This document shows positions 1-64,000 of a stretch of 64,000 nt of DNA, one piece after another. The notes beneath the pieces are model-generated. The model had not been told where the DNA came from, searched no databases, and saw only the letters and a program-made list of their open reading frames with translations. How positions within the stretch are numbered: the stretch's first letter is position 1; each line of letters begins with the position of its first letter. This stretch comes from Prescottella soli. Its GTDB lineage: Bacteria > Actinomycetota > Actinomycetes > Mycobacteriales > Mycobacteriaceae. The position numbers and the translations under genes were made by a program. The stretch lies in NCBI RefSeq assembly GCF_040024445.1, contig NZ_CP157276.1:4836001-4900000 (forward strand). The letters run 5' to 3'.

Positions 1-872
<872 letters not shown>

Positions 873-1215
873 GGGCCCCGACACCGCGAGGGGGCAGAAG
901 CACAGTGCGACAGCAACATTCACACTGCCGCGCCGCGCTTGTCTACGTGATGAACGCCACTTCTACGACGCGCGGTCGTTGAGGGGCGGTCCCCGGCGGG
1001 CGGAAGTCGGGCTCGTCGGGTCCCGTGTTCGGGCGGTGCGGCCGGAGGCGTCGGTGCTGGTGGGAATCGGTGCGGGTGTGGTCGCACCACACGGCGGTGG
1101 TCCGGGTCGGCGGGAATGTGGCCCATGATCATATTCGTCCGGAATGTGGTGCGAGTCTCAAATCGGCTTCTGAATCGGTTTTCCGGCCGGGGCCATCGGC
1201 TGACATAGTGACGCC
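873..1215. other. 343-base gap between ligA and the acetyltransferase gene
   Basis: No convincing gene on either strand. It holds one short perfect palindrome, GTGTGGT-CGC-ACCACAC at 1076-1092, which could be an operator or a small hairpin. A possible -10 (CATAGT, 1204-1209) lies six bases before the ATG of the next gene. No terminator with a T-run follows ligA. Confidence 0.5.
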
Positions 1216-1704
1216 ATGATCGATATCCGACCCGCTACACCTGCCGACTACGAGACCGTCGGAGAACTGACCGCCGACGTCTACATCGGTGGTGGCTTCG
1301 TATCGGAGGCGGACATGTACGCCGATCGTCTGCGCGACACCGCAACCCGCGCCGAGCAGGCGAAGGTCGTGGTGGCCGAGGTCGACGGCGAGATCGTCGG
1401 CTCGGTGACCATCGCCGAGCCCGCGTCCGCGTTCGCCGACGTCGCCGAGAAGGGCGAACTCGAGTTCCGCATGCTCGCCGTCTCCGAGGCGGCGCGCGGC
1501 AAGGGCGTCGGATCGGCGCTCGTGCGGCACGTGCTCGACGTCGCCTACGACCGCGGCGACCGCGCCGTCGTCATCTCGACGCAGTCCGACATGGTCGACG
1601 CCCGCCGGATCTACGACCGCAACGGCTTCGTGCCCGCCCCGGAACGCAACTGGGAGCCCGTGCCCGGCATGGAGCTCACTGCGCTGGTGCGCGAACTCGT
1701 GTGA
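1216..1704 (+). CDS. GNAT family N-acetyltransferase
   Basis: A 162-residue single-domain acetyltransferase of the GNAT fold, expected to move an acetyl group from acetyl-CoA to an amine. The acetyl-CoA pyrophosphate loop (motif A) is visible as RGKGVGSALV around residues 95-104, preceded by the beta strand EFRMLAVS and followed by the C-terminal RRIYDRNGFVPAP typical of motif B. The substrate cannot be told. No Shine-Dalgarno precedes the ATG, but CATAGT lies six bases upstream, so the mRNA may be leaderless. It stands alone between ligA and a gene on the other strand. Confidence 0.85.
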   Translation: MIDIRPATPADYETVGELTADVYIGGGFVSEADMYADRLRDTATRAEQAKVVVAEVDGEIVGSVTIAEPASAFADVAEKGELEFRMLAVSEAARGKGVGSALVRHVLDVAYDRGDRAVVISTQSDMVDARRIYDRNGFVPAPERNWEPVPGMELTALVRELV

Positions 1705-1729
1705 AAAATCCCGGCCGTCAGGCTGGCCG

Positions 1730-2380
1730 TTACCCGAGGACGGTGGCGAGGATCCCGGTCAGGTAGCCGAGCCGCGCCACCTCCGAGGGGCGGAAGTCGG
1801 GGCCGCCGGGCCGGCCCAGCAGCAGGGCCCGGCCGGTGGTGCCGAGCGGCGCCGCGGCGAGGGTGGTGTCCATGTCGCGCCACGTCTGCGGCACCCAGTC
1901 CTCGTCGCCGTCGAGGACGGTTGCCTTCTTGAGCGGCATCCACGGCGCGTCGCCGGCGTGGGTCTCCGGTGCACCGGGGCTGCCGACCACCCGGAAGGCG
2001 CCGTGGCGGCCGGTGTCCATCACCGTGCACCAACCCACCCGCAGCACCCGCGGTGCGTTGTCGACCAGCACCTGGAGCCGGTCCGAGCGCGCGGTCGCGA
2101 CGTGGTCGATGAGCTCGAGCTCGCGATGGGTGTCGAGGATGCCGGAGTACGGGCGGATCGAGTCGACGTGCACGTCGGCCAGCTTCTCGGCCGCCGTGAT
2201 CAGGGTGTCGGGCAGCGATCCGGCCTCGACGTCGACCACCAGGTCGTCCACGGCGAATCCCGCGCCACGCTCGACGACGTCCAGCGAGAGGATGTCGGCG
2301 CCGACGGATCCGAGCGCGACGGCGAGTGCGCCGAGGCTGCCGGGCCGGTCGGGGAGCTGGACGCGGAGCAGGTAGGACAC
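1730..2380 (-). CDS. ACT domain-containing protein
   Basis: A 216-residue protein with an N-terminal ACT-type ligand-binding domain (LLRVQLPDRPGSLGALAVAL, then VVDVEAGSLPDTLI), as in regulatory subunits that bind amino acids. The remaining ~130 residues show no known catalytic motif, so a regulatory or sensor role is inferred. A gene of this kind sits beside gatC in mycobacteria. I chose the GTG at 2380, read as VSYLLRVQ, because an AAAGG lies just upstream and the domain begins there; the reading frame stays open to 2578 but that extension is low-complexity and would overlap gatC. It is divergent from gatC. Confidence 0.8.
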   Translation of the reverse strand: MSYLLRVQLPDRPGSLGALAVALGSVGADILSLDVVERGAGFAVDDLVVDVEAGSLPDTLITAAEKLADVHVDSIRPYSGILDTHRELELIDHVATARSDRLQVLVDNAPRVLRVGWCTVMDTGRHGAFRVVGSPGAPETHAGDAPWMPLKKATVLDGDEDWVPQTWRDMDTTLAAAPLGTTGRALLLGRPGGPDFRPSEVARLGYLTGILATVLG

Positions 2381-2520
2381 GGGTGACCTTTCCAGTCGTT
2401 CGAAGCCTCGGGTTCGATGCCGAAGAAGGGACACGGTGCGGGCCCCCGCCTCCTCTATCTTTTCACTCCCGCTCTGCGCCCGCTGGGGTGACGGGCTGCA
2501 CGACCGATCCGGGCACGCTC

Positions 2521-2526
2521 TAGGCT
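2521..2526 (+). promoter_or_regulatory. -10 element of the gatCA promoter
   Basis: TAGGCT, a TANNNT-type -10 hexamer, 41 bases before the gatC GTG. The same hexamer recurs before other genes in this window. The -35 is not clear. Confidence 0.5.
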
Positions 2527-2567
2527 GGTCGGGAACGTTCACTTCGACCTGAAAGGGGTCACCGAAG

Positions 2568-2867
2568 GTGCCTGCCATCTCCCGTGACGAGGTCGCCCAC
2601 CTCGCCCGGCTGTCCCGGCTCGCCCTGACCGACGCCGAACTCGACGAGTTCGCCGGTCAGCTGGATTCGATTCTCAGCCACGTGAAGGCGGTGTCGGAGG
2701 TCGCGGCAGATGATGTCCCGCCCACCGCGAACCCCAACCCGATCTCGAACGTGACCCGGCCGGACGTCATCGTGCCGGGCCTCACGCCCGAGCAGGCGCT
2801 GTCGGGCGCCCCGGCCGTCGAAGAGGACCGGTTCGCCGTTCCGCAGATCCTGGGAGAGGGCGAATGA
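2568..2867 (+). CDS. gatC: Asp-tRNA(Asn)/Glu-tRNA(Gln) amidotransferase subunit GatC
   Basis: The 99-residue small subunit that stabilises the GatA-GatB interface in the transamidosome, which converts Glu-tRNA(Gln) to Gln-tRNA(Gln). The family signature is clear: [19 protein letters not shown] at the N-terminus and a C-terminal [15 protein letters not shown] segment. The GTG start has AAAGGGG about eight bases upstream. Its stop overlaps the gatA start in ATGA (2864-2867), so the two are translationally coupled. GatB is encoded separately at 11597, a split seen in related actinobacteria. Confidence 0.96.
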
Positions 2868-4348
2868 GCACCGATCTGACTCGTCTCGACGCGTCCGAGC
2901 TGGCGTCGAAGATCCATTCCCGCGAGGTCTCCTCGGTGGAGGTCACGCAGGCGCACCTCGACCGGATCGGGAAGGTCGACGGCGAGCTGCACGCGTTCCT
3001 GCACGTTGCCGGCGAGCAGGCGCTGGTCGCCGCCAAGGAGGTCGACTCCGCGATCGCTGCCGGCGAGAAGCCGGTGTCGGCGCTCGCGGGCGTGCCGATC
3101 GCCCTCAAGGACGTCTTCACGACCACTGACATGCCGACCACGTGCGCGTCGAAGATCCTCGAGAACTGGGTGTCGCCGTACGACGCGACGCTCACCACCA
3201 AGCTGCGCGAGGCCGGTATCCCGATCCTCGGCAAGACCAACATGGACGAGTTCGCGATGGGCTCGTCCACCGAGAACTCCGCGTACGGCCCCACCCGTAA
3301 TCCGTGGGACACCACGCGGATTCCGGGCGGCTCGGGTGGCGGCTCGGCGGCCGCGCTCGCGTCGTACGAGGCGCCGCTCGCGATCGGCACCGACACCGGC
3401 GGCTCGATCCGTCAGCCCGCCGCGGTCACCGCGACCGTCGGTACCAAGCCCACCTACGGCACGGTCTCGCGTTTCGGTCTCGTCGCGTGCGCGTCGTCGC
3501 TCGACCAGGGCGGCCCGTGCGGTCGCACCGTGCTCGACACGGCGCTGCTGCACGAGGTCATCGCCGGCTACGACCCGCGCGACTCGACGTCGGTGAACGA
3601 GCCGGTCCGCCCGGTCGTCGAGGCGGCCCGCCAGGGTGCCTCCGGCGATCTGAAGGGCGTGCGCGTCGGCGTCGTCAAGGAACTGCGCTCGGACAGCTAC
3701 CAGCCCGGCGTCATCGCGTCGTTCGACGCCGCGGTCGAGCAGTTGACCGCGCTCGGCGCCGAGGTGGTCGAGGTCTCGTGCCCCAACTTCGAGTACGCCC
3801 TCGCGTCGTACTACCTGATCCTGCCCAGCGAGGTGTCCTCGAACCTCGCCCGGTTCGACGCGATGCGGTACGGCCTGCGCGTCGACGACGGCGACATGAG
3901 CGCCGAGCAGGTCATGGCCGCGACGCGCGCCGCCGGCTTCGGCAAGGAAGTCAAGCGCCGCATCATGATCGGCACCTACGCGCTGTCGTCGGGCTACTAC
4001 GACGCCTACTACGGTTCGGCGCTCAAGGTCCGCACGCTGATCGCGCGTGACTTCGACGCCGCGTACGAGAAGGTCGACGTCCTGGTCTCGCCGACGAGCC
4101 CGTTCACGCCGTGGAAGCTGGGCGAGAAGGTGAACGACCCGCTGGCGATGTACCTCTCCGACCTGTGCACGCTGCCGACCAACCTGGCCGGCCACTGCGC
4201 GATGTCGGTGCCGTCGGGTGTGTCCGCGGACGACGGCCTGCCCGTCGGCCTGCAGATCATGGCGCCGGCCCTCGCCGACGAGCGCCTCTACCGCGTCGGC
4301 GCCGCCTACGAGGCCGCGCGCGGCCCGATCGCCTCGCCCGTCGCCTAG
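2864..4348 (+). CDS. gatA: Asp-tRNA(Asn)/Glu-tRNA(Gln) amidotransferase subunit GatA
   Basis: The 494-residue glutaminase subunit, which frees ammonia from glutamine for transamidation of mischarged tRNA. It carries the complete amidase signature: the catalytic Lys in PIALKD (about residue 83), the cis-Ser in [10 protein letters not shown] and the nucleophilic Ser in [12 protein letters not shown] (about residues 175-186). Length is normal for the family. It overlaps gatC by four bases, so start and stoichiometry are coupled. A strong hairpin follows the stop, so gatCA is probably a two-gene unit. Confidence 0.97.
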
Positions 4349-4365
4349 AGCGCGAGCACGAGCGT

Positions 4366-4402
4366 CGACAGCCCGGATCCGGACAACGGATCCGGGCTGT
4401 CG
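4366..4402. terminator. Hairpin terminator after gatA
   Basis: A perfect 16-bp inverted repeat (CGACAGCCCGGATCCG and its complement) around a five-base loop, 18 bases after the gatA stop. There is no T-run, as is common for actinobacterial terminators. Confidence 0.75.
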
Positions 4403-4460
4403 CGCGTTCAGGACTAGGATCCGGGGCATAGGGACCAGGCGAAACCGCGAGGAGGCCCGG

Positions 4461-5975
4461 GTGGGACAGCCGTCGATCACGATCATCGGCGCCGGGTTCG
4501 GCGGGATCACGGTCGCGCTCGAGCTGCGCCGCGCCGGACTCACCGACGTCACCATTCTCGAGCAGCACGACGATGTCGGCGGGGTGTGGCGCGACAACAC
4601 GTATCCCGGTGCGGCGTGCGATGTACCGTCGCCGCTGTACTCGATCTCGTCCGAGCCCAATCCCGAATGGTCGCGCCGGTTCGCGGAACAGCCCGACATC
4701 CTGGGGTACCTGCGCGGCATCGCCGACCGGCACCGTCTCTGGTCGCTGATCCGGTTCGGCGTCACCGTCACCGAGGCGGAGTTCGACGAGCACACCAACC
4801 GGTGGTCGGTGCACACCGCCGACGGCGAGGTGATCGAGTCCGACGTCCTGGTCACCGCGGTGGGGCAGTTGTCGCGGCCGGCGCTGCCCGACATCGCCGG
4901 GCGGGAGACGTTCGCGGGCCCGGCATTCCACTCCGCGCAGTGGGATCACACCGTCTCCCTCGACGGCAAGCGGGTGGCGGTGATCGGCACCGGTGCCAGC
5001 GCCATCCAGTTCGTCCCGGCGATCGCCCCGCAGGTCCGGCGGCTCACCCTGTTCCAACGCTCGGCGCCGTGGGTCCTCCCGAAACCCGACCGCGTGTACC
5101 ACGATTGGCACCACCGGATCTTCCGGTCGGTGCCGGCGACGCTGCGGGGCGAGCGGCTGCTCACGTGGGGGATCTTCGAGGCGCTGACGGTCGGTCTGCT
5201 CCACACCCCGCAGCGCGGCGGTTTCGCGGGTGCGCTGGCTCGGCGGCATCTCGAGAAGCAGGTCGACGACCCGGCGCTGCGGGCCGCGCTGACACCCGAC
5301 TACGAGCCCGGCTGCAAACGGATGCTGCTGTCCGACGACTACTACCCGGCACTCACCCGCGACAACGTCGACCTCGTCGTCGACGCCATCGACCGCATCG
5401 AACCCGACGGGGTGCGGGCGGCCGACGGAACGCTCCACCCGGCCGACGTCATCGTCTACGGAACCGGTTTCGCCGCAACGGACTTCCTCGCCCCGATGAC
5501 CATCCGGGGCCGTGGCGGCCGCAGCCTGGGCGACGCCTGGTCCGGCGGGGCCCGGGCCTACCTCGGGATCACCACGGCCGGATTCCCCAACTTCTTCATG
5601 CTGTACGGCCCCAACACCAACCTCGGTTCGGGATCGATCGTGTACATGCTCGAATCGCAGGCCCGGCACATCGCCGGTCTCGTCGGATGGCTCGCCGAGC
5701 AACCGGGCTGTGCCGTCGAGGTCGACGCCGGCGTCGAGCGCCGGTTCGACGACCGCATCCAGCGCAGGCTCGCGGACTCGGTGTGGAGCCTGTGCAGCAG
5801 TTGGTACCGCACCGCGTCGGGCCGGATCACCACCAACTGGCCCGGCACCGTCACCGCGTACCGGCGACGCACGCGCAGACCGGACCGTCGTGACTACCGC
5901 GTCACCGCGCCTCGTACAGCCCCCGCACGTACGCGGCCTGCCCCAGATGCTGGAGACAGTCACCGATCACGCTGA
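4461..5975 (+). CDS. Flavin-containing monooxygenase, Baeyer-Villiger type
   Basis: A 504-residue NAD(P)H- and FAD-dependent monooxygenase. The N-terminus has the FAD Rossmann motif GAGFGG (about residues 8-13) and the family block GGVWRDNTYPGAACDVPSPLY. The Baeyer-Villiger fingerprint FxGxxxHxxxW is present as FAGPAFHSAQW, followed by the NADP-binding GTGASAIQ. The substrate is likely a ketone, but it is not predictable. I chose the GTG at 4461 because GAGGAGG lies just upstream and the FAD motif begins within eight residues; the frame is open further upstream. TAGGAT about 45 bases before the start may be a -10. The last 74 bases overlap the convergent DinB-type gene. Confidence 0.9.
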   Translation: MGQPSITIIGAGFGGITVALELRRAGLTDVTILEQHDDVGGVWRDNTYPGAACDVPSPLYSISSEPNPEWSRRFAEQPDILGYLRGIADRHRLWSLIRFGVTVTEAEFDEHTNRWSVHTADGEVIESDVLVTAVGQLSRPALPDIAGRETFAGPAFHSAQWDHTVSLDGKRVAVIGTGASAIQFVPAIAPQVRRLTLFQRSAPWVLPKPDRVYHDWHHRIFRSVPATLRGERLLTWGIFEALTVGLLHTPQRGGFAGALARRHLEKQVDDPALRAALTPDYEPGCKRMLLSDDYYPALTRDNVDLVVDAIDRIEPDGVRAADGTLHPADVIVYGTGFAATDFLAPMTIRGRGGRSLGDAWSGGARAYLGITTAGFPNFFMLYGPNTNLGSGSIVYMLESQARHIAGLVGWLAEQPGCAVEVDAGVERRFDDRIQRRLADSVWSLCSSWYRTASGRITTNWPGTVTAYRRRTRRPDRRDYRVTAPRTAPARTRPAPDAGDSHRSR

Positions 5976-6429
5976 CCAGTCGCACCGAGACCGTGACCGG
6001 CGGATCCCACCGACGGTCCACGATGCGTTCGAGTTCGTCGGGGGTGAGCTCGTCGACGTACTCGAGGGTCGCCAGGTGCACGTCGCCGTGGTAGTCGGCG
6101 AGCAGCCCCGCATCCGCGTGCACTTCGGCGACGTCGGTGCTGCTGTGCCCGTAGCCGACGTCCGCGGCGGGAAACGCGAATCCGAACCGCTCCTGCCACC
6201 CGCGGCTCGTCCACGCCTGTTCCACGTCCGCGGCGTCGCTCACGTGATCGTCCTGCACGCGGGTGAGGTGCCAGATCAGCCAGGCGATCGAATTCGCCTG
6301 CGGCCCTGGACGATAGTCGGACATCTCCGGCGTCAGCCCGTCGGTGACCGAGAGGACCAGTTCGCGGATGCGTTCGAAGTTGTCCCGCAGCACCTCGCGC
6401 GCCGCGTCCGTCTCCGTGTTTCGGCTCAT
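5902..6429 (-). CDS. DinB / DUF664 family protein (putative mycothiol-dependent enzyme)
   Basis: A 175-residue four-helix-bundle protein of the DinB/DUF664 group. NSIAWLIWHLTRVQDDHV carries the first metal-ligand type histidine, and a later helix has DCLQHLGQAAYVRGL with a second. Members in mycothiol-making actinobacteria are often thiol-dependent transferases or isomerases; this function is inference. I chose the ATG at 6429: TACCGT lies six bases upstream on this strand, so the mRNA looks leaderless. An in-frame GTG at 6450 is less likely. Its 3' end overlaps the monooxygenase gene by 74 bases. Confidence 0.75.
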   Translation of the reverse strand: MSRNTETDAAREVLRDNFERIRELVLSVTDGLTPEMSDYRPGPQANSIAWLIWHLTRVQDDHVSDAADVEQAWTSRGWQERFGFAFPAADVGYGHSSTDVAEVHADAGLLADYHGDVHLATLEYVDELTPDELERIVDRRWDPPVTVSVRLVSVIGDCLQHLGQAAYVRGLYEAR

Positions 6430-6472
6430 GCCCTCACGGTAGGCGCACAACCCACACCTCGCGGAGGATCGG

Positions 6473-7822
6473 TCAACAGCCGCGCATCAGCAGGCCCTGG
6501 TCGGCGCCGTAGCGGTGGCCGTGGCCGGTCGGTGCGTCCAGCGAGGACACGAGGTCCACGGTCGTCTGGACGAAACTCACGAACGGAATCCATTGCGGCA
6601 CAGGTGCGTCGACGTGGGTGCGCGTCAGGTCGGGAGCCGTCGTCAGCAGCGCCGGCGACCACCACACCACCGGATCGGAGCTGTTGGCGAGCACGGTCGC
6701 GCCGCCGAGGTGCACCGCCCCGGCCGGAGGCCCGGCCCACAGCGCGCTGCAGGCGGCCGTCGCGGCGACGGCGTCGTCGAGGATTGCGCTACCGCCGACC
6801 GAGCCCAGGCTCTGCCCGTACACGTGCACCATCGGACGCTGCTCCGGCGGCAGTGCGGCAACGTGCGCCGACACGGCCGTGAACAGTGCGCGCGCCGACT
6901 CCTTCGCGTCGGTGCGACCGAACAGGAACGTGACCCAGCTGGGGGCGTACGAGTACTGCTGCCCGACGATCGCGACGTCGCCGCCGAACCGGCGTTCGAT
7001 CCCGCGCGCCGCCTCACCGTCGATCCAGCCCGAGCCCGTCGGCACGGCCACCACGACATGTCCCCGGGTGAACCCGCCCGCTCGGTCGAGGTCCCGCACC
7101 GCGAGGGCGGCGCGCGTGTCGACGTCGGGCGCGGAGTCGAGCCCGACGTACGTGCGGATGCTGCGGGGATCCGAGGTGCCGGCGACGAACCGACGTCCCT
7201 CGGCGCCCAGGGTCGTCCACGGGACGAGTGAATTGCCGTCACTCGCAACGAGACCGGGGTCGACGACCGAGCTCGTGTCTCGGAAGTGCTGCGCTGCGGC
7301 CGAAGTCGCTCCGGGTACCGCGACGAACCAGGTGAGCGCCGCGGCGGTGACGACAAGCGCGGTCGACCGCGCGGGGCCCAGTCGACGCGCCGCCGCCGCG
7401 AACCCACGCGCGATCCCCGCCGACGCCAGGCAGACGGCCGTGGCCCAGAGGCCGACCTGGGCCCAGTGCGCCGCGCCGACGGTCGGCAGGGCCATCGCCG
7501 CGCGGAGCGAGTTCTGCCAGCGGTCGGCGCAGGCCACGGCCCACGCGAGGACGACACCCGCCGCGACGACGGCGACGAGTCGCGCGGTCGAACCCTGTCG
7601 GGCGTGCGGCCGCAGCCGGCCGATCAGGGCCGCCGATCCCCACACCGCCGCGACGAGCACGCCGGTCAGCACCCCCTGGACGGGTGCGGACCGGGGGAGC
7701 AGCGACGGGGCCAGTGACACGACCGTCCCGCCCGCGACGGCCAGGGAAGTGCCGACCCGGGGGAGCGTGCCGGTGAGGGTGAGGTGACGCGTGCGGACTC
7801 CGGTGCTCGGGATCGCGCTCAT
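6473..7822 (-). CDS. Membrane alpha/beta-hydrolase (Abhydrolase_9 family)
   Basis: A 449-residue protein with an N-terminal membrane part (about four hydrophobic segments, such as SLAVAGGTVVSLAPSLL, GVLTGVLVAAVWGSAAL, VAVVAAGVVLAWAVA) and a C-terminal hydrolase domain of the Abhydrolase_9 type. The nucleophile elbow is GQSLGS (VHVYGQSLGSVGG), and the family block YSYAPSWVTFLFGR precedes it. A lipase or esterase facing the membrane surface is inferred; the substrate is unknown. The ATG at 7822 overlaps the stop of the upstream phospholipase A2-like gene in ATGA, so they form a coupled pair. Confidence 0.85.
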   Translation of the reverse strand: MSAIPSTGVRTRHLTLTGTLPRVGTSLAVAGGTVVSLAPSLLPRSAPVQGVLTGVLVAAVWGSAALIGRLRPHARQGSTARLVAVVAAGVVLAWAVACADRWQNSLRAAMALPTVGAAHWAQVGLWATAVCLASAGIARGFAAAARRLGPARSTALVVTAAALTWFVAVPGATSAAAQHFRDTSSVVDPGLVASDGNSLVPWTTLGAEGRRFVAGTSDPRSIRTYVGLDSAPDVDTRAALAVRDLDRAGGFTRGHVVVAVPTGSGWIDGEAARGIERRFGGDVAIVGQQYSYAPSWVTFLFGRTDAKESARALFTAVSAHVAALPPEQRPMVHVYGQSLGSVGGSAILDDAVAATAACSALWAGPPAGAVHLGGATVLANSSDPVVWWSPALLTTAPDLTRTHVDAPVPQWIPFVSFVQTTVDLVSSLDAPTGHGHRYGADQGLLMRGC

Positions 7823-8445
7823 GCCGGCACCGCCCACCGAATCCGCCCGGCCCGGCGGACCATCGTCGTCACGACCAGCAGCCCCAGCGCGGCGAGGGTG
7901 GCGCCGACGGTGTACCGAATCCAGGGCTCGTCGATCGGTACGCCGTATCCCTGCCGCATGGAGTTGAGGGACACCGCGGTCGTGGCGGTGTTCGCCATCG
8001 CGAAACAGGAAGCGCGGTCGCGTTCCCGGGCCTCGCACGCCTCGTGCATCCGACGGTCGAGCTGGGCGTCGATGGCGTTGCGTGCCCACCCGCCCAGGTC
8101 GCCGTCGGCTCGGTGCGCGTAGCGCAGCAGGTCGTAGCCGAGATCGTGAGCCTTGCAGGGGGTGTCGAACTCGGCCGGGAGGGGCACCGGTGACGAGCAG
8201 GCGCCGTTCGGATTCACCAGCAGGCCGTCCTCGACGCGCGGCCGGTAGCCGATGACGGCCGCGAAGTCGTCGGGCACGGCCGATGCGTCCGGTGCGACGT
8301 CGGTCGCGGTCAGTTCGGTCACCGCCCGTGCGGCGCCCGAGTCCTCGCGGGCCGGTGTGCCGGCATCCGCCTGCGGGGCGGCGAGGGTGGCGGTGACGAT
8401 CGCGGCGCCGGCGAGGACCGCGCCGGTCCATCTTCTGGTTCGCAT
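7819..8445 (-). CDS. Secreted, membrane-anchored phospholipase A2-like protein
   Basis: A 208-residue protein with an N-terminal signal sequence (MRTRRWTGAVLAGAAIVTA, Ala-rich to ADAG), an exported domain and a C-terminal transmembrane segment (about GATLAALGLLVVTTMV) with a basic tail. The domain carries the prokaryotic phospholipase A2 core CKAHDLGYDLLRYA, where His-Asp is the catalytic pair, and several cysteines that could form disulfides. Cleavage of phospholipid at sn-2 is the family activity; here it is inferred. TAGCGT eight bases upstream of the ATG suggests a leaderless mRNA. It is coupled to the hydrolase gene by ATGA and divergent from a histidine kinase gene. Confidence 0.8.
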   Translation of the reverse strand: MRTRRWTGAVLAGAAIVTATLAAPQADAGTPAREDSGAARAVTELTATDVAPDASAVPDDFAAVIGYRPRVEDGLLVNPNGACSSPVPLPAEFDTPCKAHDLGYDLLRYAHRADGDLGGWARNAIDAQLDRRMHEACEARERDRASCFAMANTATTAVSLNSMRQGYGVPIDEPWIRYTVGATLAALGLLVVTTMVRRAGRIRWAVPA

Positions 8446-8483
8446 GGCAATTGACGCTAGAAATGGCTCCTACGCTGCGACAT

Positions 8484-8497
8484 CACTCCGTGGAGTG
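8484..8497. promoter_or_regulatory. Palindrome between the PLA2-like gene and the kinase gene
   Basis: CACTCC-GT-GGAGTG, a perfect 6-bp inverted repeat in the 168-base divergent intergenic region. It lies next to the expected -35 position of the PLA2-like gene. A binding site for the neighbouring response regulator is possible but unproven. Confidence 0.35.
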
Positions 8498-8599
8498 GAA
8501 TCGGGGCAGCTCCGGCGAGGGGGTGGCGGCGGCACTGTCGTACCGGGGAGCGAGCCCGATCTCACTCTCAGGTATGACGCCCGACGACGTCCGGGTTCC

Positions 8600-8605
8600 T
8601 AGAGT
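8600..8605 (+). promoter_or_regulatory. -10 element of the kinase-regulator genes
   Basis: TAGAGT eight bases before the GTG at 8614; there is no Shine-Dalgarno between them, which suggests a leaderless transcript. Confidence 0.5.
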
Positions 8606-8613
8606 CGACAGCT

Positions 8614-9795
8614 GTGAGTGGCAACCAACCGCAACGAGCGAAGACTCGGCTGCACGGACACGGTCCGACGAACCTCATCGTGCTCGTCACGGCGATCCTG
8701 TACGCGGTGGCGTGGCCGACGCTGCACCTCACCCACGAGGTGCTGCCTCCGGTGCAGCCGATCGTCGCCGCGCTCGCTGCGTGGCCGTTCCTCCTGATCC
8801 GGGCCAATCCGGCGCTGGGATGGGCGGTCTCGGCGGTCTCGGCGCTCGTGATCCCGTGGGTGTTCGACCTCGTCCCCGACTCCGGGTACACCTACCCCTG
8901 GCAGGTCGTGCACATCATCGTGATCATGGCGCTGCTGCTCGCGGTCAGTGTCACCGCCGGCCCGCCGACCGTGGTGGTGGCCTGGGTCTCGACCGTGCTG
9001 CTGTTCCTCGCGGACACCCCCGGGGACGACGGCGTCGGGTGGGCCGTCGGGTTGAGCGCGCTGGTCGCGTTCGGTCTGCTGATCCGGTGGCTGGTGCTGT
9101 CGCGTCGGCAGCTGGCCGCGGAGGAGCAGACCAGCGAACTCGAACGCGCGCGTCGGGCGATCCTCGAGGAGAAGGCGCGCATCGCCCGGGACCTCCACGA
9201 TGTGGTCGCACATCACATGTCGATGGTGGTCGTGCAGGCGCAGAGCGCGCCGTACCGGCTCTCCTCGGTGTCCGACGAGGCGAAGGCCGAGTTCGAGTCC
9301 ATCGGCGCCACCGCGCGTGACGCACTCAACGAGATCCGCGGACTGCTCGGTGTGCTGCGCAGCGACGCCGAGACGCTCGAACGGGCGCCGCAGCCGGGGG
9401 TCGGACAGATCGAGGAGTTGCTCGACGGCAGCCGTCGCGCGGGGATCGCACTGTCGTGGAACGTGACCGGCGATCCGGGGTCGCTGTCGGAGTTGTCCGG
9501 GCTGACGGTCTACCGGATCCTGCAGGAGTCGCTCGCGAACGCGGCCCGGCACTGCCCGGGCGCACCGGTGACGGTGACTCTCGACTACGGCCCGCCCATC
9601 ACGTCTCTCGTCGTGGTCAACGGCCCCGCCGTCGTGGCCGTGGGCGCGGCGGCGCGGTCGGAGTCGTCGGGCGGCAGCGGCATCGGCGGCATGCGCGAGC
9701 GGGCCGCCGCGGTGGGCGGCACCCTCGACACCCGGACCCTGCCCGACGGCGGCTTCGAGGTCAGGGCCCACATCCCCGTCGCGCCGCTCGCCTAG
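8614..9795 (+). CDS. Sensor histidine kinase, NarL-partner (HisKA_3) type
   Basis: A 393-residue membrane histidine kinase. The N-terminal ~150 residues hold several hydrophobic segments (NLIVLVTAILYAVAW, IIVIMALLLAVSVTA, LSALVAFGLLIRWLVL), so the input domain is in or near the membrane. The dimerisation and phosphoacceptor box is KARIARDLHDVVAHHMSMV (about residues 188-206, His in RDLHD), and the ATPase domain ends with GSGIGGMRERAAAVGG. It pairs with the regulator gene that follows after nine bases. The signal is unknown; the divergent lipase-like genes hint at envelope lipids, which is inference. Confidence 0.92.
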   Translation: MSGNQPQRAKTRLHGHGPTNLIVLVTAILYAVAWPTLHLTHEVLPPVQPIVAALAAWPFLLIRANPALGWAVSAVSALVIPWVFDLVPDSGYTYPWQVVHIIVIMALLLAVSVTAGPPTVVVAWVSTVLLFLADTPGDDGVGWAVGLSALVAFGLLIRWLVLSRRQLAAEEQTSELERARRAILEEKARIARDLHDVVAHHMSMVVVQAQSAPYRLSSVSDEAKAEFESIGATARDALNEIRGLLGVLRSDAETLERAPQPGVGQIEELLDGSRRAGIALSWNVTGDPGSLSELSGLTVYRILQESLANAARHCPGAPVTVTLDYGPPITSLVVVNGPAVVAVGAAARSESSGGSGIGGMRERAAAVGGTLDTRTLPDGGFEVRAHIPVAPLA

Positions 9796-9798
9796 GCT
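9793..9798 (+). promoter_or_regulatory. -10 element overlapping the kinase stop codon
   Basis: TAGGCT, whose TAG is the stop codon of the kinase gene. The regulator GTG begins six bases later, so the regulator may also have its own leaderless transcript. Confidence 0.45.
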
Positions 9799-9804
9799 GT
9801 CGGG

Positions 9805-10467
9805 GTGGCGATCACGGTCTTCATTGCGGACGATCAGGCGATGGTGCGGCAGGGCTTCGGCGCGCTGCTGGCCGCGCAGCCCGACATCAGCGTGATCGGC
9901 GACGCGCCGAACGGCCGCGTCGCCGTCTCCGAGGTCAAGCGCCTGCGCCCCGACGTCGTGCTGATGGACGTGCGGATGCCGGAACTCAACGGTCTCGACG
10001 CGGCGCGTGAAATCCTTTCCGCCGCAATGGATCCTCCGGTGCGGGTGTTGATGCTCACCACGTTCGACATCGACGAGTACGTGTACGAGGCACTCGGTAT
10101 CGGCGCGAGCGGCTTCATGCTCAAGGATGCGCCGGCCGAGGAGCTGATCCGCGCGGTGCGGGTCGTCGCGGACGGCGACGCGCTGCTCGCGCCCAGCGTG
10201 ACCCGACGGCTCATCGCCGACGTCACCCGGCGCCGTGCGGTCCCGCGTCCGCGTCACCCGCAGCTCGACTCGCTGACCCCGCGTGAGCACGAGGTGCTCG
10301 AGCTCATCGCCGGCGGGCTGTCGAACACCGAGATCGCCGAACGCCTGTTCGTGGCGGAGCAGACCGTCAAGACGCACGTCGGCAAGGTGTTGTCGAAGCT
10401 GTCCCTGCGGGACCGGGCCCAGGCGGTGGTGCTCGCGTACGAATCGGGCCTCGTCACGCCGGGCTGA
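9805..10467 (+). CDS. NarL/LuxR-type response regulator
   Basis: A 220-residue two-domain regulator. The receiver domain has the acidic pair in FIADDQ, the phosphoacceptor Asp in VVLMDVRMPEL (about residue 54), the Thr in MLTTFD and the Lys in MLKDAP. The C-terminal LuxR helix-turn-helix is LTPREHEVLELIAGGLSNTE through TVKTHVGKVLSKL. It receives phosphate from the kinase encoded just upstream. Start at GTG 9805, since the receiver domain begins at once and no Shine-Dalgarno is needed if transcription begins at TAGGCT. Confidence 0.94.
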   Translation: MAITVFIADDQAMVRQGFGALLAAQPDISVIGDAPNGRVAVSEVKRLRPDVVLMDVRMPELNGLDAAREILSAAMDPPVRVLMLTTFDIDEYVYEALGIGASGFMLKDAPAEELIRAVRVVADGDALLAPSVTRRLIADVTRRRAVPRPRHPQLDSLTPREHEVLELIAGGLSNTEIAERLFVAEQTVKTHVGKVLSKLSLRDRAQAVVLAYESGLVTPG

Positions 10468-10548
10468 TCGAGTCGGGGTGCCCGATCGGCACGGGAGCGG
10501 CAAGATGAGAGGGGACCGCTCTGCTACCCGAACGTCGAGGGGGCCGTG

Positions 10549-11580
10549 ATGCGCATCGGAATCCTGACCGGAGGCGGTGACTGTCCCGGTCTCAACGCCG
10601 TGATCCGTGCCGTCGTGCGAACGGCCGACAGCCGATACGGCAGCGCCGTCGTCGGCTTCCAGGACGGCTGGCGCGGACTCCTCGAAGACCGCAAGGTCCA
10701 GATGCGCAACGAGGACCGCATCGACCGCATCCTCGCGCGCGGCGGCACGATCCTCGGTACCGCGCGAGTCAACCCGCAGAAGCTGCACGACGGTCTCGAC
10801 CGCATCAAGCAGACCCTCGACGACAACGGCATCGAGGTCCTCATCCCGATCGGCGGGGAGGGCACGCTGACGGCCGGCAGCTGGCTCTCAGACAGCGGGG
10901 TCCCCGTCGTCGGGGTCCCCAAGACGATCGACAACGACATCGACTGCACGGACGTCACCTTCGGATTCGACACCGCCCTCACGATCGCGACCGACGCGAT
11001 CGACCGCCTGCACACGACGGCGGAATCGCACCAGCGCGTCATGCTCGTCGAGGTGATGGGCCGGCACGCCGGGTGGATCGCGCTGCAGTCCGGGATGGCG
11101 TCGGGAGCGCACCTGATCCTCGTTCCCGAGCAGCCGTTCGACGTCGACGAGGTGTGCGCCATGGTCAAGAAGCGCTTCCAGCGCGGCGACTCGCACTTCA
11201 TCTGCGTCGTCGCCGAGGGCGCCGCGCCCGACCCGGACTCCATGACCCTGCGGGAGGGCGGGATCGACGAGTTCGGGCACAAGATCTTCACCGGCGTCGC
11301 GCAGCAACTCGCGGTCGAGATCGAACGACGGATCGGCAAGGAGGTCCGCACGACGGTGCTCGGGCACGTCCAGCGCGGCGGCACCCCGACGCCGTACGAC
11401 CGGGTCCTGGCCACCCGGTTCGGGGTACACGCCACCGACGCCGCCCACAGCGGACAGTTCGGTCAGATGGTGGCGCTGCACGGCACCCAGATCGACCTCG
11501 TGCCGCTGTCGGAGGCGACCAAGCAGCTCAAGACCGTGCCGTTGGATCGTTACCGGGAGGCGGCCGCGTTCTTCGGGTGA
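10549..11580 (+). CDS. pfkA: 6-phosphofructokinase
   Basis: A 343-residue phosphofructokinase that phosphorylates fructose 6-phosphate in glycolysis. Motifs: the nucleotide loop [20 protein letters not shown], the catalytic [11 protein letters not shown] with the general-base Asp, and the substrate block [10 protein letters not shown]. The phosphate-donor motif reads IGGEGT, where classical ATP enzymes have GGDGS; it keeps Gly after the acidic residue, as in mycobacterial PfkA, so ATP use is likely. A GTG directly precedes the chosen ATG; GAGGGGG lies upstream of both. gatB follows after 16 bases. Confidence 0.96.
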
Positions 11581-11596
11581 GGAGGCGCATAAACTC

Positions 11597-13111
11597 ATGG
11601 GCATGACTGCCGCCGTGTCCGCTGACCTTCTCGACTATGACGCCGTCCTCGCGAAGTTCGAGCCCGTACTGGGCATGGAAGTGCACGTCGAGTTGCACAC
11701 CGCCACCAAGATGTTCTGCGGCTGCCCCACGGCGTTCGGCGCCGAGCCCAACACCCAGGTGTGCCCCGTGTGCCTCGGTATGCCGGGCGCGCTGCCGGTG
11801 GTCAACCAGGCGGCCGTCGAGTCGGCGATCCGCATCGGTCTGGCGCTGAACTGCTCCATCACCCCGTGGGGCCGGTTCGCGCGCAAGAACTACTTCTACC
11901 CGGACCAGCCGAAGAACTACCAGATCTCCCAGTACGACGAGCCCATCGCGACCGAGGGCTACCTCGACGTCGTGCTCGACGACGGCACCACGTGGCGCGT
12001 CGACATCGAGCGCGCGCACATGGAGGAGGACACCGGCAAGTCGCTGCACATCGGCGGCGCCACCGGTCGTATCCACGGCGCGAGCCACTCGCTGCTCGAC
12101 TACAACCGCGCCGGCGTGCCGCTCGTCGAGATCGTCACCAAGCCCATCACCGGCGCCGGCGAGCGTGCCCCCGAGGTCGCCCGCGCGTACGTCACCGCGC
12201 TGCGTGACCTGCTCAAGGCCCTCGACGTCTCCGACGTCCGCATGGATCAGGGTTCGCTCCGCTGCGACGCCAACGTCTCGCTGATGCCGATCGGGGCGAA
12301 GGAGTTCGGCACCCGCACCGAGACCAAGAACGTCAACTCGCTCAAGAGCGTCGAGACCGCCGTGCGGTACGAGATGCGCCGCCAGGGCGCCGTGCTGACG
12401 CGAGGTGACGAAGTCATTCAAGAGACCCGGCACTTCCAGGAGGCCGACGGCACCACGTCCCCCGGCCGCCGCAAGGAGACCGCCGAGGACTACCGCTACT
12501 TCCCCGAGCCCGACCTCGAGCCGGTCGCACCGAGCGCCGAGTGGGTCGAGGAACTGCGCGCCACGCTGCCGGAACTGCCGTGGATCCGTCGCGCCCGCAT
12601 CCAGGAGAAGTGGGGCGTGTCTGACGAGGTCATGCGTGACCTCGTCAACGCCGGCGCCCTCGAGCTGGTGATCGAGACGACCGAGGCCGGCGCGTCGGCC
12701 GATGCGGCGCGGTCCTGGTGGGTGTCGTACCTCGCGCAGCAGGCCAACACCCGCGGTGTCGAGCTGGGCGAACTGCCGATCACGCCCGCGCAGGTCGCGA
12801 AGGTGGTCGAGCTCGTCGACAGCGGCAAGCTCAACAACAAGGTCGCCCGCCAGGTCGTGGACTTCGTGCTCGACGGCGAGGGCGAGCCCGAGCAGATCGT
12901 GGAGGCGCGCGGCCTGGTCGTCGAGCGCGACGACACCAAGCTGCAGGCCGCCGTCGACGAGGCGCTGGCCGCCAACCCCGACATCGCCGAGAAGATCCGC
13001 AGCGGCAAGGTCGCCGCGGCGGGCAAGATCGTCGGCGATGTCATGAAGGCCACCCGGGGTCAGGCCGACCCTGCGCGTGTCAAGGAGCTCGTCATCGCTG
13101 CGTGCAGCTAA
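11597..13111 (+). CDS. gatB: Asp-tRNA(Asn)/Glu-tRNA(Gln) amidotransferase subunit GatB
   Basis: The 504-residue tRNA-binding, kinase-like subunit of GatCAB, which activates the glutamyl group and accepts ammonia from GatA. It shows the GatB N-terminal block [20 protein letters not shown] with paired cysteines, [15 protein letters not shown], the signature [20 protein letters not shown], and the C-terminal YqeY-like tail ending in [23 protein letters not shown] precedes the start. It lies downstream of pfkA with a 16-base gap, as in mycobacteria, about 7 kb from gatCA. Confidence 0.97.
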
Positions 13112-13114
13112 CGT
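13109..13114 (+). promoter_or_regulatory. Possible -10 element overlapping the gatB stop codon
   Basis: TAACGT, whose TAA is the gatB stop; the antiporter ATG begins eight bases further on with no Shine-Dalgarno. Confidence 0.4.
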
Positions 13115-13122
13115 AGCGGCAC

Positions 13123-14331
13123 ATGGACGCCGCCGTTGCCACATCACTGTTCTGGATCACGGTCGCGGCGGCGATCGCGCCACTCATCGCGGGATCGTTG
13201 CGGCGCAAGCTGATTCCCGAGGTGGTGTTGCTGCTCGTGGGCGGCATCGTCATCGGTCCGTACGCACTGGATCTGGCGAACGTCGATACCGAGATCGAGC
13301 TGCTGCGTGAACTCGGGCTCGGTATGCTGTTCCTTCTCGCCGGATACGAGATCGACAAGGACGAGTTGACCGGCCGCGGCGGGCGTCGCGCGCTGGTGAC
13401 GTGGTTGGCGTGCATCACGCTGGCGTTCGCGATCGTCGGCGGTCTGTCGGCCGCGGGGCTGGTGCATTCGGAGATCGCGGTCGCGATCGCGCTCACGTCG
13501 ACCGCGCTGGGCACGCTGCTGCCGATCCTCAAGGACCGCGGTCTCCTCGGGTCCCCGGTCGGGCGGGCGGTCCTCAATCACGGTGCGATCGGTGAGCTCG
13601 GCCCGGTCCTGGCGATGGCGGTGCTGTTGGGCGCGCGCGGCGCGGTGCTCTCGCTCGTCGTGCTGGCGGCCTTCGCGGTGGTCGCGGTCGTCGTCGCGAT
13701 GCTGCCTTCCCGCATCCTCCGCGAGGGCACCGCCTTGCTGGCCGTGGTCCGTCGCGGCTCCGACACCACCGCGCAGACCACCGTGCGACTGGTGATGCTG
13801 TTGCTGGTGGCGCTCATCGCGGTGGCCGCCGTCTTCGACCTCGACATCATCCTGGGCGCGTTCGCGGCCGGGTTCATCCTGCGCCGCACTGTCCCGGACG
13901 GTGACGAGCTGCTCGAGGGAAAGCTCGAGGGGCTCGCCTTCGGCCTGCTGATCCCGATCTTCTTCGTCACCTCCGGGATGACGATCGACGTCTCCGCGGT
14001 GGCCGGAGAACCCCTGGTACTGCTGGCCTTCCTCGCCCTGCTCCTGATCGTCCGCGGGCTGCCGGTGTTCATCGCGTCGCGCTACGACCGCGGCCCCGCC
14101 GGCGCGAACTTCGACACCCGCGAGCAACTCCAGGTGGCGCTGTACTCGACCACCGGACTGCCGCTCATCGTCGCCGTCACGGGCGTCGCGGTCTCCGCCG
14201 GTCAGATGTCCAACGGGACCGCGTCGATCCTGGTGGCCGCCGGCGCCATCACGGTCCTGGTGCTGCCGCTGCTCGCGAGCGCGCTCGCCACCAAGACGCC
14301 CAGCGAGCCGCGCGACCAGCTTCCGGCGTGA
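13123..14331 (+). CDS. Cation:proton antiporter (Na/H exchanger family)
   Basis: A 402-residue integral membrane protein made almost wholly of hydrophobic helices (about 11-12), of the Na_H_Exchanger fold. LVGGIVIGPYALDL and LGLGMLFLLAGYEIDKDEL resemble the Kef/CPA2 group, and the helix FDLDIILGAFAAGFILRR holds acidic residues where ion-binding sites lie. No cytosolic RCK/TrkA domain follows, so it lacks the nucleotide gating of full Kef proteins. It exchanges Na+ or K+ for protons by family; the ion is not determinable. Convergent with lppZ, with only three bases between the stops. Confidence 0.87.
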   Translation: MDAAVATSLFWITVAAAIAPLIAGSLRRKLIPEVVLLLVGGIVIGPYALDLANVDTEIELLRELGLGMLFLLAGYEIDKDELTGRGGRRALVTWLACITLAFAIVGGLSAAGLVHSEIAVAIALTSTALGTLLPILKDRGLLGSPVGRAVLNHGAIGELGPVLAMAVLLGARGAVLSLVVLAAFAVVAVVVAMLPSRILREGTALLAVVRRGSDTTAQTTVRLVMLLLVALIAVAAVFDLDIILGAFAAGFILRRTVPDGDELLEGKLEGLAFGLLIPIFFVTSGMTIDVSAVAGEPLVLLAFLALLLIVRGLPVFIASRYDRGPAGANFDTREQLQVALYSTTGLPLIVAVTGVAVSAGQMSNGTASILVAAGAITVLVLPLLASALATKTPSEPRDQLPA

Positions 14332-14334
14332 GCG

Positions 14335-15480
14335 TCAGTCGACGCCGCCGGCGCCCGACGGCAACGGGAGCTTGACCACCCGATCGTCCGTCGGGGCGGG
14401 GGTGCCGCCCGACTTGTTGACCGTGGCCGCCCAGATCTGCCCGTTTCCGTCGATGACGGTTCCACCGAGACGACCGTAGAGGTTCTGCGCCAGCAACGCC
14501 GGTGCCGTCGAGACGCCACCGGTCTCGTGGTCGGTCGCGAAGACCGCCACCGCCCGACCGTCGCTGAGCGCCACCGCCACCGCACCGTTCGTGGCCGCAC
14601 AACCCGCGACGCCGGGCTTGTCCGGCCACGTCCAGGCAGGGGCGCCGACGGCACCGTCGGCGCCGACCCGTTGCAGCCGGTCCTCGACGACCGTGCGGTC
14701 GGCCACCCAGACGGCACCGCTCGGATCGGTGCAGACGTCACCGGCCCGGCCGATCCCGGAGAGCGCCACCGCCGGTCGCGGCGGATTGGGAGTCGACGAG
14801 AGTGCGGTGACGCGCAGGAGCTTTCCGGCGAGGGACGCGGGATCGGCAGCGGCGGCCGGATTCCCGGCGTCGCCGGTGAGGACCATCAGCTCGCCGGGCG
14901 TCGAGAACGCCAGCGCGCCCGCGTTTCCGGCGTCGCCGCGGGGAATGCCGGTCAGCACGTCCTTCGGTGCATCGCCGGGCGCGATCCGCACGACCCGGTT
15001 GTCGCTCGGCGTCGTGATGTACGCGTAGAGCAGGTTGTCCTCGGCGAAGGTGGGGGACAGTGCGATGTCGAGCAGTCCACCGTCGGAGCCGGAATCGACG
15101 GGGATCCTTGCGAACTCGGCGGGCTTCTCGCCCGGTGCCACCCGCATGATGCGCCCGGTGCGGCGCTCGGCGACCAGAGCCGCAGCGCCGTCGGGAAGCA
15201 TGACCATGCCGCCCGTCGTGTCCAGGCAGGTCGCGATGACGTTGGGATCGGGGTCGAAGCACGGGTCGTTCGGCACGGACGGCGCGGGCATCGCCGACGG
15301 CGCCGCGGACGGTTCCTTCGGCTGCACCTCGGCGCCGGAGCCGAACGTCGGCTCCGGGGTGAACGGAGAGGACGCGGAGTCGTCGAACCGGGCGCATCCG
15401 GCGATGGTGAGCGCCGTGATCGAGAGGAGCGCGGTCGCGGCCGTGCGCCGGACCGTCCGGCCCCGTTGACCAATCGTCAT
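14335..15480 (-). CDS. lppZ: Lipoprotein with a glucose/sorbosone dehydrogenase-like beta-propeller (LppZ-like)
   Basis: A 381-residue exported lipoprotein. The N-terminus has twin arginines, a hydrophobic stretch and a lipobox (LTIAGC, Cys at about residue 29), followed by a Pro/Ser-rich linker. The mature part is a repeated beta-propeller with blocks such as GLLDIALSPTFAEDNLLYAY and LAGKLLRVTAL, as in PQQ-dependent soluble dehydrogenases; whether it binds PQQ is unclear. An LppZ gene stands at this position in mycobacteria. TAACGT seven bases before the ATG suggests a leaderless mRNA. Confidence 0.85.
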   Translation of the reverse strand: MTIGQRGRTVRRTAATALLSITALTIAGCARFDDSASSPFTPEPTFGSGAEVQPKEPSAAPSAMPAPSVPNDPCFDPDPNVIATCLDTTGGMVMLPDGAAALVAERRTGRIMRVAPGEKPAEFARIPVDSGSDGGLLDIALSPTFAEDNLLYAYITTPSDNRVVRIAPGDAPKDVLTGIPRGDAGNAGALAFSTPGELMVLTGDAGNPAAAADPASLAGKLLRVTALSSTPNPPRPAVALSGIGRAGDVCTDPSGAVWVADRTVVEDRLQRVGADGAVGAPAWTWPDKPGVAGCAATNGAVAVALSDGRAVAVFATDHETGGVSTAPALLAQNLYGRLGGTVIDGNGQIWAATVNKSGGTPAPTDDRVVKLPLPSGAGGVD

Positions 15481-15578
15481 GGTGCAGACGTTACGGAAGG
15501 TCCGGCAGTCGCCGCCACGCGGTGCGTTGTGACCGGCGCGCCGGGCTGCGGTACCCGGTCAACTCCGGCGAGCGCACC

Positions 15579-15584
15579 TAGGCT
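15579..15584 (+). promoter_or_regulatory. -10 element of the DoxX gene
   Basis: TAGGCT seven bases before the GTG at 15592; no Shine-Dalgarno is present. Confidence 0.5.
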
Positions 15585-15591
15585 GCAGGTC

Positions 15592-16542
15592 GTGACTGAC
15601 AAGCCGAAAGATCACACCGAGTCCGCCGGCGGGGCGTCCGCCCCGAGCCCCTTCGACCAGCCGACCGAGCGGTTCTCGGTCCAGTCGATGCGGCCGTCGA
15701 ATCCGACGAAGCCGTTGGTGCCGCAGACCGACGAGGACCTCGACTTCGGCGCCCTGAACGCGGACAGTCTGCCGACCGAGCAGATCCCCACCTTCCGGCC
15801 GGTGTCGTCGTCGCCGGCGGCCACCGTCGCGATGGAAGATCAGCCCACCGAGGTGATCGACCGCGGCGAGCCCACGGTGTCGACCCCGTTGCCAACCCCG
15901 ATGCCGACAGAGGTCCTGGTGGCGGAGCCGATCGTGTCCGAACCGATCGTGTCCGAACCGATCGGGTCGCCGCCCACTGTCGCCGGTCCGGTCGCGGTCC
16001 CGGCTGCGTCGTCGCCGGACGACTCGAGTCGCGGCACCCTCGACCTGGGTTTGCTCGTTCTGCGTCTCGCGGTCGGTGGCACGCTGCTTGCGCACGGCCT
16101 GCAGAAGCTGACGGGATGGTGGAACGGACCCGGGCTCGGCGGCTACCGCGATCAGTTGCTCGACGCCGGATTCGACCATGCACGGGCGCTGGCCGCGGTC
16201 GGCGCGGTCGGTGAAGTGGCCGGTGGCGCGCTGCTGATCCTGGGCCTGATCACGCCGGTGGCGGCGGCCACGGTGCTCGCGGTGATGATCAACGCGTGGT
16301 GCCTGAAGCAGTCGATGGTGCCCGGCCTCGAGTACTTCGGTCCCGAGGGCATCGAATACGAGACGCTGCTGGGGGCGGCCGCGGCCGCCGTCATCCTGAC
16401 CGGTCCGGGGCGCATCTCTCTGGACGGCCGGCGCAAGTGGGCGACCCGCCCGTACGTGGGCTCGGCGGTGATCCTGATCCTGGGCGTCGCGGTCGGTGTC
16501 GGCGTGTGGATTCTGCTGAACGGCGCCAACCCCGTCATCTGA
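15592..16542 (+). CDS. DoxX family membrane protein with a long disordered N-terminus
   Basis: A 316-residue protein. The first ~145 residues are polar, rich in Pro, Thr, Ser and Glu, with no predicted fold and a small tandem repeat (VSEPI). The rest is a DoxX domain with about four membrane helices (DLGLLVLRLAVGGTLLAHGL, VGEVAGGALLILGLI, ATVLAVMINAWCLK, YVGSAVILILGVAVGVG) and the family HGLQKLTGWW motif. DoxX proteins have been linked to redox or thiol stress complexes in mycobacteria; that role here is inference. A DoxX gene occupies this place in mycobacteria too. Start GTG 15592, supported by the -10 seven bases upstream. Confidence 0.85.
   Translation: MTDKPKDHTESAGGASAPSPFDQPTERFSVQSMRPSNPTKPLVPQTDEDLDFGALNADSLPTEQIPTFRPVSSSPAATVAMEDQPTEVIDRGEPTVSTPLPTPMPTEVLVAEPIVSEPIVSEPIGSPPTVAGPVAVPAASSPDDSSRGTLDLGLLVLRLAVGGTLLAHGLQKLTGWWNGPGLGGYRDQLLDAGFDHARALAAVGAVGEVAGGALLILGLITPVAAATVLAVMINAWCLKQSMVPGLEYFGPEGIEYETLLGAAAAAVILTGPGRISLDGRRKWATRPYVGSAVILILGVAVGVGVWILLNGANPVI
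15928..15964 (+). repeat. 15-bp tandem repeat inside the DoxX gene
   Basis: CCGATCGTGTCCGAA occurs twice in tandem (15928-15942, 15943-15957), followed by a partial third copy. It encodes a repeated PIVSE pentapeptide in the disordered N-terminal region. Confidence 0.85.
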
Positions 16543-16547
16543 TCTTC

Positions 16548-16611
16548 CGCGATTTGCGCACTTGTCGGTGTTGGGCACGTCCCGTTCACACCGATAAGTG
16601 CGCGAAACGCG
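16548..16611. terminator. Long imperfect inverted repeat between doxX and ilvD
   Basis: Two 24-base arms (16548-16571 and 16588-16611) that match at 21 of 24 positions, around a 16-base loop. It begins six bases after the doxX stop and can end transcription of doxX. Its length and AT-richer core differ from the other terminators here, so it may be a dispersed repeat. Confidence 0.65.
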
Positions 16612-16634
16612 AGGACCGAGGAGCGCGGAAACGA

Positions 16635-16668
16635 CTGTGCCGCGCCCCCGATCGGGGACGCGGCACAG
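16635..16668 (-). terminator. Hairpin terminator of ilvD
   Basis: Arms CTGTGCCGCG and CGCGGCACAG with an inner CCCCGATCGGGG stem, located 25 bases beyond the ilvD stop on the minus strand. Confidence 0.75.
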
Positions 16669-16692
16669 CGAAACGCGGAGCGGCAGGTGGTC

Positions 16693-18534
16693 TTACGGCA
16701 CCTGGCGCACGGCGCCCTTGTCGGCCGAGGTGGCCAGCGCGGCGTAGGCGCGCAGCGCCGTGGTCACGGTGCGCTGACGGTCGACGGGCTGCCACGGACG
16801 CTCGGACGCCTCCATCTTGGCGCGGCGCTGCGCGAGGGTCTCGTCGTCGACGAGGACCTCGAGGGTGCGGGTCGCGACGTCGATGCGGATCTGGTCGCCG
16901 TCCTCGACGAGGCCGATGACACCACCCGACGCGGCCTCGGGGGAGATGTGGCCGATCGACAGGCCGGACGTGCCGCCGGAGAAGCGGCCGTCGGTGATCA
17001 GGGCGCACACCTTGCCGAGCCCGGCGCCCTTGAGGAATGCGGTGGGGTGCAGCATCTCCTGCATGCCCGGACCGCCCTTGGGGCCCTCGTAGCGGACCAC
17101 GATGACGTCGCCCGGCTTGATCTGCTTCTGCAGGATCACCGAGACGGCAGCTTCCTGCGACTCGACGACGACGGCTGGGCCCTGGAACGAGAACAGTTCC
17201 TCGTCGATTCCGGCGGTCTTGAGGATCGCGCCGTCGACGGCGATGTTGCCGCGCAACACGCACAGGCCGCCTTCGACGGTGTAGGCGTGCTCCTTGTCGC
17301 GAATGCAGCCGCCCTCGGCGTCGGTGTCGAGCGCACTCCAGCGGTTGTTCGTCGAGAACGGCTCGGTGGTGCGCACGCCGCCGGGCGCCGCGTGGAAGAG
17401 CTCGAGGGCTTCGTCGCTCGCCTTGCCGGAGCGGATGTCCCACGTGTCGAGCCACTCGTCGAACGACTTGGTGTGCACGGTGGAGACGTCGGTCTCGAGC
17501 AGGCCGGCGCGGCGCAGCTCACCGAGCAGCGCGGGGATTCCACCGGCTCGGTGCACGTCCTCCATGTGGTAGTCCGAGTTGGGGGAGACCTTCGACAGGC
17601 ACGGCACCCGACGGCTGATCTCGTCGATGGTGCTCAGGTCGAAGTCGACCTCGCCCTCCTGCGCCGCGGCGAGCGTGTGCAGGACGGTGTTGGTGGAGCC
17701 GCCCATCGCGACGTCGAGCGCCATCGCGTTGCGGAACGCCTTGGGGGTGGCGATGTTCCGCGGCAGAACGGACTCGTCCTCGTCGCGGTAGTACCGCAGT
17801 GCGGCCTCGACGACGGTGGTCCCGGCGCGGCTGAACAGGGCACGACGGGCCTCGTGCGTCGCCAACGTCGAGCCGTTGCCGGGCAGGGCCAGGCCGAGGG
17901 CCTCGGTGAGGCAGTTCATCGAGTTCGCGGTGAACATGCCAGAGCAGGAACCGCACGTCGGGCACGCGCTGCGTTCGACCTCGTCGAGTCCCTCCTCGGA
18001 CACGGAGTCGTTGGCGCTCGCCGAGATCGCGGTGATCAGGTCGGTGGGGGCTTGCGCGACGCCGCCGACGACCACGGCCTTGCCGGCCTCCATCGGGCCA
18101 CCCGAGACGAAGACCGTCGGGATGTTCAGCCGCATCGCGGCATTGAGCATGCCGGGGGTGATTTTGTCGCAGTTCGAGATGCACACCAGCGCGTCGGCGG
18201 TGTGGGCGTTGACCATGTACTCGACGGAGTCGGCGATGATCTCGCGACTCGGGAGGGAGTACAGCATGCCGCCGTGGCCCATCGCGATGCCGTCGTCGAC
18301 CGCGATCGTGTGGAACTCGCGGGGCACGCCGCCGGCGGCGCGCACGGCCTCGGCGACGATCTCGCCCACGTTCTTCAGGTGGACGTGACCGGGGACGAAC
18401 TGCGTGTAGGAGTTCGCGATCGCGACGATCGGCTTACCGAAGTCGGAGTCCGTCATACCGGTGGCGCGCCAGAGCGAGCGGGCTCCGGCAGCGTTGCGTC
18501 CGACGGTGGTGGTGCGTGACCTGAGCGGGGGCAT
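16693..18534 (-). CDS. ilvD: Dihydroxy-acid dehydratase
   Basis: A 613-residue iron-sulfur dehydratase, third step of valine and isoleucine synthesis, which turns dihydroxy-acids into 2-oxo acids. The cluster ligand region is visible in [10 protein letters not shown] and [18 protein letters not shown], with the family start [21 protein letters not shown]. Length is typical for actinobacteria. The ATG at 18534 has GAAGGAA about five bases upstream. It is transcribed away from ilvBNC, about 0.95 kb from ilvB, and has its own terminator. Confidence 0.97.
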
Positions 18535-18721
18535 GGGCGATTCCTTCGTCGATCAGCGGTTCTCGGCGGCGGGCTGTGCGCGCCGAGCGCGGCGTAATTC
18601 GTAAACAGATGGGCCCGTGAAGGTGCTGGTCGGCTGGACCCGATTTCGGCTTGTGCGGCCGTCTCGTCATCTCCGGTGGGAGCGGGAGACATCCTGGTGG
18701 GACGCTACTCCCGCGCCCGGA

Positions 18722-19237
18722 TCAGTCGGTATTCGGCTCCGCGTCGGTGGACACGTCGGTGCCTGCCGATTCTGACTCGGCCCGGGCCTTCGCCCGCTCC
18801 GCCTCGCGGGCTGCGGCGTACGGATCGGTGACGCGGCCGCCGCTCGCGGAGGCCAACTGGGGCAGACGTCCGAAGGTCACCGTCGGCAGCGACACCTCGC
18901 CGCCCTCGACGAGGTCGGCCCGGGCCCATCCCCGCTTGGGGAAGCGGAAGCCCTTGATCTGATCCCACGATATGGACTGCGAGGAGAACGCGCGGCGCAG
19001 CTCGAGCCCCTCGGGCGTGACCGTGGTACGCACGCGCAGCACCCAGGCTCCGACGAGGAACGGGATCGCCAGCATCCAGCCGAAGGCTGCCGGCCACCCG
19101 AGTACCGGGAAGCTGGTGCAGAACAGCAGGAAGATGCACGCGATCAGCGCGAGCGGCGAAATCCGGATGACCTGTCGGCCGTCGTCGGGCGTGTGGGATG
19201 ATGACTGTGGTGGCACGGGCTGCTGAGGAGATGACAC
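18722..19237 (-). CDS. PH-domain membrane protein (Cfp6-like)
   Basis: About 171 residues: a short polar N-terminus, two adjacent hydrophobic segments (ALIACIFLLFCTSFPVLG, AFGWMLAIPFLVGAW), then a bacterial PH-like domain (TVTPEGLELRRAF, SISWDQIKGFRFPKRGW, VSLPTVTFGRLPQLA) and a charged tail. The family position and order match Rv3004 (cfp6) beside ilvB in mycobacteria. No enzymatic role is known. I chose the GTG at 19237 because TAAGAT (19271-19266) looks like its -10, which would leave the ATG at 19267 upstream of the transcript; 18722-19267 is the alternative. Confidence 0.75.
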   Translation of the reverse strand: MSSPQQPVPPQSSSHTPDDGRQVIRISPLALIACIFLLFCTSFPVLGWPAAFGWMLAIPFLVGAWVLRVRTTVTPEGLELRRAFSSQSISWDQIKGFRFPKRGWARADLVEGGEVSLPTVTFGRLPQLASASGGRVTDPYAAAREAERAKARAESESAGTDVSTDAEPNTD

Positions 19238-19265
19238 CTCTACATCTTCGCACTGCAGCCGAGGC

Positions 19266-19296
19266 ATCTTACATTCTGGGACAGCGCACTCACCAA
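19266..19296 (-). promoter_or_regulatory. Possible promoter of the PH-domain gene
   Basis: On the minus strand TTGGTG (19296-19291) and TAAGAT (19271-19266), 19 bases apart. It stands back to back with the ilvB promoter, the two -35 boxes being two bases apart. Confidence 0.4.
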
Positions 19297-19298
19297 AG

Positions 19299-19328
19299 TT
19301 GACTGTCTACCATTGGCGCGCCTACCGT
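19299..19328 (+). promoter_or_regulatory. Promoter of the ilvB leader and ilvBNC
   Basis: TTGACT (19299-19304), an 18-base spacer, and TACCGT (19323-19328). The leader GTG begins seven bases after the -10, so the transcript should begin at or near the first codon. Confidence 0.7.
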
Positions 19329-19335
19329 CGAGCGC

Positions 19336-19383
19336 GTGAAGCAGAATGAGTTGCTCGTAATCGGCCGGCGCGTCGTCGCCTGA
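19336..19383 (+). CDS. ilvB leader peptide (attenuator)
   Basis: A 15-codon ORF reading MKQNELLVIGRRVVA, ending in TGA. Six of 15 residues are Leu, Val or Ile (Leu-Leu-Val-Ile and Val-Val), the end products of the operon. The two Val codons fall in the left arm of a perfect 10-bp inverted repeat (GGCGCGTCGT 19367-19376; ACGACGCGCC 19409-19418). An intrinsic terminator follows. This is the layout of transcription attenuation by ribosome stalling, as described for ilvB in Corynebacterium glutamicum. No Shine-Dalgarno is present; the leader is probably translated from a leaderless transcript. Confidence 0.8.
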   Translation: MKQNELLVIGRRVVA

Positions 19384-19418
19384 GCCGGTTCCTACAACTC
19401 GCCAGATAACGACGCGCC

Positions 19419-19452
19419 ACCCTCGTACAGCTGATGCTGACGAGGGTTTTTT
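19419..19452 (+). terminator. Attenuator terminator upstream of ilvB
   Basis: Arms ACCCTCGT (19419-19426) and ACGAGGGT (19440-19447), extended inward by CAGC/GCTG with one bulge, directly followed by six T. It is the only hairpin in the window with so clear a T-run, and it lies between the leader ORF and ilvB, so it must be read through for ilvB to be made. Confidence 0.85.
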
Positions 19453-19485
19453 GTTGCCCGGAGCCAGAATCAAAGAGGATTTCCA

Positions 19486-21422
19486 GTGAGCGCACCAACC
19501 GCACGGCCTCAACCCACGCCGCGCAAGTCGGGAGCAGCGAGCCCGACCACCGCGGCCGCCGCTACGCAGACCGGTAACCGTCGTCAGGTCGCCCCCGAGC
19601 GGGTCACCGGCGCGCAGTCCGTGGTCCGCGCCCTCGAGGAGCTCGAGGTCGACACGGTGTTCGGTATCCCGGGCGGCGCCGTTCTCCCGGTGTACGACCC
19701 GCTCTTCGATTCGCAGAAGGTGCGCCACGTCCTGGTGCGGCACGAGCAGGGCGCGGGTCACGCCGCGACCGGCTACGCACAGGCGACCGGCAAGGTCGGT
19801 GTCTGCATGGCGACCTCCGGCCCGGGTGCGACCAACCTGGTGACGCCGCTCGCCGACGCGCAGATGGACTCCGTCCCCATCGTCGCGATCACCGGCCAGG
19901 TCGGCCGCGGCCTGATCGGCACCGACGCGTTCCAGGAAGCGGACATCTCCGGCATCACGATGCCGATCACCAAGCACAACTTCCTGATCACCGACGGTGT
20001 CGACATCCCGCGCATCCTCGCGGAGGCGTTCTACCTCGCGTCGAGCGGTCGCCCGGGCGCGGTCCTCGTCGACATCCCCAAGGACATCCTGCAGGCGCAG
20101 ACCACCTTCTCGTGGCCGCCGGAGATGCACCTGCCCGGCTACCGCCCGGTCACCAAGCCGCACGGCAAGCAGGTGCGCGAGGCCGCGCGCCTGATCGCCG
20201 AGGCCAAGTCCCCGGTGCTGTACGTCGGTGGCGGCGTGATCAAGGCCGAGGCGTCCGCCGAACTGCTCGAACTGGCCGAGCTGACCGGCATCCCCGTCGT
20301 CACGACCCTGATGGCGCGCGGCGCGTTCCCCGACAGCCACCAGCTCAACTGCGGCATGCCGGGCATGCACGGCACGGTCGCGGCCGTCGCCGCGCTGCAG
20401 AAGAGCGACCTGCTGATCACCCTCGGTGCGCGTTTCGACGACCGTGTCACCGGTCAGCTCGACTCGTTCGCGCCCGACGCCAAGGTCATCCACGCGGACA
20501 TCGATCCCGCGGAGATCGGCAAGAACCGCCACGCGGACGTCCCGATCGTGGGCGACTGCAAGGAGGTCATCACCGAGCTGATCGAGGCGATCCGCGCCGA
20601 CCAGGCGACGGGCACGACCTTCGACCTCACCGAGTGGTGGGCGTACCTCGACGGCATTCGTCGCACGTACCCGCTGGCCTACGACCGTCCCGCCGACGGT
20701 GCGCTGTCACCCGAGTACGTGATCCAGGCCGTCGGCCGGCTCGCGGGCCCGGACGCCATCTACTGCGCCGGTGTCGGTCAGCACCAGATGTGGGCGGCGC
20801 AGTTCGTCAAGTACGAGAAGCCGCGCACGTGGCTGAACTCGGGTGGTCTCGGCACGATGGGCTACGCGGTGCCGGCCGCGATGGGCGCCAAGATGGGCCT
20901 GCCGGACCGTGAGGTGTGGGCCATCGACGGTGACGGCTGCTTCCAGATGACGAACCAGGAACTGGCCACGTGTGCCGTCGAGGGCGTGCCGATCAAGGTC
21001 GCGCTCATCAACAACGGCAACCTGGGCATGGTCCGCCAGTGGCAGACGCTGTTCTACGACGAGCGCTACTCCAACACCAACCTGGGCACGCACGGCGCCG
21101 TGCGCATCCCGGACTTCGTCAAGCTGGCCGAGGCGCTGGGCTGCGTCGGTATCCGTGTCGAGCGCGAGGAGGACGTCGAGGACGCCATCCGCACCGCGCA
21201 GTCGATCAACGACAAGCCCGTCGTCATCGACTTCATCGTCGGCAAGGACGCGCAGGTGTGGCCGATGGTCGCCGCCGGCACCAGCAACGACGAGATCATG
21301 GCGGCGCGGGGCATCCGGCCGCTGTTCGACGAGGACGAGGCTGCTGCCGAGCCCGCAACCATCCACGAGGCCATGGAACGCGAGCAGCGTGCCGGTGAGG
21401 CCGAAGCCGGAGAGGATCGCCA

Positions 21423-21426
<4 letters not shown>
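19486..21426 (+). CDS. ilvB: Acetolactate synthase, large (catalytic) subunit
   Basis: A 646-residue thiamine diphosphate enzyme, the first common step of Val, Ile and Leu synthesis. It has the N-terminal ThDP domain with the catalytic Glu ([21 protein letters not shown]), the FAD-linked central domain, and the ThDP/Mg motif [15 protein letters not shown] through NNGNLG. The first ~35 residues are a polar, Ala/Pro/Thr-rich extension. GTG start with AGAGGA six bases upstream. Its stop overlaps the ilvN start in GTGA. Expression should respond to the attenuator just upstream. Confidence 0.97.
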
Positions 21427-23004
<1,578 letters not shown>

Positions 23005-23323
23005 TCCACAGCTGACAGCTTCGGCCCGAGGGGCGCGCGTCCGGTACGCGTGGCCCTCGGGCCGAAGTGGTTTTCCCGGTGTGGCGTGAATCTCCGTTTT
23101 CTGCATCGGGGTGTCCACTATCTGGTAAGGGATACCCGCCCTGCGGAATCGCTCGGTCCGCCCCACTAAACTGATTTCCGACTGCGGCCATTCGCGCGCG
23201 CCCTCGCGGTGCCCGGCCGTGGACATCACGCTCGACCTTCGAAGACGATCCTCCGAGGACATCTTCGAAGACATTGACAGACATTTACAGACACAGCCCG
23301 ACACCGAACTAGGGAGTTGACTC
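23005..23323. other. 319-base ilvC-serA gap
   Basis: Holds the ilvC terminator, a possible -10 TAAACT (23166-23171), and two exact copies of the palindrome CTTCGAAG (23237-23244 and 23263-23270), 26 bases apart, with a third short palindrome (TCCTCCGAGGA) between them. Short GACAGACA/ACAGACAC repeats follow. No gene is seen. It looks like a regulated promoter region for serA. Confidence 0.5.
23019..23074 (+). terminator. Terminator of ilvBNC
   Basis: Perfect 14-bp arms CTTCGGCCCGAGGG (23019-23032) and its complement (23054-23067), followed after TGG by four T, starting 14 bases after the ilvC stop. Confidence 0.85.
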
Positions 23324-24916
23324 GTGAGCCAGAATGGCCGCCCCGTTGTCCTGATCGCCGACAAGCTCGCACAATCGACCGTCGATGCGCTCGGAGACGG
23401 TGTCGAGGTCCGCTGGGTCGACGGCCCGGACCGTCCCGCGCTGCTCGCGGCTGTCCCCGAGGCCGACGCGCTGCTCGTCCGCTCCGCCACCACGGTCGAC
23501 GCCGAGGTGCTCGCCGCCGCGACGAAGCTGAAGATCGTCGGTCGCGCCGGTGTCGGCCTCGACAACGTCGACATCCCGGCCGCCACCGAGCGTGGCGTCA
23601 TGGTCGTGAACGCGCCGACCTCCAACATCCACTCGGCCGCCGAGCACGCCGTCTCGCTGCTGCTGTCGACCGCCCGCCAGATTCCGGCCGCGGACCGTAC
23701 GCTGCGTGAGAAGACCTGGAAGCGTTCGAGCTTCAACGGCACCGAGATCCTCGGCAAGACCGTCGGCGTCGTCGGCCTGGGCCGCATCGGCCAGCTGTTC
23801 GCACAGCGCCTGGCCGCGTTCGAGACCGACATCATCGCGTACGACCCCTACCTGCCGGCCGCCCGCGCCGCGCAGCTGGGCATCGAGCTGGTCGACATCG
23901 ACGAGCTGGTCGAGCGCGCCGACTTCATCTCGGTGCACCTGCCCAAGACCAAGGAGACCGCGGGTCTGCTGAACGCCGAGCGTCTGGCCAAGGCCAAGGA
24001 CGGCGTCATCATCGTCAACGCCGCCCGCGGTGGTCTGATCGACGAGGACGCGCTGTACGACGCGCTCGTGAACGGCAAGGTCCGCGCCGCCGGCCTCGAC
24101 GTGTTCAACACCGAGCCGTGCACCGACTCCAAGCTGTTCGACCTCGACAACGTCGTCGTCACCCCGCACCTCGGTGCATCCACCTCGGAGGCGCAGGACC
24201 GCGCCGGCACCGATGTTGCCAAGAGCGTCCTGCTGGCCCTCGCCGGCGAGTTCGTGCCGGACGCCGTCAACGTCTCCGGTGGCCCGGTCGGCGAAGAGGT
24301 CGCCCCGTGGCTCGAGCTGGTCCGCAAGCTGGGCCTGCTCGCCGGTACCCTGTCGCCCGAGGCCGTCCAGAACGTTCAGGTCGTCGCGAGCGGCGAGCTG
24401 TCCGCCGAGAACGTCGAGATCCTCGGCCTCGCCGCGCTGCGCGGCCTGTTCTCCGCGAGCAGCGACGAGGCCGTCACGTTCGTCAACGCCCCGCAGCTCG
24501 CCGAGCAGCGCGGCGTGAGCGTCGAGGTCGAGAAGCACAGCGAGGCACAGACGCACCGGAGCGCCGTCGAGGTCCGCGCGGTCGCCGCCGACGGCACCGT
24601 CACCACCGTCGCGGGCGCGCTGACCGGCCTGCAGCAGGTCGAGAAGATCGTCAACATCAACGGCCGCAGCTTCGACCTGCGCGCCGAGGGCCACAACATC
24701 GTCGTGCACTACACGGACCGTCCGGGCGTGCTCGGCGTGCTGGGTACCGTCCTCGGCACCGCCGGCATCGACATCCAGGCCGCGGCGCTGAGCCAGGACG
24801 TCGAGGGTGAGGGCGCCACCGTCATCCTGCGTGTCGATCAGGTCGTCGCCGACGCCGAGGTCGCGCAGATCGTGGAGAAGCTGGACGCGCGCGTCGCGCA
24901 GGTCGACCTGTCCTGA
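23324..24916 (+). CDS. serA: D-3-phosphoglycerate dehydrogenase
   Basis: A 530-residue dehydrogenase, first step of serine synthesis (3-phosphoglycerate to phosphohydroxypyruvate, NAD+). Motifs: GRAGVGLDNVD, the dinucleotide loop VGLGRIGQLFAQRLAAF, INAARGG-type catalytic block (IIVNAARGGLIDEDAL) and the catalytic His in PHLGASTSEAQ. It is the long type, with an intervening ASB domain (about residues 320-450) and a C-terminal ACT domain (HNIVVHYTDRPGVLGVLGTV) for serine feedback. GTG start with AGGGAG upstream. Confidence 0.97.
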   Translation: MSQNGRPVVLIADKLAQSTVDALGDGVEVRWVDGPDRPALLAAVPEADALLVRSATTVDAEVLAAATKLKIVGRAGVGLDNVDIPAATERGVMVVNAPTSNIHSAAEHAVSLLLSTARQIPAADRTLREKTWKRSSFNGTEILGKTVGVVGLGRIGQLFAQRLAAFETDIIAYDPYLPAARAAQLGIELVDIDELVERADFISVHLPKTKETAGLLNAERLAKAKDGVIIVNAARGGLIDEDALYDALVNGKVRAAGLDVFNTEPCTDSKLFDLDNVVVTPHLGASTSEAQDRAGTDVAKSVLLALAGEFVPDAVNVSGGPVGEEVAPWLELVRKLGLLAGTLSPEAVQNVQVVASGELSAENVEILGLAALRGLFSASSDEAVTFVNAPQLAEQRGVSVEVEKHSEAQTHRSAVEVRAVAADGTVTTVAGALTGLQQVEKIVNINGRSFDLRAEGHNIVVHYTDRPGVLGVLGTVLGTAGIDIQAAALSQDVEGEGATVILRVDQVVADAEVAQIVEKLDARVAQVDLS

Positions 24917-24933
24917 TCCTCCCCATCCCTACC

Positions 24934-24970
24934 CGGTGGCCGCGATCGTCGAGGACGGTCGCGGCCACCG
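24934..24970. terminator. Hairpin between serA and leuB
   Basis: 15-bp arms (24934-24948 and 24956-24970) with one G-T mismatch and a seven-base loop. It could end serA transcription or limit read-through into leuB; leuB begins 30 bases later, so it may be only partial. Confidence 0.65.
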
Positions 24971-25000
24971 TCGGATTCTCAGTCGAAAGTGAGTGTGTCC

Positions 25001-26014
25001 ATGAAGCTTGCGGTCATCCCCGGTGACGGCATCGGTGTCGAGGTCACGGCGGAAGCGCTGAAGGTGCTGCGGAAGCTGGTTCCCGATGTGGAGACCACCG
25101 AGTTCGACCTCGGTGCCAAGCGCTACAACGAGACCGGCGACCTGCTGCCGGAGGCCGAGCTCGACGCGATCCGCCAGCACGACGCGATCCTGCTCGGCGC
25201 CATCGGCGATCCGCGGTTCGTCGCGCCGGGCATCCTCGAGCGTGGGCTGCTGCTGAACATGCGCTTCCTGCTCGATCACCACGTGAACCTGCGTCCGGCC
25301 CGCACCTACCCGGGCTCGAGCTCGCCCCTGGCCGCCAACCCGGACATCGACTTCATCGTGGTCCGCGAGGGCACCGAGGGTCCGTACACCGGCAACGGTG
25401 GTTCGATCCGCGTCGGCACCCCGCACGAGGTCGCCACCGAGGTCTCGGTCAACACGTGGTTCGGTGCCGAGCGCGTCGTGCGCGCCGCGTACGAGCTGGC
25501 GCAGACCCGCCGCAAGCACCTGACGCTCATCCACAAGACGAACGTGCTCTCCAACGCCGGCCGCATCTGGACCCGCGCGATGGAGACGATCGGCGCCGAG
25601 TACCCGGACGTCGAGACGGCGTACTGCCACATCGACGCCGCGACCATCTACATGGTCACCGACCCGACCCGCTTCGATGTGATCGTCACCGACAACCTGT
25701 TCGGCGACATCATCACCGACCTCGCGGGCGCGGTGACCGGCGGTATCGGTCTGGCCGCGTCGGGCAACATCGACGCCTCGGGCACCAACCCGTCGATGTT
25801 CGAGCCGGTTCACGGCTCGGCTCCGGACATCGCCGGCCAGGGCATCGCCGATCCCACGGCCGCGATCCTCTCGGCCGCGATGCTCCTGCGTCACCTGGGG
25901 CGTGGGGACGACGCCGCCCGCATCGAGGCTGCTGTCGAGGCCGATCTGGCGTCGCGTGGCGACGCCCCGATCGTCACCACCGAGGTCGGTGACCGTATCG
26001 CGGCTGCCGTCTAG
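25001..26014 (+). CDS. leuB: 3-isopropylmalate dehydrogenase
   Basis: A 337-residue enzyme that oxidises and decarboxylates 3-isopropylmalate in leucine synthesis (NAD+). Motifs: [18 protein letters not shown], the substrate Arg block [18 protein letters not shown], the catalytic Lys in LIHKTNVL and the Mg-binding [11 protein letters not shown]. The short HHVNLRPAR-type sequence matches the actinobacterial class. I chose the ATG at 25001 ([10 protein letters not shown]) over in-frame GTGs at 24989 and 24995, by comparison with mycobacterial LeuB. Confidence 0.96.
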
Positions 26015-26036
26015 GCACTCCGCATCTCGAAACACG

Positions 26037-26067
26037 CGACCGCCGCCCGGATTCCGGGCGGCGGTCG
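26037..26067. terminator. Bidirectional terminator, leuB and the MFS gene
   Basis: Perfect 14-bp arms CGACCGCCGCCCGG and its complement around a three-base loop, placed between the two convergent stops (26014 and 26076). Confidence 0.85.
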
Positions 26068-26075
26068 TGGTCGTT

Positions 26076-27278
26076 TCAGCGTCGTTCGGGACGGTCCTCG
26101 GGCACCAGCGGCACGCCCACGAGGGGGAACACGGCGGTGACCGCGAACGCGAGCGGGAAGCCGACGGTGGCGATGACCGCACCGAACACCGGCGGTACCA
26201 CGGACGCGGCCAGGTACTGGCTGGTGTTCTGGGCGCCGAGGGCGCGTCCGCTCCAGTACGGTCCGGCGATCTCGGCGACCGCGGTGAAGGCCAAACCGTT
26301 GTCCGCCACCGTGATCACCGACGCGATCATCAGGAGTGCGACGGAGACGGGGGAGTCGAGCCAGTCCGTCAGCGCCAGCGCTCCCATGGACACGGCCGCC
26401 GCGGCGGCCACCCACCGCAGCGGTCCCATCCGGCTACCGACCCGGTCGGACCAGGCGCCGGCGGCGATCCGGCCTGCGGCACCGAGCAATTGGGTGACCG
26501 TGACGAGGATGCCGGCGGAGGTGGCGGACCAGTCTCGTTCCGTCATCAGCCACAGCAGGCCGAAGGTCCACACCAGGTACTGCGGAACCACCAACAGCAC
26601 GGATACACCGTGGATCCGCCACAGCACACTCGATCCCCGGTACGGGTTGTCCAGCAGGCCGTTCTCCTTCGCAGCCGCGGGTGCCGGCCGGGGCGGGTCG
26701 ATCACGAACAGGCAGGCAATCGCTGCGACGAATGTCACAACGGTCGGCAGAGCCAACGCCCAACCGACACCGTGGGTTTCGGCGATCCGGGGAACTGTCA
26801 GCGCGGCCAACGCCACACCCAGTGGCAGCGCCATTTGACGGATGCCCATCGCGAATCCGCGCCGCTCCGGTGGGAACCAGCCGACCACGACTCGTCCGCT
26901 GGCCGCGTTCGCGCTCGACGCCGCCATGCCGCCGATCAGCAGGAACATCCCCAGCATGGCGAACGACGAACTGAGCGCGGCACCGGCACTGGCGAGCGCC
27001 GTGATCGCCATGCCCATGACCAGGACGCGGCGCTCACCGATGCGGTCGACCACGACACCCCATGCCATGAGGCTGACGAGGAAGCCGACGGTCGGGGCGG
27101 CGACCACCAGTCCGGCCTGCGACAGCCCCAGTCCGTGATCGCTGCGGAGCGTCGGCAGCAGGAACGCCGGCGCGTTCGAGAACACCCCTCCGGCCGACTG
27201 TGCGAGCACACCGAGTCCCAGCATCGACCAGCGGTGCACTGCGCTCGACTGCAATTTCGGACTTCTCGTCTCGATCAC
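26076..27278 (-). CDS. MFS transporter
   Basis: A 400-residue major facilitator with about 12 membrane helices. The loop between helices 2 and 3 reads GVVVDRIGERRVLVMGM, the MFS signature, and the repeat in the second half is WSDRVGSRMGP. The substrate is not evident; a drug or metabolite exporter would fit. A gene of this type lies between leuB and the FAH gene in mycobacteria. The start at 27278 is divergent from the FAH gene. Confidence 0.88.
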   Translation of the reverse strand: MIETRSPKLQSSAVHRWSMLGLGVLAQSAGGVFSNAPAFLLPTLRSDHGLGLSQAGLVVAAPTVGFLVSLMAWGVVVDRIGERRVLVMGMAITALASAGAALSSSFAMLGMFLLIGGMAASSANAASGRVVVGWFPPERRGFAMGIRQMALPLGVALAALTVPRIAETHGVGWALALPTVVTFVAAIACLFVIDPPRPAPAAAKENGLLDNPYRGSSVLWRIHGVSVLLVVPQYLVWTFGLLWLMTERDWSATSAGILVTVTQLLGAAGRIAAGAWSDRVGSRMGPLRWVAAAAAVSMGALALTDWLDSPVSVALLMIASVITVADNGLAFTAVAEIAGPYWSGRALGAQNTSQYLAASVVPPVFGAVIATVGFPLAFAVTAVFPLVGVPLVPEDRPERR

Positions 27279-27392
27279 GGCGCCATCCCAAAATGTGAAA
27301 TGAGTGTCTTAGAATGTGGATACGACTCGGAGTGTAGACCCTGTGGCGCCCGGACTGCGACGGGTCTGCCGGGTCGGTGCGTCGTCAATCGA

Positions 27393-27398
27393 TAGACT
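27393..27398 (+). promoter_or_regulatory. -10 element of the FAH gene
   Basis: TAGACT seven bases before the ATG at 27406, with no Shine-Dalgarno; a leaderless transcript is likely. Confidence 0.5.
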
Positions 27399-27405
27399 CG
27401 GCCCC

Positions 27406-28179
27406 ATGCGCCTAGGTCGAATTGCCAGTCCCGACGGAGTTGCCTTCGTGTCCATCGAGGGGGAGGGCGACGCGCAGACTGCGAAGGAGATCGCCGAACA
27501 CCCCTTCGGTACACCGACTTTCACCGGGCGCAGTTGGCCGCTCGCCGACGTCCGTCTGCTCGCGCCGATCCTTGCGAGCAAGGTGATCTGCGTCGGCAAG
27601 AACTACGCCGCCCACGCGGCCGAGATGGGCGGCGAGGCGCCGGAGGATCCGGTCATCTTCATCAAGCCCAACACCTCGATCGTCGGACCGGGTGCGCCGA
27701 TCGTGCTGCCGCCGTCGTCGAACGAGGTGCACTACGAGGGTGAACTGGCCGTCGTCATCGGCCGTCCCTGCAAGGACGTTCCCGCCGCCAAGGCGCGCGA
27801 CGTGATCCTCGGCTACACCGTCGCGAACGACGTCACCGCACGTGATCAGCAGCGTCACGACGGTCAGTGGACCCGGGCCAAGGGCTACGACACGTTCTGC
27901 CCGCTCGGTCCCTGGATCGAGACGAACCTCGACGTCTCGGACGTCGAGGTCAAGACCGAGGTCGACGGTGAGGTCAAGCAGCGCAGCCGGACTTCACTTC
28001 TGCTGCACGACATCCCGAAGGTCATCGAGTGGGTGTCCACGGTCATGACGCTGCTGCCGGGTGACGTGATCCTCACCGGAACCCCCGAGGGCGTCGGCCC
28101 GATCGTCGACGGCCAGTCGGTGAGCGTGACGGTCGAGGGGATCGGCACGCTGACCAATCCGGTTGCCGCCAAGCGCTGA
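27406..28179 (+). CDS. Fumarylacetoacetate hydrolase family protein
   Basis: A 257-residue FAH-fold hydrolase or isomerase. The conserved core KVICVGKNYAAHAAEMG leads to the metal-binding acidic residues in HYEGELAVVIG and ANDVTARDQQ, and GDVILTGTPEGVGP follows. Members cleave carbon-carbon bonds of acylpyruvates or isomerise aromatic-degradation products; the exact substrate is unknown, and oxaloacetate or acylpyruvate hydrolysis is possible. Start ATG 27406, by the -10 seven bases upstream and the family N-terminus MRLGRIA. gltX follows after 81 bases. Confidence 0.9.
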   Translation: MRLGRIASPDGVAFVSIEGEGDAQTAKEIAEHPFGTPTFTGRSWPLADVRLLAPILASKVICVGKNYAAHAAEMGGEAPEDPVIFIKPNTSIVGPGAPIVLPPSSNEVHYEGELAVVIGRPCKDVPAAKARDVILGYTVANDVTARDQQRHDGQWTRAKGYDTFCPLGPWIETNLDVSDVEVKTEVDGEVKQRSRTSLLLHDIPKVIEWVSTVMTLLPGDVILTGTPEGVGPIVDGQSVSVTVEGIGTLTNPVAAKR

Positions 28180-28260
28180 TCGGATACCGCTCCCGGTGGG
28201 CACGGGACTAGCCTGTAGAGGTCCTGTCCACGCGCCTAGCAGTGCCCATCGAAGTGAGCC

Positions 28261-29733
28261 ATGACCACCAGCGAAGTACGCGTCCGTTTCTGTCCGTCAC
28301 CCACCGGCACCCCGCACGTCGGGCTCGTCCGAACCGCCCTGTTCAACTGGGCGTTCGCTCGTCACCACGGTGGCACGTTCGTGTTCCGTATCGAGGACAC
28401 CGACGCCGCCCGTGACACGGAGGAGTCGTACCAGGCGATCCTGGACGCGCTGCGGTGGCTCGGGCTGAACTGGGACGAAGGCCCGGAGGTGGGCGGTCCG
28501 TACGAGCCGTACCGGCAGTCGCAGCGGCGTGATCAGCACCTCGACATCGTGCGGCGACTCGTGGAGGCGGGCGAGGCGTACGAGTCCTTCTCCACCCCCG
28601 AGGAGGTCGAGGCGCGGCACAAGGCGGCCGGACGCGATCCCAAGCTGGGCTACGACAACTTCGACCGGGACCTGACGCCCGAGCAGCGTCAGGCGTACCT
28701 GGACGAGGGGCGGGCGCCCGTCGTGCGGCTGCGGATGCCGGACCACGACCTGACGTGGAACGACCTGGTGCGCGGTGAGACGACGTTCAAGGCCGGCACG
28801 GTCCCGGACTTCGCGCTCACCCGTGGCAACGGAATTCCGCTCTACACGCTCGTGAATCCGGTCGACGACGCGTTGATGAAGATCACACACGTGCTGCGCG
28901 GCGAGGATCTGCTGTCGTCGACGCCGCGTCAGCTGGCGCTCTACGAGTCGCTCCAGCGCATCGGTGTCGCCGATTTCACACCGGAGTTCGGCCACCTTCC
29001 GTTCGTGATGGGGCAGGGCAACAAGAAGCTGTCCAAGCGTGATCCCGAGTCGAACCTCTTCATCCACCGCGACCGCGGCTTCATCCCCGAGGGTCTCCTG
29101 AACTATCTGGCCCTGCTGGGATGGAGCATCGCCGACGACCACGACGTCTTCTCCCTGGACGAGATGGTCGCTGCGTTCGAGATCTCCAAGGTCAATTCCA
29201 ACCCCGCGCGCTTCGACCAGAAGAAGGCCGACGCGATCAACGCCGAACACATCCGCCTGCTCGAGCCGGCCGACTTCTCGGCTCGGCTGCGGGCGTACCT
29301 GACCACGCACGGTCACCCGGTCGAGGCGCTCACGGCCGAACAGTTCGACGTCGCGGCCGATTTGGTACAGACCCGCATCGTCGTGCTGTCGGATGCCTGG
29401 GACCTGCTGAAGTTCCTTCTGGTCGACGAGTCGGAGTTCGCGATCGATCCGGCAGCCGCTGCCAAGAACCTGGGTGCTGACGCTGCGCCGGTGCTCGACG
29501 AGACGATCGCTGCGCTCGATTCCCTGCCCACGTGGGCCACTGCGGATCTCGAGGAGGCACTCAAGGTCGCGCTGATCGAGAAGCTCGAACTCAAGCCGCG
29601 TAAGGCCTTCGCGCCCGTGCGCGTGGCGCTCACCGGATCGCACATCAGCCCGCCGCTGTACGAGTCGATGGAGTTGCTGGGCCGCGAGAAGACCCTGGCG
29701 CGCCTGCGCTCGGCTCGCGCGCAGATCGCCTGA
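28261..29733 (+). CDS. gltX: Glutamyl-tRNA synthetase
   Basis: A 490-residue class I synthetase that charges tRNA-Glu and, where GatCAB is present as here, also tRNA-Gln with glutamate. The HIGH-type motif is [10 protein letters not shown] (residues 11-20) and the KMSKS-type motif is [11 protein letters not shown] (about residue 260). Length is normal. No strong Shine-Dalgarno is seen before the ATG at 28261; TAGCCT and TAGAGG about 40-50 bases upstream are possible -10 sites. tRNA-Gln and two tRNA-Glu genes lie just downstream. Confidence 0.97.
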
Positions 29734-29747
29734 CGCGTCCCGCGGAT

Positions 29748-29781
29748 CTCGGCCCGCACCGGTTCTCCGGCGCGGGCCGAG
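29748..29781 (+). terminator. Hairpin terminator of gltX
   Basis: 10-bp arms CTCGGCCCGC and GCGGGCCGAG with a 14-base loop, 15 bases after the gltX stop. Confidence 0.65.
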
Positions 29782-29911
29782 TGCGTCTCCGGCGCGATTT
29801 ACCAACTCTGACCTGCCGATTTGTAGTTCGGCGCAGGGTTGGTGCTAATCTTCTTCTCGGTTCGGAACGGAGGCCAAGACGCCCACAGGGCAGGCCGAAG
29901 GAACAAACCAT

Positions 29912-29983
29912 TGGGGTATGGTGTAATTGGCAACACAGCTGATTCTGGTTCAGCCATTCTAGGTTCGAGTCCTGGTACCCCAG
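29912..29983 (+). tRNA. tRNA-Gln (anticodon CUG)
   Basis: 72 bases that fold into a cloverleaf: acceptor TGGGGTA with TACCCCA, anticodon stem GCTGA/TCAGC enclosing TTCTGGT (anticodon CTG), T-loop TTCGAGT, discriminator G. CCA is not encoded. TAATCT about 60 bases upstream may be the -10. In this organism it should be charged by GltX and GatCAB. Confidence 0.96.
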
Positions 29984-30088
29984 CGGAAGTCCCGAGGTGA
30001 AAACCTCAGGATTTCGGTGAGTCTCGACTCTCCGGTTCTTCCAATCGCAACGCCTCGCTTGCAAGGTGTTGTGTACAGACACTGCGAT

Positions 30089-30118
30089 TTGCTCGTCAGA
30101 GTTGCGCAGTCATACAGT
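30089..30118 (+). promoter_or_regulatory. Promoter of the first tRNA-Glu
   Basis: TTGCTC (30089-30094), an 18-base spacer, and TACAGT (30113-30118); the tRNA begins 17 bases later. Confidence 0.5.
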
Positions 30119-30135
30119 GTTCGATGCAAGTTCTC

Positions 30136-30208
30136 GGCCCCGTCGTCTAGCGGCCTAGGACGCCGCCCTCTCAAGGCGGTAGCGCGGGTTCAAATCCCGT
30201 CGGGGCTA
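30136..30208 (+). tRNA. tRNA-Glu (anticodon CUC), copy 1
   Basis: 73 bases: acceptor GGCCCCG paired with CGGGGCT, anticodon stem CCGCC/GGCGG around CTCTCAA (anticodon CTC), T-arm with TTCAAAT. The discriminator A is followed by an encoded CCA (30209-30211). Identical in sequence to copy 2, which begins 149 bases later. Confidence 0.96.
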
Positions 30209-30219
30209 CCACGGAATTG

Positions 30220-30250
30220 CCCTCCGATCATCAGTGATCGTCGGAGGTTT
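30220..30250 (+). terminator. Hairpin after tRNA-Glu copy 1
   Basis: CCTCCGATCA paired with TGATCG(T)CGGAGG (one bulge), then TTT. Similar in sequence to the terminator after copy 2. Confidence 0.7.
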
Positions 30251-30284
30251 CTTCTACGGAGATCTTGCAGAACAACACAGTCCT

Positions 30285-30357
30285 GGCCCCGTCGTCTAGC
30301 GGCCTAGGACGCCGCCCTCTCAAGGCGGTAGCGCGGGTTCAAATCCCGTCGGGGCTA
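30285..30357 (+). tRNA. tRNA-Glu (anticodon CUC), copy 2
   Basis: The same 73-base sequence as copy 1, with anticodon CTC. Here the discriminator A is followed by CAA, so CCA is not encoded and must be added by the CCA enzyme. Confidence 0.95.
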
Positions 30358-30364
30358 CAAGGAA

Positions 30365-30398
30365 AACACCCTCCGATCATGTGATCGGAGGGTGTTTT
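30365..30398 (+). terminator. Terminator after tRNA-Glu copy 2
   Basis: Perfect 15-bp arms AACACCCTCCGATCA and its complement around two bases, with a run of four T overlapping the end. Confidence 0.85.
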
Positions 30399-30435
30399 CG
30401 TTCGGTCGATCGTTCGGCGGTGGCCACCCGACCCG

Positions 30436-30603
30436 CTAACCGCTCTTGCGGCGGAACTCTCGCTTGTGATCCGCGCTGCCGTGGGCGTCGTGCACCTTCG
30501 ACTGTCCGTCCAGGTGTGCCGCCGTATTCGACTGCCGGTGGTTCTTGCGATCCAGTGCCTCACGGAACTTGCGTTTGATGTCGTCGGTCTCGGCTTCCGT
30601 CAC
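30436..30603 (-). CDS. DUF5302-type small protein
   Basis: A 55-residue, strongly charged protein beginning MTEAETDDIKRKFREALDRK and ending KREFRRKSG, with a His/Gly-rich middle (SKVHDAHGSADHK). This pattern matches the small actinobacterial DUF5302 family; its function is unknown. The GTG at 30603 has a strong GGAGGAGG about six bases upstream, which supports real translation. It follows the F420-type flavoprotein gene on the same strand after 75 bases. Confidence 0.8.
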   Translation of the reverse strand: MTEAETDDIKRKFREALDRKNHRQSNTAAHLDGQSKVHDAHGSADHKREFRRKSG

Positions 30604-30678
30604 CTCGTCCTCCTCCCGCTCGTGGGTACTCGGGAATGTACCGCCGAGGGAAGAAGGAGTCGCGTGAATATTCTCGGC

Positions 30679-31176
30679 CTACAGGTAGACGGCCGTAGAG
30701 CCACCGACCGGCATCGCCGGCAGACCGAGCTTGCGGTGGTCCCACGACCGGACCCGCTCCGGGACGACGCGGACCGCGACCCGCTTGTGGAGCATCATCT
30801 CGACGGCGGGTTTGACGTCCTCCGAGTACGGACCCGTGTAGCGCTCCCAGATGCTGATGCCGACCTTGAACAGCGCCTCCGGGTCGTCGACGATCTCGCC
30901 GCGTCCCTCGATCGAGACGCCGCGCAACGTGTCGTAGGTGTCGCCGTCCTCGATCATCATCGTGAGCCGGTCGTCACGGCGGAGGTTGACGGCCTTCTGG
31001 GACTTCGCCTTGGTCTCGAACCACAGCTCGCCGTCGATCACCGCGTACCACATGGCGACCAGATGCGGCGTGCCGTTCGGTCCGATCGTCGCCATCGTCG
31101 AGACCCGGCTTCGTTCGATGAATTCGGTGATCTCGACTTCCGTCATCGTGATCTGCCCGCGCTGGTTGGTTCCCAC
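30679..31176 (-). CDS. PPOX-class, probably F420-dependent, flavoprotein
   Basis: A 165-residue split beta-barrel protein of the pyridoxamine 5'-phosphate oxidase-like class. RVSTMATIGPNGTPHLVAMW is the typical first strand pair, then KSQKAVNLRRDDRLTMMIEDG. It resembles Rv2991 of Mycobacterium tuberculosis, which lies in the same place; F420 or flavin binding is inferred. I chose the GTG at 31176, read as VGTNQRGQ, because GGAGGA lies just upstream and the relative starts there. It follows the IclR gene on the same strand after 90 bases. Confidence 0.87.
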   Translation of the reverse strand: MGTNQRGQITMTEVEITEFIERSRVSTMATIGPNGTPHLVAMWYAVIDGELWFETKAKSQKAVNLRRDDRLTMMIEDGDTYDTLRGVSIEGRGEIVDDPEALFKVGISIWERYTGPYSEDVKPAVEMMLHKRVAVRVVPERVRSWDHRKLGLPAMPVGGSTAVYL

Positions 31177-31266
31177 AGCAGTTCCTCCGCTCGACTGAAA
31201 TTCGCTCCTGCGAAAGACTGTGCCACGAATCACTTTCGTGGATGCCGAGCGGGTCCGCCGCGGCGG

Positions 31267-31968
31267 CTAGAGGCGCTTGTGGAGGGCGTCGGCGGCGGCC
31301 AGCAGATCGGCCGCCCAGCGGGCGCCCGGGCGACGGCCCATCCGATCGATCGGGCCGGAAACCGAGATCGCGGCGACGACGTTGCCGGCGGCGTCCCGGA
31401 CCGGTGCCGCGACACTGGCCACACCCGGCTCGCGCTCGGCGGCACTCTGGGCCCAGCCGCGACGGCGGACCTCGACGAGCACCCGTTCGCCGAACGATGC
31501 GTCGGGGAGGATGGCGCGCTGCGTCTGGGGGTCGGCCCATGCGAGGAGGACCTTGGCCCCGGATCCGGCCGTCATCGGCAGGCGGGCACCCACGAGGACC
31601 GTGTCGCGCAGTCCGGTGGGCGGTTCCATGGAGGCGATGCACACGCGCTGTGTGCCTTCGCGTCGGTACAACTGGACGCTCTCGCCGGTGATCTCGCGGA
31701 GGCGCGGCAGCACGAGGGCGGCGGCGTCGACGAGTGGGTCGCTGGCGCTCGCAGCGAGTTCGCTCAATCCGGGGCCCGGGCACCACAGACCGTCCGCGTC
31801 GCGGGTGAGGAGCCGGTGGACCTCGAGGCCCACCGCGAGCCGGTGCGCGGTGGCACGAGGGAGACCGGTTCGGTTGCACAGTTCGGTGAGGCTGCACGGC
31901 TGTTCGGCCACCGCATGTAGCACGCCCATTGCTTTGTCAAGCACTCCGATACCGCTATGCTGTCTCAT
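31267..31968 (-). CDS. ndgR: IclR-family regulator of leucine biosynthesis (NdgR/LtbR-like)
   Basis: A 233-residue IclR regulator: an N-terminal winged helix-turn-helix ([20 protein letters not shown], about residues 26-45) and a C-terminal ligand-binding domain ([40 protein letters not shown]). It is divergent from leuCD. The IclR protein at this place is LtbR in Corynebacterium and NdgR in Streptomyces, which control leuCD and related amino acid genes; the same role here is inferred from place and family. The inverted repeat CTATG-N6-CATAG (31955-31970) overlaps its own start codon. Confidence 0.88.
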
Positions 31969-31970
31969 AG
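31955..31970. promoter_or_regulatory. Candidate operator at the IclR gene start
   Basis: CTATGCTGTCTCATAG, a 5-bp inverted repeat with a six-base spacer, covering the IclR start codon. It may allow self-repression or control of leuC; the leuC promoter itself could not be located with confidence in 31969-32098. Confidence 0.35.
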
Positions 31971-32098
31971 GTCGATACTCCGTTCTCGCATATTGGGATC
32001 ATAACCGAATGCGGCGGCGGATGGTTTCGACACATCACGCGAGACGGGTCGGCCCTGAAACCCGGCGACGCGACATCCTGATCACAGAGGTGGAGAAG

Positions 32099-33523
32099 AT
32101 GGCTCACAGAGGACGCACTCTGGCCGAGAAGGTGTGGGACGAGCACGTAGTCGTGCGCGGCGAGGGTGAGGGTTCGGCGCGTCAGCCGGACCTGATCTAC
32201 ATCGACCTGCACCTCGTGCACGAGGTCACCAGCCCGCAGGCATTCGACGGACTCCGGCTCGCCGGCCGGAAGCTGCGTCGCCCGGACCTGACGATCGCCA
32301 CCGAGGACCACAACGTCCCGACGGTCGACATCGACAAGCCGATCGCGGACCCGGTCTCGCGGACCCAGGTCGACACTCTGCGCAAGAACTGCGAGGAGTT
32401 CGGGGTTCGCCTGCACCCGATGGGCGATCTGGACCAGGGCATCGTGCACGTGGTCGGTCCGCAGCTGGGTCTGACGCAGCCCGGCACGACCGTCGTCTGT
32501 GGTGACAGCCACACGTCCACGCACGGTGCTTTCGGTGCTCTCGCAATGGGAATCGGCACCAGTGAGGTCGAGCACGTGATGGCCACCCAGACGCTGTCGC
32601 TGCGGCCGTTCAAGACGATGGCGATCACGGTCGACGGCGAACTGCCGCCCGGCGTCACGAGCAAGGACCTGATCCTCGCCGTGATCGCGAAGATCGGTAC
32701 CGGTGGGGGACAGGGGTATGTCCTCGAGTACCGCGGCGAGGCCATCCGGAAGCTGTCGATGGAAGCCCGGATGACGATCTGCAACATGTCGATCGAGGCG
32801 GGTGCCCGCGCCGGCATGATCGCGCCGGACGAGACCACCTACGAGTTCATCAAGGGTCGTCCGCACGCGCCGCAGGGTGCCGATTGGGATGCGGCCGTTG
32901 CGGCCTGGGACCAGCTGGCGACCGACGAGGACGCCGTCTTCGATGCCGAGGTCCACATCGACGCGGCGTCGCTGACGCCGTTCGTCACCTGGGGCACCAA
33001 CCCCGGTCAGGGTGCTCCGCTCGGTGATTCGGTGCCGAACCCGGCCGATATCGCGGACGAGAGCGAGCGCCTCGCGGCGGAGAAGGCTCTGGCCTACATG
33101 GGATTGGAGGCCGGCACGCCGCTGCGTGAGGTGCCCGTCGACACCGTCTTCGTCGGATCGTGCACCAACGGCCGGATCGAGGATCTGCGTGCGGTCGCTG
33201 AGGTTCTGAAGGGTCGTCGCGTCGCCGAAGGCGTCCGGATGCTGATCGTCCCCGGATCGATGCGCGTGCGGGCCCAGGCCGAAGATGAGGGTCTCGGTGA
33301 GATCTTCACCACTGCGGGCGCCGACTGGCGTCAGGCGGGATGCTCGATGTGCCTGGGCATGAATCCGGACCAGTTGGCCCCGGGTGAGCGTTCGGCGTCG
33401 ACGTCCAACCGCAATTTCGAAGGCCGCCAAGGCAAGGGCGGTCGCACGCACCTCGTCTCTCCGGCGGTCGCCGCGGCGACCGCGGTCCGGGGAACGCTCT
33501 CGGCACCGGCAGATCTGGCATAG
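32099..33523 (+). CDS. leuC: 3-isopropylmalate dehydratase, large subunit
   Basis: A 474-residue aconitase-type subunit that holds the [4Fe-4S] cluster and isomerises isopropylmalate in leucine synthesis. Motifs: [42 protein letters not shown], the cluster cysteines in [13 protein letters not shown] and [10 protein letters not shown], and [10 protein letters not shown] near the end. I chose the ATG at 32099 ([13 protein letters not shown]) by the family N-terminus and GGTGGAG just upstream; the frame is open further upstream. leuD follows after 26 bases. Confidence 0.96.
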
Positions 33524-33549
33524 GGCGCAAGGGAACTAGGAGAAAATCG

Positions 33550-34161
33550 ATGGAAGCCTTTACCACTCATAAGGGAATCGGTGTTCCTCTGCGCCGTTCC
33601 AACGTGGACACCGACCAGATCATCCCCGCGGTGTACCTGAAGCGCGTGACCCGCAGCGGTTTCGAGGACGGACTCTTCGCCGGTTGGCGGACGGACCCCG
33701 AGTTCATTCTCAACGTCCAGCCGTACGACAAGGGCTCCGTTCTGGTCGCCGGCCCCGACTTCGGCACCGGCTCGTCCCGAGAGCACGCCGTCTGGGCGCT
33801 GTCCGACTACGGTTTCCGCGTCGTCATCGCGTCACGTTTCGCCGACATCTTCCGCGGCAACGCCGGCAAGGCCGGTCTGCTCGCCGCTCAGGTCGATCAG
33901 AGCGATGTCGAGATGCTGTGGAAGCTCCTCGAAGAGCAGCCGGGCCTCGAGCTCGTGGTGAACCTCGAGGACAAGACGGTGACCGCCGGAACGACGGTGG
34001 TGCGCTTCGAGATTGACGACTACACGCGGTGGCGTCTGCTCGAGGGTCTCGACGACATCGGACTCACGTTGCGCCAGGTAGACGCGATTTCGGAGTTCGA
34101 AAAGTCAAGGCCGTCATGGAAACCTGCGACGCTTCCCGCACGCGTCGCGAACGACAATTGA
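33550..34161 (+). CDS. leuD: 3-isopropylmalate dehydratase, small subunit
   Basis: The 203-residue swivelling subunit that completes the LeuCD active site. Visible are the N-terminal block [20 protein letters not shown] and the conserved [17 protein letters not shown], then [25 protein letters not shown] lies about seven bases before the ATG. It forms an operon with leuC and is followed by a strong terminator. Confidence 0.97.
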
Positions 34162-34180
34162 CGCAATCGGACAGCTGACT

Positions 34181-34213
34181 CGGCCCCCCGATCTACCACA
34201 GATCGGGGGGCCG
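34181..34213. terminator. Terminator of leuCD
   Basis: Perfect 14-bp arms CGGCCCCCCGATCT and its complement around a five-base loop, 20 bases after leuD. Confidence 0.85.
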
Positions 34214-34216
34214 CGC

Positions 34217-34245
34217 TTGATGAGAATTGGCGTGCCACATAGACT
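34217..34245 (+). promoter_or_regulatory. hupB promoter
   Basis: TTGATG (34217-34222), a 17-base spacer and TAGACT (34240-34245): the best-matched promoter of the window, as fits a very highly expressed gene. The 5' leader would be about 65 bases and ends in GGAGGAA before the ATG. Confidence 0.7.
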
Positions 34246-34318
34246 CTTGCCGATTTCGGGTTTACCGTAGTTCGTAGTCGGTCCGACGGTGGACCATTAG
34301 TTTGCGGAGGAATTTCCC

Positions 34319-35029
34319 ATGAACAAGGCAGAGCTCATCGATGTTCTGACCGAGAAACTGGGCACGGATCGGCGCACCGCCACCGAGGCTGTCGAGCATG
34401 TCGTCGACACCATCGTGCGGGCCGTCCATGCCGGGGACAGTGTCACCATCACCGGATTCGGTGTCTTCGAGCAGCGTCGCCGCGCGGCCCGTGTCGCGCG
34501 CAACCCGCGCACCGGCGAGACCGTCAAGGTCAAGCCGACGTCGGTTCCGGCCTTCCGTCCGGGCGCACAGTTCAAGGCACTCATCGCCGGTGGCCAGAAG
34601 CTGCCGTCCAGCGGCCCGGCCGTCAAGCGTGGTGCGGCTGAGCCCGTGAAGAAGGCTGCGGCCAAGAAGACGGCGGCCAAGAAGGCTGCCGCCAAGAAGA
34701 CTGCGGCGAAGAAGACTGCGGCCAAGGCTCCCGCCAAGACCGTGGCGAAGAAGACCGCGGCCAAGGCTCCCGCCAAGACCGTGGCGAAGAAGACCGCGGC
34801 CAAGGCTCCCGCCAAGAAGGTCGTCGCGAAGAAGACCGTCGCGAAGAAGACTGCGGCCAAGGCTCCCGCCAAGACCGTGGCGAAGAAGACCGCGGCCAAG
34901 GCTCCCGCCAAGAAGGTTGTCGCGAAGAAGACCGTCGCGAAGAAGACTGCGGCCAAGGCTCCCGCCAAGACCGCAGCCAAGAAGACCGCGGCCAAGAAGG
35001 CTCCGGCCAAGCGCACCGCCCGCAAGTAA
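34319..35029 (+). CDS. hupB: HU-family nucleoid protein with a long basic tail
   Basis: A 236-residue DNA-binding protein. Residues 1-90 are a normal HU domain ([40 protein letters not shown], the DNA-binding arm, [14 protein letters not shown]). The rest is a Lys/Ala/Pro tail made of [10 protein letters not shown]-type repeats, as in mycobacterial HupB, where the tail compacts DNA and is modified. The DNA of the tail is itself repetitive, with a 96-bp unit present twice. GGAGGAA lies before the ATG, and a good promoter precedes it. Confidence 0.97.
34757..34948 (+). repeat. 96-bp tandem duplication in the hupB tail
   Basis: Bases 34757-34852 and 34853-34948 are nearly identical; the clear difference is GGTCGTC against GGTTGTC. 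Each unit encodes 32 residues. A shorter unit starting GCGGCCAAGGCTCCCGCCAA occurs six times (from 34718, 34757 and so on to 34949). Such DNA is prone to length change. Confidence 0.9.
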
Positions 35030-35068
35030 ACTGCGGCGTCACAGCGTCGACGGAACACTCCGTAACTG

Positions 35069-35106
35069 ACTCGGCGGCCACGGGAATTATCCCGTGGCCG
35101 CCGAGT
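35069..35106. terminator. Bidirectional terminator, hupB and mutT1
   Basis: Perfect 17-bp arms ACTCGGCGGCCACGGGA and its complement around four bases (ATTA), between the convergent stops. Confidence 0.9.
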
Positions 35107-35126
35107 TGTGTTGTCCGATCAGCGGA

Positions 35127-36113
35127 TCAATTTGCCTTGCGTACGACCGGAAGTGGACTGTCGATATGGTCGGCGGCGACGAGTCGTCCTCCGGACAGAG
35201 ACAGAACCCACATACTCGCCTTGCGGTTTCGTGCCGGCGGCAACTGGATACCGTCGCGCTCGGCCCACCATTGCATCAGGTCGGGAATGACGCCGCCCTG
35301 ACTGCAGATCACCTGGACGCCGCCCATCGCCGCGATCTTGCGTGCGCGGGCCCGTGCGCCTGCCGGATCGGCCGCGTAGCCCTCCTCCGACAGCAGCGGT
35401 TCGAGTCTGATCGGGACGCCGAGTTCCGCAGCGAGGGGCTCGACCGTCTGGACGCACCGCGCGCGATCCGCCGAGCAGATTTCGCTGGCTCCGAACGCCC
35501 GCAGTTGTGCCACAAGCGCTTTCGCCTGAACCTGCCCCTTCGCGTCGAGGGGGCGCACAGTGTCGTCGCCGGTGTAGTTCTTGCTGCTGCCTGCCTTGGC
35601 GTGCCGGACCAGCAGTACCGTCGTCGTGTCGGGCGGGAGCGCCGCGAACCGCCTCAGGATCATTCGATCCATCGGGTAGGACAGTTGTTCGGCGACAAGG
35701 TCGGGCGCGAGCCATCGCAGTTCGTCGACCTCGTCGTTGGGCGTGAACTCGCCGGATGCCGCCTCGGCCGCCCAGTATTCGACCCGTTTCAGTTTGCGGT
35801 GCCCCGGTATCGGATATGTCACACCTGACAGGTACCGACCCAATTGGGCGTTGATCCCGGTTTCTTCGTGGATCTCGCGGATGGCCGCAACAATCGACGT
35901 TTCACCGGGATCGAGCTTTCCTTTGGGAAATGACCAGTCGTCATACCGCGGACGGTGAATGAGAGCGATTTCGATCTCATACGGATTCGAAGGAGACTTC
36001 CGCCACAGGACCGCACCCGCCGCGAAGATATTTGCTTTGACCGGTTTGTCGGTTATCGGTCTGTCGGGCTGCGGCTTTTCAGGGCTCAACGGCTTGTTCC
36101 TTCCATCGACCAC
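35127..36113 (-). CDS. mutT1: MutT1-type Nudix hydrolase with a histidine phosphatase domain
   Basis: A 328-residue two-domain enzyme of the mycobacterial MutT1 kind. The N-terminal half is a Nudix domain whose box GKLDPGETSIVAAIREIHEE is complete (about residues 64-83). The C-terminal half is a histidine phosphatase with LLVRHAKAG (about residue 170) as the RHG motif and a later SQGG in place of the usual His block. MutT1 cleans 8-oxo-dGTP from the nucleotide pool and also acts on dinucleotide polyphosphates. The start is uncertain; GTG at 36113 is used. ppk lies 33 bases upstream on the same strand. Confidence 0.92.
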   Translation of the reverse strand: MVDGRNKPLSPEKPQPDRPITDKPVKANIFAAGAVLWRKSPSNPYEIEIALIHRPRYDDWSFPKGKLDPGETSIVAAIREIHEETGINAQLGRYLSGVTYPIPGHRKLKRVEYWAAEAASGEFTPNDEVDELRWLAPDLVAEQLSYPMDRMILRRFAALPPDTTTVLLVRHAKAGSSKNYTGDDTVRPLDAKGQVQAKALVAQLRAFGASEICSADRARCVQTVEPLAAELGVPIRLEPLLSEEGYAADPAGARARARKIAAMGGVQVICSQGGVIPDLMQWWAERDGIQLPPARNRKASMWVLSLSGGRLVAADHIDSPLPVVRKAN

Positions 36114-36146
36114 GGGTTCGCGGTGCTCGGCAGGGCAGGGTGTCGG

Positions 36147-38381
36147 TCAGGAGGTGACGTACCGACGGCGGCGCATCATCTCCTCCTGGTGCTCACGGAC
36201 CTTCTCGCCGCGGGCCGGCGACGCCTGCCAACTACTGTCGGCCTGGAGGACCCAGCAGCGCGTGGTCGGATCGAGCGCGGATTCGAAGATCTCGTCGAGC
36301 TGACGGGTCAGGCGCGGATCCTTGACCTGCGCCATCACTTCGACGCGCCGATCGAGGTTGCGGTGCATCATGTCCGCGCTGCCGATCCAGAACTCGTTCG
36401 CCGCGCGGAAGTGCATGATCCGGGAGTGCTCGAGGAACCGGCCGAGGATGGACCGGACCTCGATGTTCTCGCTCAGACCCGGAACGCCCGGCTTGAGGGC
36501 GCAGATGCCGCGGACGACCACCTGGACCGGGACGCCGGCCCGAGACGCCCGATACAGCGCGTCGATCACCTGCTCGTCGACGAGTGCGTTGGCCTTGAGT
36601 CGGATCCCGGCTTCGTGTCCGGCCTTCCTGTGCTCGATCTCGGCCTCGATGCGGGCGATGATTCCGGCGCGTACGCCGTACGGCGCGACGAGCAGGTTGC
36701 GGTACTGGGATTTCCGCGAGTATCCGGTGAGCGAGTTGAACAGATCGGTCAGGTCGGCGCCGATCTCGGGCGCGGCCGTCAGCAGGCCGACGTCTTCGTA
36801 GAGTCGCGCGGTCTTGGGGTTGTAGTTGCCGGTCCCGATGTGGCAGTAGCGGCGGATCGTGGAGCCCTCACGGCGCACCACGAGACAGGTCTTGCAGTGG
36901 GTCTTCAGGCCGACGAGGCCGTAGACGACGTGGACGCCCGCCTGTTCGAGCTTGCGTGCCCACTTGATGTTGGCCTGTTCGTCGAACCGCGCCTTGATCT
37001 CGACGAGCGCGACCACCTGCTTGCCGGCCTCGGCGGCAGCGACGAGCGCGTTGACGATCGGCGAGTCACCGGACGTCCGGTACAGGGTCTGCTTGATCGC
37101 GAGCACCTGCGGGTCGGCGGCGGCCTGCTCGATGAACCGCTGCACGCTCGTCGAGAACGAGTCGTACGGATGCTGGACGAGGACGTCGCCGTCGCGCAAC
37201 GTCGAGAACACGCTCTTGGGCGTCTCCCGTTCACCGAACGCGGGGTGGGTCGCGGGTACGAACGGCGCGTCCTTGAGGTTCGGCCGGTCCACTCCGTAGA
37301 CCTGCCAGAGCGACGAAAGATCAAGTAGCCCAGGAACTTGGATGACGTCACCGGGATCGACGTCCAGCTCCCGCAACAGCAGTTCGAGCATGTGCTCGGT
37401 CATGTCGTCCGCCACTTCGAGCCGGACGGGGGACCCGAAGCGGCGTCGGGCGAGTTCGCGTTCGAGTGCCTGGAGGAGGTCCTCGTCCCGATCCTCCTCG
37501 ACCTCGAAATCGGCGTTGCGGGTGATCCGGAAGGCGTGGTGTTCCACGACTTCCATCCCGGGGAAGAGGACGTCGAGATGCGCGGCGATGAGGTCCTCGG
37601 TCGGCAGGAACGCGGGGATCGCACTCGCGGGATCGCCGGTGCGAGTGACGCGTACGAACCGGTCGACGTTGTCCGGCACCTTCACGCGGGCGAAGTGTTC
37701 GCCCCCGGTGGTCGCGTCCTTCACCGTCACGGCGAGGTTCAGACTCAGCCCGCTGATATAGGGGAACGGGTGGGCGGGATCGACGGCGAGCGGTGTCAGG
37801 ACCGGGAAGACCTGCTCGTGGAAGTAGTTCGACAGACGACGACGTTCCTCGGTGTCGAGGTCGGGCCAACCGATGATCGAGATTCCCTCCGCGGCGAGCG
37901 CGGGACGCACCGAGTCGAGGAAGACCCGGGCGTGCTTGTACGAGATCTCCTGGGTGCGGGATCCGATCAGCGCCAACTGCTCACGAGGCGAGAGCCCGTC
38001 GGCGGAGCGGACGGACAGCCCGGTTTCGTCGCGACGCTTGAGGCCCGCCACCCGGACCATGTAGAACTCGTCGAGATTGGATGCGAAGATCGCGAGGAAC
38101 TTCGCGCGCTCGAGCAGTGGCAGCGAGGTGTCCTCGGCCAGGGCGAGCACGCGCGAGTTGAAGTCGAGCCAACTGAGTTCGCGGTTCAGGTAACGGGCGA
38201 CGGGCAGCCCGACGTCCTCCGTCCCGGTCGGGGGCGGGGTCGCCGCCGGCGGTGCGGTGGGGATGCTCGGCGAGTGGCCTCCGTCGGGACCGCTCGCCGG
38301 TACCTTCCGGTCGGTCCCGGCGCGGTTGCCCTGGGATCGGTCGGATTCTGTGCGTCGCTCGAGTGCTCTCCCGTTGCTCAC
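36147..38381 (-). CDS. ppk: Polyphosphate kinase 1
   Basis: A 744-residue kinase that makes polyphosphate from ATP. The N-terminal block [20 protein letters not shown], the [19 protein letters not shown] region and the catalytic core with [14 protein letters not shown] and the phospho-accepting His in [11 protein letters not shown] are all present. The first ~60 residues are low-complexity Pro/Thr. I chose the GTG at 38381 ([10 protein letters not shown]) by comparison with mycobacterial PPK1 length; an ATG at 38417 is possible. It probably forms an operon with mutT1. Confidence 0.96.
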
Positions 38382-38441
38382 ACTCCGATCATCCCTCGAG
38401 AAATGCAGGCACGACAATCGATCACGGGCAGTTCACGGCAA

Positions 38442-39158
38442 CTAGGGACGACGGTCACCCGATGTACACGCGATGCGGTCGAGCACCGCGCGAGTCCTGG
38501 GCCCGACCCCGAGGCGTGCGGCGGCGGTGAGATCCGCGACGGTGTCCACGTCCTGGCGCAGACCCGGCCAGCCGCCGTCGAGCGCCTGCGCACCGGAGGC
38601 GATGTGGCGGGCGGCCGAATTCGAACCGAACCGTGGATCGAGGGTGGTTCCGGGCCCGCACGCGAACAGTGCCGCGGTGCCGGTGCCCGTGTGGTCCACG
38701 ACGATTGCGCGCCCGACCCGCCGCGCGGCCGTGAGCGCATCGAGCAGTTCGGCGGCACGCAGGGCGGGCAGGTCCGCCTGCAGCGCGACGAGATCGGTCT
38801 CGTCGGGGCGAGACTCCAGTCCGGTCTCGGCGGCGACGAGCGCTGCATTGAGCCCCGACGTGTCGGTGTGCGATCGGGCCGGGTCCGGCCAGTGCCGGAC
38901 GCCGTATTCGTCGGCGATCGCGGCCACCGCCGGATCGGGTGTGACGACGGTGATCCCCGAGTGCGGATCGGTCCCGATCCCGGCGCCGAGGAGGGTGGCC
39001 AGCGTGTCGTGGAGCATCGCCGCGACCAGATCGGTGCGGTCGGCGACGGAGAGGGATTCGGCGAGCCGCGACTTCGCCAGGCGGAGTTCCTTGACCGCGA
39101 TCAGGACATGGGTGTGCACCGCCCGCTCCGATCGGTGCTGCGCCTCCATGGCCTCCAT
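38442..39158 (-). CDS. fbiD: Phosphoenolpyruvate guanylyltransferase FbiD (CofC)
   Basis: A 238-residue nucleotidyltransferase that activates phosphoenolpyruvate with GTP for the first step of coenzyme F420 synthesis. It shows HVLIAVKELRLAKSRLAESL (nucleotide-binding loop), ALQADLPALRAAEL with the metal-binding Asp, GTGTAALFACGPGTTLDPRFG and DVDTVADLTAAARLGVG. The gene lies at the place of Rv2983 beside ppk. The start is uncertain: ATGs at 39158 and 39149 or a GTG slightly downstream. An F420-type flavoprotein gene lies at 30679. Confidence 0.9.
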   Translation of the reverse strand: MEAMEAQHRSERAVHTHVLIAVKELRLAKSRLAESLSVADRTDLVAAMLHDTLATLLGAGIGTDPHSGITVVTPDPAVAAIADEYGVRHWPDPARSHTDTSGLNAALVAAETGLESRPDETDLVALQADLPALRAAELLDALTAARRVGRAIVVDHTGTGTAALFACGPGTTLDPRFGSNSAARHIASGAQALDGGWPGLRQDVDTVADLTAAARLGVGPRTRAVLDRIACTSGDRRP

Positions 39159-39332
39159 GCGCGCAATCTTGCCAGTCGCCTCGTGGTGGGCTCGCGACCG
39201 GCGACCGGACCGCCCGGGGGAGATATCGTGTTGTCGAGCAATCAGCGGAGTTCAGCGGAGCGAGCAGGTCGGCGGCGGAACGGTGTGGGCAGTGAACGAC
39301 ACGAGTGGTGAGCGCGGATCGGAGGGGACGGC

Positions 39333-40331
39333 GTGAGCAAGGCCGCGGTGTTGGGGGCGGGTTCGTGGGGGACCGCGTTTGCGAAGGTGCTCGCGGACGC
39401 GGGTACGGATGTCACGTTGTGGGCCAGGCGCAGTGAGGTGGCGGACGCCGTCGTCGCGCGGCACGAGAACCCCGACTATCTGCCCGGCGTCGTGTTGCCG
39501 TCCACGGTGTCGGCGACGGCCGACCACGAGGAGGCGCTCGCCGGAGCCGACCTGGTGGTGCTGGCGGTGCCATCGCAGTCGTTGCGCGGCAACCTCGAGC
39601 GCTGGGCCGGGGCCATCGGTCCGGACGCGACGCTCCTGAGCCTCGCCAAGGGCATCGAGAGCGTGACGCTGTTGCGGATGAGCGAGGTGATCTCTCGGGT
39701 CGCCTCGGTCGACCCGTCGCGGGTCGCGGTGCTGTCCGGGCCGAACCTCGCCCGTGAGATCGCGCTGGAGCAGCCAGCCGCCACCGTCGTGGCGTGCACC
39801 GACGAGGCGCGCGCCATGGCGATTCAGAAGTCTTGTGCAACAGGGTATTTCCGCCCCTACACCAACACCGACGTGATCGGGTGCGAGGTCGGCGGCGCGT
39901 GCAAGAACGTCATCGCGCTGGCGTGCGGAATGGCGTCGGGGATCGGCCTGGGCGAGAACACGGTCGCCAGCCTCATCACACGCGGTCTCGCCGAGATCAT
40001 CCGACTCGGTGTCGCGCTCGGCGCGAACGCGGCGACGCTGGCGGGACTCGCCGGTGTCGGCGATCTGGTCGCGACGTGCACGTCACCGCTCTCGCGGAAC
40101 CGTTCTTTCGGTGAACGGCTCGGTCTCGGCGACTCACTCGAGAGCGCACAGGCGGCCACACACGGGCAGGTCGCCGAGGGGGTCAAGTCGTGCTCGTCGG
40201 TCCGGGCGCTCGCGGCCGCGCACGGCGTCGAGATGCCGATCACCGAAGCCGTTCACCAGGTGTGCCACGAGGGCCTGGCGGTCCAGGATGCGGTCGGAAT
40301 GTTACTCGGCCGACGAGTCAAGCCCGAGTAA
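39333..40331 (+). CDS. gpsA: Glycerol-3-phosphate dehydrogenase [NAD(P)+]
   Basis: A 332-residue enzyme that reduces dihydroxyacetone phosphate to glycerol 3-phosphate for phospholipid synthesis. The dinucleotide loop is [19 protein letters not shown]; the catalytic Lys lies in [19 protein letters not shown], and [22 protein letters not shown] follows. The GTG at 39333 has GGAGGGG about seven bases upstream. ddl follows after 70 bases. Confidence 0.96.
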
Positions 40332-40388
40332 TGCCCGGAGCCGCGATCGGGCTGCTCGGTCGGTTCGGTGTGTCGGTGCTCTCGACGG

Positions 40389-40394
40389 TACGGT
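40389..40394 (+). promoter_or_regulatory. -10 element of ddl
   Basis: TACGGT seven bases before the ddl GTG, with no Shine-Dalgarno; ddl may have its own leaderless transcript. Confidence 0.45.
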
Positions 40395-40401
40395 TTGGGG
40401 C

Positions 40402-41508
40402 GTGAACAATCCGCGTACCAGGGTCGCCGTCATCTTCGGTGGCCGTAGCAACGAGCATTCTGTGTCCTGTGTGTCCGCCGGCAGCGTCCTGAGGAACCTC
40501 GACCCGGAGCGCTACGAGGTGGTACCGATCGGGATCACGACGGACGGGTCCTGGGTCCTGGGATCGACCGACCCGGCCACGCTGGCCATCCGCGACCGGT
40601 CCATGCCGACCGTCGACGCGGACGGCACGTCGCTGGCTCTCACCGCGGACCCCACCCGCTCGGGTGCGTTGGTCGCGCTCGACAAGACGCGTGCGGGGGA
40701 GATTCTCGCGTCGGTGGACGTCGTGTTCCCGGTCCTGCACGGCGCGTACGGCGAGGACGGCACCATTCAGGGCCTCCTCGAACTCGCCGGCATCCCGTAC
40801 GTCGGCCCCGGCGTGCTGGCGAGCGCCGCGGGCATGGACAAGGAGTTCACCAAGAAGCTCCTCGCGGCCGAGGGTCTTCCGATCGGCTTCCAGGTCGTGT
40901 TGCGGCCGGGTACCGCGACGCTCACCGACATGCAGAAGGAGCGCCTCGGACTGCCGGTGTTCGTCAAGCCCGCGCGCGGCGGATCGTCGATCGGCATCAC
41001 GCGCGTCGCGGACTGGGACCAGTTCGACGACGCGGTGGCCCACGCCCGGAAGCACGACCCCAAGGTGATCGTCGAATCCGGCATCGTGGGACGCGAGGTC
41101 GAGTGCGGTGTCCTCGAGTTCCCGGACGGCGACGTGCGGGCGAGCGTGGTGGCCGAGATCCGCATGCCCGATACCGACGGCGACGAGTCCGCGTTCTACG
41201 ACTTCGACACCAAGTACCTCGACGACGTCTGCGAGTTCGACGTCCCGGCCAAGCTCGACGACGACATCAGCGAGCAGATCCGCGAACTCGCCGTCCGGGC
41301 ATTCCGGGCGCTCGACTGCCAGGGTCTGGCGCGGGTCGACTTCTTCGTCACCGCAGAGGGTCCGGTGATCAACGAGATCAATACGATGCCCGGATTCACG
41401 TCGATCTCGATGTACCCGCGCATGTGGCAGGCGGTCGGCGTCGAATACGCGGACCTGGTCTCGACGCTCGTCGACACCGCGCTCGCCCGGGGCACCGGGC
41501 TTCGCTGA
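40402..41508 (+). CDS. ddl: D-alanine--D-alanine ligase
   Basis: A 368-residue ATP-grasp ligase that makes D-Ala-D-Ala for peptidoglycan. Motifs: [21 protein letters not shown] at the N-terminus, [34 protein letters not shown] in the ATP-grasp domain, and the Mg/substrate loop [19 protein letters not shown]. It lies after gpsA as in mycobacteria. Start GTG 40402; the upstream frame is open but lacks family sequence. A terminator follows. Confidence 0.96.
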
Positions 41509-41523
41509 CACAGTCCCGCGGGA

Positions 41524-41550
41524 CCGGGCTCCGGTGGAACCGGAGCCCGG
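41524..41550. terminator. Bidirectional terminator, ddl and the DUF3515 gene
   Basis: Perfect 12-bp arms CCGGGCTCCGGT and its complement with a three-base loop between convergent stops. Confidence 0.8.
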
Positions 41551-41553
41551 GAC

Positions 41554-42141
41554 TCACGGATTGGGGACGGGTGCCGGATCGAGGGGCTGCTGCGGCAGCG
41601 CCTGAGTGACTGCGGCCGACGCGTCCTGCAGGGGTGTAGGACCCGACCCGTTCGGCACGGTCAGTGCGACGTACACGCCGCGGTCGACGGTGTACCACGT
41701 GCTGGCCTCAATGCCCTGCGCGGCACCGGAGATCTCGAACCACTGCACGCCGTCGACCACGGAGAGCGGCGACGCCTGGTTGAACTCCGGCGGCCGGGGC
41801 AACCCGCACCGCATGACGACGGGGTCGCCCTCCGTCGGCTGCCAGGCGGCGGTGGCCTCGGGAGCCGGATCCCGGAGTTCGGCGCGGGTGTAGTCACCGA
41901 GGTTCTCGGGCAGATTCCCCATGAGTTCGGTGCACTCGGCGGACTGCGCGGCTGGGGCCTCCACCGGGCCGAGGCCCACGGACTCCTTCGCCGGCGTCCG
42001 GTTCGCGATGGCGGCGGCGGCGATGACACCGACCACCAGCGCCACCGGGAGCGCGACGGCCGTGGCGATCAGCGCCGGGTGGCGCCTCTCCGCGGGGTGT
42101 TCTTCGGTCTGTTCGGCTGTGGCGTGTTCGGGTTCGGACAT
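41554..42141 (-). CDS. DUF3515 family membrane-anchored protein
   Basis: A 195-residue protein with a charged cytosolic N-terminus, one membrane helix (LIATAVALPVALVVGVIAAAA, about residues 24-44) and an exported domain. CTELMGNLPENL and VMRCGLPRPPEF carry two cysteines, probably a disulfide, and match DUF3515 (Rv2980-like). The function is unknown. It begins one base after the stop of the RAM-domain gene, so the two are an operon. Confidence 0.85.
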   Translation of the reverse strand: MSEPEHATAEQTEEHPAERRHPALIATAVALPVALVVGVIAAAAIANRTPAKESVGLGPVEAPAAQSAECTELMGNLPENLGDYTRAELRDPAPEATAAWQPTEGDPVVMRCGLPRPPEFNQASPLSVVDGVQWFEISGAAQGIEASTWYTVDRGVYVALTVPNGSGPTPLQDASAAVTQALPQQPLDPAPVPNP

Positions 42142-42142
42142 C

Positions 42143-42391
42143 TCAGTTCTCGGTCGGTGCGGCCGGCGCCGCGATCTGGCAGGTCAGGATCCGGGTGATG
42201 CCCTGAACCTTCTTCATGTCGTCGACGACGTCGGACAGACTCGATTCGACGGGTGCGCCCACTCGGGCGATCACGTCGTACGGTCCCAACACGTCCTCGG
42301 CCGAGTCGACACCCGCTATCCGGGAGAGTGTCGCCGCGACCGCGGCGGCCTTACCGACCTCTGTCTGGATCAGTACGAAAGCCTGCACCAC
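42143..42391 (-). CDS. Stand-alone RAM (Lrp/AsnC effector) domain protein
   Basis: An 82-residue protein equal to the ligand-binding half of an Lrp/AsnC regulator (QAFVLIQTEVGKAAAVAATL, GPYDVIARVGAPVES, VQGITRILTCQIA) without a DNA-binding domain. Such proteins form oligomers that bind amino acids and may modulate other regulators; the partner here is unknown. GTG start at 42391 or 42388, with GGAAGGG upstream. Co-transcribed with the DUF3515 gene. Confidence 0.85.
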   Translation of the reverse strand: MVQAFVLIQTEVGKAAAVAATLSRIAGVDSAEDVLGPYDVIARVGAPVESSLSDVVDDMKKVQGITRILTCQIAAPAAPTEN

Positions 42392-42605
42392 GGGTCCATC
42401 CCTTCCCGTCGTCGTGCGCCGTCATCTCGGTAGAGTCTCGAAAGTCCCCGGGGACTCCCCGCGACACGCCTGCCGGCGTCCCGCACCGGGATGCCCGGCC
42501 GCAAACTAAAAGGTACCGCAGTCGCGGCACCCCAACGTGTGACCTGGGCCGCCCGCGGGGACGATCAGCCGAAACGGCCACGACTTCGAAACTGGGAGGG
42601 CGACC

Positions 42606-43631
42606 ATCGACACGCCACGACCGAAGCAGGACGACGCCGATCGCACCGTCGCGGAACTCGGCGAGTTCGCGGTGATCGGACGGGCCGTCGCGGGCCGCAC
42701 CCAGCCGGCGACGACACTCCTCGGGCCCGGCGACGACGCCGCGGTGGTGCGCGCACCGGACGGGCGCGTCGCGGTGTCGGCCGACATGCTCGTCGAGGGC
42801 CGACACTTTCGTCTGGACTGGTCGACGCCCGAGCAGGTCGGGCGAAAGGCCGTGGCGCAGAACGGCGCGGACATCGCCGCGATGGGGGCCCGGCCGACCG
42901 CTTTCCTCGTGTCCTTGGGCTGCCCGCCCGACACCCCGGTGGCCGTCGCGGCCGGGATCTCCGAGGGCATCGGGCTCGCCGCGGAGGCGATCGGGGCCGG
43001 TGTCGTCGGCGGAGACCTGGTGCAGTCCGACCGGGTGGTGGTGTCGGTGACGGTGCTGGGCGACCTCGAGGGCCGGGCTCCGGTGCTTCGGTCGGGTGCG
43101 CGCGCCGGCGACGTCGTCGCGGTCGCGGGCAGGCTCGGGCGTTCGGCCGCCGGGCTCGCGCTGCTCTCGGCCGGACTCACCGGCGCCGACCGGGCGTCCG
43201 ATGAGTCGGTCGCCGCGCTGCTCGACGCCCACCGCGTGCCTACCCCGCCGTACCGCGCCGGCGTCGAGGCGGCCACGGCGGGTGCGCGGGCCATGACGGA
43301 CATCTCGGACGGCCTCGTCGCCGACCTGGGTCACATCGCGGACGCCTCGAACGTGCGGATCCGGCTCGACCGCAGCCGGATCGGACTCGACCCGGCGCTC
43401 GCGGCCGTGGCAGAGCGGGTGGGCGCGGACCCGTGGGAGTGGATCCTGGCCGGTGGTGAGGACCACGCCCTGGCCGCGACCTTCGCGTCGGACGCGGACC
43501 TGCCCGACGGGTGGGCGGTCATCGGGGACGTCGTGCCTGGGGACGACGAGACTGCGGAGGGCTCGGCTGTGCTTGTCGACGGACGGGACTGGACGGCCTC
43601 CGGCGGTTGGCAGAGCTTCGACGCGGGATAG
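42606..43631 (+). CDS. thiL: Thiamine-monophosphate kinase; apparent ATC start
   Basis: A kinase that turns thiamine monophosphate into the diphosphate coenzyme. Motifs: TLLGPGDDAAVV, VSADMLVEGRHFRLDWSTPE, QNGADIAAMGARPTAFL, MTDISDGLVADLGHIA and LAGGEDHALAATF. The conserved N-terminal LGEFAVIGR lies before the first canonical start in this frame (GTG 42672); from the upstream stop (42540) onward there is no ATG, GTG or TTG before it. GGGAGGG followed six bases later by ATC at 42606 makes that the likely start (341 residues). The short alternative 42672-43631 would cut the conserved helix. The gamma-carbonic anhydrase gene follows. Confidence 0.88.
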   Translation: MDTPRPKQDDADRTVAELGEFAVIGRAVAGRTQPATTLLGPGDDAAVVRAPDGRVAVSADMLVEGRHFRLDWSTPEQVGRKAVAQNGADIAAMGARPTAFLVSLGCPPDTPVAVAAGISEGIGLAAEAIGAGVVGGDLVQSDRVVVSVTVLGDLEGRAPVLRSGARAGDVVAVAGRLGRSAAGLALLSAGLTGADRASDESVAALLDAHRVPTPPYRAGVEAATAGARAMTDISDGLVADLGHIADASNVRIRLDRSRIGLDPALAAVAERVGADPWEWILAGGEDHALAATFASDADLPDGWAVIGDVVPGDDETAEGSAVLVDGRDWTASGGWQSFDAG

Positions 43632-43634
43632 GTT
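43629..43634 (+). promoter_or_regulatory. Possible -10 element overlapping the thiL stop codon
   Basis: TAGGTT, whose TAG is the thiL stop, six bases before the next ATG. No Shine-Dalgarno precedes that ATG. Confidence 0.45.
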
Positions 43635-43640
43635 GCAGGC

Positions 43641-44162
43641 ATGGCTATCTATGCACTCGGTGATCGCGAACCGGACATCGCTCCGGACGCCTACGTCCAC
43701 CCCGACGCCGTCGTCATCGGCGCCGTCACGCTGGGGCCGGGCGCCTCGATCTGGCCGCAGGCGGTCCTGCGTGGTGACTACGGCACCATCAGCGTCGGTG
43801 CCGGCACCAACATCCAGGACGGCACGATCGTCCACTGCACGTCGGTCGACGCCACGATCATCGGCGCCGGGTGCGTGGTCGGCCACAACGCGCACATCGA
43901 GGGCGCGACGATCGGCGACAACTGCCTCATCGCGTCCGGGTCGGTCGTGCTCAACGGGTCCGTCGTCGGCGCGGGTTCGGTCGTCGGCGCGGGCGCGGTG
44001 GTCCCGTTCAAGTTGGAGGTCCCACCGCGCAGCATGGCGCTCGGTGTGCCGGCGAAGGTCCGTGAGGGCTACGAGGTTCCGGAGGGACACCTCGACCTGA
44101 ACGTCAAGCTGTACCAGGCGAACGCCGCGTACTACCGCGACTCGCTGCGCAGGCTCGACTGA
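43641..44162 (+). CDS. Gamma-class carbonic anhydrase-like hexapeptide-repeat protein
   Basis: A 173-residue left-handed beta-helix protein built of hexapeptide repeats ([59 protein letters not shown]). The three zinc-ligand histidines of the gamma-carbonic anhydrase group are visible (VHC, and both His in GHNAHIE). Hydration of CO2 is possible; many members have no shown activity. Its stop overlaps the ung ATG by one base (TGATG). Confidence 0.9.
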
Positions 44163-44839
44163 TGGCGGCCACACCTCTCGCCGACCTGATCGATCCCGGG
44201 TGGGCGAAGGCGCTGGCGCCCGTCGAGGGCCGGATCACCGAGATGGGCGACTTCCTGCGGGCCGAGATCGCGGCCGGGCGTCAGTACCTGCCGGCCGGCG
44301 ACAACGTCCTGCGTGCGTTCACGCATCCGTTCGAGGACGTGCGGGTGCTCATCGTCGGACAGGATCCCTACCCGACGCCGGGTCACGCTGTGGGCCTGAG
44401 CTTCTCGGTGGCCCCCGACGTCCGGCCGGTGCCGCGGAGTCTGAACAACATCTTCACCGAGTACAGCCAGGACCTCGGGTACCCGACACCATCGAACGGT
44501 GATCTGACGCCCTGGACCGAGAGTGGTGTGCTGCTGCTCAACAGGGTGCTCACCGTCGCGCCCGGTGATGCCGGATCGCACCGCCGCAAGGGTTGGGAAG
44601 CGGTGACGGAGCAGGCGATTCGCGCGCTCGTCGAACGGGGGACCCCGATGGTGGCGATCCTGTGGGGGCGTGACGCGGCGACGCTCAAGCCGATGCTCGG
44701 CGATGTTCCGACGGTCGAGTCGGCGCACCCGTCGCCGTTGTCGGCGTCGCGCGGCTTCTTCGGGTCGCGGCCGTTCAGTCGCGCGAACACGCTGCTCGCG
44801 GAACTCGGTGCGGATCAGGTGGATTGGCGTCTGCCCTGA
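44162..44839 (+). CDS. ung: Uracil-DNA glycosylase
   Basis: A 225-residue family 1 glycosylase that removes uracil from DNA. The water-activating motif is [18 protein letters not shown] (Asp in GQDPYP) and the DNA-intercalating loop is [37 protein letters not shown] and [11 protein letters not shown] are also typical. The ATG overlaps the preceding stop by one base, so the two genes are coupled. Confidence 0.97.
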
Positions 44840-44854
44840 CGTTCGGTTCGTTGT

Positions 44855-44860
44855 TAGAGT
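44855..44860 (+). promoter_or_regulatory. -10 element of the unknown gene at 44868
   Basis: TAGAGT seven bases before the ATG; no Shine-Dalgarno. Confidence 0.5.
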
Positions 44861-44867
44861 GCCGATC

Positions 44868-45611
44868 ATGAGCACACCTGCCGAATCCGTCCGCGTCCTC
44901 GACACCGATGACGGGCAAGTCCTCGAGATCGGCAGGCTGTCGCGCCCGGTTCCCCGCCGGTTCCGGGTCGCGACGGTCACCCACGAGGCGAACCGAGTGC
45001 ACCTGCACTCCGACGACGGCAGGGTGCTCGTCGCGTCACCGGGGCAGTTGTCCGTCGTCCCGTACCTCGTGCCTGCCGAGGACAATCCGCACTACGAGGA
45101 ACAGGACGAGCGGGCCTTCCTCGATGCTCCGAACCTTCCGGCCGCCGATGTCGAGGTGTCGGGTCCGGACGTGCCGCTGAGCGATCCGGTGTTGGGTGTT
45201 GAGATCGTCGTGCGAGTGCCGTCGGTGATGGGCTACACGGCCGAGGTTCCGGAGGCCGGCACGTTCGGCGGTCGGTCCGTCGGGGTGCTGTTCGACGGCG
45301 TGAGCCGCGCGCGGATCGAAGAGTTGCTACCGGTGGTGCGTGACATCCTGGCGGATCTGCCGGCGGTCCACGATGCGGCCGTCGGCTACCTGTGGGAGTG
45401 GGGGCGCGACGAAGACGACACCGACGACGACCGTGCACGGTTCGTCGCCGGGTTCGGCGTGGAGGCCGTCACCGTCTACCACTCGGGGGACTTCGGGATC
45501 GATCTGTCCGACGACGAGGGACTGTTCGAGCAGGCCTTCATGGACGGCTATGGGCCGAAGGTGCACTGCCGTGCGGACCGGACCCCGGTGGCCGTGACCG
45601 TGGAGTGTTGA
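44868..45611 (+). CDS. Protein of unknown function
   Basis: A 247-residue acidic, soluble protein that I do not recognise. There is no signal peptide or membrane segment. The N-terminal ~100 residues are beta-rich (VLEIGRLSRPVPRRFRVATV, RVLVASPGQLSVVPYLV); a middle part reads VLGVEIVVRVPSVMGYTAEV; the C-terminal part has a helix (ARIEELLPVVRDILADLPAV) followed by WEWGRDEDDTDDDRARF, an Asp-rich stretch that might bind metal. Start by the ATG seven bases after a -10. It is convergent with the crotonase gene, with a hairpin over its 3' end. Confidence 0.75.
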   Translation: MSTPAESVRVLDTDDGQVLEIGRLSRPVPRRFRVATVTHEANRVHLHSDDGRVLVASPGQLSVVPYLVPAEDNPHYEEQDERAFLDAPNLPAADVEVSGPDVPLSDPVLGVEIVVRVPSVMGYTAEVPEAGTFGGRSVGVLFDGVSRARIEELLPVVRDILADLPAVHDAAVGYLWEWGRDEDDTDDDRARFVAGFGVEAVTVYHSGDFGIDLSDDEGLFEQAFMDGYGPKVHCRADRTPVAVTVEC

Positions 45612-45628
45612 CGGCCGACCGGGGTCCG
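45579..45628 (+). terminator. Hairpin over the 3' end of the unknown gene
   Basis: Arms CGGACCCCGGT (45579-45589) and ACCGGGGTCCG (45618-45628), extended inward by GGCCG/CGGCC with a bulge. The left arm lies within the last codons of the gene. Confidence 0.6.
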
Positions 45629-45638
45629 CGCCTCTGAT

Positions 45639-46433
45639 CTATCCGTTGCGGACCGACGAGAAGTCGGGGCGGCGCTTCTCGACGAACGCGTCGACGCCCT
45701 CACGGCCGGTCGGGCCGTCGGCGGCCGCGGAGATCGACGCGGTCTCGGCGTCGAGCTGCTCCGACAGCGTGTTGGTTCGGCTGCTCACGAACAGCTTCTT
45801 GATGCCCGCGTACGATGCGGTCGGGCCGGCGGCGAGCGTGCGCGCGACGCGCAGCGCCTCGTCCTGCACCTGATCGTCCTCGACGAGGCGGCTCAGCAGA
45901 CCCAGACGCACGGCCTCCTCGCCGCCCACGACGGCGTCGGTGAGGAGGATCTCACGGGCGCGGGATGCGCCGACGACGCGCGGCAGCGTCCACGACATGC
46001 CGCCGTCCGGCGTGAAACCGATCGACGGGTAGGCGGGACGCAGCTTCGTGGAGGTGCCGCCGATCGCGATGTCGGCGAGGCACACGATGCTCATGCCGGC
46101 GCCCGCCGCCCAGCCGTGGACGGCGGCGACCACGGGAACCGGGGTCGCGTCGAGGGCGCGGACGAACTCGTGGAACCCGGTGGCGACCTCGCCGACGTAC
46201 TCGCCGCGGCGCTCGGCGGACGCGAAGGCCCGTACGTTGCCGCCGGCGCAGAAGTTCGCTCCGTCGCCGACCAGCAGTACGGCTCCTACGTCGCTGGGGA
46301 GTTCGCGCAGTGCGGCGATGGCCTGGGTGATTCCGTCGATGTGGAGAGAGGTTCCGTTCGCGGCGGTGGACACGGCCACGCGCAGAACGCCGTCCTCGAT
46401 CCGGACATAGCTGGGTGCATCGGTTGCAGTCAC
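45639..46433 (-). CDS. Enoyl-CoA hydratase/isomerase family protein (PaaG-like)
   Basis: A 264-residue crotonase-fold enzyme. The oxyanion-hole blocks are GDGANFCAGGNVRAF and VHGWAAGAGMSIVCLADIAI. Neither of the two glutamates of classical enoyl-CoA hydratases is at its usual place: the first position reads GAGMS and the second GFTPDGG. The Asp in PDGG is at the place of the catalytic Asp of PaaG-type isomerases, so an isomerase is more likely than a hydratase. I chose the GTG at 46433 because TACTGT lies six bases upstream on this strand (leaderless). Confidence 0.87.
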   Translation of the reverse strand: MTATDAPSYVRIEDGVLRVAVSTAANGTSLHIDGITQAIAALRELPSDVGAVLLVGDGANFCAGGNVRAFASAERRGEYVGEVATGFHEFVRALDATPVPVVAAVHGWAAGAGMSIVCLADIAIGGTSTKLRPAYPSIGFTPDGGMSWTLPRVVGASRAREILLTDAVVGGEEAVRLGLLSRLVEDDQVQDEALRVARTLAAGPTASYAGIKKLFVSSRTNTLSEQLDAETASISAAADGPTGREGVDAFVEKRRPDFSSVRNG

Positions 46434-46510
46434 GTGAGCACAGTAACTGTCCGCATCGAGTGGATCGGAACTTCGGTCCCATCCACCGCGACGGGCCGGG
46501 CCCAGAAACG

Positions 46511-46547
46511 ACCGAACCCCCGACACCAGTGGTGTCGGGGGTTCGGT
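46511..46547 (-). terminator. Terminator of rpmB
   Basis: Perfect 17-bp arms (ACCGAACCCCCGACACC and its complement) around a three-base loop, 22 bases after the rpmB stop on the minus strand. Confidence 0.9.
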
Positions 46548-46569
46548 GAGAACTGTCCGAGGGGCTGTA

Positions 46570-46761
46570 TCAGCCGCGGACCACCTTGCCAGCCTTCAGG
46601 CAAGAGGTGCAGACGTTCAGCTTCTTGGTGTTGCCCGGGGCAACTTCAGCGCGAACGGTCTGGATGTTCGGGTTCCAGCGACGGTTGGTACGCCGGTGCG
46701 AGTGCGAGACCGACTTACCGAAGCCGGGGCCCTTGGCGCAAACGTCGCAGACGGCAGCCAT
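46570..46761 (-). CDS. rpmB: 50S ribosomal protein L28 (zinc-binding form)
   Basis: A 63-residue ribosomal protein: [20 protein letters not shown], then [13 protein letters not shown]. It keeps both cysteine pairs (CDVC and CTSC), so it is the zinc-binding C+ form; actinobacteria often have a second, zinc-free copy elsewhere. The ATG at 46761 has AAGGAG ten bases upstream. Divergent from the DAK-domain gene. Confidence 0.97.
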
Positions 46762-47073
46762 AGTCGCGAACTCCTTGTGATAGTCAAACATTGTCTTGTA
46801 TGCGCCTTCGAACACGCGCAGCAGAGCCACTCGTGCAGGGCAACCCGACTAGGGTAACCGCTTCCGCCTGGATTGGCCAAATCACCGATCCGGCGACGGA
46901 AATGGGCTCCTCGGAGCGCACCGAAGGACTCGAACCAGCTTACCTTCCGGCCGCGGTGCGGGAACGGCGGGCTGTCCGGACGTCCCGCTAGGCTTGCCTG
47001 GCCGGGATCGGCGGACCTCTCCGAGGTTCCGGCCCGGTGGTCGTGCGAGGTCGGCGCAGGAGAGGACAGGCGA
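46762..47073. other. 312-base rpmB / DAK-gene divergent region
   Basis: No gene is seen. On the minus strand TTGGCC and TACCCT, 18 bases apart, may be the rpmB promoter. On the plus strand TAGGCT (46989-46994) may be the -10 of the DAK gene, which would give a leader of about 70 bases ending in AGGAGAGGACAGG. Confidence 0.45.
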
Positions 47074-48750
47074 GTGCTCGAGGTCCCGGAAACGGTGGAC
47101 GGCCAGGCGCTGCACCGGTGGGCTCTCGCGTGCGTCACCAGCCTCGAGGAGCACTGCGAAGAGATCAACGACCTCAACGTCTTTCCTGTGCCGGACGCCG
47201 ATACCGGCACGAATCTGCTCGCGACCATGCGGTCAGCGGTCCGGGCGGTGGGGTCCGCCGTCGAGCGTGAGGCGTCCTTCCCGGCTTCCGAGGTCGTCCG
47301 CGCACTCGCGCGCGGCGCGGTGTCGGGCGCCCGCGGAAACTCGGGGGCGATCCTGTCCCAGGTCCTGCGCGGGTTCGCCCGCGGTATCGCCGAATCCGCG
47401 GACACCGACATCCTGCACGCCGCCACCTTCCGGTCGGCGTTGCGGCACGCGTCGGATCTGGCGCTCGAGGCGGTGAGCGTCCCGATGGAGGGAACCATCG
47501 TCACGGTGCTCGCGGCCGCCGCCGACGCCGCCGACACGAGCGCGCCGGGCACGTCGCTGGTGGACCTGGTGCAGGTGGCGGCCGACGCGGCATCCGCCGC
47601 GCTGTTGCGAACGCCGTCGCAGCTCGACGTGCTCGGGGCGGCCGGGGTGGTCGATGCGGGCGGACGCGGGCTGGTCGTGATCCTCGACGCCCTGGTCGGG
47701 GTCGTCACCGGTCGTGTCCCCGAGCGGGCGCCGGTTCCGGCGACCCGCGAGCAATCCGCAGCGGAAGCGGGCGATGGGTGCGCGGCGCCGCACACCGTCC
47801 ACGAGGTGCCCGGTCAGGACTACGAGGTGATGTATCTCGTCGCGGACAGCGACGACACCCGCATCGCATCGCTGCGGGCGCACCTGTGCGACCTGGGCGA
47901 CTCGGTCGTCATCGTCAGCGACGGCGGCCACGCCGACGACGCCGACCACTCCTCCGTTACCTGGTCGGTCCACGTGCACTGCGCGGACGCGGGCGCCGCG
48001 GTCGAGGCCGGTCTCGCCGCCGGGCGGCTCTCGGACGTGCGGATCACCTGTTTCGTGCTCGACGCGGCGCGGACCGCGGCAGTCACCGGCGGCGGCCTGC
48101 GGGCGGTCGTGTCGGTGGTCGAGGGGGAAGGGGCGGCCGAACTGTTCGCGCAGGAGGGGGCGCACGTGCTGCGCTCCGACGGCGCGATCACCCCGGACCA
48201 GTTGCTCGCTGCGATCCGCGGCACCGGCCGACGCGAGGTGATGGTGCTGCCCAACGGCGCCCTGCCCGCGCAGGATCTGGTCGCGGTCGGCGCGCAGGCC
48301 CGCGCCGACGACCGCGAGGTGGTGTTCCTGCCCAGTTCGTCGACGGTGCAGGCGCTGTCTGCGATCGCGGTGCACGACGCTGACCGGATCGCGGTGGACG
48401 ACGCGTTCTCGATGTCGGAGGCCGCCGCCGCGACCCGGTGGGGATCGCTGCGGATCGCCGACGAGCGCGCACTCACGTATGTGGGTACCTGCGAACCGGG
48501 GGACGGGCTGGGCCTGGTCGGCCACGAGGTCGTGGTGATCGAACGGGACGTCGCCGCGGCGGGCTGCCGACTCGTGGACCTCGTGTTGGGGTCCGGCGGT
48601 GAGTTGGTGACGATCCTGCTCGGCGCGAAGGCCACGGACGATCTGGGGGAGCGGGTGTCCTCGTACATCTCGTCGCGGCACCCGGGTGTCGAGGTGATGG
48701 TCTACCGGGGCGGGCAGAGTCGTGACCTGCTGCAGTTCGGGGTCGAGTAG
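47074..48750 (+). CDS. DAK/FakA-like phosphatase-kinase domain protein
   Basis: A 558-residue protein of the FakA (fatty acid kinase) layout. The N-terminal DhaL-type kinase domain has NDLNVFPVPDADTGTNLLATM (Mg-ADP-binding aspartates) and RGARGNSGAILSQVLRGFARG-like residues; the C-terminal part is the conserved FakA middle and C domains (DYEVMYLVADSD, NGALPAQDL). It would phosphorylate fatty acids held by a DegV/FakB partner, which is not in the window. In M. tuberculosis the gene is split in two; here it is whole. GTG 47074 is chosen for the AGG-rich stretch upstream. Confidence 0.87.
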   Translation: MLEVPETVDGQALHRWALACVTSLEEHCEEINDLNVFPVPDADTGTNLLATMRSAVRAVGSAVEREASFPASEVVRALARGAVSGARGNSGAILSQVLRGFARGIAESADTDILHAATFRSALRHASDLALEAVSVPMEGTIVTVLAAAADAADTSAPGTSLVDLVQVAADAASAALLRTPSQLDVLGAAGVVDAGGRGLVVILDALVGVVTGRVPERAPVPATREQSAAEAGDGCAAPHTVHEVPGQDYEVMYLVADSDDTRIASLRAHLCDLGDSVVIVSDGGHADDADHSSVTWSVHVHCADAGAAVEAGLAAGRLSDVRITCFVLDAARTAAVTGGGLRAVVSVVEGEGAAELFAQEGAHVLRSDGAITPDQLLAAIRGTGRREVMVLPNGALPAQDLVAVGAQARADDREVVFLPSSSTVQALSAIAVHDADRIAVDDAFSMSEAAAATRWGSLRIADERALTYVGTCEPGDGLGLVGHEVVVIERDVAAAGCRLVDLVLGSGGELVTILLGAKATDDLGERVSSYISSRHPGVEVMVYRGGQSRDLLQFGVE

Positions 48751-48760
48751 GAGACGGAGG

Positions 48761-51028
48761 ATGGCGACGAGGATGGCGACGCTGAGTGATCGCCTCGACC
48801 ACCTGTTGGGGGCGAAGACGGCCGACGCGCTGGTCGACGCTTTCGACATTCACACGGTCGAGGACCTGCTGCGGCACTATCCGCACCGCTATGCGGCGCA
48901 GGGCCGGGAGCTGACCGAGAAGGAGCCCGAGGAGGGCTCGCACATCACGATCATCGCGCGGGTGGTCAAGGCCGACGTGGTGAACATGAAGAGTCGTCGA
49001 GGGCAGATGCTCAAGGTGGTGCTGGCCGCCGAGTCGCAGAGCGTCGACGTCACGTTCTTCAATCCACACAAGGTCAAGCACGCGGTCCGCAAGGGCGTCC
49101 GGGCGATGTTCTCGGGCACGGTCAAGTACTTCCGCGGGAAGTGGAGCCTGACGCACCCGAGTTATCTGATCCTGCCGGAGCCGGCCGAGGGGGAGGACCC
49201 GGTCGTCTCGATGGCGCATGTGCAGGGCGCGGGCGCTCTCGCCGGAATGGCCCGGGCCACCCAGGATTCGGCCGCCGGGGTGGACATGTCGATCTTCGAT
49301 CGCGAGCTGATCCCGCTGTATCCGGCGACCCGCGAGGTCGAGAGCTGGACCCTGCTGCGGTGCGTCCGGCAGGTGCTCGACCAACTCGATGTCGTCGACG
49401 ACCCGCTGCCGCGCGAGGTGCGCGACGAGCACGGCCTGATCGGTCTGGACGAGGCGCTGCGCCTGGTGCATCTCCCCGACACCCGGGACGACATCGGCCG
49501 GGCACAGGAACGACTGCGTTTCGACGAGGCCGCTGCACTGCAGTTGGTGCTCGCGCAGCGCCGACGGGACATCGCGGTGCGGGTGGCGCCGCAGTGCCCG
49601 CCGAAGCCGGACGGCATCGCCGCCGCATTCGACGAAATGCTGCCGTTCGAGCTCACCGACGGGCAGAAGGAGGTGGCCGAAGAGATCTCGAGTGATCTCT
49701 CCCGGCCGCACCCGATGAACCGGCTGCTGCAGGGCGAGGTGGGCTCGGGCAAGACGATCGTGGCGCTGCGCGCGATGCTGCAGGCAATCGACGCCGGGTA
49801 CCAGTGCGCGCTGCTGGCGCCCACGGAAGTGCTTGCGGCGCAGCATGCCCGGTCGTTGCGGGAAATGCTGGGTCCGCTCGGGACGGCCGGCGAGCTCGGG
49901 GCAGCGGATCCGGCGACCCGGGTAACGCTGCTGACGGGATCGATGTCGACGAAGGCTCGGCGGGCCGCGCTGCTCGACATCGTCACGGGCGACGCGGGCA
50001 TCGTGATCGGCACGCACGCGCTCATCCAGGACAACGTGGAGTTCTTCGACCTCGGTTTCGTGGTGGTCGACGAGCAGCACCGGTTCGGCGTCGAGCAGCG
50101 TGACCAGCTGCGCTCGCGGGCGCGCGACGGGCTCAGCCCGCACGTGCTCGTCATGACCGCCACCCCGATCCCGCGCACGATCGCGATGACGGTGCTGGGC
50201 GACCTGGAGACGTCGACGCTGCGGCAGCTGCCGCAGGGGCGGGCGCCGATCGTGAGCAAGGTCGTCGCGGCCCGGCAGACCCCGCAGTGGGTGGCGCGGG
50301 CGTGGGAGCGGATCCGCGAGGAGGTCGCGGCCGGTCGGCAGGCGTACGTGGTGTGTTCGCGGATCGGCGACGGCGACAGCGATGCCGAGCTGATCAAGGC
50401 CGGCAAGGAGCCGCCGGAGACGAAATCCGCGGTCGACCTGTTCGACGAGCTGCGCGCGGGTCCGATGCACGATCTGCGGCTCGGGCTGCTGCACGGCCGG
50501 CTGCCGTCCGACGAGAAGGACGCGGTGATGCGCGACTTCACGGCCGGGGCGATCGACGTCGTGGTGTGCACCACGGTGGTCGAGGTGGGTGTCAACGTCC
50601 CGAACGCGACCGTCATGGTGCTCGTCGACGCGGACCGCTTCGGCGTGAGTCAGCTCCATCAGCTGCGCGGGCGTGTGGGGCGCGGCAGCCATCAGGGGCT
50701 GTGCATCCTGATCACGGACATGATGCCGGGGTCGACGGCGTTCGAGCGCCTCACCGCGGTCGCGGGCACCAACGACGGCTTCGAGCTCGCCCAGCTCGAT
50801 CTGCGGCAGCGGCGCGAGGGCGACGTCCTCGGCTCGGCGCAGTCGGGCAGCGCCACGACCCTCCGGTTGCTGTCGCTGCTCGAGCACGAGGACGTGATCG
50901 CGGCGGCGCAGGAGTTCGCTCGCGGCGTCACCGACGCCGACCCGGACCTGACCGAGCACCCGGGACTCGCGGCGATGGTGGCGTCGGCACTCGACTCCGA
51001 GCGGATCGAGTTCCTGGAGAAGTCCTAG
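48761..51028 (+). CDS. recG: ATP-dependent DNA helicase RecG
   Basis: A 755-residue helicase that remodels stalled forks and Holliday junctions. The N-terminal wedge/OB domain precedes the motor: Walker A GEVGSGKTIVALRAML, DEQH box VVDEQHRFGVEQRDQL, TATPIPRT (motif III), and the C-terminal helicase block QLHQLRGRVGRGSHQGLCIL. Start: ATG 48761 or 48773; AGGAGA lies eight bases before the first. It follows the DAK gene with a ten-base gap, so they are co-transcribed. Confidence 0.96.
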   Translation: MATRMATLSDRLDHLLGAKTADALVDAFDIHTVEDLLRHYPHRYAAQGRELTEKEPEEGSHITIIARVVKADVVNMKSRRGQMLKVVLAAESQSVDVTFFNPHKVKHAVRKGVRAMFSGTVKYFRGKWSLTHPSYLILPEPAEGEDPVVSMAHVQGAGALAGMARATQDSAAGVDMSIFDRELIPLYPATREVESWTLLRCVRQVLDQLDVVDDPLPREVRDEHGLIGLDEALRLVHLPDTRDDIGRAQERLRFDEAAALQLVLAQRRRDIAVRVAPQCPPKPDGIAAAFDEMLPFELTDGQKEVAEEISSDLSRPHPMNRLLQGEVGSGKTIVALRAMLQAIDAGYQCALLAPTEVLAAQHARSLREMLGPLGTAGELGAADPATRVTLLTGSMSTKARRAALLDIVTGDAGIVIGTHALIQDNVEFFDLGFVVVDEQHRFGVEQRDQLRSRARDGLSPHVLVMTATPIPRTIAMTVLGDLETSTLRQLPQGRAPIVSKVVAARQTPQWVARAWERIREEVAAGRQAYVVCSRIGDGDSDAELIKAGKEPPETKSAVDLFDELRAGPMHDLRLGLLHGRLPSDEKDAVMRDFTAGAIDVVVCTTVVEVGVNVPNATVMVLVDADRFGVSQLHQLRGRVGRGSHQGLCILITDMMPGSTAFERLTAVAGTNDGFELAQLDLRQRREGDVLGSAQSGSATTLRLLSLLEHEDVIAAAQEFARGVTDADPDLTEHPGLAAMVASALDSERIEFLEKS

Positions 51029-51099
51029 CGCCTGATCCGACGCCCCGGCACCGGGTCGATTCCCGTTCGTACGGTCTGTGCAGGGCACTTCTTCCCCGG

Positions 51100-51154
51100 T
51101 TTGCAAACTTGCCAATTTCGCATGTCAGAGGCCCTGTTTGTGAAGCTTGCGAAG
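51100..51154 (+). promoter_or_regulatory. Possible RamB-like boxes upstream of pyc
   Basis: TTTGCAAACTT (51100-51110) and CTTGCGAAG (51146-51154), with related TTGCCAA between them, in the 187-base gap before pyc. The first differs by one base from my memory of the corynebacterial RamB consensus. Tentative. Confidence 0.3.
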
Positions 51155-51215
51155 TGTTCCGCATCGTGGGACGGTCCTGTCACGACGGTGCGCGCGGCAA
51201 GGTACTTTGCTTCCC

Positions 51216-54200
51216 ATGTTCACCAAAGTTCTCGTCGCCAACCGCGGCGAAATCGCGATCCGCGCGTTCCGTGCCGCCTACGAACTGGGCGCCGGAACGG
51301 TTGCGGTGTTCCCGTACGAAGACCGCAACTCGGTGCACCGGTTGAAGGCCGACGAGTCCTACCAGATCGGTGAGGTCGGTCATCCGGTCCGCGCGTACTT
51401 GTCGGTCGACGAGATCGTCACGGCCGCCGAGCGTGCCGGGGCGGATGCGATCTACCCCGGTTACGGGTTCCTGTCCGAGAACCCCGATCTCGCGGCGGCG
51501 TGCGAGGCGAAGGGCATCACGTTCGTCGGGCCGTCGGCCGAGGTCCTCGAGCTGACCGGGAACAAGGCGCGCGCGATCGCGGCCGCGAAGGCGGCGGGGC
51601 TGCCGGTGCTGGCGTCGTCGCAGCCGTCCGCGGACGTCGACGAACTGCTCGCCGCCGCTGAGGACATGGAGTTCCCCGTCTTCGTCAAGGCCGTCGCCGG
51701 TGGTGGCGGTCGCGGCATGCGCCGGGTCGCCGAGCGCGGCCAGTTGCGGGAGTCGATCGAGGCGGCGTCGCGCGAGGCGGAGTCGGCGTTCGGTGATCCG
51801 ACGGTGTTCCTCGAGCAGGCCGTGGTCGATCCGCGGCACATCGAGGTGCAGATCCTCGCCGACGGCGAGGGCAACGTGATCCACCTGTTCGAGCGGGACT
51901 GCTCGGTCCAGCGCCGGCACCAGAAGGTGATCGAGCTCGCGCCGGCCCCGAATCTGGATCCGGCGCTGCGGGATCGGATCTGCGCCGACGCGGTGGCGTT
52001 CGCGAAGCAGATCGGTTACCGGTGCGCGGGCACGGTCGAGTTCCTCCTCGACACCCGCGGCAACCACGTGTTCATCGAGATGAACCCGCGGATCCAGGTG
52101 GAGCACACGGTGACCGAGGAGATCACCGACGTCGACCTGGTGCAGGCGCAGCTGCGGATCGCGTCGGGCGAGACCCTCGCCGACCTCGGCCTGTCGCAGG
52201 ACGCGATCACGATCCGCGGCGCCGCGCTGCAGTGCCGCATCACCACCGAGGATCCGGCGAACGGGTTCCGTCCCGACACAGGCCGGATCACCGCGTACCG
52301 CACCCCGGGCGGCGCGGGCGTCCGGTTGGACGGCGGCGCGAACCTGGGCGCCGAGGTCGGTGCCCACTTCGACTCGATGCTCGTCAAGCTCACCTGCCGC
52401 GGCCGCGATCTCGAGGCCGCCGTCGCCCGCGCCCGCCGCGCGGTGACCGAGTTCCGCATCCGCGGTGTCGCGACGAACATTCCGTTCCTGCAGGCGGTTC
52501 TGGACGACCCGGACTTCCGTGCGGGACGCGTGACGACGTCGTTCATCGAGCAGCGTCCCGAGCTGTTGACGCTGCGCAGCTCGGCCGACCGCGGAACCAA
52601 GATCCTCAACTACCTCGCGGACGTGACGGTCAACAAGCCGCACGGCGACCGGCCGACCGCGGTGTACCCGCACGACAAGCTGCCGAAGATCGACCTGTCC
52701 GTGGCCCCGCCGAAGGGGTCGCGCGACCGACTCCTCGAACTGGGACCGGACGGCTTCGCGAAGGCGCTGCGTGAGCAGAAGGCGCTCGCGGTCACCGACA
52801 CGACGTTCCGCGACGCGCACCAGTCGCTGCTGGCCACCCGCGTGCGTACGTCCGGACTGCTCGACGTCGCCGGCCACGTCGCCCGGATGACGCCCGAACT
52901 GCTCTCGATCGAGGCGTGGGGCGGCGCGACCTACGACGTGGCACTGCGGTTCCTGCACGAGGATCCGTGGTACCGCCTGGCGGCTCTGCGTGAGGCCGTG
53001 CCGAACATCAACCTGCAGATGCTGCTGCGCGGACGCAACACCGTCGGCTACACCCCGTACCCGGAGAAGGTGACCCGCGCCTTCGTGGAGGAGGCCGCGG
53101 CCACCGGCATCGACATCTTCCGGATCTTCGACGCCCTCAACAACGTCGACCAGATGCGCCCCGCGATCGAGGCTGTCCGCGAGACCGGCACCACGATCGC
53201 CGAGGTCGCGATGTCCTACACCGGTGACCTGGCGAATCCGAACGAGAGCCTCTACACGCTCGACTACTACCTGCGTCTGGCGGAGGAGATCGTCGAGGCC
53301 GGTGCCCACGTCCTCGCGATCAAGGACATGGCGGGCCTGCTGAGGGCTCCCGCCGCCGCGAAACTCGTGACGGCGCTGCGCAGCAACTTCGACCTGCCCG
53401 TGCACGTGCACACCCACGACACCCCCGGCGGGCAGCTCGCCACCTACCTCGCCGCCTGGCACGCGGGCGCCGACGCCGTCGACGGCGCCGCGGCTCCGCT
53501 GGCCGGCACGACGAGTCAGCCGGCCCTGTCGGCCATCGTCGCCGCCGCAGCGCACAGCGAGTTCGACACCGGCATCGACCTGCAGGCGGTGTGCGACCTC
53601 GAGCCCTACTGGGAGGCACTGCGAAAGGTGTACGCGCCGTTCGAGTCAGGGCTCCCCGCCCCGACCGGACGCGTCTACACCCACGAGATCCCCGGCGGCC
53701 AGCTGTCGAACCTGCGCCAGCAGGCCATCGCCCTCGGCCTCGGCGACCGCTTCGAGGAGGTCGAGGCCAAGTACGCCGCCGCCGACCGCATGCTCGGACG
53801 CCTCGTCAAGGTGACGCCGTCGTCGAAGGTCGTCGGTGATCTCGCGCTGCACATGGTCGGCTCGGACGTCGCCGCTGACGAGTTCGCTGCCGACCCGGCG
53901 AAGTTCGACATCCCCGACTCCGTCGTCGGTTTCCTGCGCGGCGAGCTCGGCGAGCCCGCCGGCGGATGGCCGGAACCGTTCCGGACCAAGGCGCTCGAAG
54001 GCCGCGGCCCAGCCAAGCCGGAGAACCCGCTCACGCCGGAAGACGAGAAGGGTCTGTCGGGTTCGGCGAAGGAGCGCCAGGCGACGCTCAACCGTCTCCT
54101 GTTCCCCGGTCCGACAAAGGAATTCGGGGAGCATCGCGACAAGTACGGGGACACGTCGCAGCTGTCGGCCAACCAGTTCTTCTACGGCCTGCGGCGCGGC

Positions 54201-54623
54201 GAGGAGCATCGGGTCAAGCTCGGCAAGGGCGTCGAACTCCTGATCGGTCTCGAGGCCATCTCCGAGCCCGACGAGCGCGGCTACCGCACGGTGATGTGCA
54301 TCCTCAACGGCCAGTTGCGCCCGGTGTCGGTGCGGGACCGCTCGATCGCGAGCGAGGTGCCGGTCGCGGAGAAGGCCGACAAGAACAACCCCGGCCACAT
54401 CGCCGCGCCGTTCGCGGGCGCGGTCACGCTCGTCGTGACCGAGGGCCAGCAGGTTTCGGCCGGCGACACGGTCGCGACGATCGAGGCCATGAAGATGGAG
54501 GCGGCGATCACGGCACCGCGCAGCGGTATCGTCTCGCGCGTTGCCATCGCCGGCGCTTCGCAGGTCGAAGGCGGCGATCTCCTCGCCGTCGTGTCGACGC
54601 GGGAGACCACCGGCAACGAGTGA
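51216..54623 (+). CDS. pyc: Pyruvate carboxylase
   Basis: A 1135-residue biotin enzyme that makes oxaloacetate from pyruvate, CO2 and ATP. Three domains in order: biotin carboxylase (residues 1 to about 460: VANRGEIAIRAFRAAYELG, GGGGRGMRRV, FIEMNPRIQVEHTVTEE), carboxyltransferase (about 520-820: VTDTTFRDAHQSLLATRVRT with the metal-binding Asp, and HVHTHDTPGG with metal His), and a C-terminal biotinyl domain with the attachment Lys in EAMKMEAAI. Length is normal. I chose the ATG at 51216 by the family N-terminus. Confidence 0.97.
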   Translation: MFTKVLVANRGEIAIRAFRAAYELGAGTVAVFPYEDRNSVHRLKADESYQIGEVGHPVRAYLSVDEIVTAAERAGADAIYPGYGFLSENPDLAAACEAKGITFVGPSAEVLELTGNKARAIAAAKAAGLPVLASSQPSADVDELLAAAEDMEFPVFVKAVAGGGGRGMRRVAERGQLRESIEAASREAESAFGDPTVFLEQAVVDPRHIEVQILADGEGNVIHLFERDCSVQRRHQKVIELAPAPNLDPALRDRICADAVAFAKQIGYRCAGTVEFLLDTRGNHVFIEMNPRIQVEHTVTEEITDVDLVQAQLRIASGETLADLGLSQDAITIRGAALQCRITTEDPANGFRPDTGRITAYRTPGGAGVRLDGGANLGAEVGAHFDSMLVKLTCRGRDLEAAVARARRAVTEFRIRGVATNIPFLQAVLDDPDFRAGRVTTSFIEQRPELLTLRSSADRGTKILNYLADVTVNKPHGDRPTAVYPHDKLPKIDLSVAPPKGSRDRLLELGPDGFAKALREQKALAVTDTTFRDAHQSLLATRVRTSGLLDVAGHVARMTPELLSIEAWGGATYDVALRFLHEDPWYRLAALREAVPNINLQMLLRGRNTVGYTPYPEKVTRAFVEEAAATGIDIFRIFDALNNVDQMRPAIEAVRETGTTIAEVAMSYTGDLANPNESLYTLDYYLRLAEEIVEAGAHVLAIKDMAGLLRAPAAAKLVTALRSNFDLPVHVHTHDTPGGQLATYLAAWHAGADAVDGAAAPLAGTTSQPALSAIVAAAAHSEFDTGIDLQAVCDLEPYWEALRKVYAPFESGLPAPTGRVYTHEIPGGQLSNLRQQAIALGLGDRFEEVEAKYAAADRMLGRLVKVTPSSKVVGDLALHMVGSDVAADEFAADPAKFDIPDSVVGFLRGELGEPAGGWPEPFRTKALEGRGPAKPENPLTPEDEKGLSGSAKERQATLNRLLFPGPTKEFGEHRDKYGDTSQLSANQFFYGLRRGEEHRVKLGKGVELLIGLEAISEPDERGYRTVMCILNGQLRPVSVRDRSIASEVPVAEKADKNNPGHIAAPFAGAVTLVVTEGQQVSAGDTVATIEAMKMEAAITAPRSGIVSRVAIAGASQVEGGDLLAVVSTRETTGNE

Positions 54624-54650
54624 GAACCAGCGAGTGACAGGACTTACAGC

Positions 54651-55217
54651 GTGACAAGAATCGTCGCCGGCCGTGCCGGAGGCAGGCGTTTGAAGGTGCC
54701 CGCGAGCGGGACCCGACCGACGTCCGACCGAGTCCGTGAGGCCCTGTTCAGCTCGCTCGACAGCCGCATCGACCTCGAGGGCGCCGCAGTGCTCGACCTG
54801 TACGCAGGTTCCGGCGCCCTCGGGCTCGAAGCACTGTCCCGTGGCGCCGAGCACGTGCTGCTCGTCGAATCCGACGCCAAGGCCGCCGCCGTCATCAAGC
54901 AGAACGTGACGGCGGTCGGCCTGCCCGGGGCGAGCGTGCGTACGGCCCCCGTCGCGGCCGTCGTGGGCGGCGCCGCCGAACGCGAATTCGATGTGGTGCT
55001 GGCCGATCCGCCGTACGCGGTCACCGAGGAATCGGTGACCGCGGCGCTGACCGCGCTCCTGGCGAACGGCTGGGTGGGGGAGGGCTCGGTCGTGGTGGTG
55101 GAGCGGTCGTCGCGCTCGCCCGAGACCACGTGGCCCGAGGGCATGCGGGCCGAGCGGGTCAAGCGCTACGGCGAGACCAGAATCGAGCTCGCCACCTGCT
55201 ACGGTCTGGACTCATGA
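54651..55217 (+). CDS. rsmD: 16S rRNA (guanine(966)-N(2))-methyltransferase RsmD
   Basis: A 188-residue SAM-dependent methyltransferase acting on 16S rRNA in the 30S subunit. It has [38 protein letters not shown], the SAM loop [20 protein letters not shown] and the catalytic DPPY ([11 protein letters not shown]). GTG start at 54651. Its stop overlaps the coaD ATG in ATGA, and rsmD-coaD is a common bacterial pair. Confidence 0.96.
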
Positions 55218-55708
55218 CTGGCGCCGTCTGCCCCGGATCCTTCGACCCCGTGACCAATGGTCATCTCGACGTGATCGGACGCGCTGCGGCGCTGTTCGAC
55301 GAGGTCGTCGTCACCGTGATGATCAACAAGAACAAGCGCGGTCTGTTCACTGTCGACGAGCGCATCGAGATGCTCGAGGACGCCACCAGCCACCTGCCCA
55401 ACGTGCGGGTCGCGGCCTGGCACGGGCTGCTCGTGGATTACGCGAAGTCGCAAGGGATCACGGCGATCGTCAAGGGTCTGCGCGGCGCCAACGACTTCGA
55501 CTACGAGCTGCAGATGGCGCAGATGAACCAGAAGCTCTCGGGTGTCGACACCCTCTTCATTCCCACCAACCCCACGTACAGCTTCCTGTCCAGTTCGCTG
55601 GTCAAGGAGGTCGCGACGTTCGGCGGCGACGTCGCGGACATGGTGCCGGAGAAGGTCCATGCTCGGCTGACGGTGCGTCTCGCCGAGCGGGCCGCAGAGA
55701 ACGCCTGA
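55214..55708 (+). CDS. coaD: Phosphopantetheine adenylyltransferase
   Basis: A 164-residue enzyme, the penultimate step of coenzyme A synthesis. It carries the nucleotidyltransferase motif [18 protein letters not shown] and the [21 protein letters not shown] block, with [19 protein letters not shown]. The ATG at 55214 overlaps the rsmD stop by four bases. Length is typical. Confidence 0.97.
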
Positions 55709-55801
55709 GCCGACACACCGGCCGCCGCGACGGCTCGGCTGCGGTGGCTGGGGCAGACTGGACGCCAGCACCGATTTGGCAACTGACGATTGGGGTTGTG
55801 C

Positions 55802-56557
55802 GTGTACCGGGTATTCGAGGCACTCGACGAGCTAGTGGCGATCGTCGAGGAGGCACGTGGGGTTCCGATGACTGCCGGGTGCGTCGTTCCGCGCGGCGAC
55901 GTCCTCGAGCTTCTCGACGATGTGCGGGACGCGATTCCGGGTGAGCTGGACGACGCGCAGGACGTGCTGGACCACCGCGACAAGCTGGTGGGCGACGCGC
56001 GTCAGAACGCGGAGCAGACGGTCTCGCGCGCGAATGCCGAGGCGCACGAGACGATCACCGACTCGCGGGAGAACGCCGACCGCATCCTCGCCGAAGCCAA
56101 GGCGCACGCCGACCGCATGGTGGCCGAGGCGCGCTCGCATGCCGAGCAGTTGGTTCACGACGCCCGCGCGGAAGCGGACGCGACCGTCGCGGAGGGGCAG
56201 CGGGAGTACGACGCGGTGACGTCGCGCGCTCGCTCGGAGTCGGACCGGATGATCGAGTCGGGCAAGGCGTCGTACGAGCGATCCGTCGCGGACGGTGTCG
56301 CGGAGCAGGAGCGGCTCGTCTCGCAGGCCGAGGTCGTCCAGGCCGCGCACGCGGAGTCGGCGCGGGTCGTCGACGCTGCGCACGCCGAATCGGATCGTCT
56401 ACGCTCCGAGTGCGACCTGTACGTCGACACCAAGCTCGCGGAGTTCGAGGAGTTCCTGAACGGCACCATCCGATCGGTGGGCCGGGGCCGTCAGCAGTTG
56501 CGGACGGGCACCGGGGTTCCGGACTACGACGCCGGCTACGGCGAACGTCGGCGGTAG
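55802..56557 (+). CDS. sepIVA: Septum protein SepIVA (DivIVA-like)
   Basis: A 251-residue protein with a short N-terminal DivIVA-like segment (YRVFEALDELVAIVEEARGVP) and a long alanine/glutamate-rich coiled coil (about residues 50-215) with recurring ADRMVAEARSHAE-type heptads, then a conserved tail LAEFEEFLNGTIRSVGRGRQQL. It matches mycobacterial Rv2927c, an essential protein of septum and intracellular membrane domain organisation. I chose the GTG at 55802 (VYRVFEAL) because relatives begin MYRVFEAL; a TTG at 55790 is the alternative. Confidence 0.93.
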   Translation: MYRVFEALDELVAIVEEARGVPMTAGCVVPRGDVLELLDDVRDAIPGELDDAQDVLDHRDKLVGDARQNAEQTVSRANAEAHETITDSRENADRILAEAKAHADRMVAEARSHAEQLVHDARAEADATVAEGQREYDAVTSRARSESDRMIESGKASYERSVADGVAEQERLVSQAEVVQAAHAESARVVDAAHAESDRLRSECDLYVDTKLAEFEEFLNGTIRSVGRGRQQLRTGTGVPDYDAGYGERRR

Positions 56558-56652
56558 ACTGCGCGCCAGTCGCTTCCGATTTCCATCAGGGCCTCTCCAT
56601 CGCGTACCGTGGAGTGGTTGCCCGTTCCATGTCTTTCTGAAAGAGAACACCT

Positions 56653-57270
56653 GTGTCATCGCATCGCCACAAGTCCTCGCGTCCGACGCGCGACGAGGGA
56701 TTCGTGCTGGACACCCTCTCGCTGGGGCGTCGTCCGGGCTCGATGCGTACGGTGTCGCGGGTGGTTCCGGCTCCCTCTCGGATCGGTCTCGACCTTGTCG
56801 CGATCGAAGAGGGCACGGACGTGGAACTCGATCTGCGGCTCGAATCGGTGTCCGAGGGGGTGCTCGTCACCGGTTCCGTTCGCGCGGACACGGTGGGTGA
56901 GTGCTCGCGGTGCCTCGAACCGTTCGACGACTCGGTGAGCCTTCACCTCACGGAGCTGTTCGCTTACCCGGACAGCGCCACTGAGGAGACCACCGAGGAG
57001 GACGAGATCTACCGGGTCGTGGACGACGAGATCGACCTCGAACCGGTGATCGTCGATGCGGTCGGACTGGAGCTTCCGCTCCAGCCGCTCTGCAGCGACG
57101 ACTGTGAGGGATTGTGCCCCGAATGCGGCATTCGCCTGGCGATTGCGGAATCCGGGCACGGTCATGAGACAATGGATCCTCGCTGGGCTGGGCTCGCAGC
57201 CAAATTCGGTGCAGGATCCGACGCCAGCAATGCAACTGCTGATGCCAGCAAGATCAACGAGGAGAAGTAG
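56653..57270 (+). CDS. DUF177 (YceD) family protein
   Basis: A 205-residue protein with the DUF177 core: [39 protein letters not shown] (cysteines), [20 protein letters not shown] and [13 protein letters not shown]. Family members sit before rpmF and act in 23S rRNA metabolism or ribosome assembly. A C-terminal extension of ~30 residues is low-complexity. GTG start with GAAAGAGAA upstream; rpmF follows after two bases, so the two are an operon. Confidence 0.93.
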
Positions 57271-57272
57271 AC

Positions 57273-57455
57273 GTGGCTGTTCCCAAGCGCAGAATGTCGC
57301 GGTCCAACACGAGGTCGCGACGGAGCCAGTGGAAGACCACTGCGCCCACCCTCATCACCTGCCCGAACCGTGGCTGCGGCGAGAAGACGCTGCCCCACGT
57401 TGCGTGCCCGTCTTGCGGCACCTACAAGGGCCGTCAGGTTACCGCCGCGGTCTAG
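57273..57455 (+). CDS. rpmF: 50S ribosomal protein L32
   Basis: A 60-residue ribosomal protein: [20 protein letters not shown], then a four-cysteine zinc site (CPNRGCG and CPSC). GTG start with GAGGAG eight bases upstream, inside the end of the DUF177 gene. It lies between DUF177 and rnc, as in many bacteria. Confidence 0.98.
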
Positions 57456-57471
57456 TCTGCTCAGTGGCGCT

Positions 57472-58251
57472 GTGACCAGCAAAAAAAGCAATACAGCACT
57501 CGCCGGCGGCGAGGGGGATCACGGATCGCTCCTCGCCGCTCTTGGCGTCCATTTGGACGAGTCGCTGCTGACGTTGTCGTTGACCCACCGCTCGTACGCG
57601 TACGAGCACGGTGGGCTGCCGACGAACGAGCGGCTCGAGTTCCTCGGCGACTCGGTGCTCGGCTTGACCATCACCGAACGGCTGTACCTCGCACACCCGG
57701 AGAAGTCCGAGGGCGAACTCGCGAAGATTCGCGCCAGCATCGTGAACATGCACGCGCTGGCCGAGGTCGCTCGCGGTCTCGGCCCGGGTGGGCTCGGTGC
57801 CCACCTGTTGCTCGGTAAGGGCGAGGAGATGACCGGTGGGCGTGACAAGCCCAGCATTCTCGCCGACGGCATGGAGTCGCTCCTCGGTGCGATCCACCTC
57901 CAGCACGGCATCGACACCGCTCGCACGGTGGTGCTCGATCTGTTCGCCGACCTCCTGACGCGCGCCCCGAAGCTCGGTGCGGGCCTGGACTGGAAGACCA
58001 GCCTCCAGGAACTGACCGCCGAGCGTGGCATCGGTGTCCCGGTGTACGAGATCTCGGCGACCGGACCGGACCACGACAAGGAGTTCACCGCGACGGTTCT
58101 CGTCGGCGGAAACGCCCTGGGCGTCGGTATGGGCCGCTCCAAGAAGGAAGCCGAGCAGAAGGCCGCCAGTACGGCCTGGAGCGCACTGTCGGAGGCCGCC
58201 GAGTCGTCTCGGTCCGTCACCCAGGCCGACCAGCCCGTCGTCGAGCAGTAG
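57472..58251 (+). CDS. rnc: Ribonuclease III
   Basis: A 259-residue double-strand RNA endonuclease that processes rRNA precursors. The catalytic signature is [20 protein letters not shown] (about residues 46-65), the second acidic site is [20 protein letters not shown], and the C-terminal dsRNA-binding domain runs from [14 protein letters not shown] to [13 protein letters not shown]. Start GTG 57472, chosen because upstream sequence overlaps rpmF. TAGTCT, whose TAG is the rpmF stop, lies 13 bases before it. Confidence 0.96.
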
Positions 58252-58275
58252 GACCTCGGCGGAGCGAGACGGACC

Positions 58276-59142
58276 GTGCCCGAGCTTCCTGAGGTCGAGG
58301 TCGTCCGGCGGGGCCTCGAGGCGCACGTCGTCGGCCGTGTGATCGACACGGTCGACGTCCTGCACCCGCGTGCGGTGCGCCGGCATCTGCCGGGCTCTAT
58401 CGACTTGGCCCGCCGGCTAGAGGGCCGGACCATCGCGTCGGCCGAGCGTCGGGGCAAGTATCTGTGGCTCGTCCTCGAACCCGACGACGTTGCCCTCGTC
58501 GTCCATCTGGGTATGAGCGGGCAGATGCTCGTGCAGGATCCGACGGTCGTCGACGAGAAGCATCTGCGGATCCGGGCGCGGCTCGACTCCGGAACCGACC
58601 TGCGTTTCGTCGACCAGCGGACGTTCGGAGGGTGGGCCCTCGCGGATCTCGTCACCGTCGACGGCACCGTCGTGCCCGATTCCGTCGCGCACATCGCGCG
58701 TGATCCCCTCGATCCGCGATTCGATCCCGATCTGGTCGTGAAAGTCTTGCGTGGCAAGCAGACCGAGATCAAACGTGCCCTCCTCGACCAGACCGTGGTC
58801 TCGGGCGTCGGCAACATCTACGCCGACGAGGCGTTGTGGCGCGCCGAGATTCACGGCAACCGGCCGACGGACAAGCTCAGCGGACCGCGCCTGCGCCGAC
58901 TGCTGGTGGCCGTCGAGGCTGTCATGCAAGAGGCGCTCGCACAGGGCGGTACGTCGTTCGACGCGCTGTACGTCAACGTCAACGGGCAGTCCGGCTACTT
59001 CGACCGGTCGCTCGCCGCGTACGGGCAGGAGAACCTGCCCTGTCAGCGGTGCGGGGCGCCGATCGTGCGGGAGAAGTTCATGAATCGCTCGTCGTACAGC
59101 TGTCCCAAGTGTCAGCCGCGGCCCCGCCTCGTTCGGGGCTGA
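58276..59142 (+). CDS. mutM: Formamidopyrimidine-DNA glycosylase
   Basis: A 288-residue glycosylase/AP lyase that excises 8-oxoguanine. The catalytic N-terminal proline follows the start ([20 protein letters not shown]), the DNA-binding helix-two-turn-helix includes [16 protein letters not shown], and the C-terminal zinc finger has CQRC and CPKC. It lies after rnc, as in mycobacteria. With MutT1 it forms part of the 8-oxoguanine defence encoded here. Confidence 0.97.
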
Positions 59143-59144
59143 GC

Positions 59145-59600
59145 ATGCCCCTGACCGCGTCGCAGCTTTCCGCATTGCCCGAAGGTTGGTGCGCGACTGG
59201 CAGGCCCAGTGAGGAATGCGACATGTCTCACTCCGGGATCGCAGAGGAAGTCGCCGTAGAAGTCTCGGCCGAGCACCCGTTGTTTGGGGTGGCTGTCGAG
59301 GTGGTAGCGCACGATGTCGCCTTCGACGACGTTCTCTGCCAGCACGTGGCGGATCCCGAACGCTTTACCGAAGTGCATTTGACCTGGGCTCGGCGAGCGG
59401 AGAGCTTCGGGCTTCCCTCGATCGAATGCGACGGAAAGTGGGAGGACTTCCTTCGCCTGCAACAGGCGATATCTGCCGCGGTCGATGCTGCTGCGGAAGA
59501 AGAGCAGCTCGGCCTACGGCAACCGATGACGGAAGCGGGCACACCGTCCCCACCGATCATCGTGCGAGCCCCGGAGCGCGGACCCGACGCTCGCGGATGA
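59145..59600 (+). CDS. Protein of unknown function
   Basis: A 151-residue acidic, soluble protein that I do not recognise. It has no signal peptide or membrane helix. A beta-rich N-terminal part (VAVEVSAEHPLFGVAVEVVA) precedes HVADPERFTEVHLTWARRAE and ECDGKWEDFLRLQQAISAAV. It begins three bases after mutM, so it may be expressed with it, and its last 44 bases overlap the convergent MocR gene. The short length suggests a small regulatory or immunity-like protein, but nothing shows this. Confidence 0.6.
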   Translation: MPLTASQLSALPEGWCATGRPSEECDMSHSGIAEEVAVEVSAEHPLFGVAVEVVAHDVAFDDVLCQHVADPERFTEVHLTWARRAESFGLPSIECDGKWEDFLRLQQAISAAVDAAAEEEQLGLRQPMTEAGTPSPPIIVRAPERGPDARG

Positions 59601-61014
59601 CGTCGGTGATCAGCCGCGCGGCGGCGTCGGCCTGCGATTCGGGCAGTCGCGCGTAGCCGCACAGCAATCCGCGTGGGCCCGCCTCTCCGGCACGGTAGGC
59701 GTCGAGGCCGCGGACCAGCGCGCCGCGTCGGCCGATCTCGCGTGCGACTTCCGCGTCGTCGACGCCGTCCGGCAATCGCACCGCGAGGTGCAGTCCCGCT
59801 TCGATCCCCGCGAGCCCGACGTCCGGGTGATGGCGACGCAGCGCATCGACGAACGCCTGCCGCCGGGCCGTGTAGGTCCGCGCCGCCCGCGCCAGATGCC
59901 TGGTGAGCGAACCGGACTCGATGAATCGAGCGAACGCGTCCGTGGTGACCGCGGACACGGTCTCGCCGCTGATGTCGAGCGCCTCGCGCACCCGCGCCAG
60001 GAGCGGGGCCGGGGGAACCATCCAGGCCAGCCGGAGCGAGGGCGAGACGATCTTGGACGCCGTGCCGAGGTAGGCGACCGTGTCGCGGCCGCCGTCGATC
60101 GACCGTAGCGCCGGCAGAGCCGCCACGCCGTAACGGAATTCGCCGTCGTAGTCGTCCTCGATGACGAGGCGTCCGGCGTCGGCCGACGAGGCGATCAGCC
60201 GGGCCCGGCGGGAGACGGACATGCGGCCGCCCATCGGATACTGGTGTGCCGGGGTGCAGTACACGGCTGCGTCCGCGGGACCGAGGCTGTCCGGATCGAG
60301 TCCGTCGTCGTCCACCGCTACCGCTCGGACCCGGACTCCGGCCGCGTCGAGGAGACGGCGTGCCCGAGCGTATCCGGGATCCTCGAACGCGACCGGCCTT
60401 CCGGCGAGATCGGCTGCGGCGACGAGCGTTCGGAGCGCGGACAGGATGCCGGGAACGATCACGATCTCGTCCGCGGACGCGACGATCCCACGGGTGCGCC
60501 GGAGGTGGTCGGCCAGCGCCGCCCGGAGTCGAAGATGGAGGTCCGGGCTGGGGGCATCGTTCGGAAGTGCTCCGGAAAGTGTTGCCCGCCAAGATGATCG
60601 CCAGTCCCGTGGCGAGACGAGTGCGGTGTCGGGATAGCCGGGGGCGAGGTCGAACGTGGCGCGCCGCGGGGCCACTCCGGGGGCCGGCGGGGCGGTGTCG
60701 GGCGCCGCGACATGGGGGCGGGCACCGGCTTTGGCGGCGGCGTCGGCCCCGGCCGCGACGCGGGTACCGGCCCCGGGACGCGTCACGATGTAGCCGGCCG
60801 CGGCCAGTTCGTCGTACGCGTCGACCACCGCGCCGCGCCCGACCCCGAGTTCGGTCGCCAGCGCCCGGGTCGCGGGCAGATGGTCCCCGGCGTCCAGATG
60901 TCCGTCGCGCAGGGCGGCCACGATCGCTGACGCGATCCGACGGCGCAGGGGTTCGCCGTCGTCGGGAAGCCGAAGGTGCAGGTGCAGTGTCGAGACGGGC
61001 CTGGTCCGAGGCAT
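59557..61014 (-). CDS. MocR-type (GntR/aminotransferase fusion) regulator
   Basis: A 485-residue fusion regulator: an N-terminal GntR winged helix (LRRRIASAIVAALRDGHLDA, LPATRALATELGVGRGAVVD, about residues 20-70) and a C-terminal class I aminotransferase-like domain with the PLP-lysine region YLGTASKIVSPSLRLAWMV. MocR proteins sense PLP with an amine, and the PdxR subgroup controls vitamin B6 synthesis. Here it is divergent from a PPOX-like flavoprotein gene, over a 10-bp inverted repeat. I chose the ATG at 61014 because TATTCT lies six bases upstream on this strand. Confidence 0.9.
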   Translation of the reverse strand: MPRTRPVSTLHLHLRLPDDGEPLRRRIASAIVAALRDGHLDAGDHLPATRALATELGVGRGAVVDAYDELAAAGYIVTRPGAGTRVAAGADAAAKAGARPHVAAPDTAPPAPGVAPRRATFDLAPGYPDTALVSPRDWRSSWRATLSGALPNDAPSPDLHLRLRAALADHLRRTRGIVASADEIVIVPGILSALRTLVAAADLAGRPVAFEDPGYARARRLLDAAGVRVRAVAVDDDGLDPDSLGPADAAVYCTPAHQYPMGGRMSVSRRARLIASSADAGRLVIEDDYDGEFRYGVAALPALRSIDGGRDTVAYLGTASKIVSPSLRLAWMVPPAPLLARVREALDISGETVSAVTTDAFARFIESGSLTRHLARAARTYTARRQAFVDALRRHHPDVGLAGIEAGLHLAVRLPDGVDDAEVAREIGRRGALVRGLDAYRAGEAGPRGLLCGYARLPESQADAAARLITDVIRERRVRAPGLAR

Positions 61015-61020
61015 CCTGCG

Positions 61021-61076
61021 AGAATACTGGTCCGCGATTGTGGTCGATTCCGGACCTGGTTGTATATCCGGAATCG
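61021..61076. promoter_or_regulatory. MocR/PPOX divergent promoter with inverted repeat
   Basis: CGATTCCGGA (61045-61054) and TCCGGAATCG (61067-61076), 10-bp arms with a 12-base spacer. The repeat overlaps a possible PPOX promoter (TTGTGG at 61038-61043, TGTATA at 61061-61066) and lies upstream of TATTCT (61026-61021, minus), the likely -10 of the MocR gene. Confidence 0.6.
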
Positions 61077-61091
61077 GGTGACAGTGGCACC

Positions 61092-61742
61092 ATGAGCACC
61101 ACATACGACCTCGACCGAATCAATCGACTACCCGAACGTGCCCGCGCCGACCGCGCCGACCTGGACGCCGTGCTGGACGCGGCGGCTGTCGGGACGCTCG
61201 CGACGGTCGTCGACGGGCTGCCGTGGGCGGTGCCGATGCTGTACGCGCGCGTCGGCGACCGGCTCCTGCTGCACGGGTCGACCGGTGCCGGGGCACTCCG
61301 GCAGGTGGCGGCGGGTGCACCCGCGGCACTGTGCGTGACGCATCTCGACGCGATCGTGGTGGCGGACAACCTCTTCAACTCGTCGGCGAACTACCGGTCG
61401 GCCGTGGTGCGCGGACAGCTCGAGCCGATCACGGGGGCCGAGGCGGAGGACGCGCTCACGGTGTTGTCCGATGCACTGATCCCCGGCCGCAGCACCGAGG
61501 TGCGGGCGGCGACACGGAAGGAGCTCGCGGCCACCCTCACGATCGCGCTGCCGATCGCGCCGGGGCAGTGGACGGTCAAGGTCCGGTCCGCACCGCCCGG
61601 CGAGGGGGACCGCAATCCCGACGTGTGGGCCGGGCTGGTGCCGATGCGAACGGTTGTGGGAGAGCCGGTCCCGGCTCCGTGGGTACCCGACGGCATGCCG
61701 GTGCCGGCGTCAGTGTGCGCGCTCACCCGCACGGACCGGTAG
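61092..61742 (+). CDS. Pyridoxamine 5'-phosphate oxidase family flavoprotein
   Basis: A 216-residue split-barrel FMN protein of the Pyridox_ox_2 type. The first strands read AAVGTLATVVDGLPWAVPML and RLLLHGSTGAGALRQVAAG; LDAIVVADNLFNSSANYRSA and WTVKVRSAPPGEGDRN follow. Such proteins bind flavin and reduce or oxidise small molecules; an authentic PdxH would be larger in motif match. It is divergent from the MocR gene and probably its target. The start is ATG 61092, 6 bases after GACAGT. Confidence 0.85.
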   Translation: MSTTYDLDRINRLPERARADRADLDAVLDAAAVGTLATVVDGLPWAVPMLYARVGDRLLLHGSTGAGALRQVAAGAPAALCVTHLDAIVVADNLFNSSANYRSAVVRGQLEPITGAEAEDALTVLSDALIPGRSTEVRAATRKELAATLTIALPIAPGQWTVKVRSAPPGEGDRNPDVWAGLVPMRTVVGEPVPAPWVPDGMPVPASVCALTRTDR

Positions 61743-61774
61743 CCATTCGAACCGCACCTCTCTCGACGGTGCAG

Positions 61775-61823
61775 GGGACTGCCGCACGAACGGGTGACAT
61801 GGGCACCGTCGTGCGGCAGTCCC
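61775..61823. terminator. Bidirectional terminator, PPOX and HAD genes
   Basis: Perfect 15-bp arms GGGACTGCCGCACGA and its complement with a 19-base loop, between the convergent stops. Confidence 0.8.
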
Positions 61824-61826
61824 GGA

Positions 61827-62480
61827 TCAGATGGTCAGGTCGTCCAGTGTCACCCTCTTCGTTGCTGTGAACACAGTGAGTTCGTCCAGCGAGTCGATCA
61901 TGGTGTGCGCGCCGGCGGCGCGAAGTGCGGCTTCACTCGCGTAACCACCGCGGACCCCGATGGGGACGTAGCCGGCTTCCGTCGCGCAGGCCATGTCGTA
62001 GGGGGTGTCGCCGACGTAGTAGGCCCGGTCACCGTGGTGCCGGAGTGACCGCAGGACCGAGGTCTTGTCCGCGGCCGGGGCGACCACCGTATCCCAGAGC
62101 GCGGGCACGTTCAGGGTGTTGATGTCGAAGGCGACGGCGTCGGCCGACGCAGCGGAGACGACGCCCAGCCAGGCGCCGTTGTCGGCGAGGGCGACTAGGG
62201 CGTTGCGTGTGCCGGGACGCAGCGTTGTGATGCGTCGGGTCATCGCTGTGTTCCATCGGGATTCGGCGTCGGGTCCGTGTTCGGGCGGCAGGCCGAGGCT
62301 CTCGAACATTTCTGCCATGGGCAGGCGGAACGTGGTGGGGAATTGATCCTTGGACACCGGATCTGCGCCATAGCTCGCCAGTACGTCGTTGAGGGCGTCA
62401 CGGGCGCGGTCCGCGTCGCACACGACGGTGCCGTTCCAGTCGAACAGCACCATCGTGTGTGCAGCAGTGGGAGTGCTCAC
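61827..62480 (-). CDS. HAD-superfamily hydrolase with a DxN motif
   Basis: A 217-residue HAD phosphatase-like enzyme with a C1-type helical cap. Motif I reads FDWNGTVV, so the nucleophile Asp is present but the second Asp (general acid/base) is Asn. Motif II/III residues follow (VVSAASADAVAF, a Lys in AADKTSVL) and motif IV is YYVGDTPYDMACA. It is the last gene of an ABC importer operon; its GTG start overlaps the stop of the ATPase gene (GTGA). The substrate is probably the imported compound or its phosphate. Loss of the second Asp is also seen in phosphonatases, which have Ala there. Confidence 0.85.
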   Translation of the reverse strand: MSTPTAAHTMVLFDWNGTVVCDADRARDALNDVLASYGADPVSKDQFPTTFRLPMAEMFESLGLPPEHGPDAESRWNTAMTRRITTLRPGTRNALVALADNGAWLGVVSAASADAVAFDINTLNVPALWDTVVAPAADKTSVLRSLRHHGDRAYYVGDTPYDMACATEAGYVPIGVRGGYASEAALRAAGAHTMIDSLDELTVFTATKRVTLDDLTI

Positions 62481-63568
62481 GCGCTCACGCTCGCAAGGGT
62501 CTCGTTTCGTAGCCCGAGTTCGGTGGCGGTACCCAGCCGGACACCCATTTCGGTCGAGTACACGTGTACGTGCTCGCGGCGCACGCCGATCGTGACCGGC
62601 CGGCCAATCCGGGGGGTGTCGGTGACGGGGCAACGAAACGCGACAGTGCTGTGGTCGTCGAGTGCAATCTGTACGACGCGATCCTGGCCGGTCGGTTCGA
62701 CGAGGACGACGGTACCGGTCAGTTGCCAGTCGCTCTCGTGTCCGCGCATCGAGAGGTGTTCGGGGCGGATTCCGAGGGTGATCGGTTCGGTCCGGCCGCC
62801 GATCGGTCCGAACACCGAGTCCCCGGTGCCGGACACTGGGACGAGGTTCATCGGCGGGGATCCCACGAAACCGGCGACGAAAAGGGTGGCAGGTGCTGCG
62901 TAGAGCTCGTCGGGGGTGCCCACCTGTTCGATTCGGCCGTGGTTGATGACTGCGATGCGGTCGGACATCGCCATGGCGTCGAGTTGGTCGTGGGTGACGT
63001 TGATGCCGGTTGCACCGACCTCCCGCAGCAGGGCTGCGATCTCGACCCGGAGCGTCACGTGCAGTTGCGCGTCGAGGCCGGACAGGGGCTCGTCGAGGAG
63101 GACGATGCCGCTCCGGCGGGCGAGCGCTCGTGCTAGCGCGATGCGCTGGCGTTGCCCGCCGGACATCGCTTTCGGCTTGCGGACGAGGAGGTCCTCGACG
63201 CGCATGCGGGTGGCGATGTCGCGGGCCCGAGCCTCGGCTTCCGATTTGGGGAGGCCGAGGCCGTGCCGCAGCCCGAGGGTGATGTTCTCGAGTGCGGTCA
63301 GGTGTGGATAGAGCGCGAAGTGCTGGAAGACGATGGCCGCGTCGCGTTGGTGCGGGGCAATGCCTTCCTGCGGCACGCCGTCGAAGTGGACACTACCGGC
63401 GGTCTGGGTTTCCAGGCCGGCAACGATTCGGAGCAGGGTGCTCTTGCCGGAGCCGGAGGGTCCGAGGATGGCTACCTGTTCGCCGTCGCCGATGGTGAGG
63501 TCGATGCCGTCGAGCGCGGTGACGTCGCCGAAGGATTTGCTGATGCCGTGGAGTTCGACTCGGGTCAT
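62477..63568 (-). CDS. ABC transporter ATP-binding protein (sugar/MalK type)
   Basis: A 363-residue ATPase of a solute importer. Walker A GPSGSGKST, Q-loop IVFQHFALYPHLTALEN, signature MSGGQRQRIALARALARR, Walker B IVLLDEPLSGLD and the His switch VTHDQLDAMAM are all present. The last ~120 residues form the MalK/UgpC-type regulatory OB domain. It begins three bases after the solute-binding protein gene and overlaps the HAD gene by four bases. The permease genes must lie beyond the window. Confidence 0.95.
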   Translation of the reverse strand: MTRVELHGISKSFGDVTALDGIDLTIGDGEQVAILGPSGSGKSTLLRIVAGLETQTAGSVHFDGVPQEGIAPHQRDAAIVFQHFALYPHLTALENITLGLRHGLGLPKSEAEARARDIATRMRVEDLLVRKPKAMSGGQRQRIALARALARRSGIVLLDEPLSGLDAQLHVTLRVEIAALLREVGATGINVTHDQLDAMAMSDRIAVINHGRIEQVGTPDELYAAPATLFVAGFVGSPPMNLVPVSGTGDSVFGPIGGRTEPITLGIRPEHLSMRGHESDWQLTGTVVLVEPTGQDRVVQIALDDHSTVAFRCPVTDTPRIGRPVTIGVRREHVHVYSTEMGVRLGTATELGLRNETLASVSA

Positions 63569-63571
63569 GTC

Positions 63572-64000
63572 TCAGCCCTGCCCGACGATCGAGTTGATGG
63601 TGGTGACGGCCCGCTTCACTGTGGGCTCGAGTTCGGAACCGGACTGCAATCCCTGCGCCATCTGACGGAGTACGTCGTTGATCTGCGAGGTCCTGGCGCC
63701 GTCGAAGCCGCCCCACGGGGAGAGTTCCTTGGCGTAGGTCCAGGCGTACCGCTGTGGCTGGCGGATGCCGCTGGTGGCCAGCAGTTGTTCGGCGGCCGCC
63801 TTGTCGACCGGGATGTAGGAGTAGTCGGTGCCGCTGGCGGCGAGCACTGCCTCTGTACCGAGGAGTTCGGCGACGAGCGCATTGGCGTAGGCTGCGCGGC
63901 AACCGTCGTCGCTGAGGACGATCCATCCGTTGCCGCCGGCGGGCAGGAGCCCGTCACCGCCGTTGACGGTCGGGAGATCCACTGCTGTCCACTCGAATCC
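63572..64000 (-). CDS. Extracellular solute-binding protein (3' part only)
   Basis: The C-terminal ~142 residues of a MalE/UgpB-type binding protein of the same ABC importer; the gene runs off the right edge, reading in as GFEWTAVDLPTVNGGDGLLPAGG, cut here for length. This block (target sequence near AVDLPT followed by a Gly-rich loop) is typical of group 1 sugar-binding proteins, and YAKELSPWGGFDGARTSQIN with a C-terminal helix follows. The solute is unknown. The GTG at 63982 is internal. ATPase and HAD genes follow with gaps of three and minus four bases. Confidence 0.82.
   Translation of the reverse strand, partial: GFEWTAVDLPTVNGGDGLLPAGGNGWIVLSDDGCRAAYANALVAELLGTEAVLAASGTDYSYIPVDKAAAEQLLATSGIRQPQRYAWTYAKELSPWGGFDGARTSQINDVLRQMAQGLQSGSELEPTVKRAVTTINSIVGQG

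Follow-up and report, generated by a model that had tools for sequence, protein, structure and literature searches.

Evidence for a conserved, probably leaderless branched-chain amino acid attenuator upstream of ilvBNC in Prescottella soli and its family

We analysed the DNA upstream of ilvBNC in the window, a stretch of 64,000 nucleotides from the genome of Prescottella soli (one contig, 5.48 Mb). The operon is in all likelihood governed by a transcription attenuator that is read by a ribosome entering a leaderless transcript at its very 5′ end. As in trp-type attenuators, a short ORF rich in branched-chain amino acid (BCAA) codons precedes the operon, and an intrinsic terminator lies between this ORF and ilvB. 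Comparison with related genomes turns what began as a guess from a single genome into a family-wide, testable switch in which the first ribosome would be the sensor. The features are as follows; the promoter elements and the Shine-Dalgarno-like word are read from the sequence.

19299..19304, forward strand: -35 element TTGACT, identical in all 14 genomes of the genus
19323..19328, forward strand: -10 element TACCGT; a TAnnnT word stands at the equivalent place in 139 of 144 family loci
19336..19383, forward strand: leader ORF ilvL, predicted leaderless, 15 codons encoding MKQNELLVIGRRVVA, with a GTG start and a TGA stop at 19381-19383
19348..19400, forward strand: hairpin H1, with outer stem GAGTTG:CAACTC and middle stem AATCGGC:GCCGGTT, in which the sensor codons pair with sequence after the stop codon
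19351..19362, forward strand: candidate sensor codons TTG CTC GTA ATC (Leu6 Leu7 Val8 Ile9), with GTA at 19357-19359
19367..19376, forward strand: 5′ arm of P1, GGCGCGTCGT, within codons 11-14
19409..19418, forward strand: 3′ arm of P1, ACGACGCGCC, ending one nucleotide before the CCCTCG of the terminator
19419..19452, forward strand: intrinsic terminator P2, A/CCCTCGT..ACGAGGG/T followed by a T run
19474..19479, forward strand: Shine-Dalgarno-like AGAGGA of ilvB
19486..21426, forward strand: ilvB, acetohydroxyacid synthase large subunit, with a GTG start and TPP enzyme domains
21423..21926, forward strand: ilvN, small subunit, with ALS_ss_C and ACT domains
21877..23004, forward strand: ilvC ORF, ketol-acid reductoisomerase with KARI domains; the coordinates are those of the ORF and the start codon is approximate

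An 18-nt spacer separates the two promoter elements, and the leader GTG (19336) follows the -10 element after a gap of 7 nt; transcription is predicted to start at about 19335-19336. Leu, Val or Ile occupies codons 6, 7, 8, 9, 13 and 14 of the leader. The arms GGCGCGTCGT and ACGACGCGCC make up an inverted repeat of 10 bp without a mismatch, and the terminator pairs CCCTCGT (19420-19426) with ACGAGGG (19440-19446) and an inner CAGC with GCTG ahead of six T (19447-19452). These readings bear out the original prediction of a 15-codon ORF with six Leu, Val or Ile residues whose GTG lies seven bases after the -10 hexamer, and of a well-placed promoter and a terminator with six T in front of ilvB. 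The repeat described there is indeed perfect, and it very nearly includes both Val codons as had been said: its 5′ arm takes in the complete GTC codon of Val13 and two of the three bases of the Val14 codon.

A strict consensus scan of 18900-19700 reported neither a promoter nor a terminator. By eye, the -10 element agrees with the Escherichia coli consensus at three of its six positions, and the terminator contains a bulge as well as a long loop. An Rfam scan of 18000-24000 returned two chance microRNA matches only, with E values of up to 1. Genome-wide, TTGAC-N19-TANNNT occurs 26 times, against 22 for the reversed control, so the promoter motif is uninformative by itself. At least six Leu, Val or Ile residues in 14 codons would be met with a probability of about 0.06 in any single ORF; leader composition alone is therefore little proof, and conservation has to carry the case. 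When 19329-19452 was shuffled 5,000 times with its dinucleotides kept, an inverted repeat of 10 bp arose in 40 cases and a 7-bp stem with five T after it in none.

We searched 201 genomes of the GTDB family and read 144 regions upstream of ilvB, made up of 14 loci from the genus and 100 plus 30 further family loci. Among the 80 loci kept, the best named IlvB relative is that of Rhodococcus zopfii (91%). The promoter, 7-nt gap, ORF, inverted repeat and terminator are present in all 14 genus genomes, the window's own included; a small number of bases from the stop codon to CAACTC and the spacing 5′ of ilvB vary within the genus, and the inverted repeat of L089 has 9 rather than 10 pairs. That close relatives might have lost the branched-chain codons had been named as a refuting observation; this was not seen, the Leu-Leu-Val-(Ile or Leu) block being present in 14/14.

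Across the family, a BCAA upstream ORF (uORF) with TAnnnT 6-8 nt before its start was found at 139 of 144 loci, 133 by script and 6 by a recheck under the same spacing rule. Because the script required TAnnnT within 5-9 nt, its 133 loci were selected for the hexamer, and 139/144 is the fair figure; L226 is counted among the 133 although its peptide is doubtful. Within the scripted set the gap from -10 to start is 7 nt in 109 loci, 8 in 19 and 6 in 5, and a TTGA-type hexamer lies before the -10 element at 18 nt in 122 loci and at 17 nt in 12. As a control, 5 of 1,125 other ATG or GTG triplets in those regions have TAnnnT at 6-8 nt. By a definition independent of the -10 element, TTGAC precedes a start by 36-39 nt at 164 of 187 BCAA-block loci from the family and other actinomycetes, as a raw count. 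A Shine-Dalgarno-like word precedes the start of the leader in 0 of the 133 scripted loci, as expected of leaderless mRNAs, whereas such a word precedes the approximate start of ilvB in 118 of 133. The prediction that the leader ORF is leaderless is thus well supported by sequence comparison. Named loci with this layout come from Rhodococcus, Nocardia, Hoyosella and Mycobacterium, alongside many other genera of the family. Leaders of this type are missing from five of the 144 regions (L161, L224, L225, L227 and L228). At L161, 5′ of ilvB in genome G034, the uORF start and the -10 element are gone by eye, the sensor codon is GTG and a terminator-like hairpin is kept; this is apparently a decayed copy of the leader.

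Codon choice points to the part of the leader that is sensed. Of the 104 Val codons that the block contains in 84 distinct family uORFs, 103 are GTA, a codon that makes up 2.5% of 8,318 Val codons sampled in this genome, in which alone its rarity was measured. The Leu codons of the block are CTC in 104 of 146 cases and CTG in 1 of 146, and CTG accounts for 49.5% of Leu codons in this genome; the Ile codons are ATC (50), ATT (24) and ATA (5). Val13 and Val14, which the original prediction had emphasized, are common GTC codons inside P1 and vary among relatives. The likely sensor is instead Leu6-Leu7-Val8(GTA)-Ile9, with the rare valine codon GTA the likely trigger of the switch.

We examined pairing in natural leaders by comparing native arms with arms swapped between leaders. 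The 136 leaders were reduced to 110 distinct ones by omitting those that lack a T run (L226, L231, L232 and L233) as well as repeats and two pieces of 58 nt; 52 of the 110 were chosen for alignment. Swap tests were preferred to column-by-column G-test covariation, which mixed true and spurious pairs because the hairpin loop aligns badly. For the P1 arms the native score is 26.24 against 24.75 after swapping (sd 0.17, maximum 25.15; 110 distinct leaders). P1 ends 1 nt from CCCTCG in 90 of the 110 leaders and two in 8, and runs into the stem in 12. In the 52 aligned leaders, 94.2% of the cells of P2 are paired and 3 of its 12 pairs have changed on both sides; for P1 and P2 jointly, 92.7% of cells are paired, with 50 double-sided changes against 22.7 in shuffles that ignore relatedness.

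The inverted repeat and the terminator of the original prediction stand, and to these our analysis adds a third element that it had missed, hairpin H1. The outer stem of H1 scores 13.56 natively and 11.64 when swapped (sd 0.34, maximum 12.57; 45 distinct 5′ arms), and the middle stem 13.98 against 12.74 (sd 0.18, maximum 13.19; 90 distinct cases). The middle stem forms in 94 of 102 leaders, compared with 28 of 102 with shuffled tails. Matched changes include GAGCTGC:GCAGCTC, GACGCT:AGCGTC and CGACTTGTA:TACAAGTCG, and also GTACTCGG:CCGAGTAC; the outer stem is weak in some leaders, such as L144, L194 and L199. Judged by these comparisons, both stems of H1 are co-adapted across the family, with the proviso that some influence of relatedness persists in swap tests.

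Two further pairings were considered and set aside. A Breaker-type antiterminator between 19398-19405 (CTCGCCAG) and 19437-19444 (CTGACGAG), with 7 of 8 pairs by eye, was rejected when native pairing of the loop with the 3′ arm of the terminator proved no better than in controls (-13.79 kcal/mol native, -14.06 swapped and -14.49 shuffled in 110 leaders). An extension of P1 into the base of the terminator through the GG of the Gly codon can pair in 48 of 52 leaders; it was not adopted because both sides are near-invariant, giving no covariation, and because an internal loop is needed in this window.

Folding was then modelled by ribosome position. Because the 5′ arm of P1 is also part of H1, the two hairpins are mutually exclusive. 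When the transcript of this leader ends at nt 66-80, it folds as H1 (-25.0 kcal/mol) with the first 12 nt unpaired, and without a ribosome H1 is complete before the 3′ arm of P1 is transcribed. At equilibrium, P1 displaces H1 in the free leader once that arm has been made (P1 probability 0.99 at 83 nt), so an off state in the absence of a ribosome requires H1 to open slowly. With a modelled ribosome on codons 6-8, the outer strand of H1 is masked and 5-10 of the 10 P1 pairs remain, 5 of 10 when GTA is in the A site with a 15-nt leading edge. At Ile9, 2-6 P1 pairs are left, and past Ile9 and at the stop codon P1 is lost. In silico, the leader thus has the alternative hairpin, dependent on ribosome position, that characterizes a trp-type attenuator.

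The terminator behaves differently in these models. Its equilibrium probability in this leader is 1.00 at every ribosome position, and across the 110 leaders its 5′ arm is paired downstream with a probability of 0.95-0.96, whichever of the three states is modelled. At equilibrium, then, no ribosome position was found to exclude the terminator, in this leader or in the 110. P1 can coexist with the terminator in these models, which show no simple antiterminator of the exclusive kind.

By analogy with described attenuators, H1 would be the antiantiterminator and P1 the antiterminator. The ribosome that loads at the 5′ end of the predicted leaderless RNA would be the sensor. When BCAAs are plentiful, it would pass Leu-Leu-Val(GTA)-Ile, reach the stop codon and cover the 5′ arm of P1; P1 could then not form and the terminator would act. 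When they are short, the ribosome would stall on the sensor codons, so that H1 would open, P1 could form in large part and RNA polymerase would continue into ilvB. With no ribosome, H1 would form first and keep P1 closed, leaving the operon off. The sequences show the parts of this scheme, their conservation, the co-adaptation of H1 and P1 and the rarity of the sensor codon; we infer where the RNA begins, that the leader is translated and the ribosome stalls, in which order the hairpins fold and that P1 opposes termination. An abutting P1 might act through a steric clash with the RNA exit channel, through stacking or through slow escape from H1. We suggest, tentatively and as one possibility among several, that the leaders represent an old actinomycete device of three hairpins and leaderless start, with fixed geometry and a near-invariant rare GUA codon, in which an antiterminator that mostly abuts the terminator acts without strand competition. 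The 110 distinct natural leaders are a resource for asking how a non-overlapping P1 could prevent termination.

A leaderless short polycysteine ORF is reportedly an amino-acid sensor in mycobacteria, to go by the title of work by Canestrari from 2020; such polycysteine uORF attenuators would respond to cysteine, and the leader described here to branched-chain amino acids. Closer parallels are found in the published accounts of ilvB leaders. In Corynebacterium glutamicum, transcription of ilvBNC begins one nucleotide away from the start codon of the leader, a Val-to-Ala change in the leader abolishes valine-dependent expression and loss of the leader start codon lowers expression by 80% (PMC11857589, citing Morbach 2000). 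The off, on and off states proposed above for an absent, stalled and finished ribosome agree with the start-codon and Val-to-Ala results. The C. glutamicum attenuator likewise has a 15-codon BCAA leader (peptide MTIIRLVVVTARRLP, compared with MKQNELLVIGRRVVA here), a GUA control codon, and an antiantiterminator H1, antiterminator H2 and terminator H3 in the same order. It differs in that H2 overlaps the base of the terminator by GCC, whereas P1 stops one nucleotide short; an overlap of the C. glutamicum type was not found in this window.

The ilvB-II motif, reported from Corynebacterium (PMC10272879), is alike by description in having a uORF over P1 and a terminator P2 with a U run before ilvB, but an antiterminator between loop and P2, of the kind drawn in that report, is not supported by the swap test in our 110 leaders. 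The ilvB1 attenuator of Mycobacterium tuberculosis (PMC13236596) has a BCAA uORF in which GUA is the regulatory codon, with a terminator that lies between the promoter and ilvB1NC, and differs in its LVVI block. In Streptomyces lividans, ilvL (MRTRILVLGKRVG) is reported to be transcribed leaderless and to be followed by hairpins and a U-rich segment ahead of ilvBHC (PMC8079986); the Streptomyces loci that we examined have no TAnnnT -10 element at the expected distance, yet have TTGAC at the same distance. A leaderless ilvB leader is also reported for Corynebacterium diphtheriae (PMC5784534), and ilvB leader peptides with terminators were predicted in Corynebacterium, Mycobacterium and Streptomyces by Seliverstov 2005 (PMC1262725). 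Further related literature is PMC4633059, PMC3890552, PMC4046766 and PMC11133741. Leaderless or near-leaderless ilvB leaders are thus already known, by these reports, from C. glutamicum, C. diphtheriae and S. lividans. Among the titles listed in our search of a literature library, no paper on the Rhodococcus ilvB leader was found, which is not proof of absence. The present analysis extends the Corynebacterium layout to Rhodococcus, Nocardia, Hoyosella, Mycobacterium and many further genera of the family, and an ilvB attenuator offers a handle for valine production.

The preference for the terminator in every modelled state could also mean that the uORF and terminator are real but control is not classical, with constant readthrough and regulation through initiation or another signal, such as ppGpp. 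Replacement of leader codons of Streptomyces coelicolor ilvB is reported to be without effect (PMC1262725), which would fit. Against such control stand the GTA at 103 of 104 block valines and the co-adaptation of the sensor codons with sequence after the stop codon, and codon replacement is reported to have abolished the response both in C. glutamicum (PMC11857589) and in M. tuberculosis ilvB1 (PMC13236596). We consider non-classical control unlikely.

Rather less probable still is a leader ORF that is not leaderless, the transcript starting upstream and the ribosome being loaded through a weak site or by scanning. The 5′ end is predicted here from the sequence, at a -10 element that fits the E. 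coli consensus at just three positions and in a region where the strict scan gave no promoter. The 6-8 nt gap in 139 of 144 loci and the lack of a Shine-Dalgarno-like word before all 133 leader starts argue against a longer transcript, as do the leaderless transcripts reported from C. diphtheriae, S. lividans and, one nucleotide off, C. glutamicum. The recurrence of an LLVIGRRV-like core across the family raises the further thought that the leader is conserved as the coding sequence of a functional peptide and is not an attenuator. However, the RRV codons form the P1 arm and are co-adapted with non-coding sequence, the conserved residues follow RNA pairing and codon choice, with the valine codon almost fixed as GTA, and the N-terminal part of the peptide drifts; we give this explanation very little weight, the least of the three. 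The reading that we favour remains a leaderless attenuator in which the ribosome senses BCAA supply.

Several family leaders depart from the common form. The uORFs of L218 and L223 (genus g8) consist of no more than MREQLLEVII or MREQLLEVRI and end immediately behind the sensor codons, which places the P1-like 5′ arm beyond the reading frame; these leaders are a natural test of the ribosome-position model. In genus g29, the uORFs of L205 and L208 (MDNGMLVVAHCALVVA and MDNGMLVVAPCALVVA) keep LVV, have lost the GRRV core and end in ALVVA, a second branched-chain cluster. Those of L206, L213, L215, L219, L220 and L222, also from g29, are longer (21-23 codons) and stop near the 3′ arm of P1, so that a ribosome at the stop codon would mask the other arm of P1.

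On the opposite strand near ilvBNC lie ilvD and a gene for a bacterial PH-domain protein. The latter, a divergent bPH_6 gene (18722-19267, reverse strand), starts 31 bases from the -35 element of ilvB. Directly after ilvC, at 23018-23068 of the window, is a strong G+C-rich inverted repeat, the site of a chance match to a microRNA model, which possibly marks the end of the ilvBNC operon. Elsewhere in the same genome, leuA (G000:C1:2502285) has a leucine uORF upstream, MQRALLLGCRGGF (at about 1259-1300 of L254); TACAGT stands seven bases 5′ of its ATG, and this uORF looks leaderless too.
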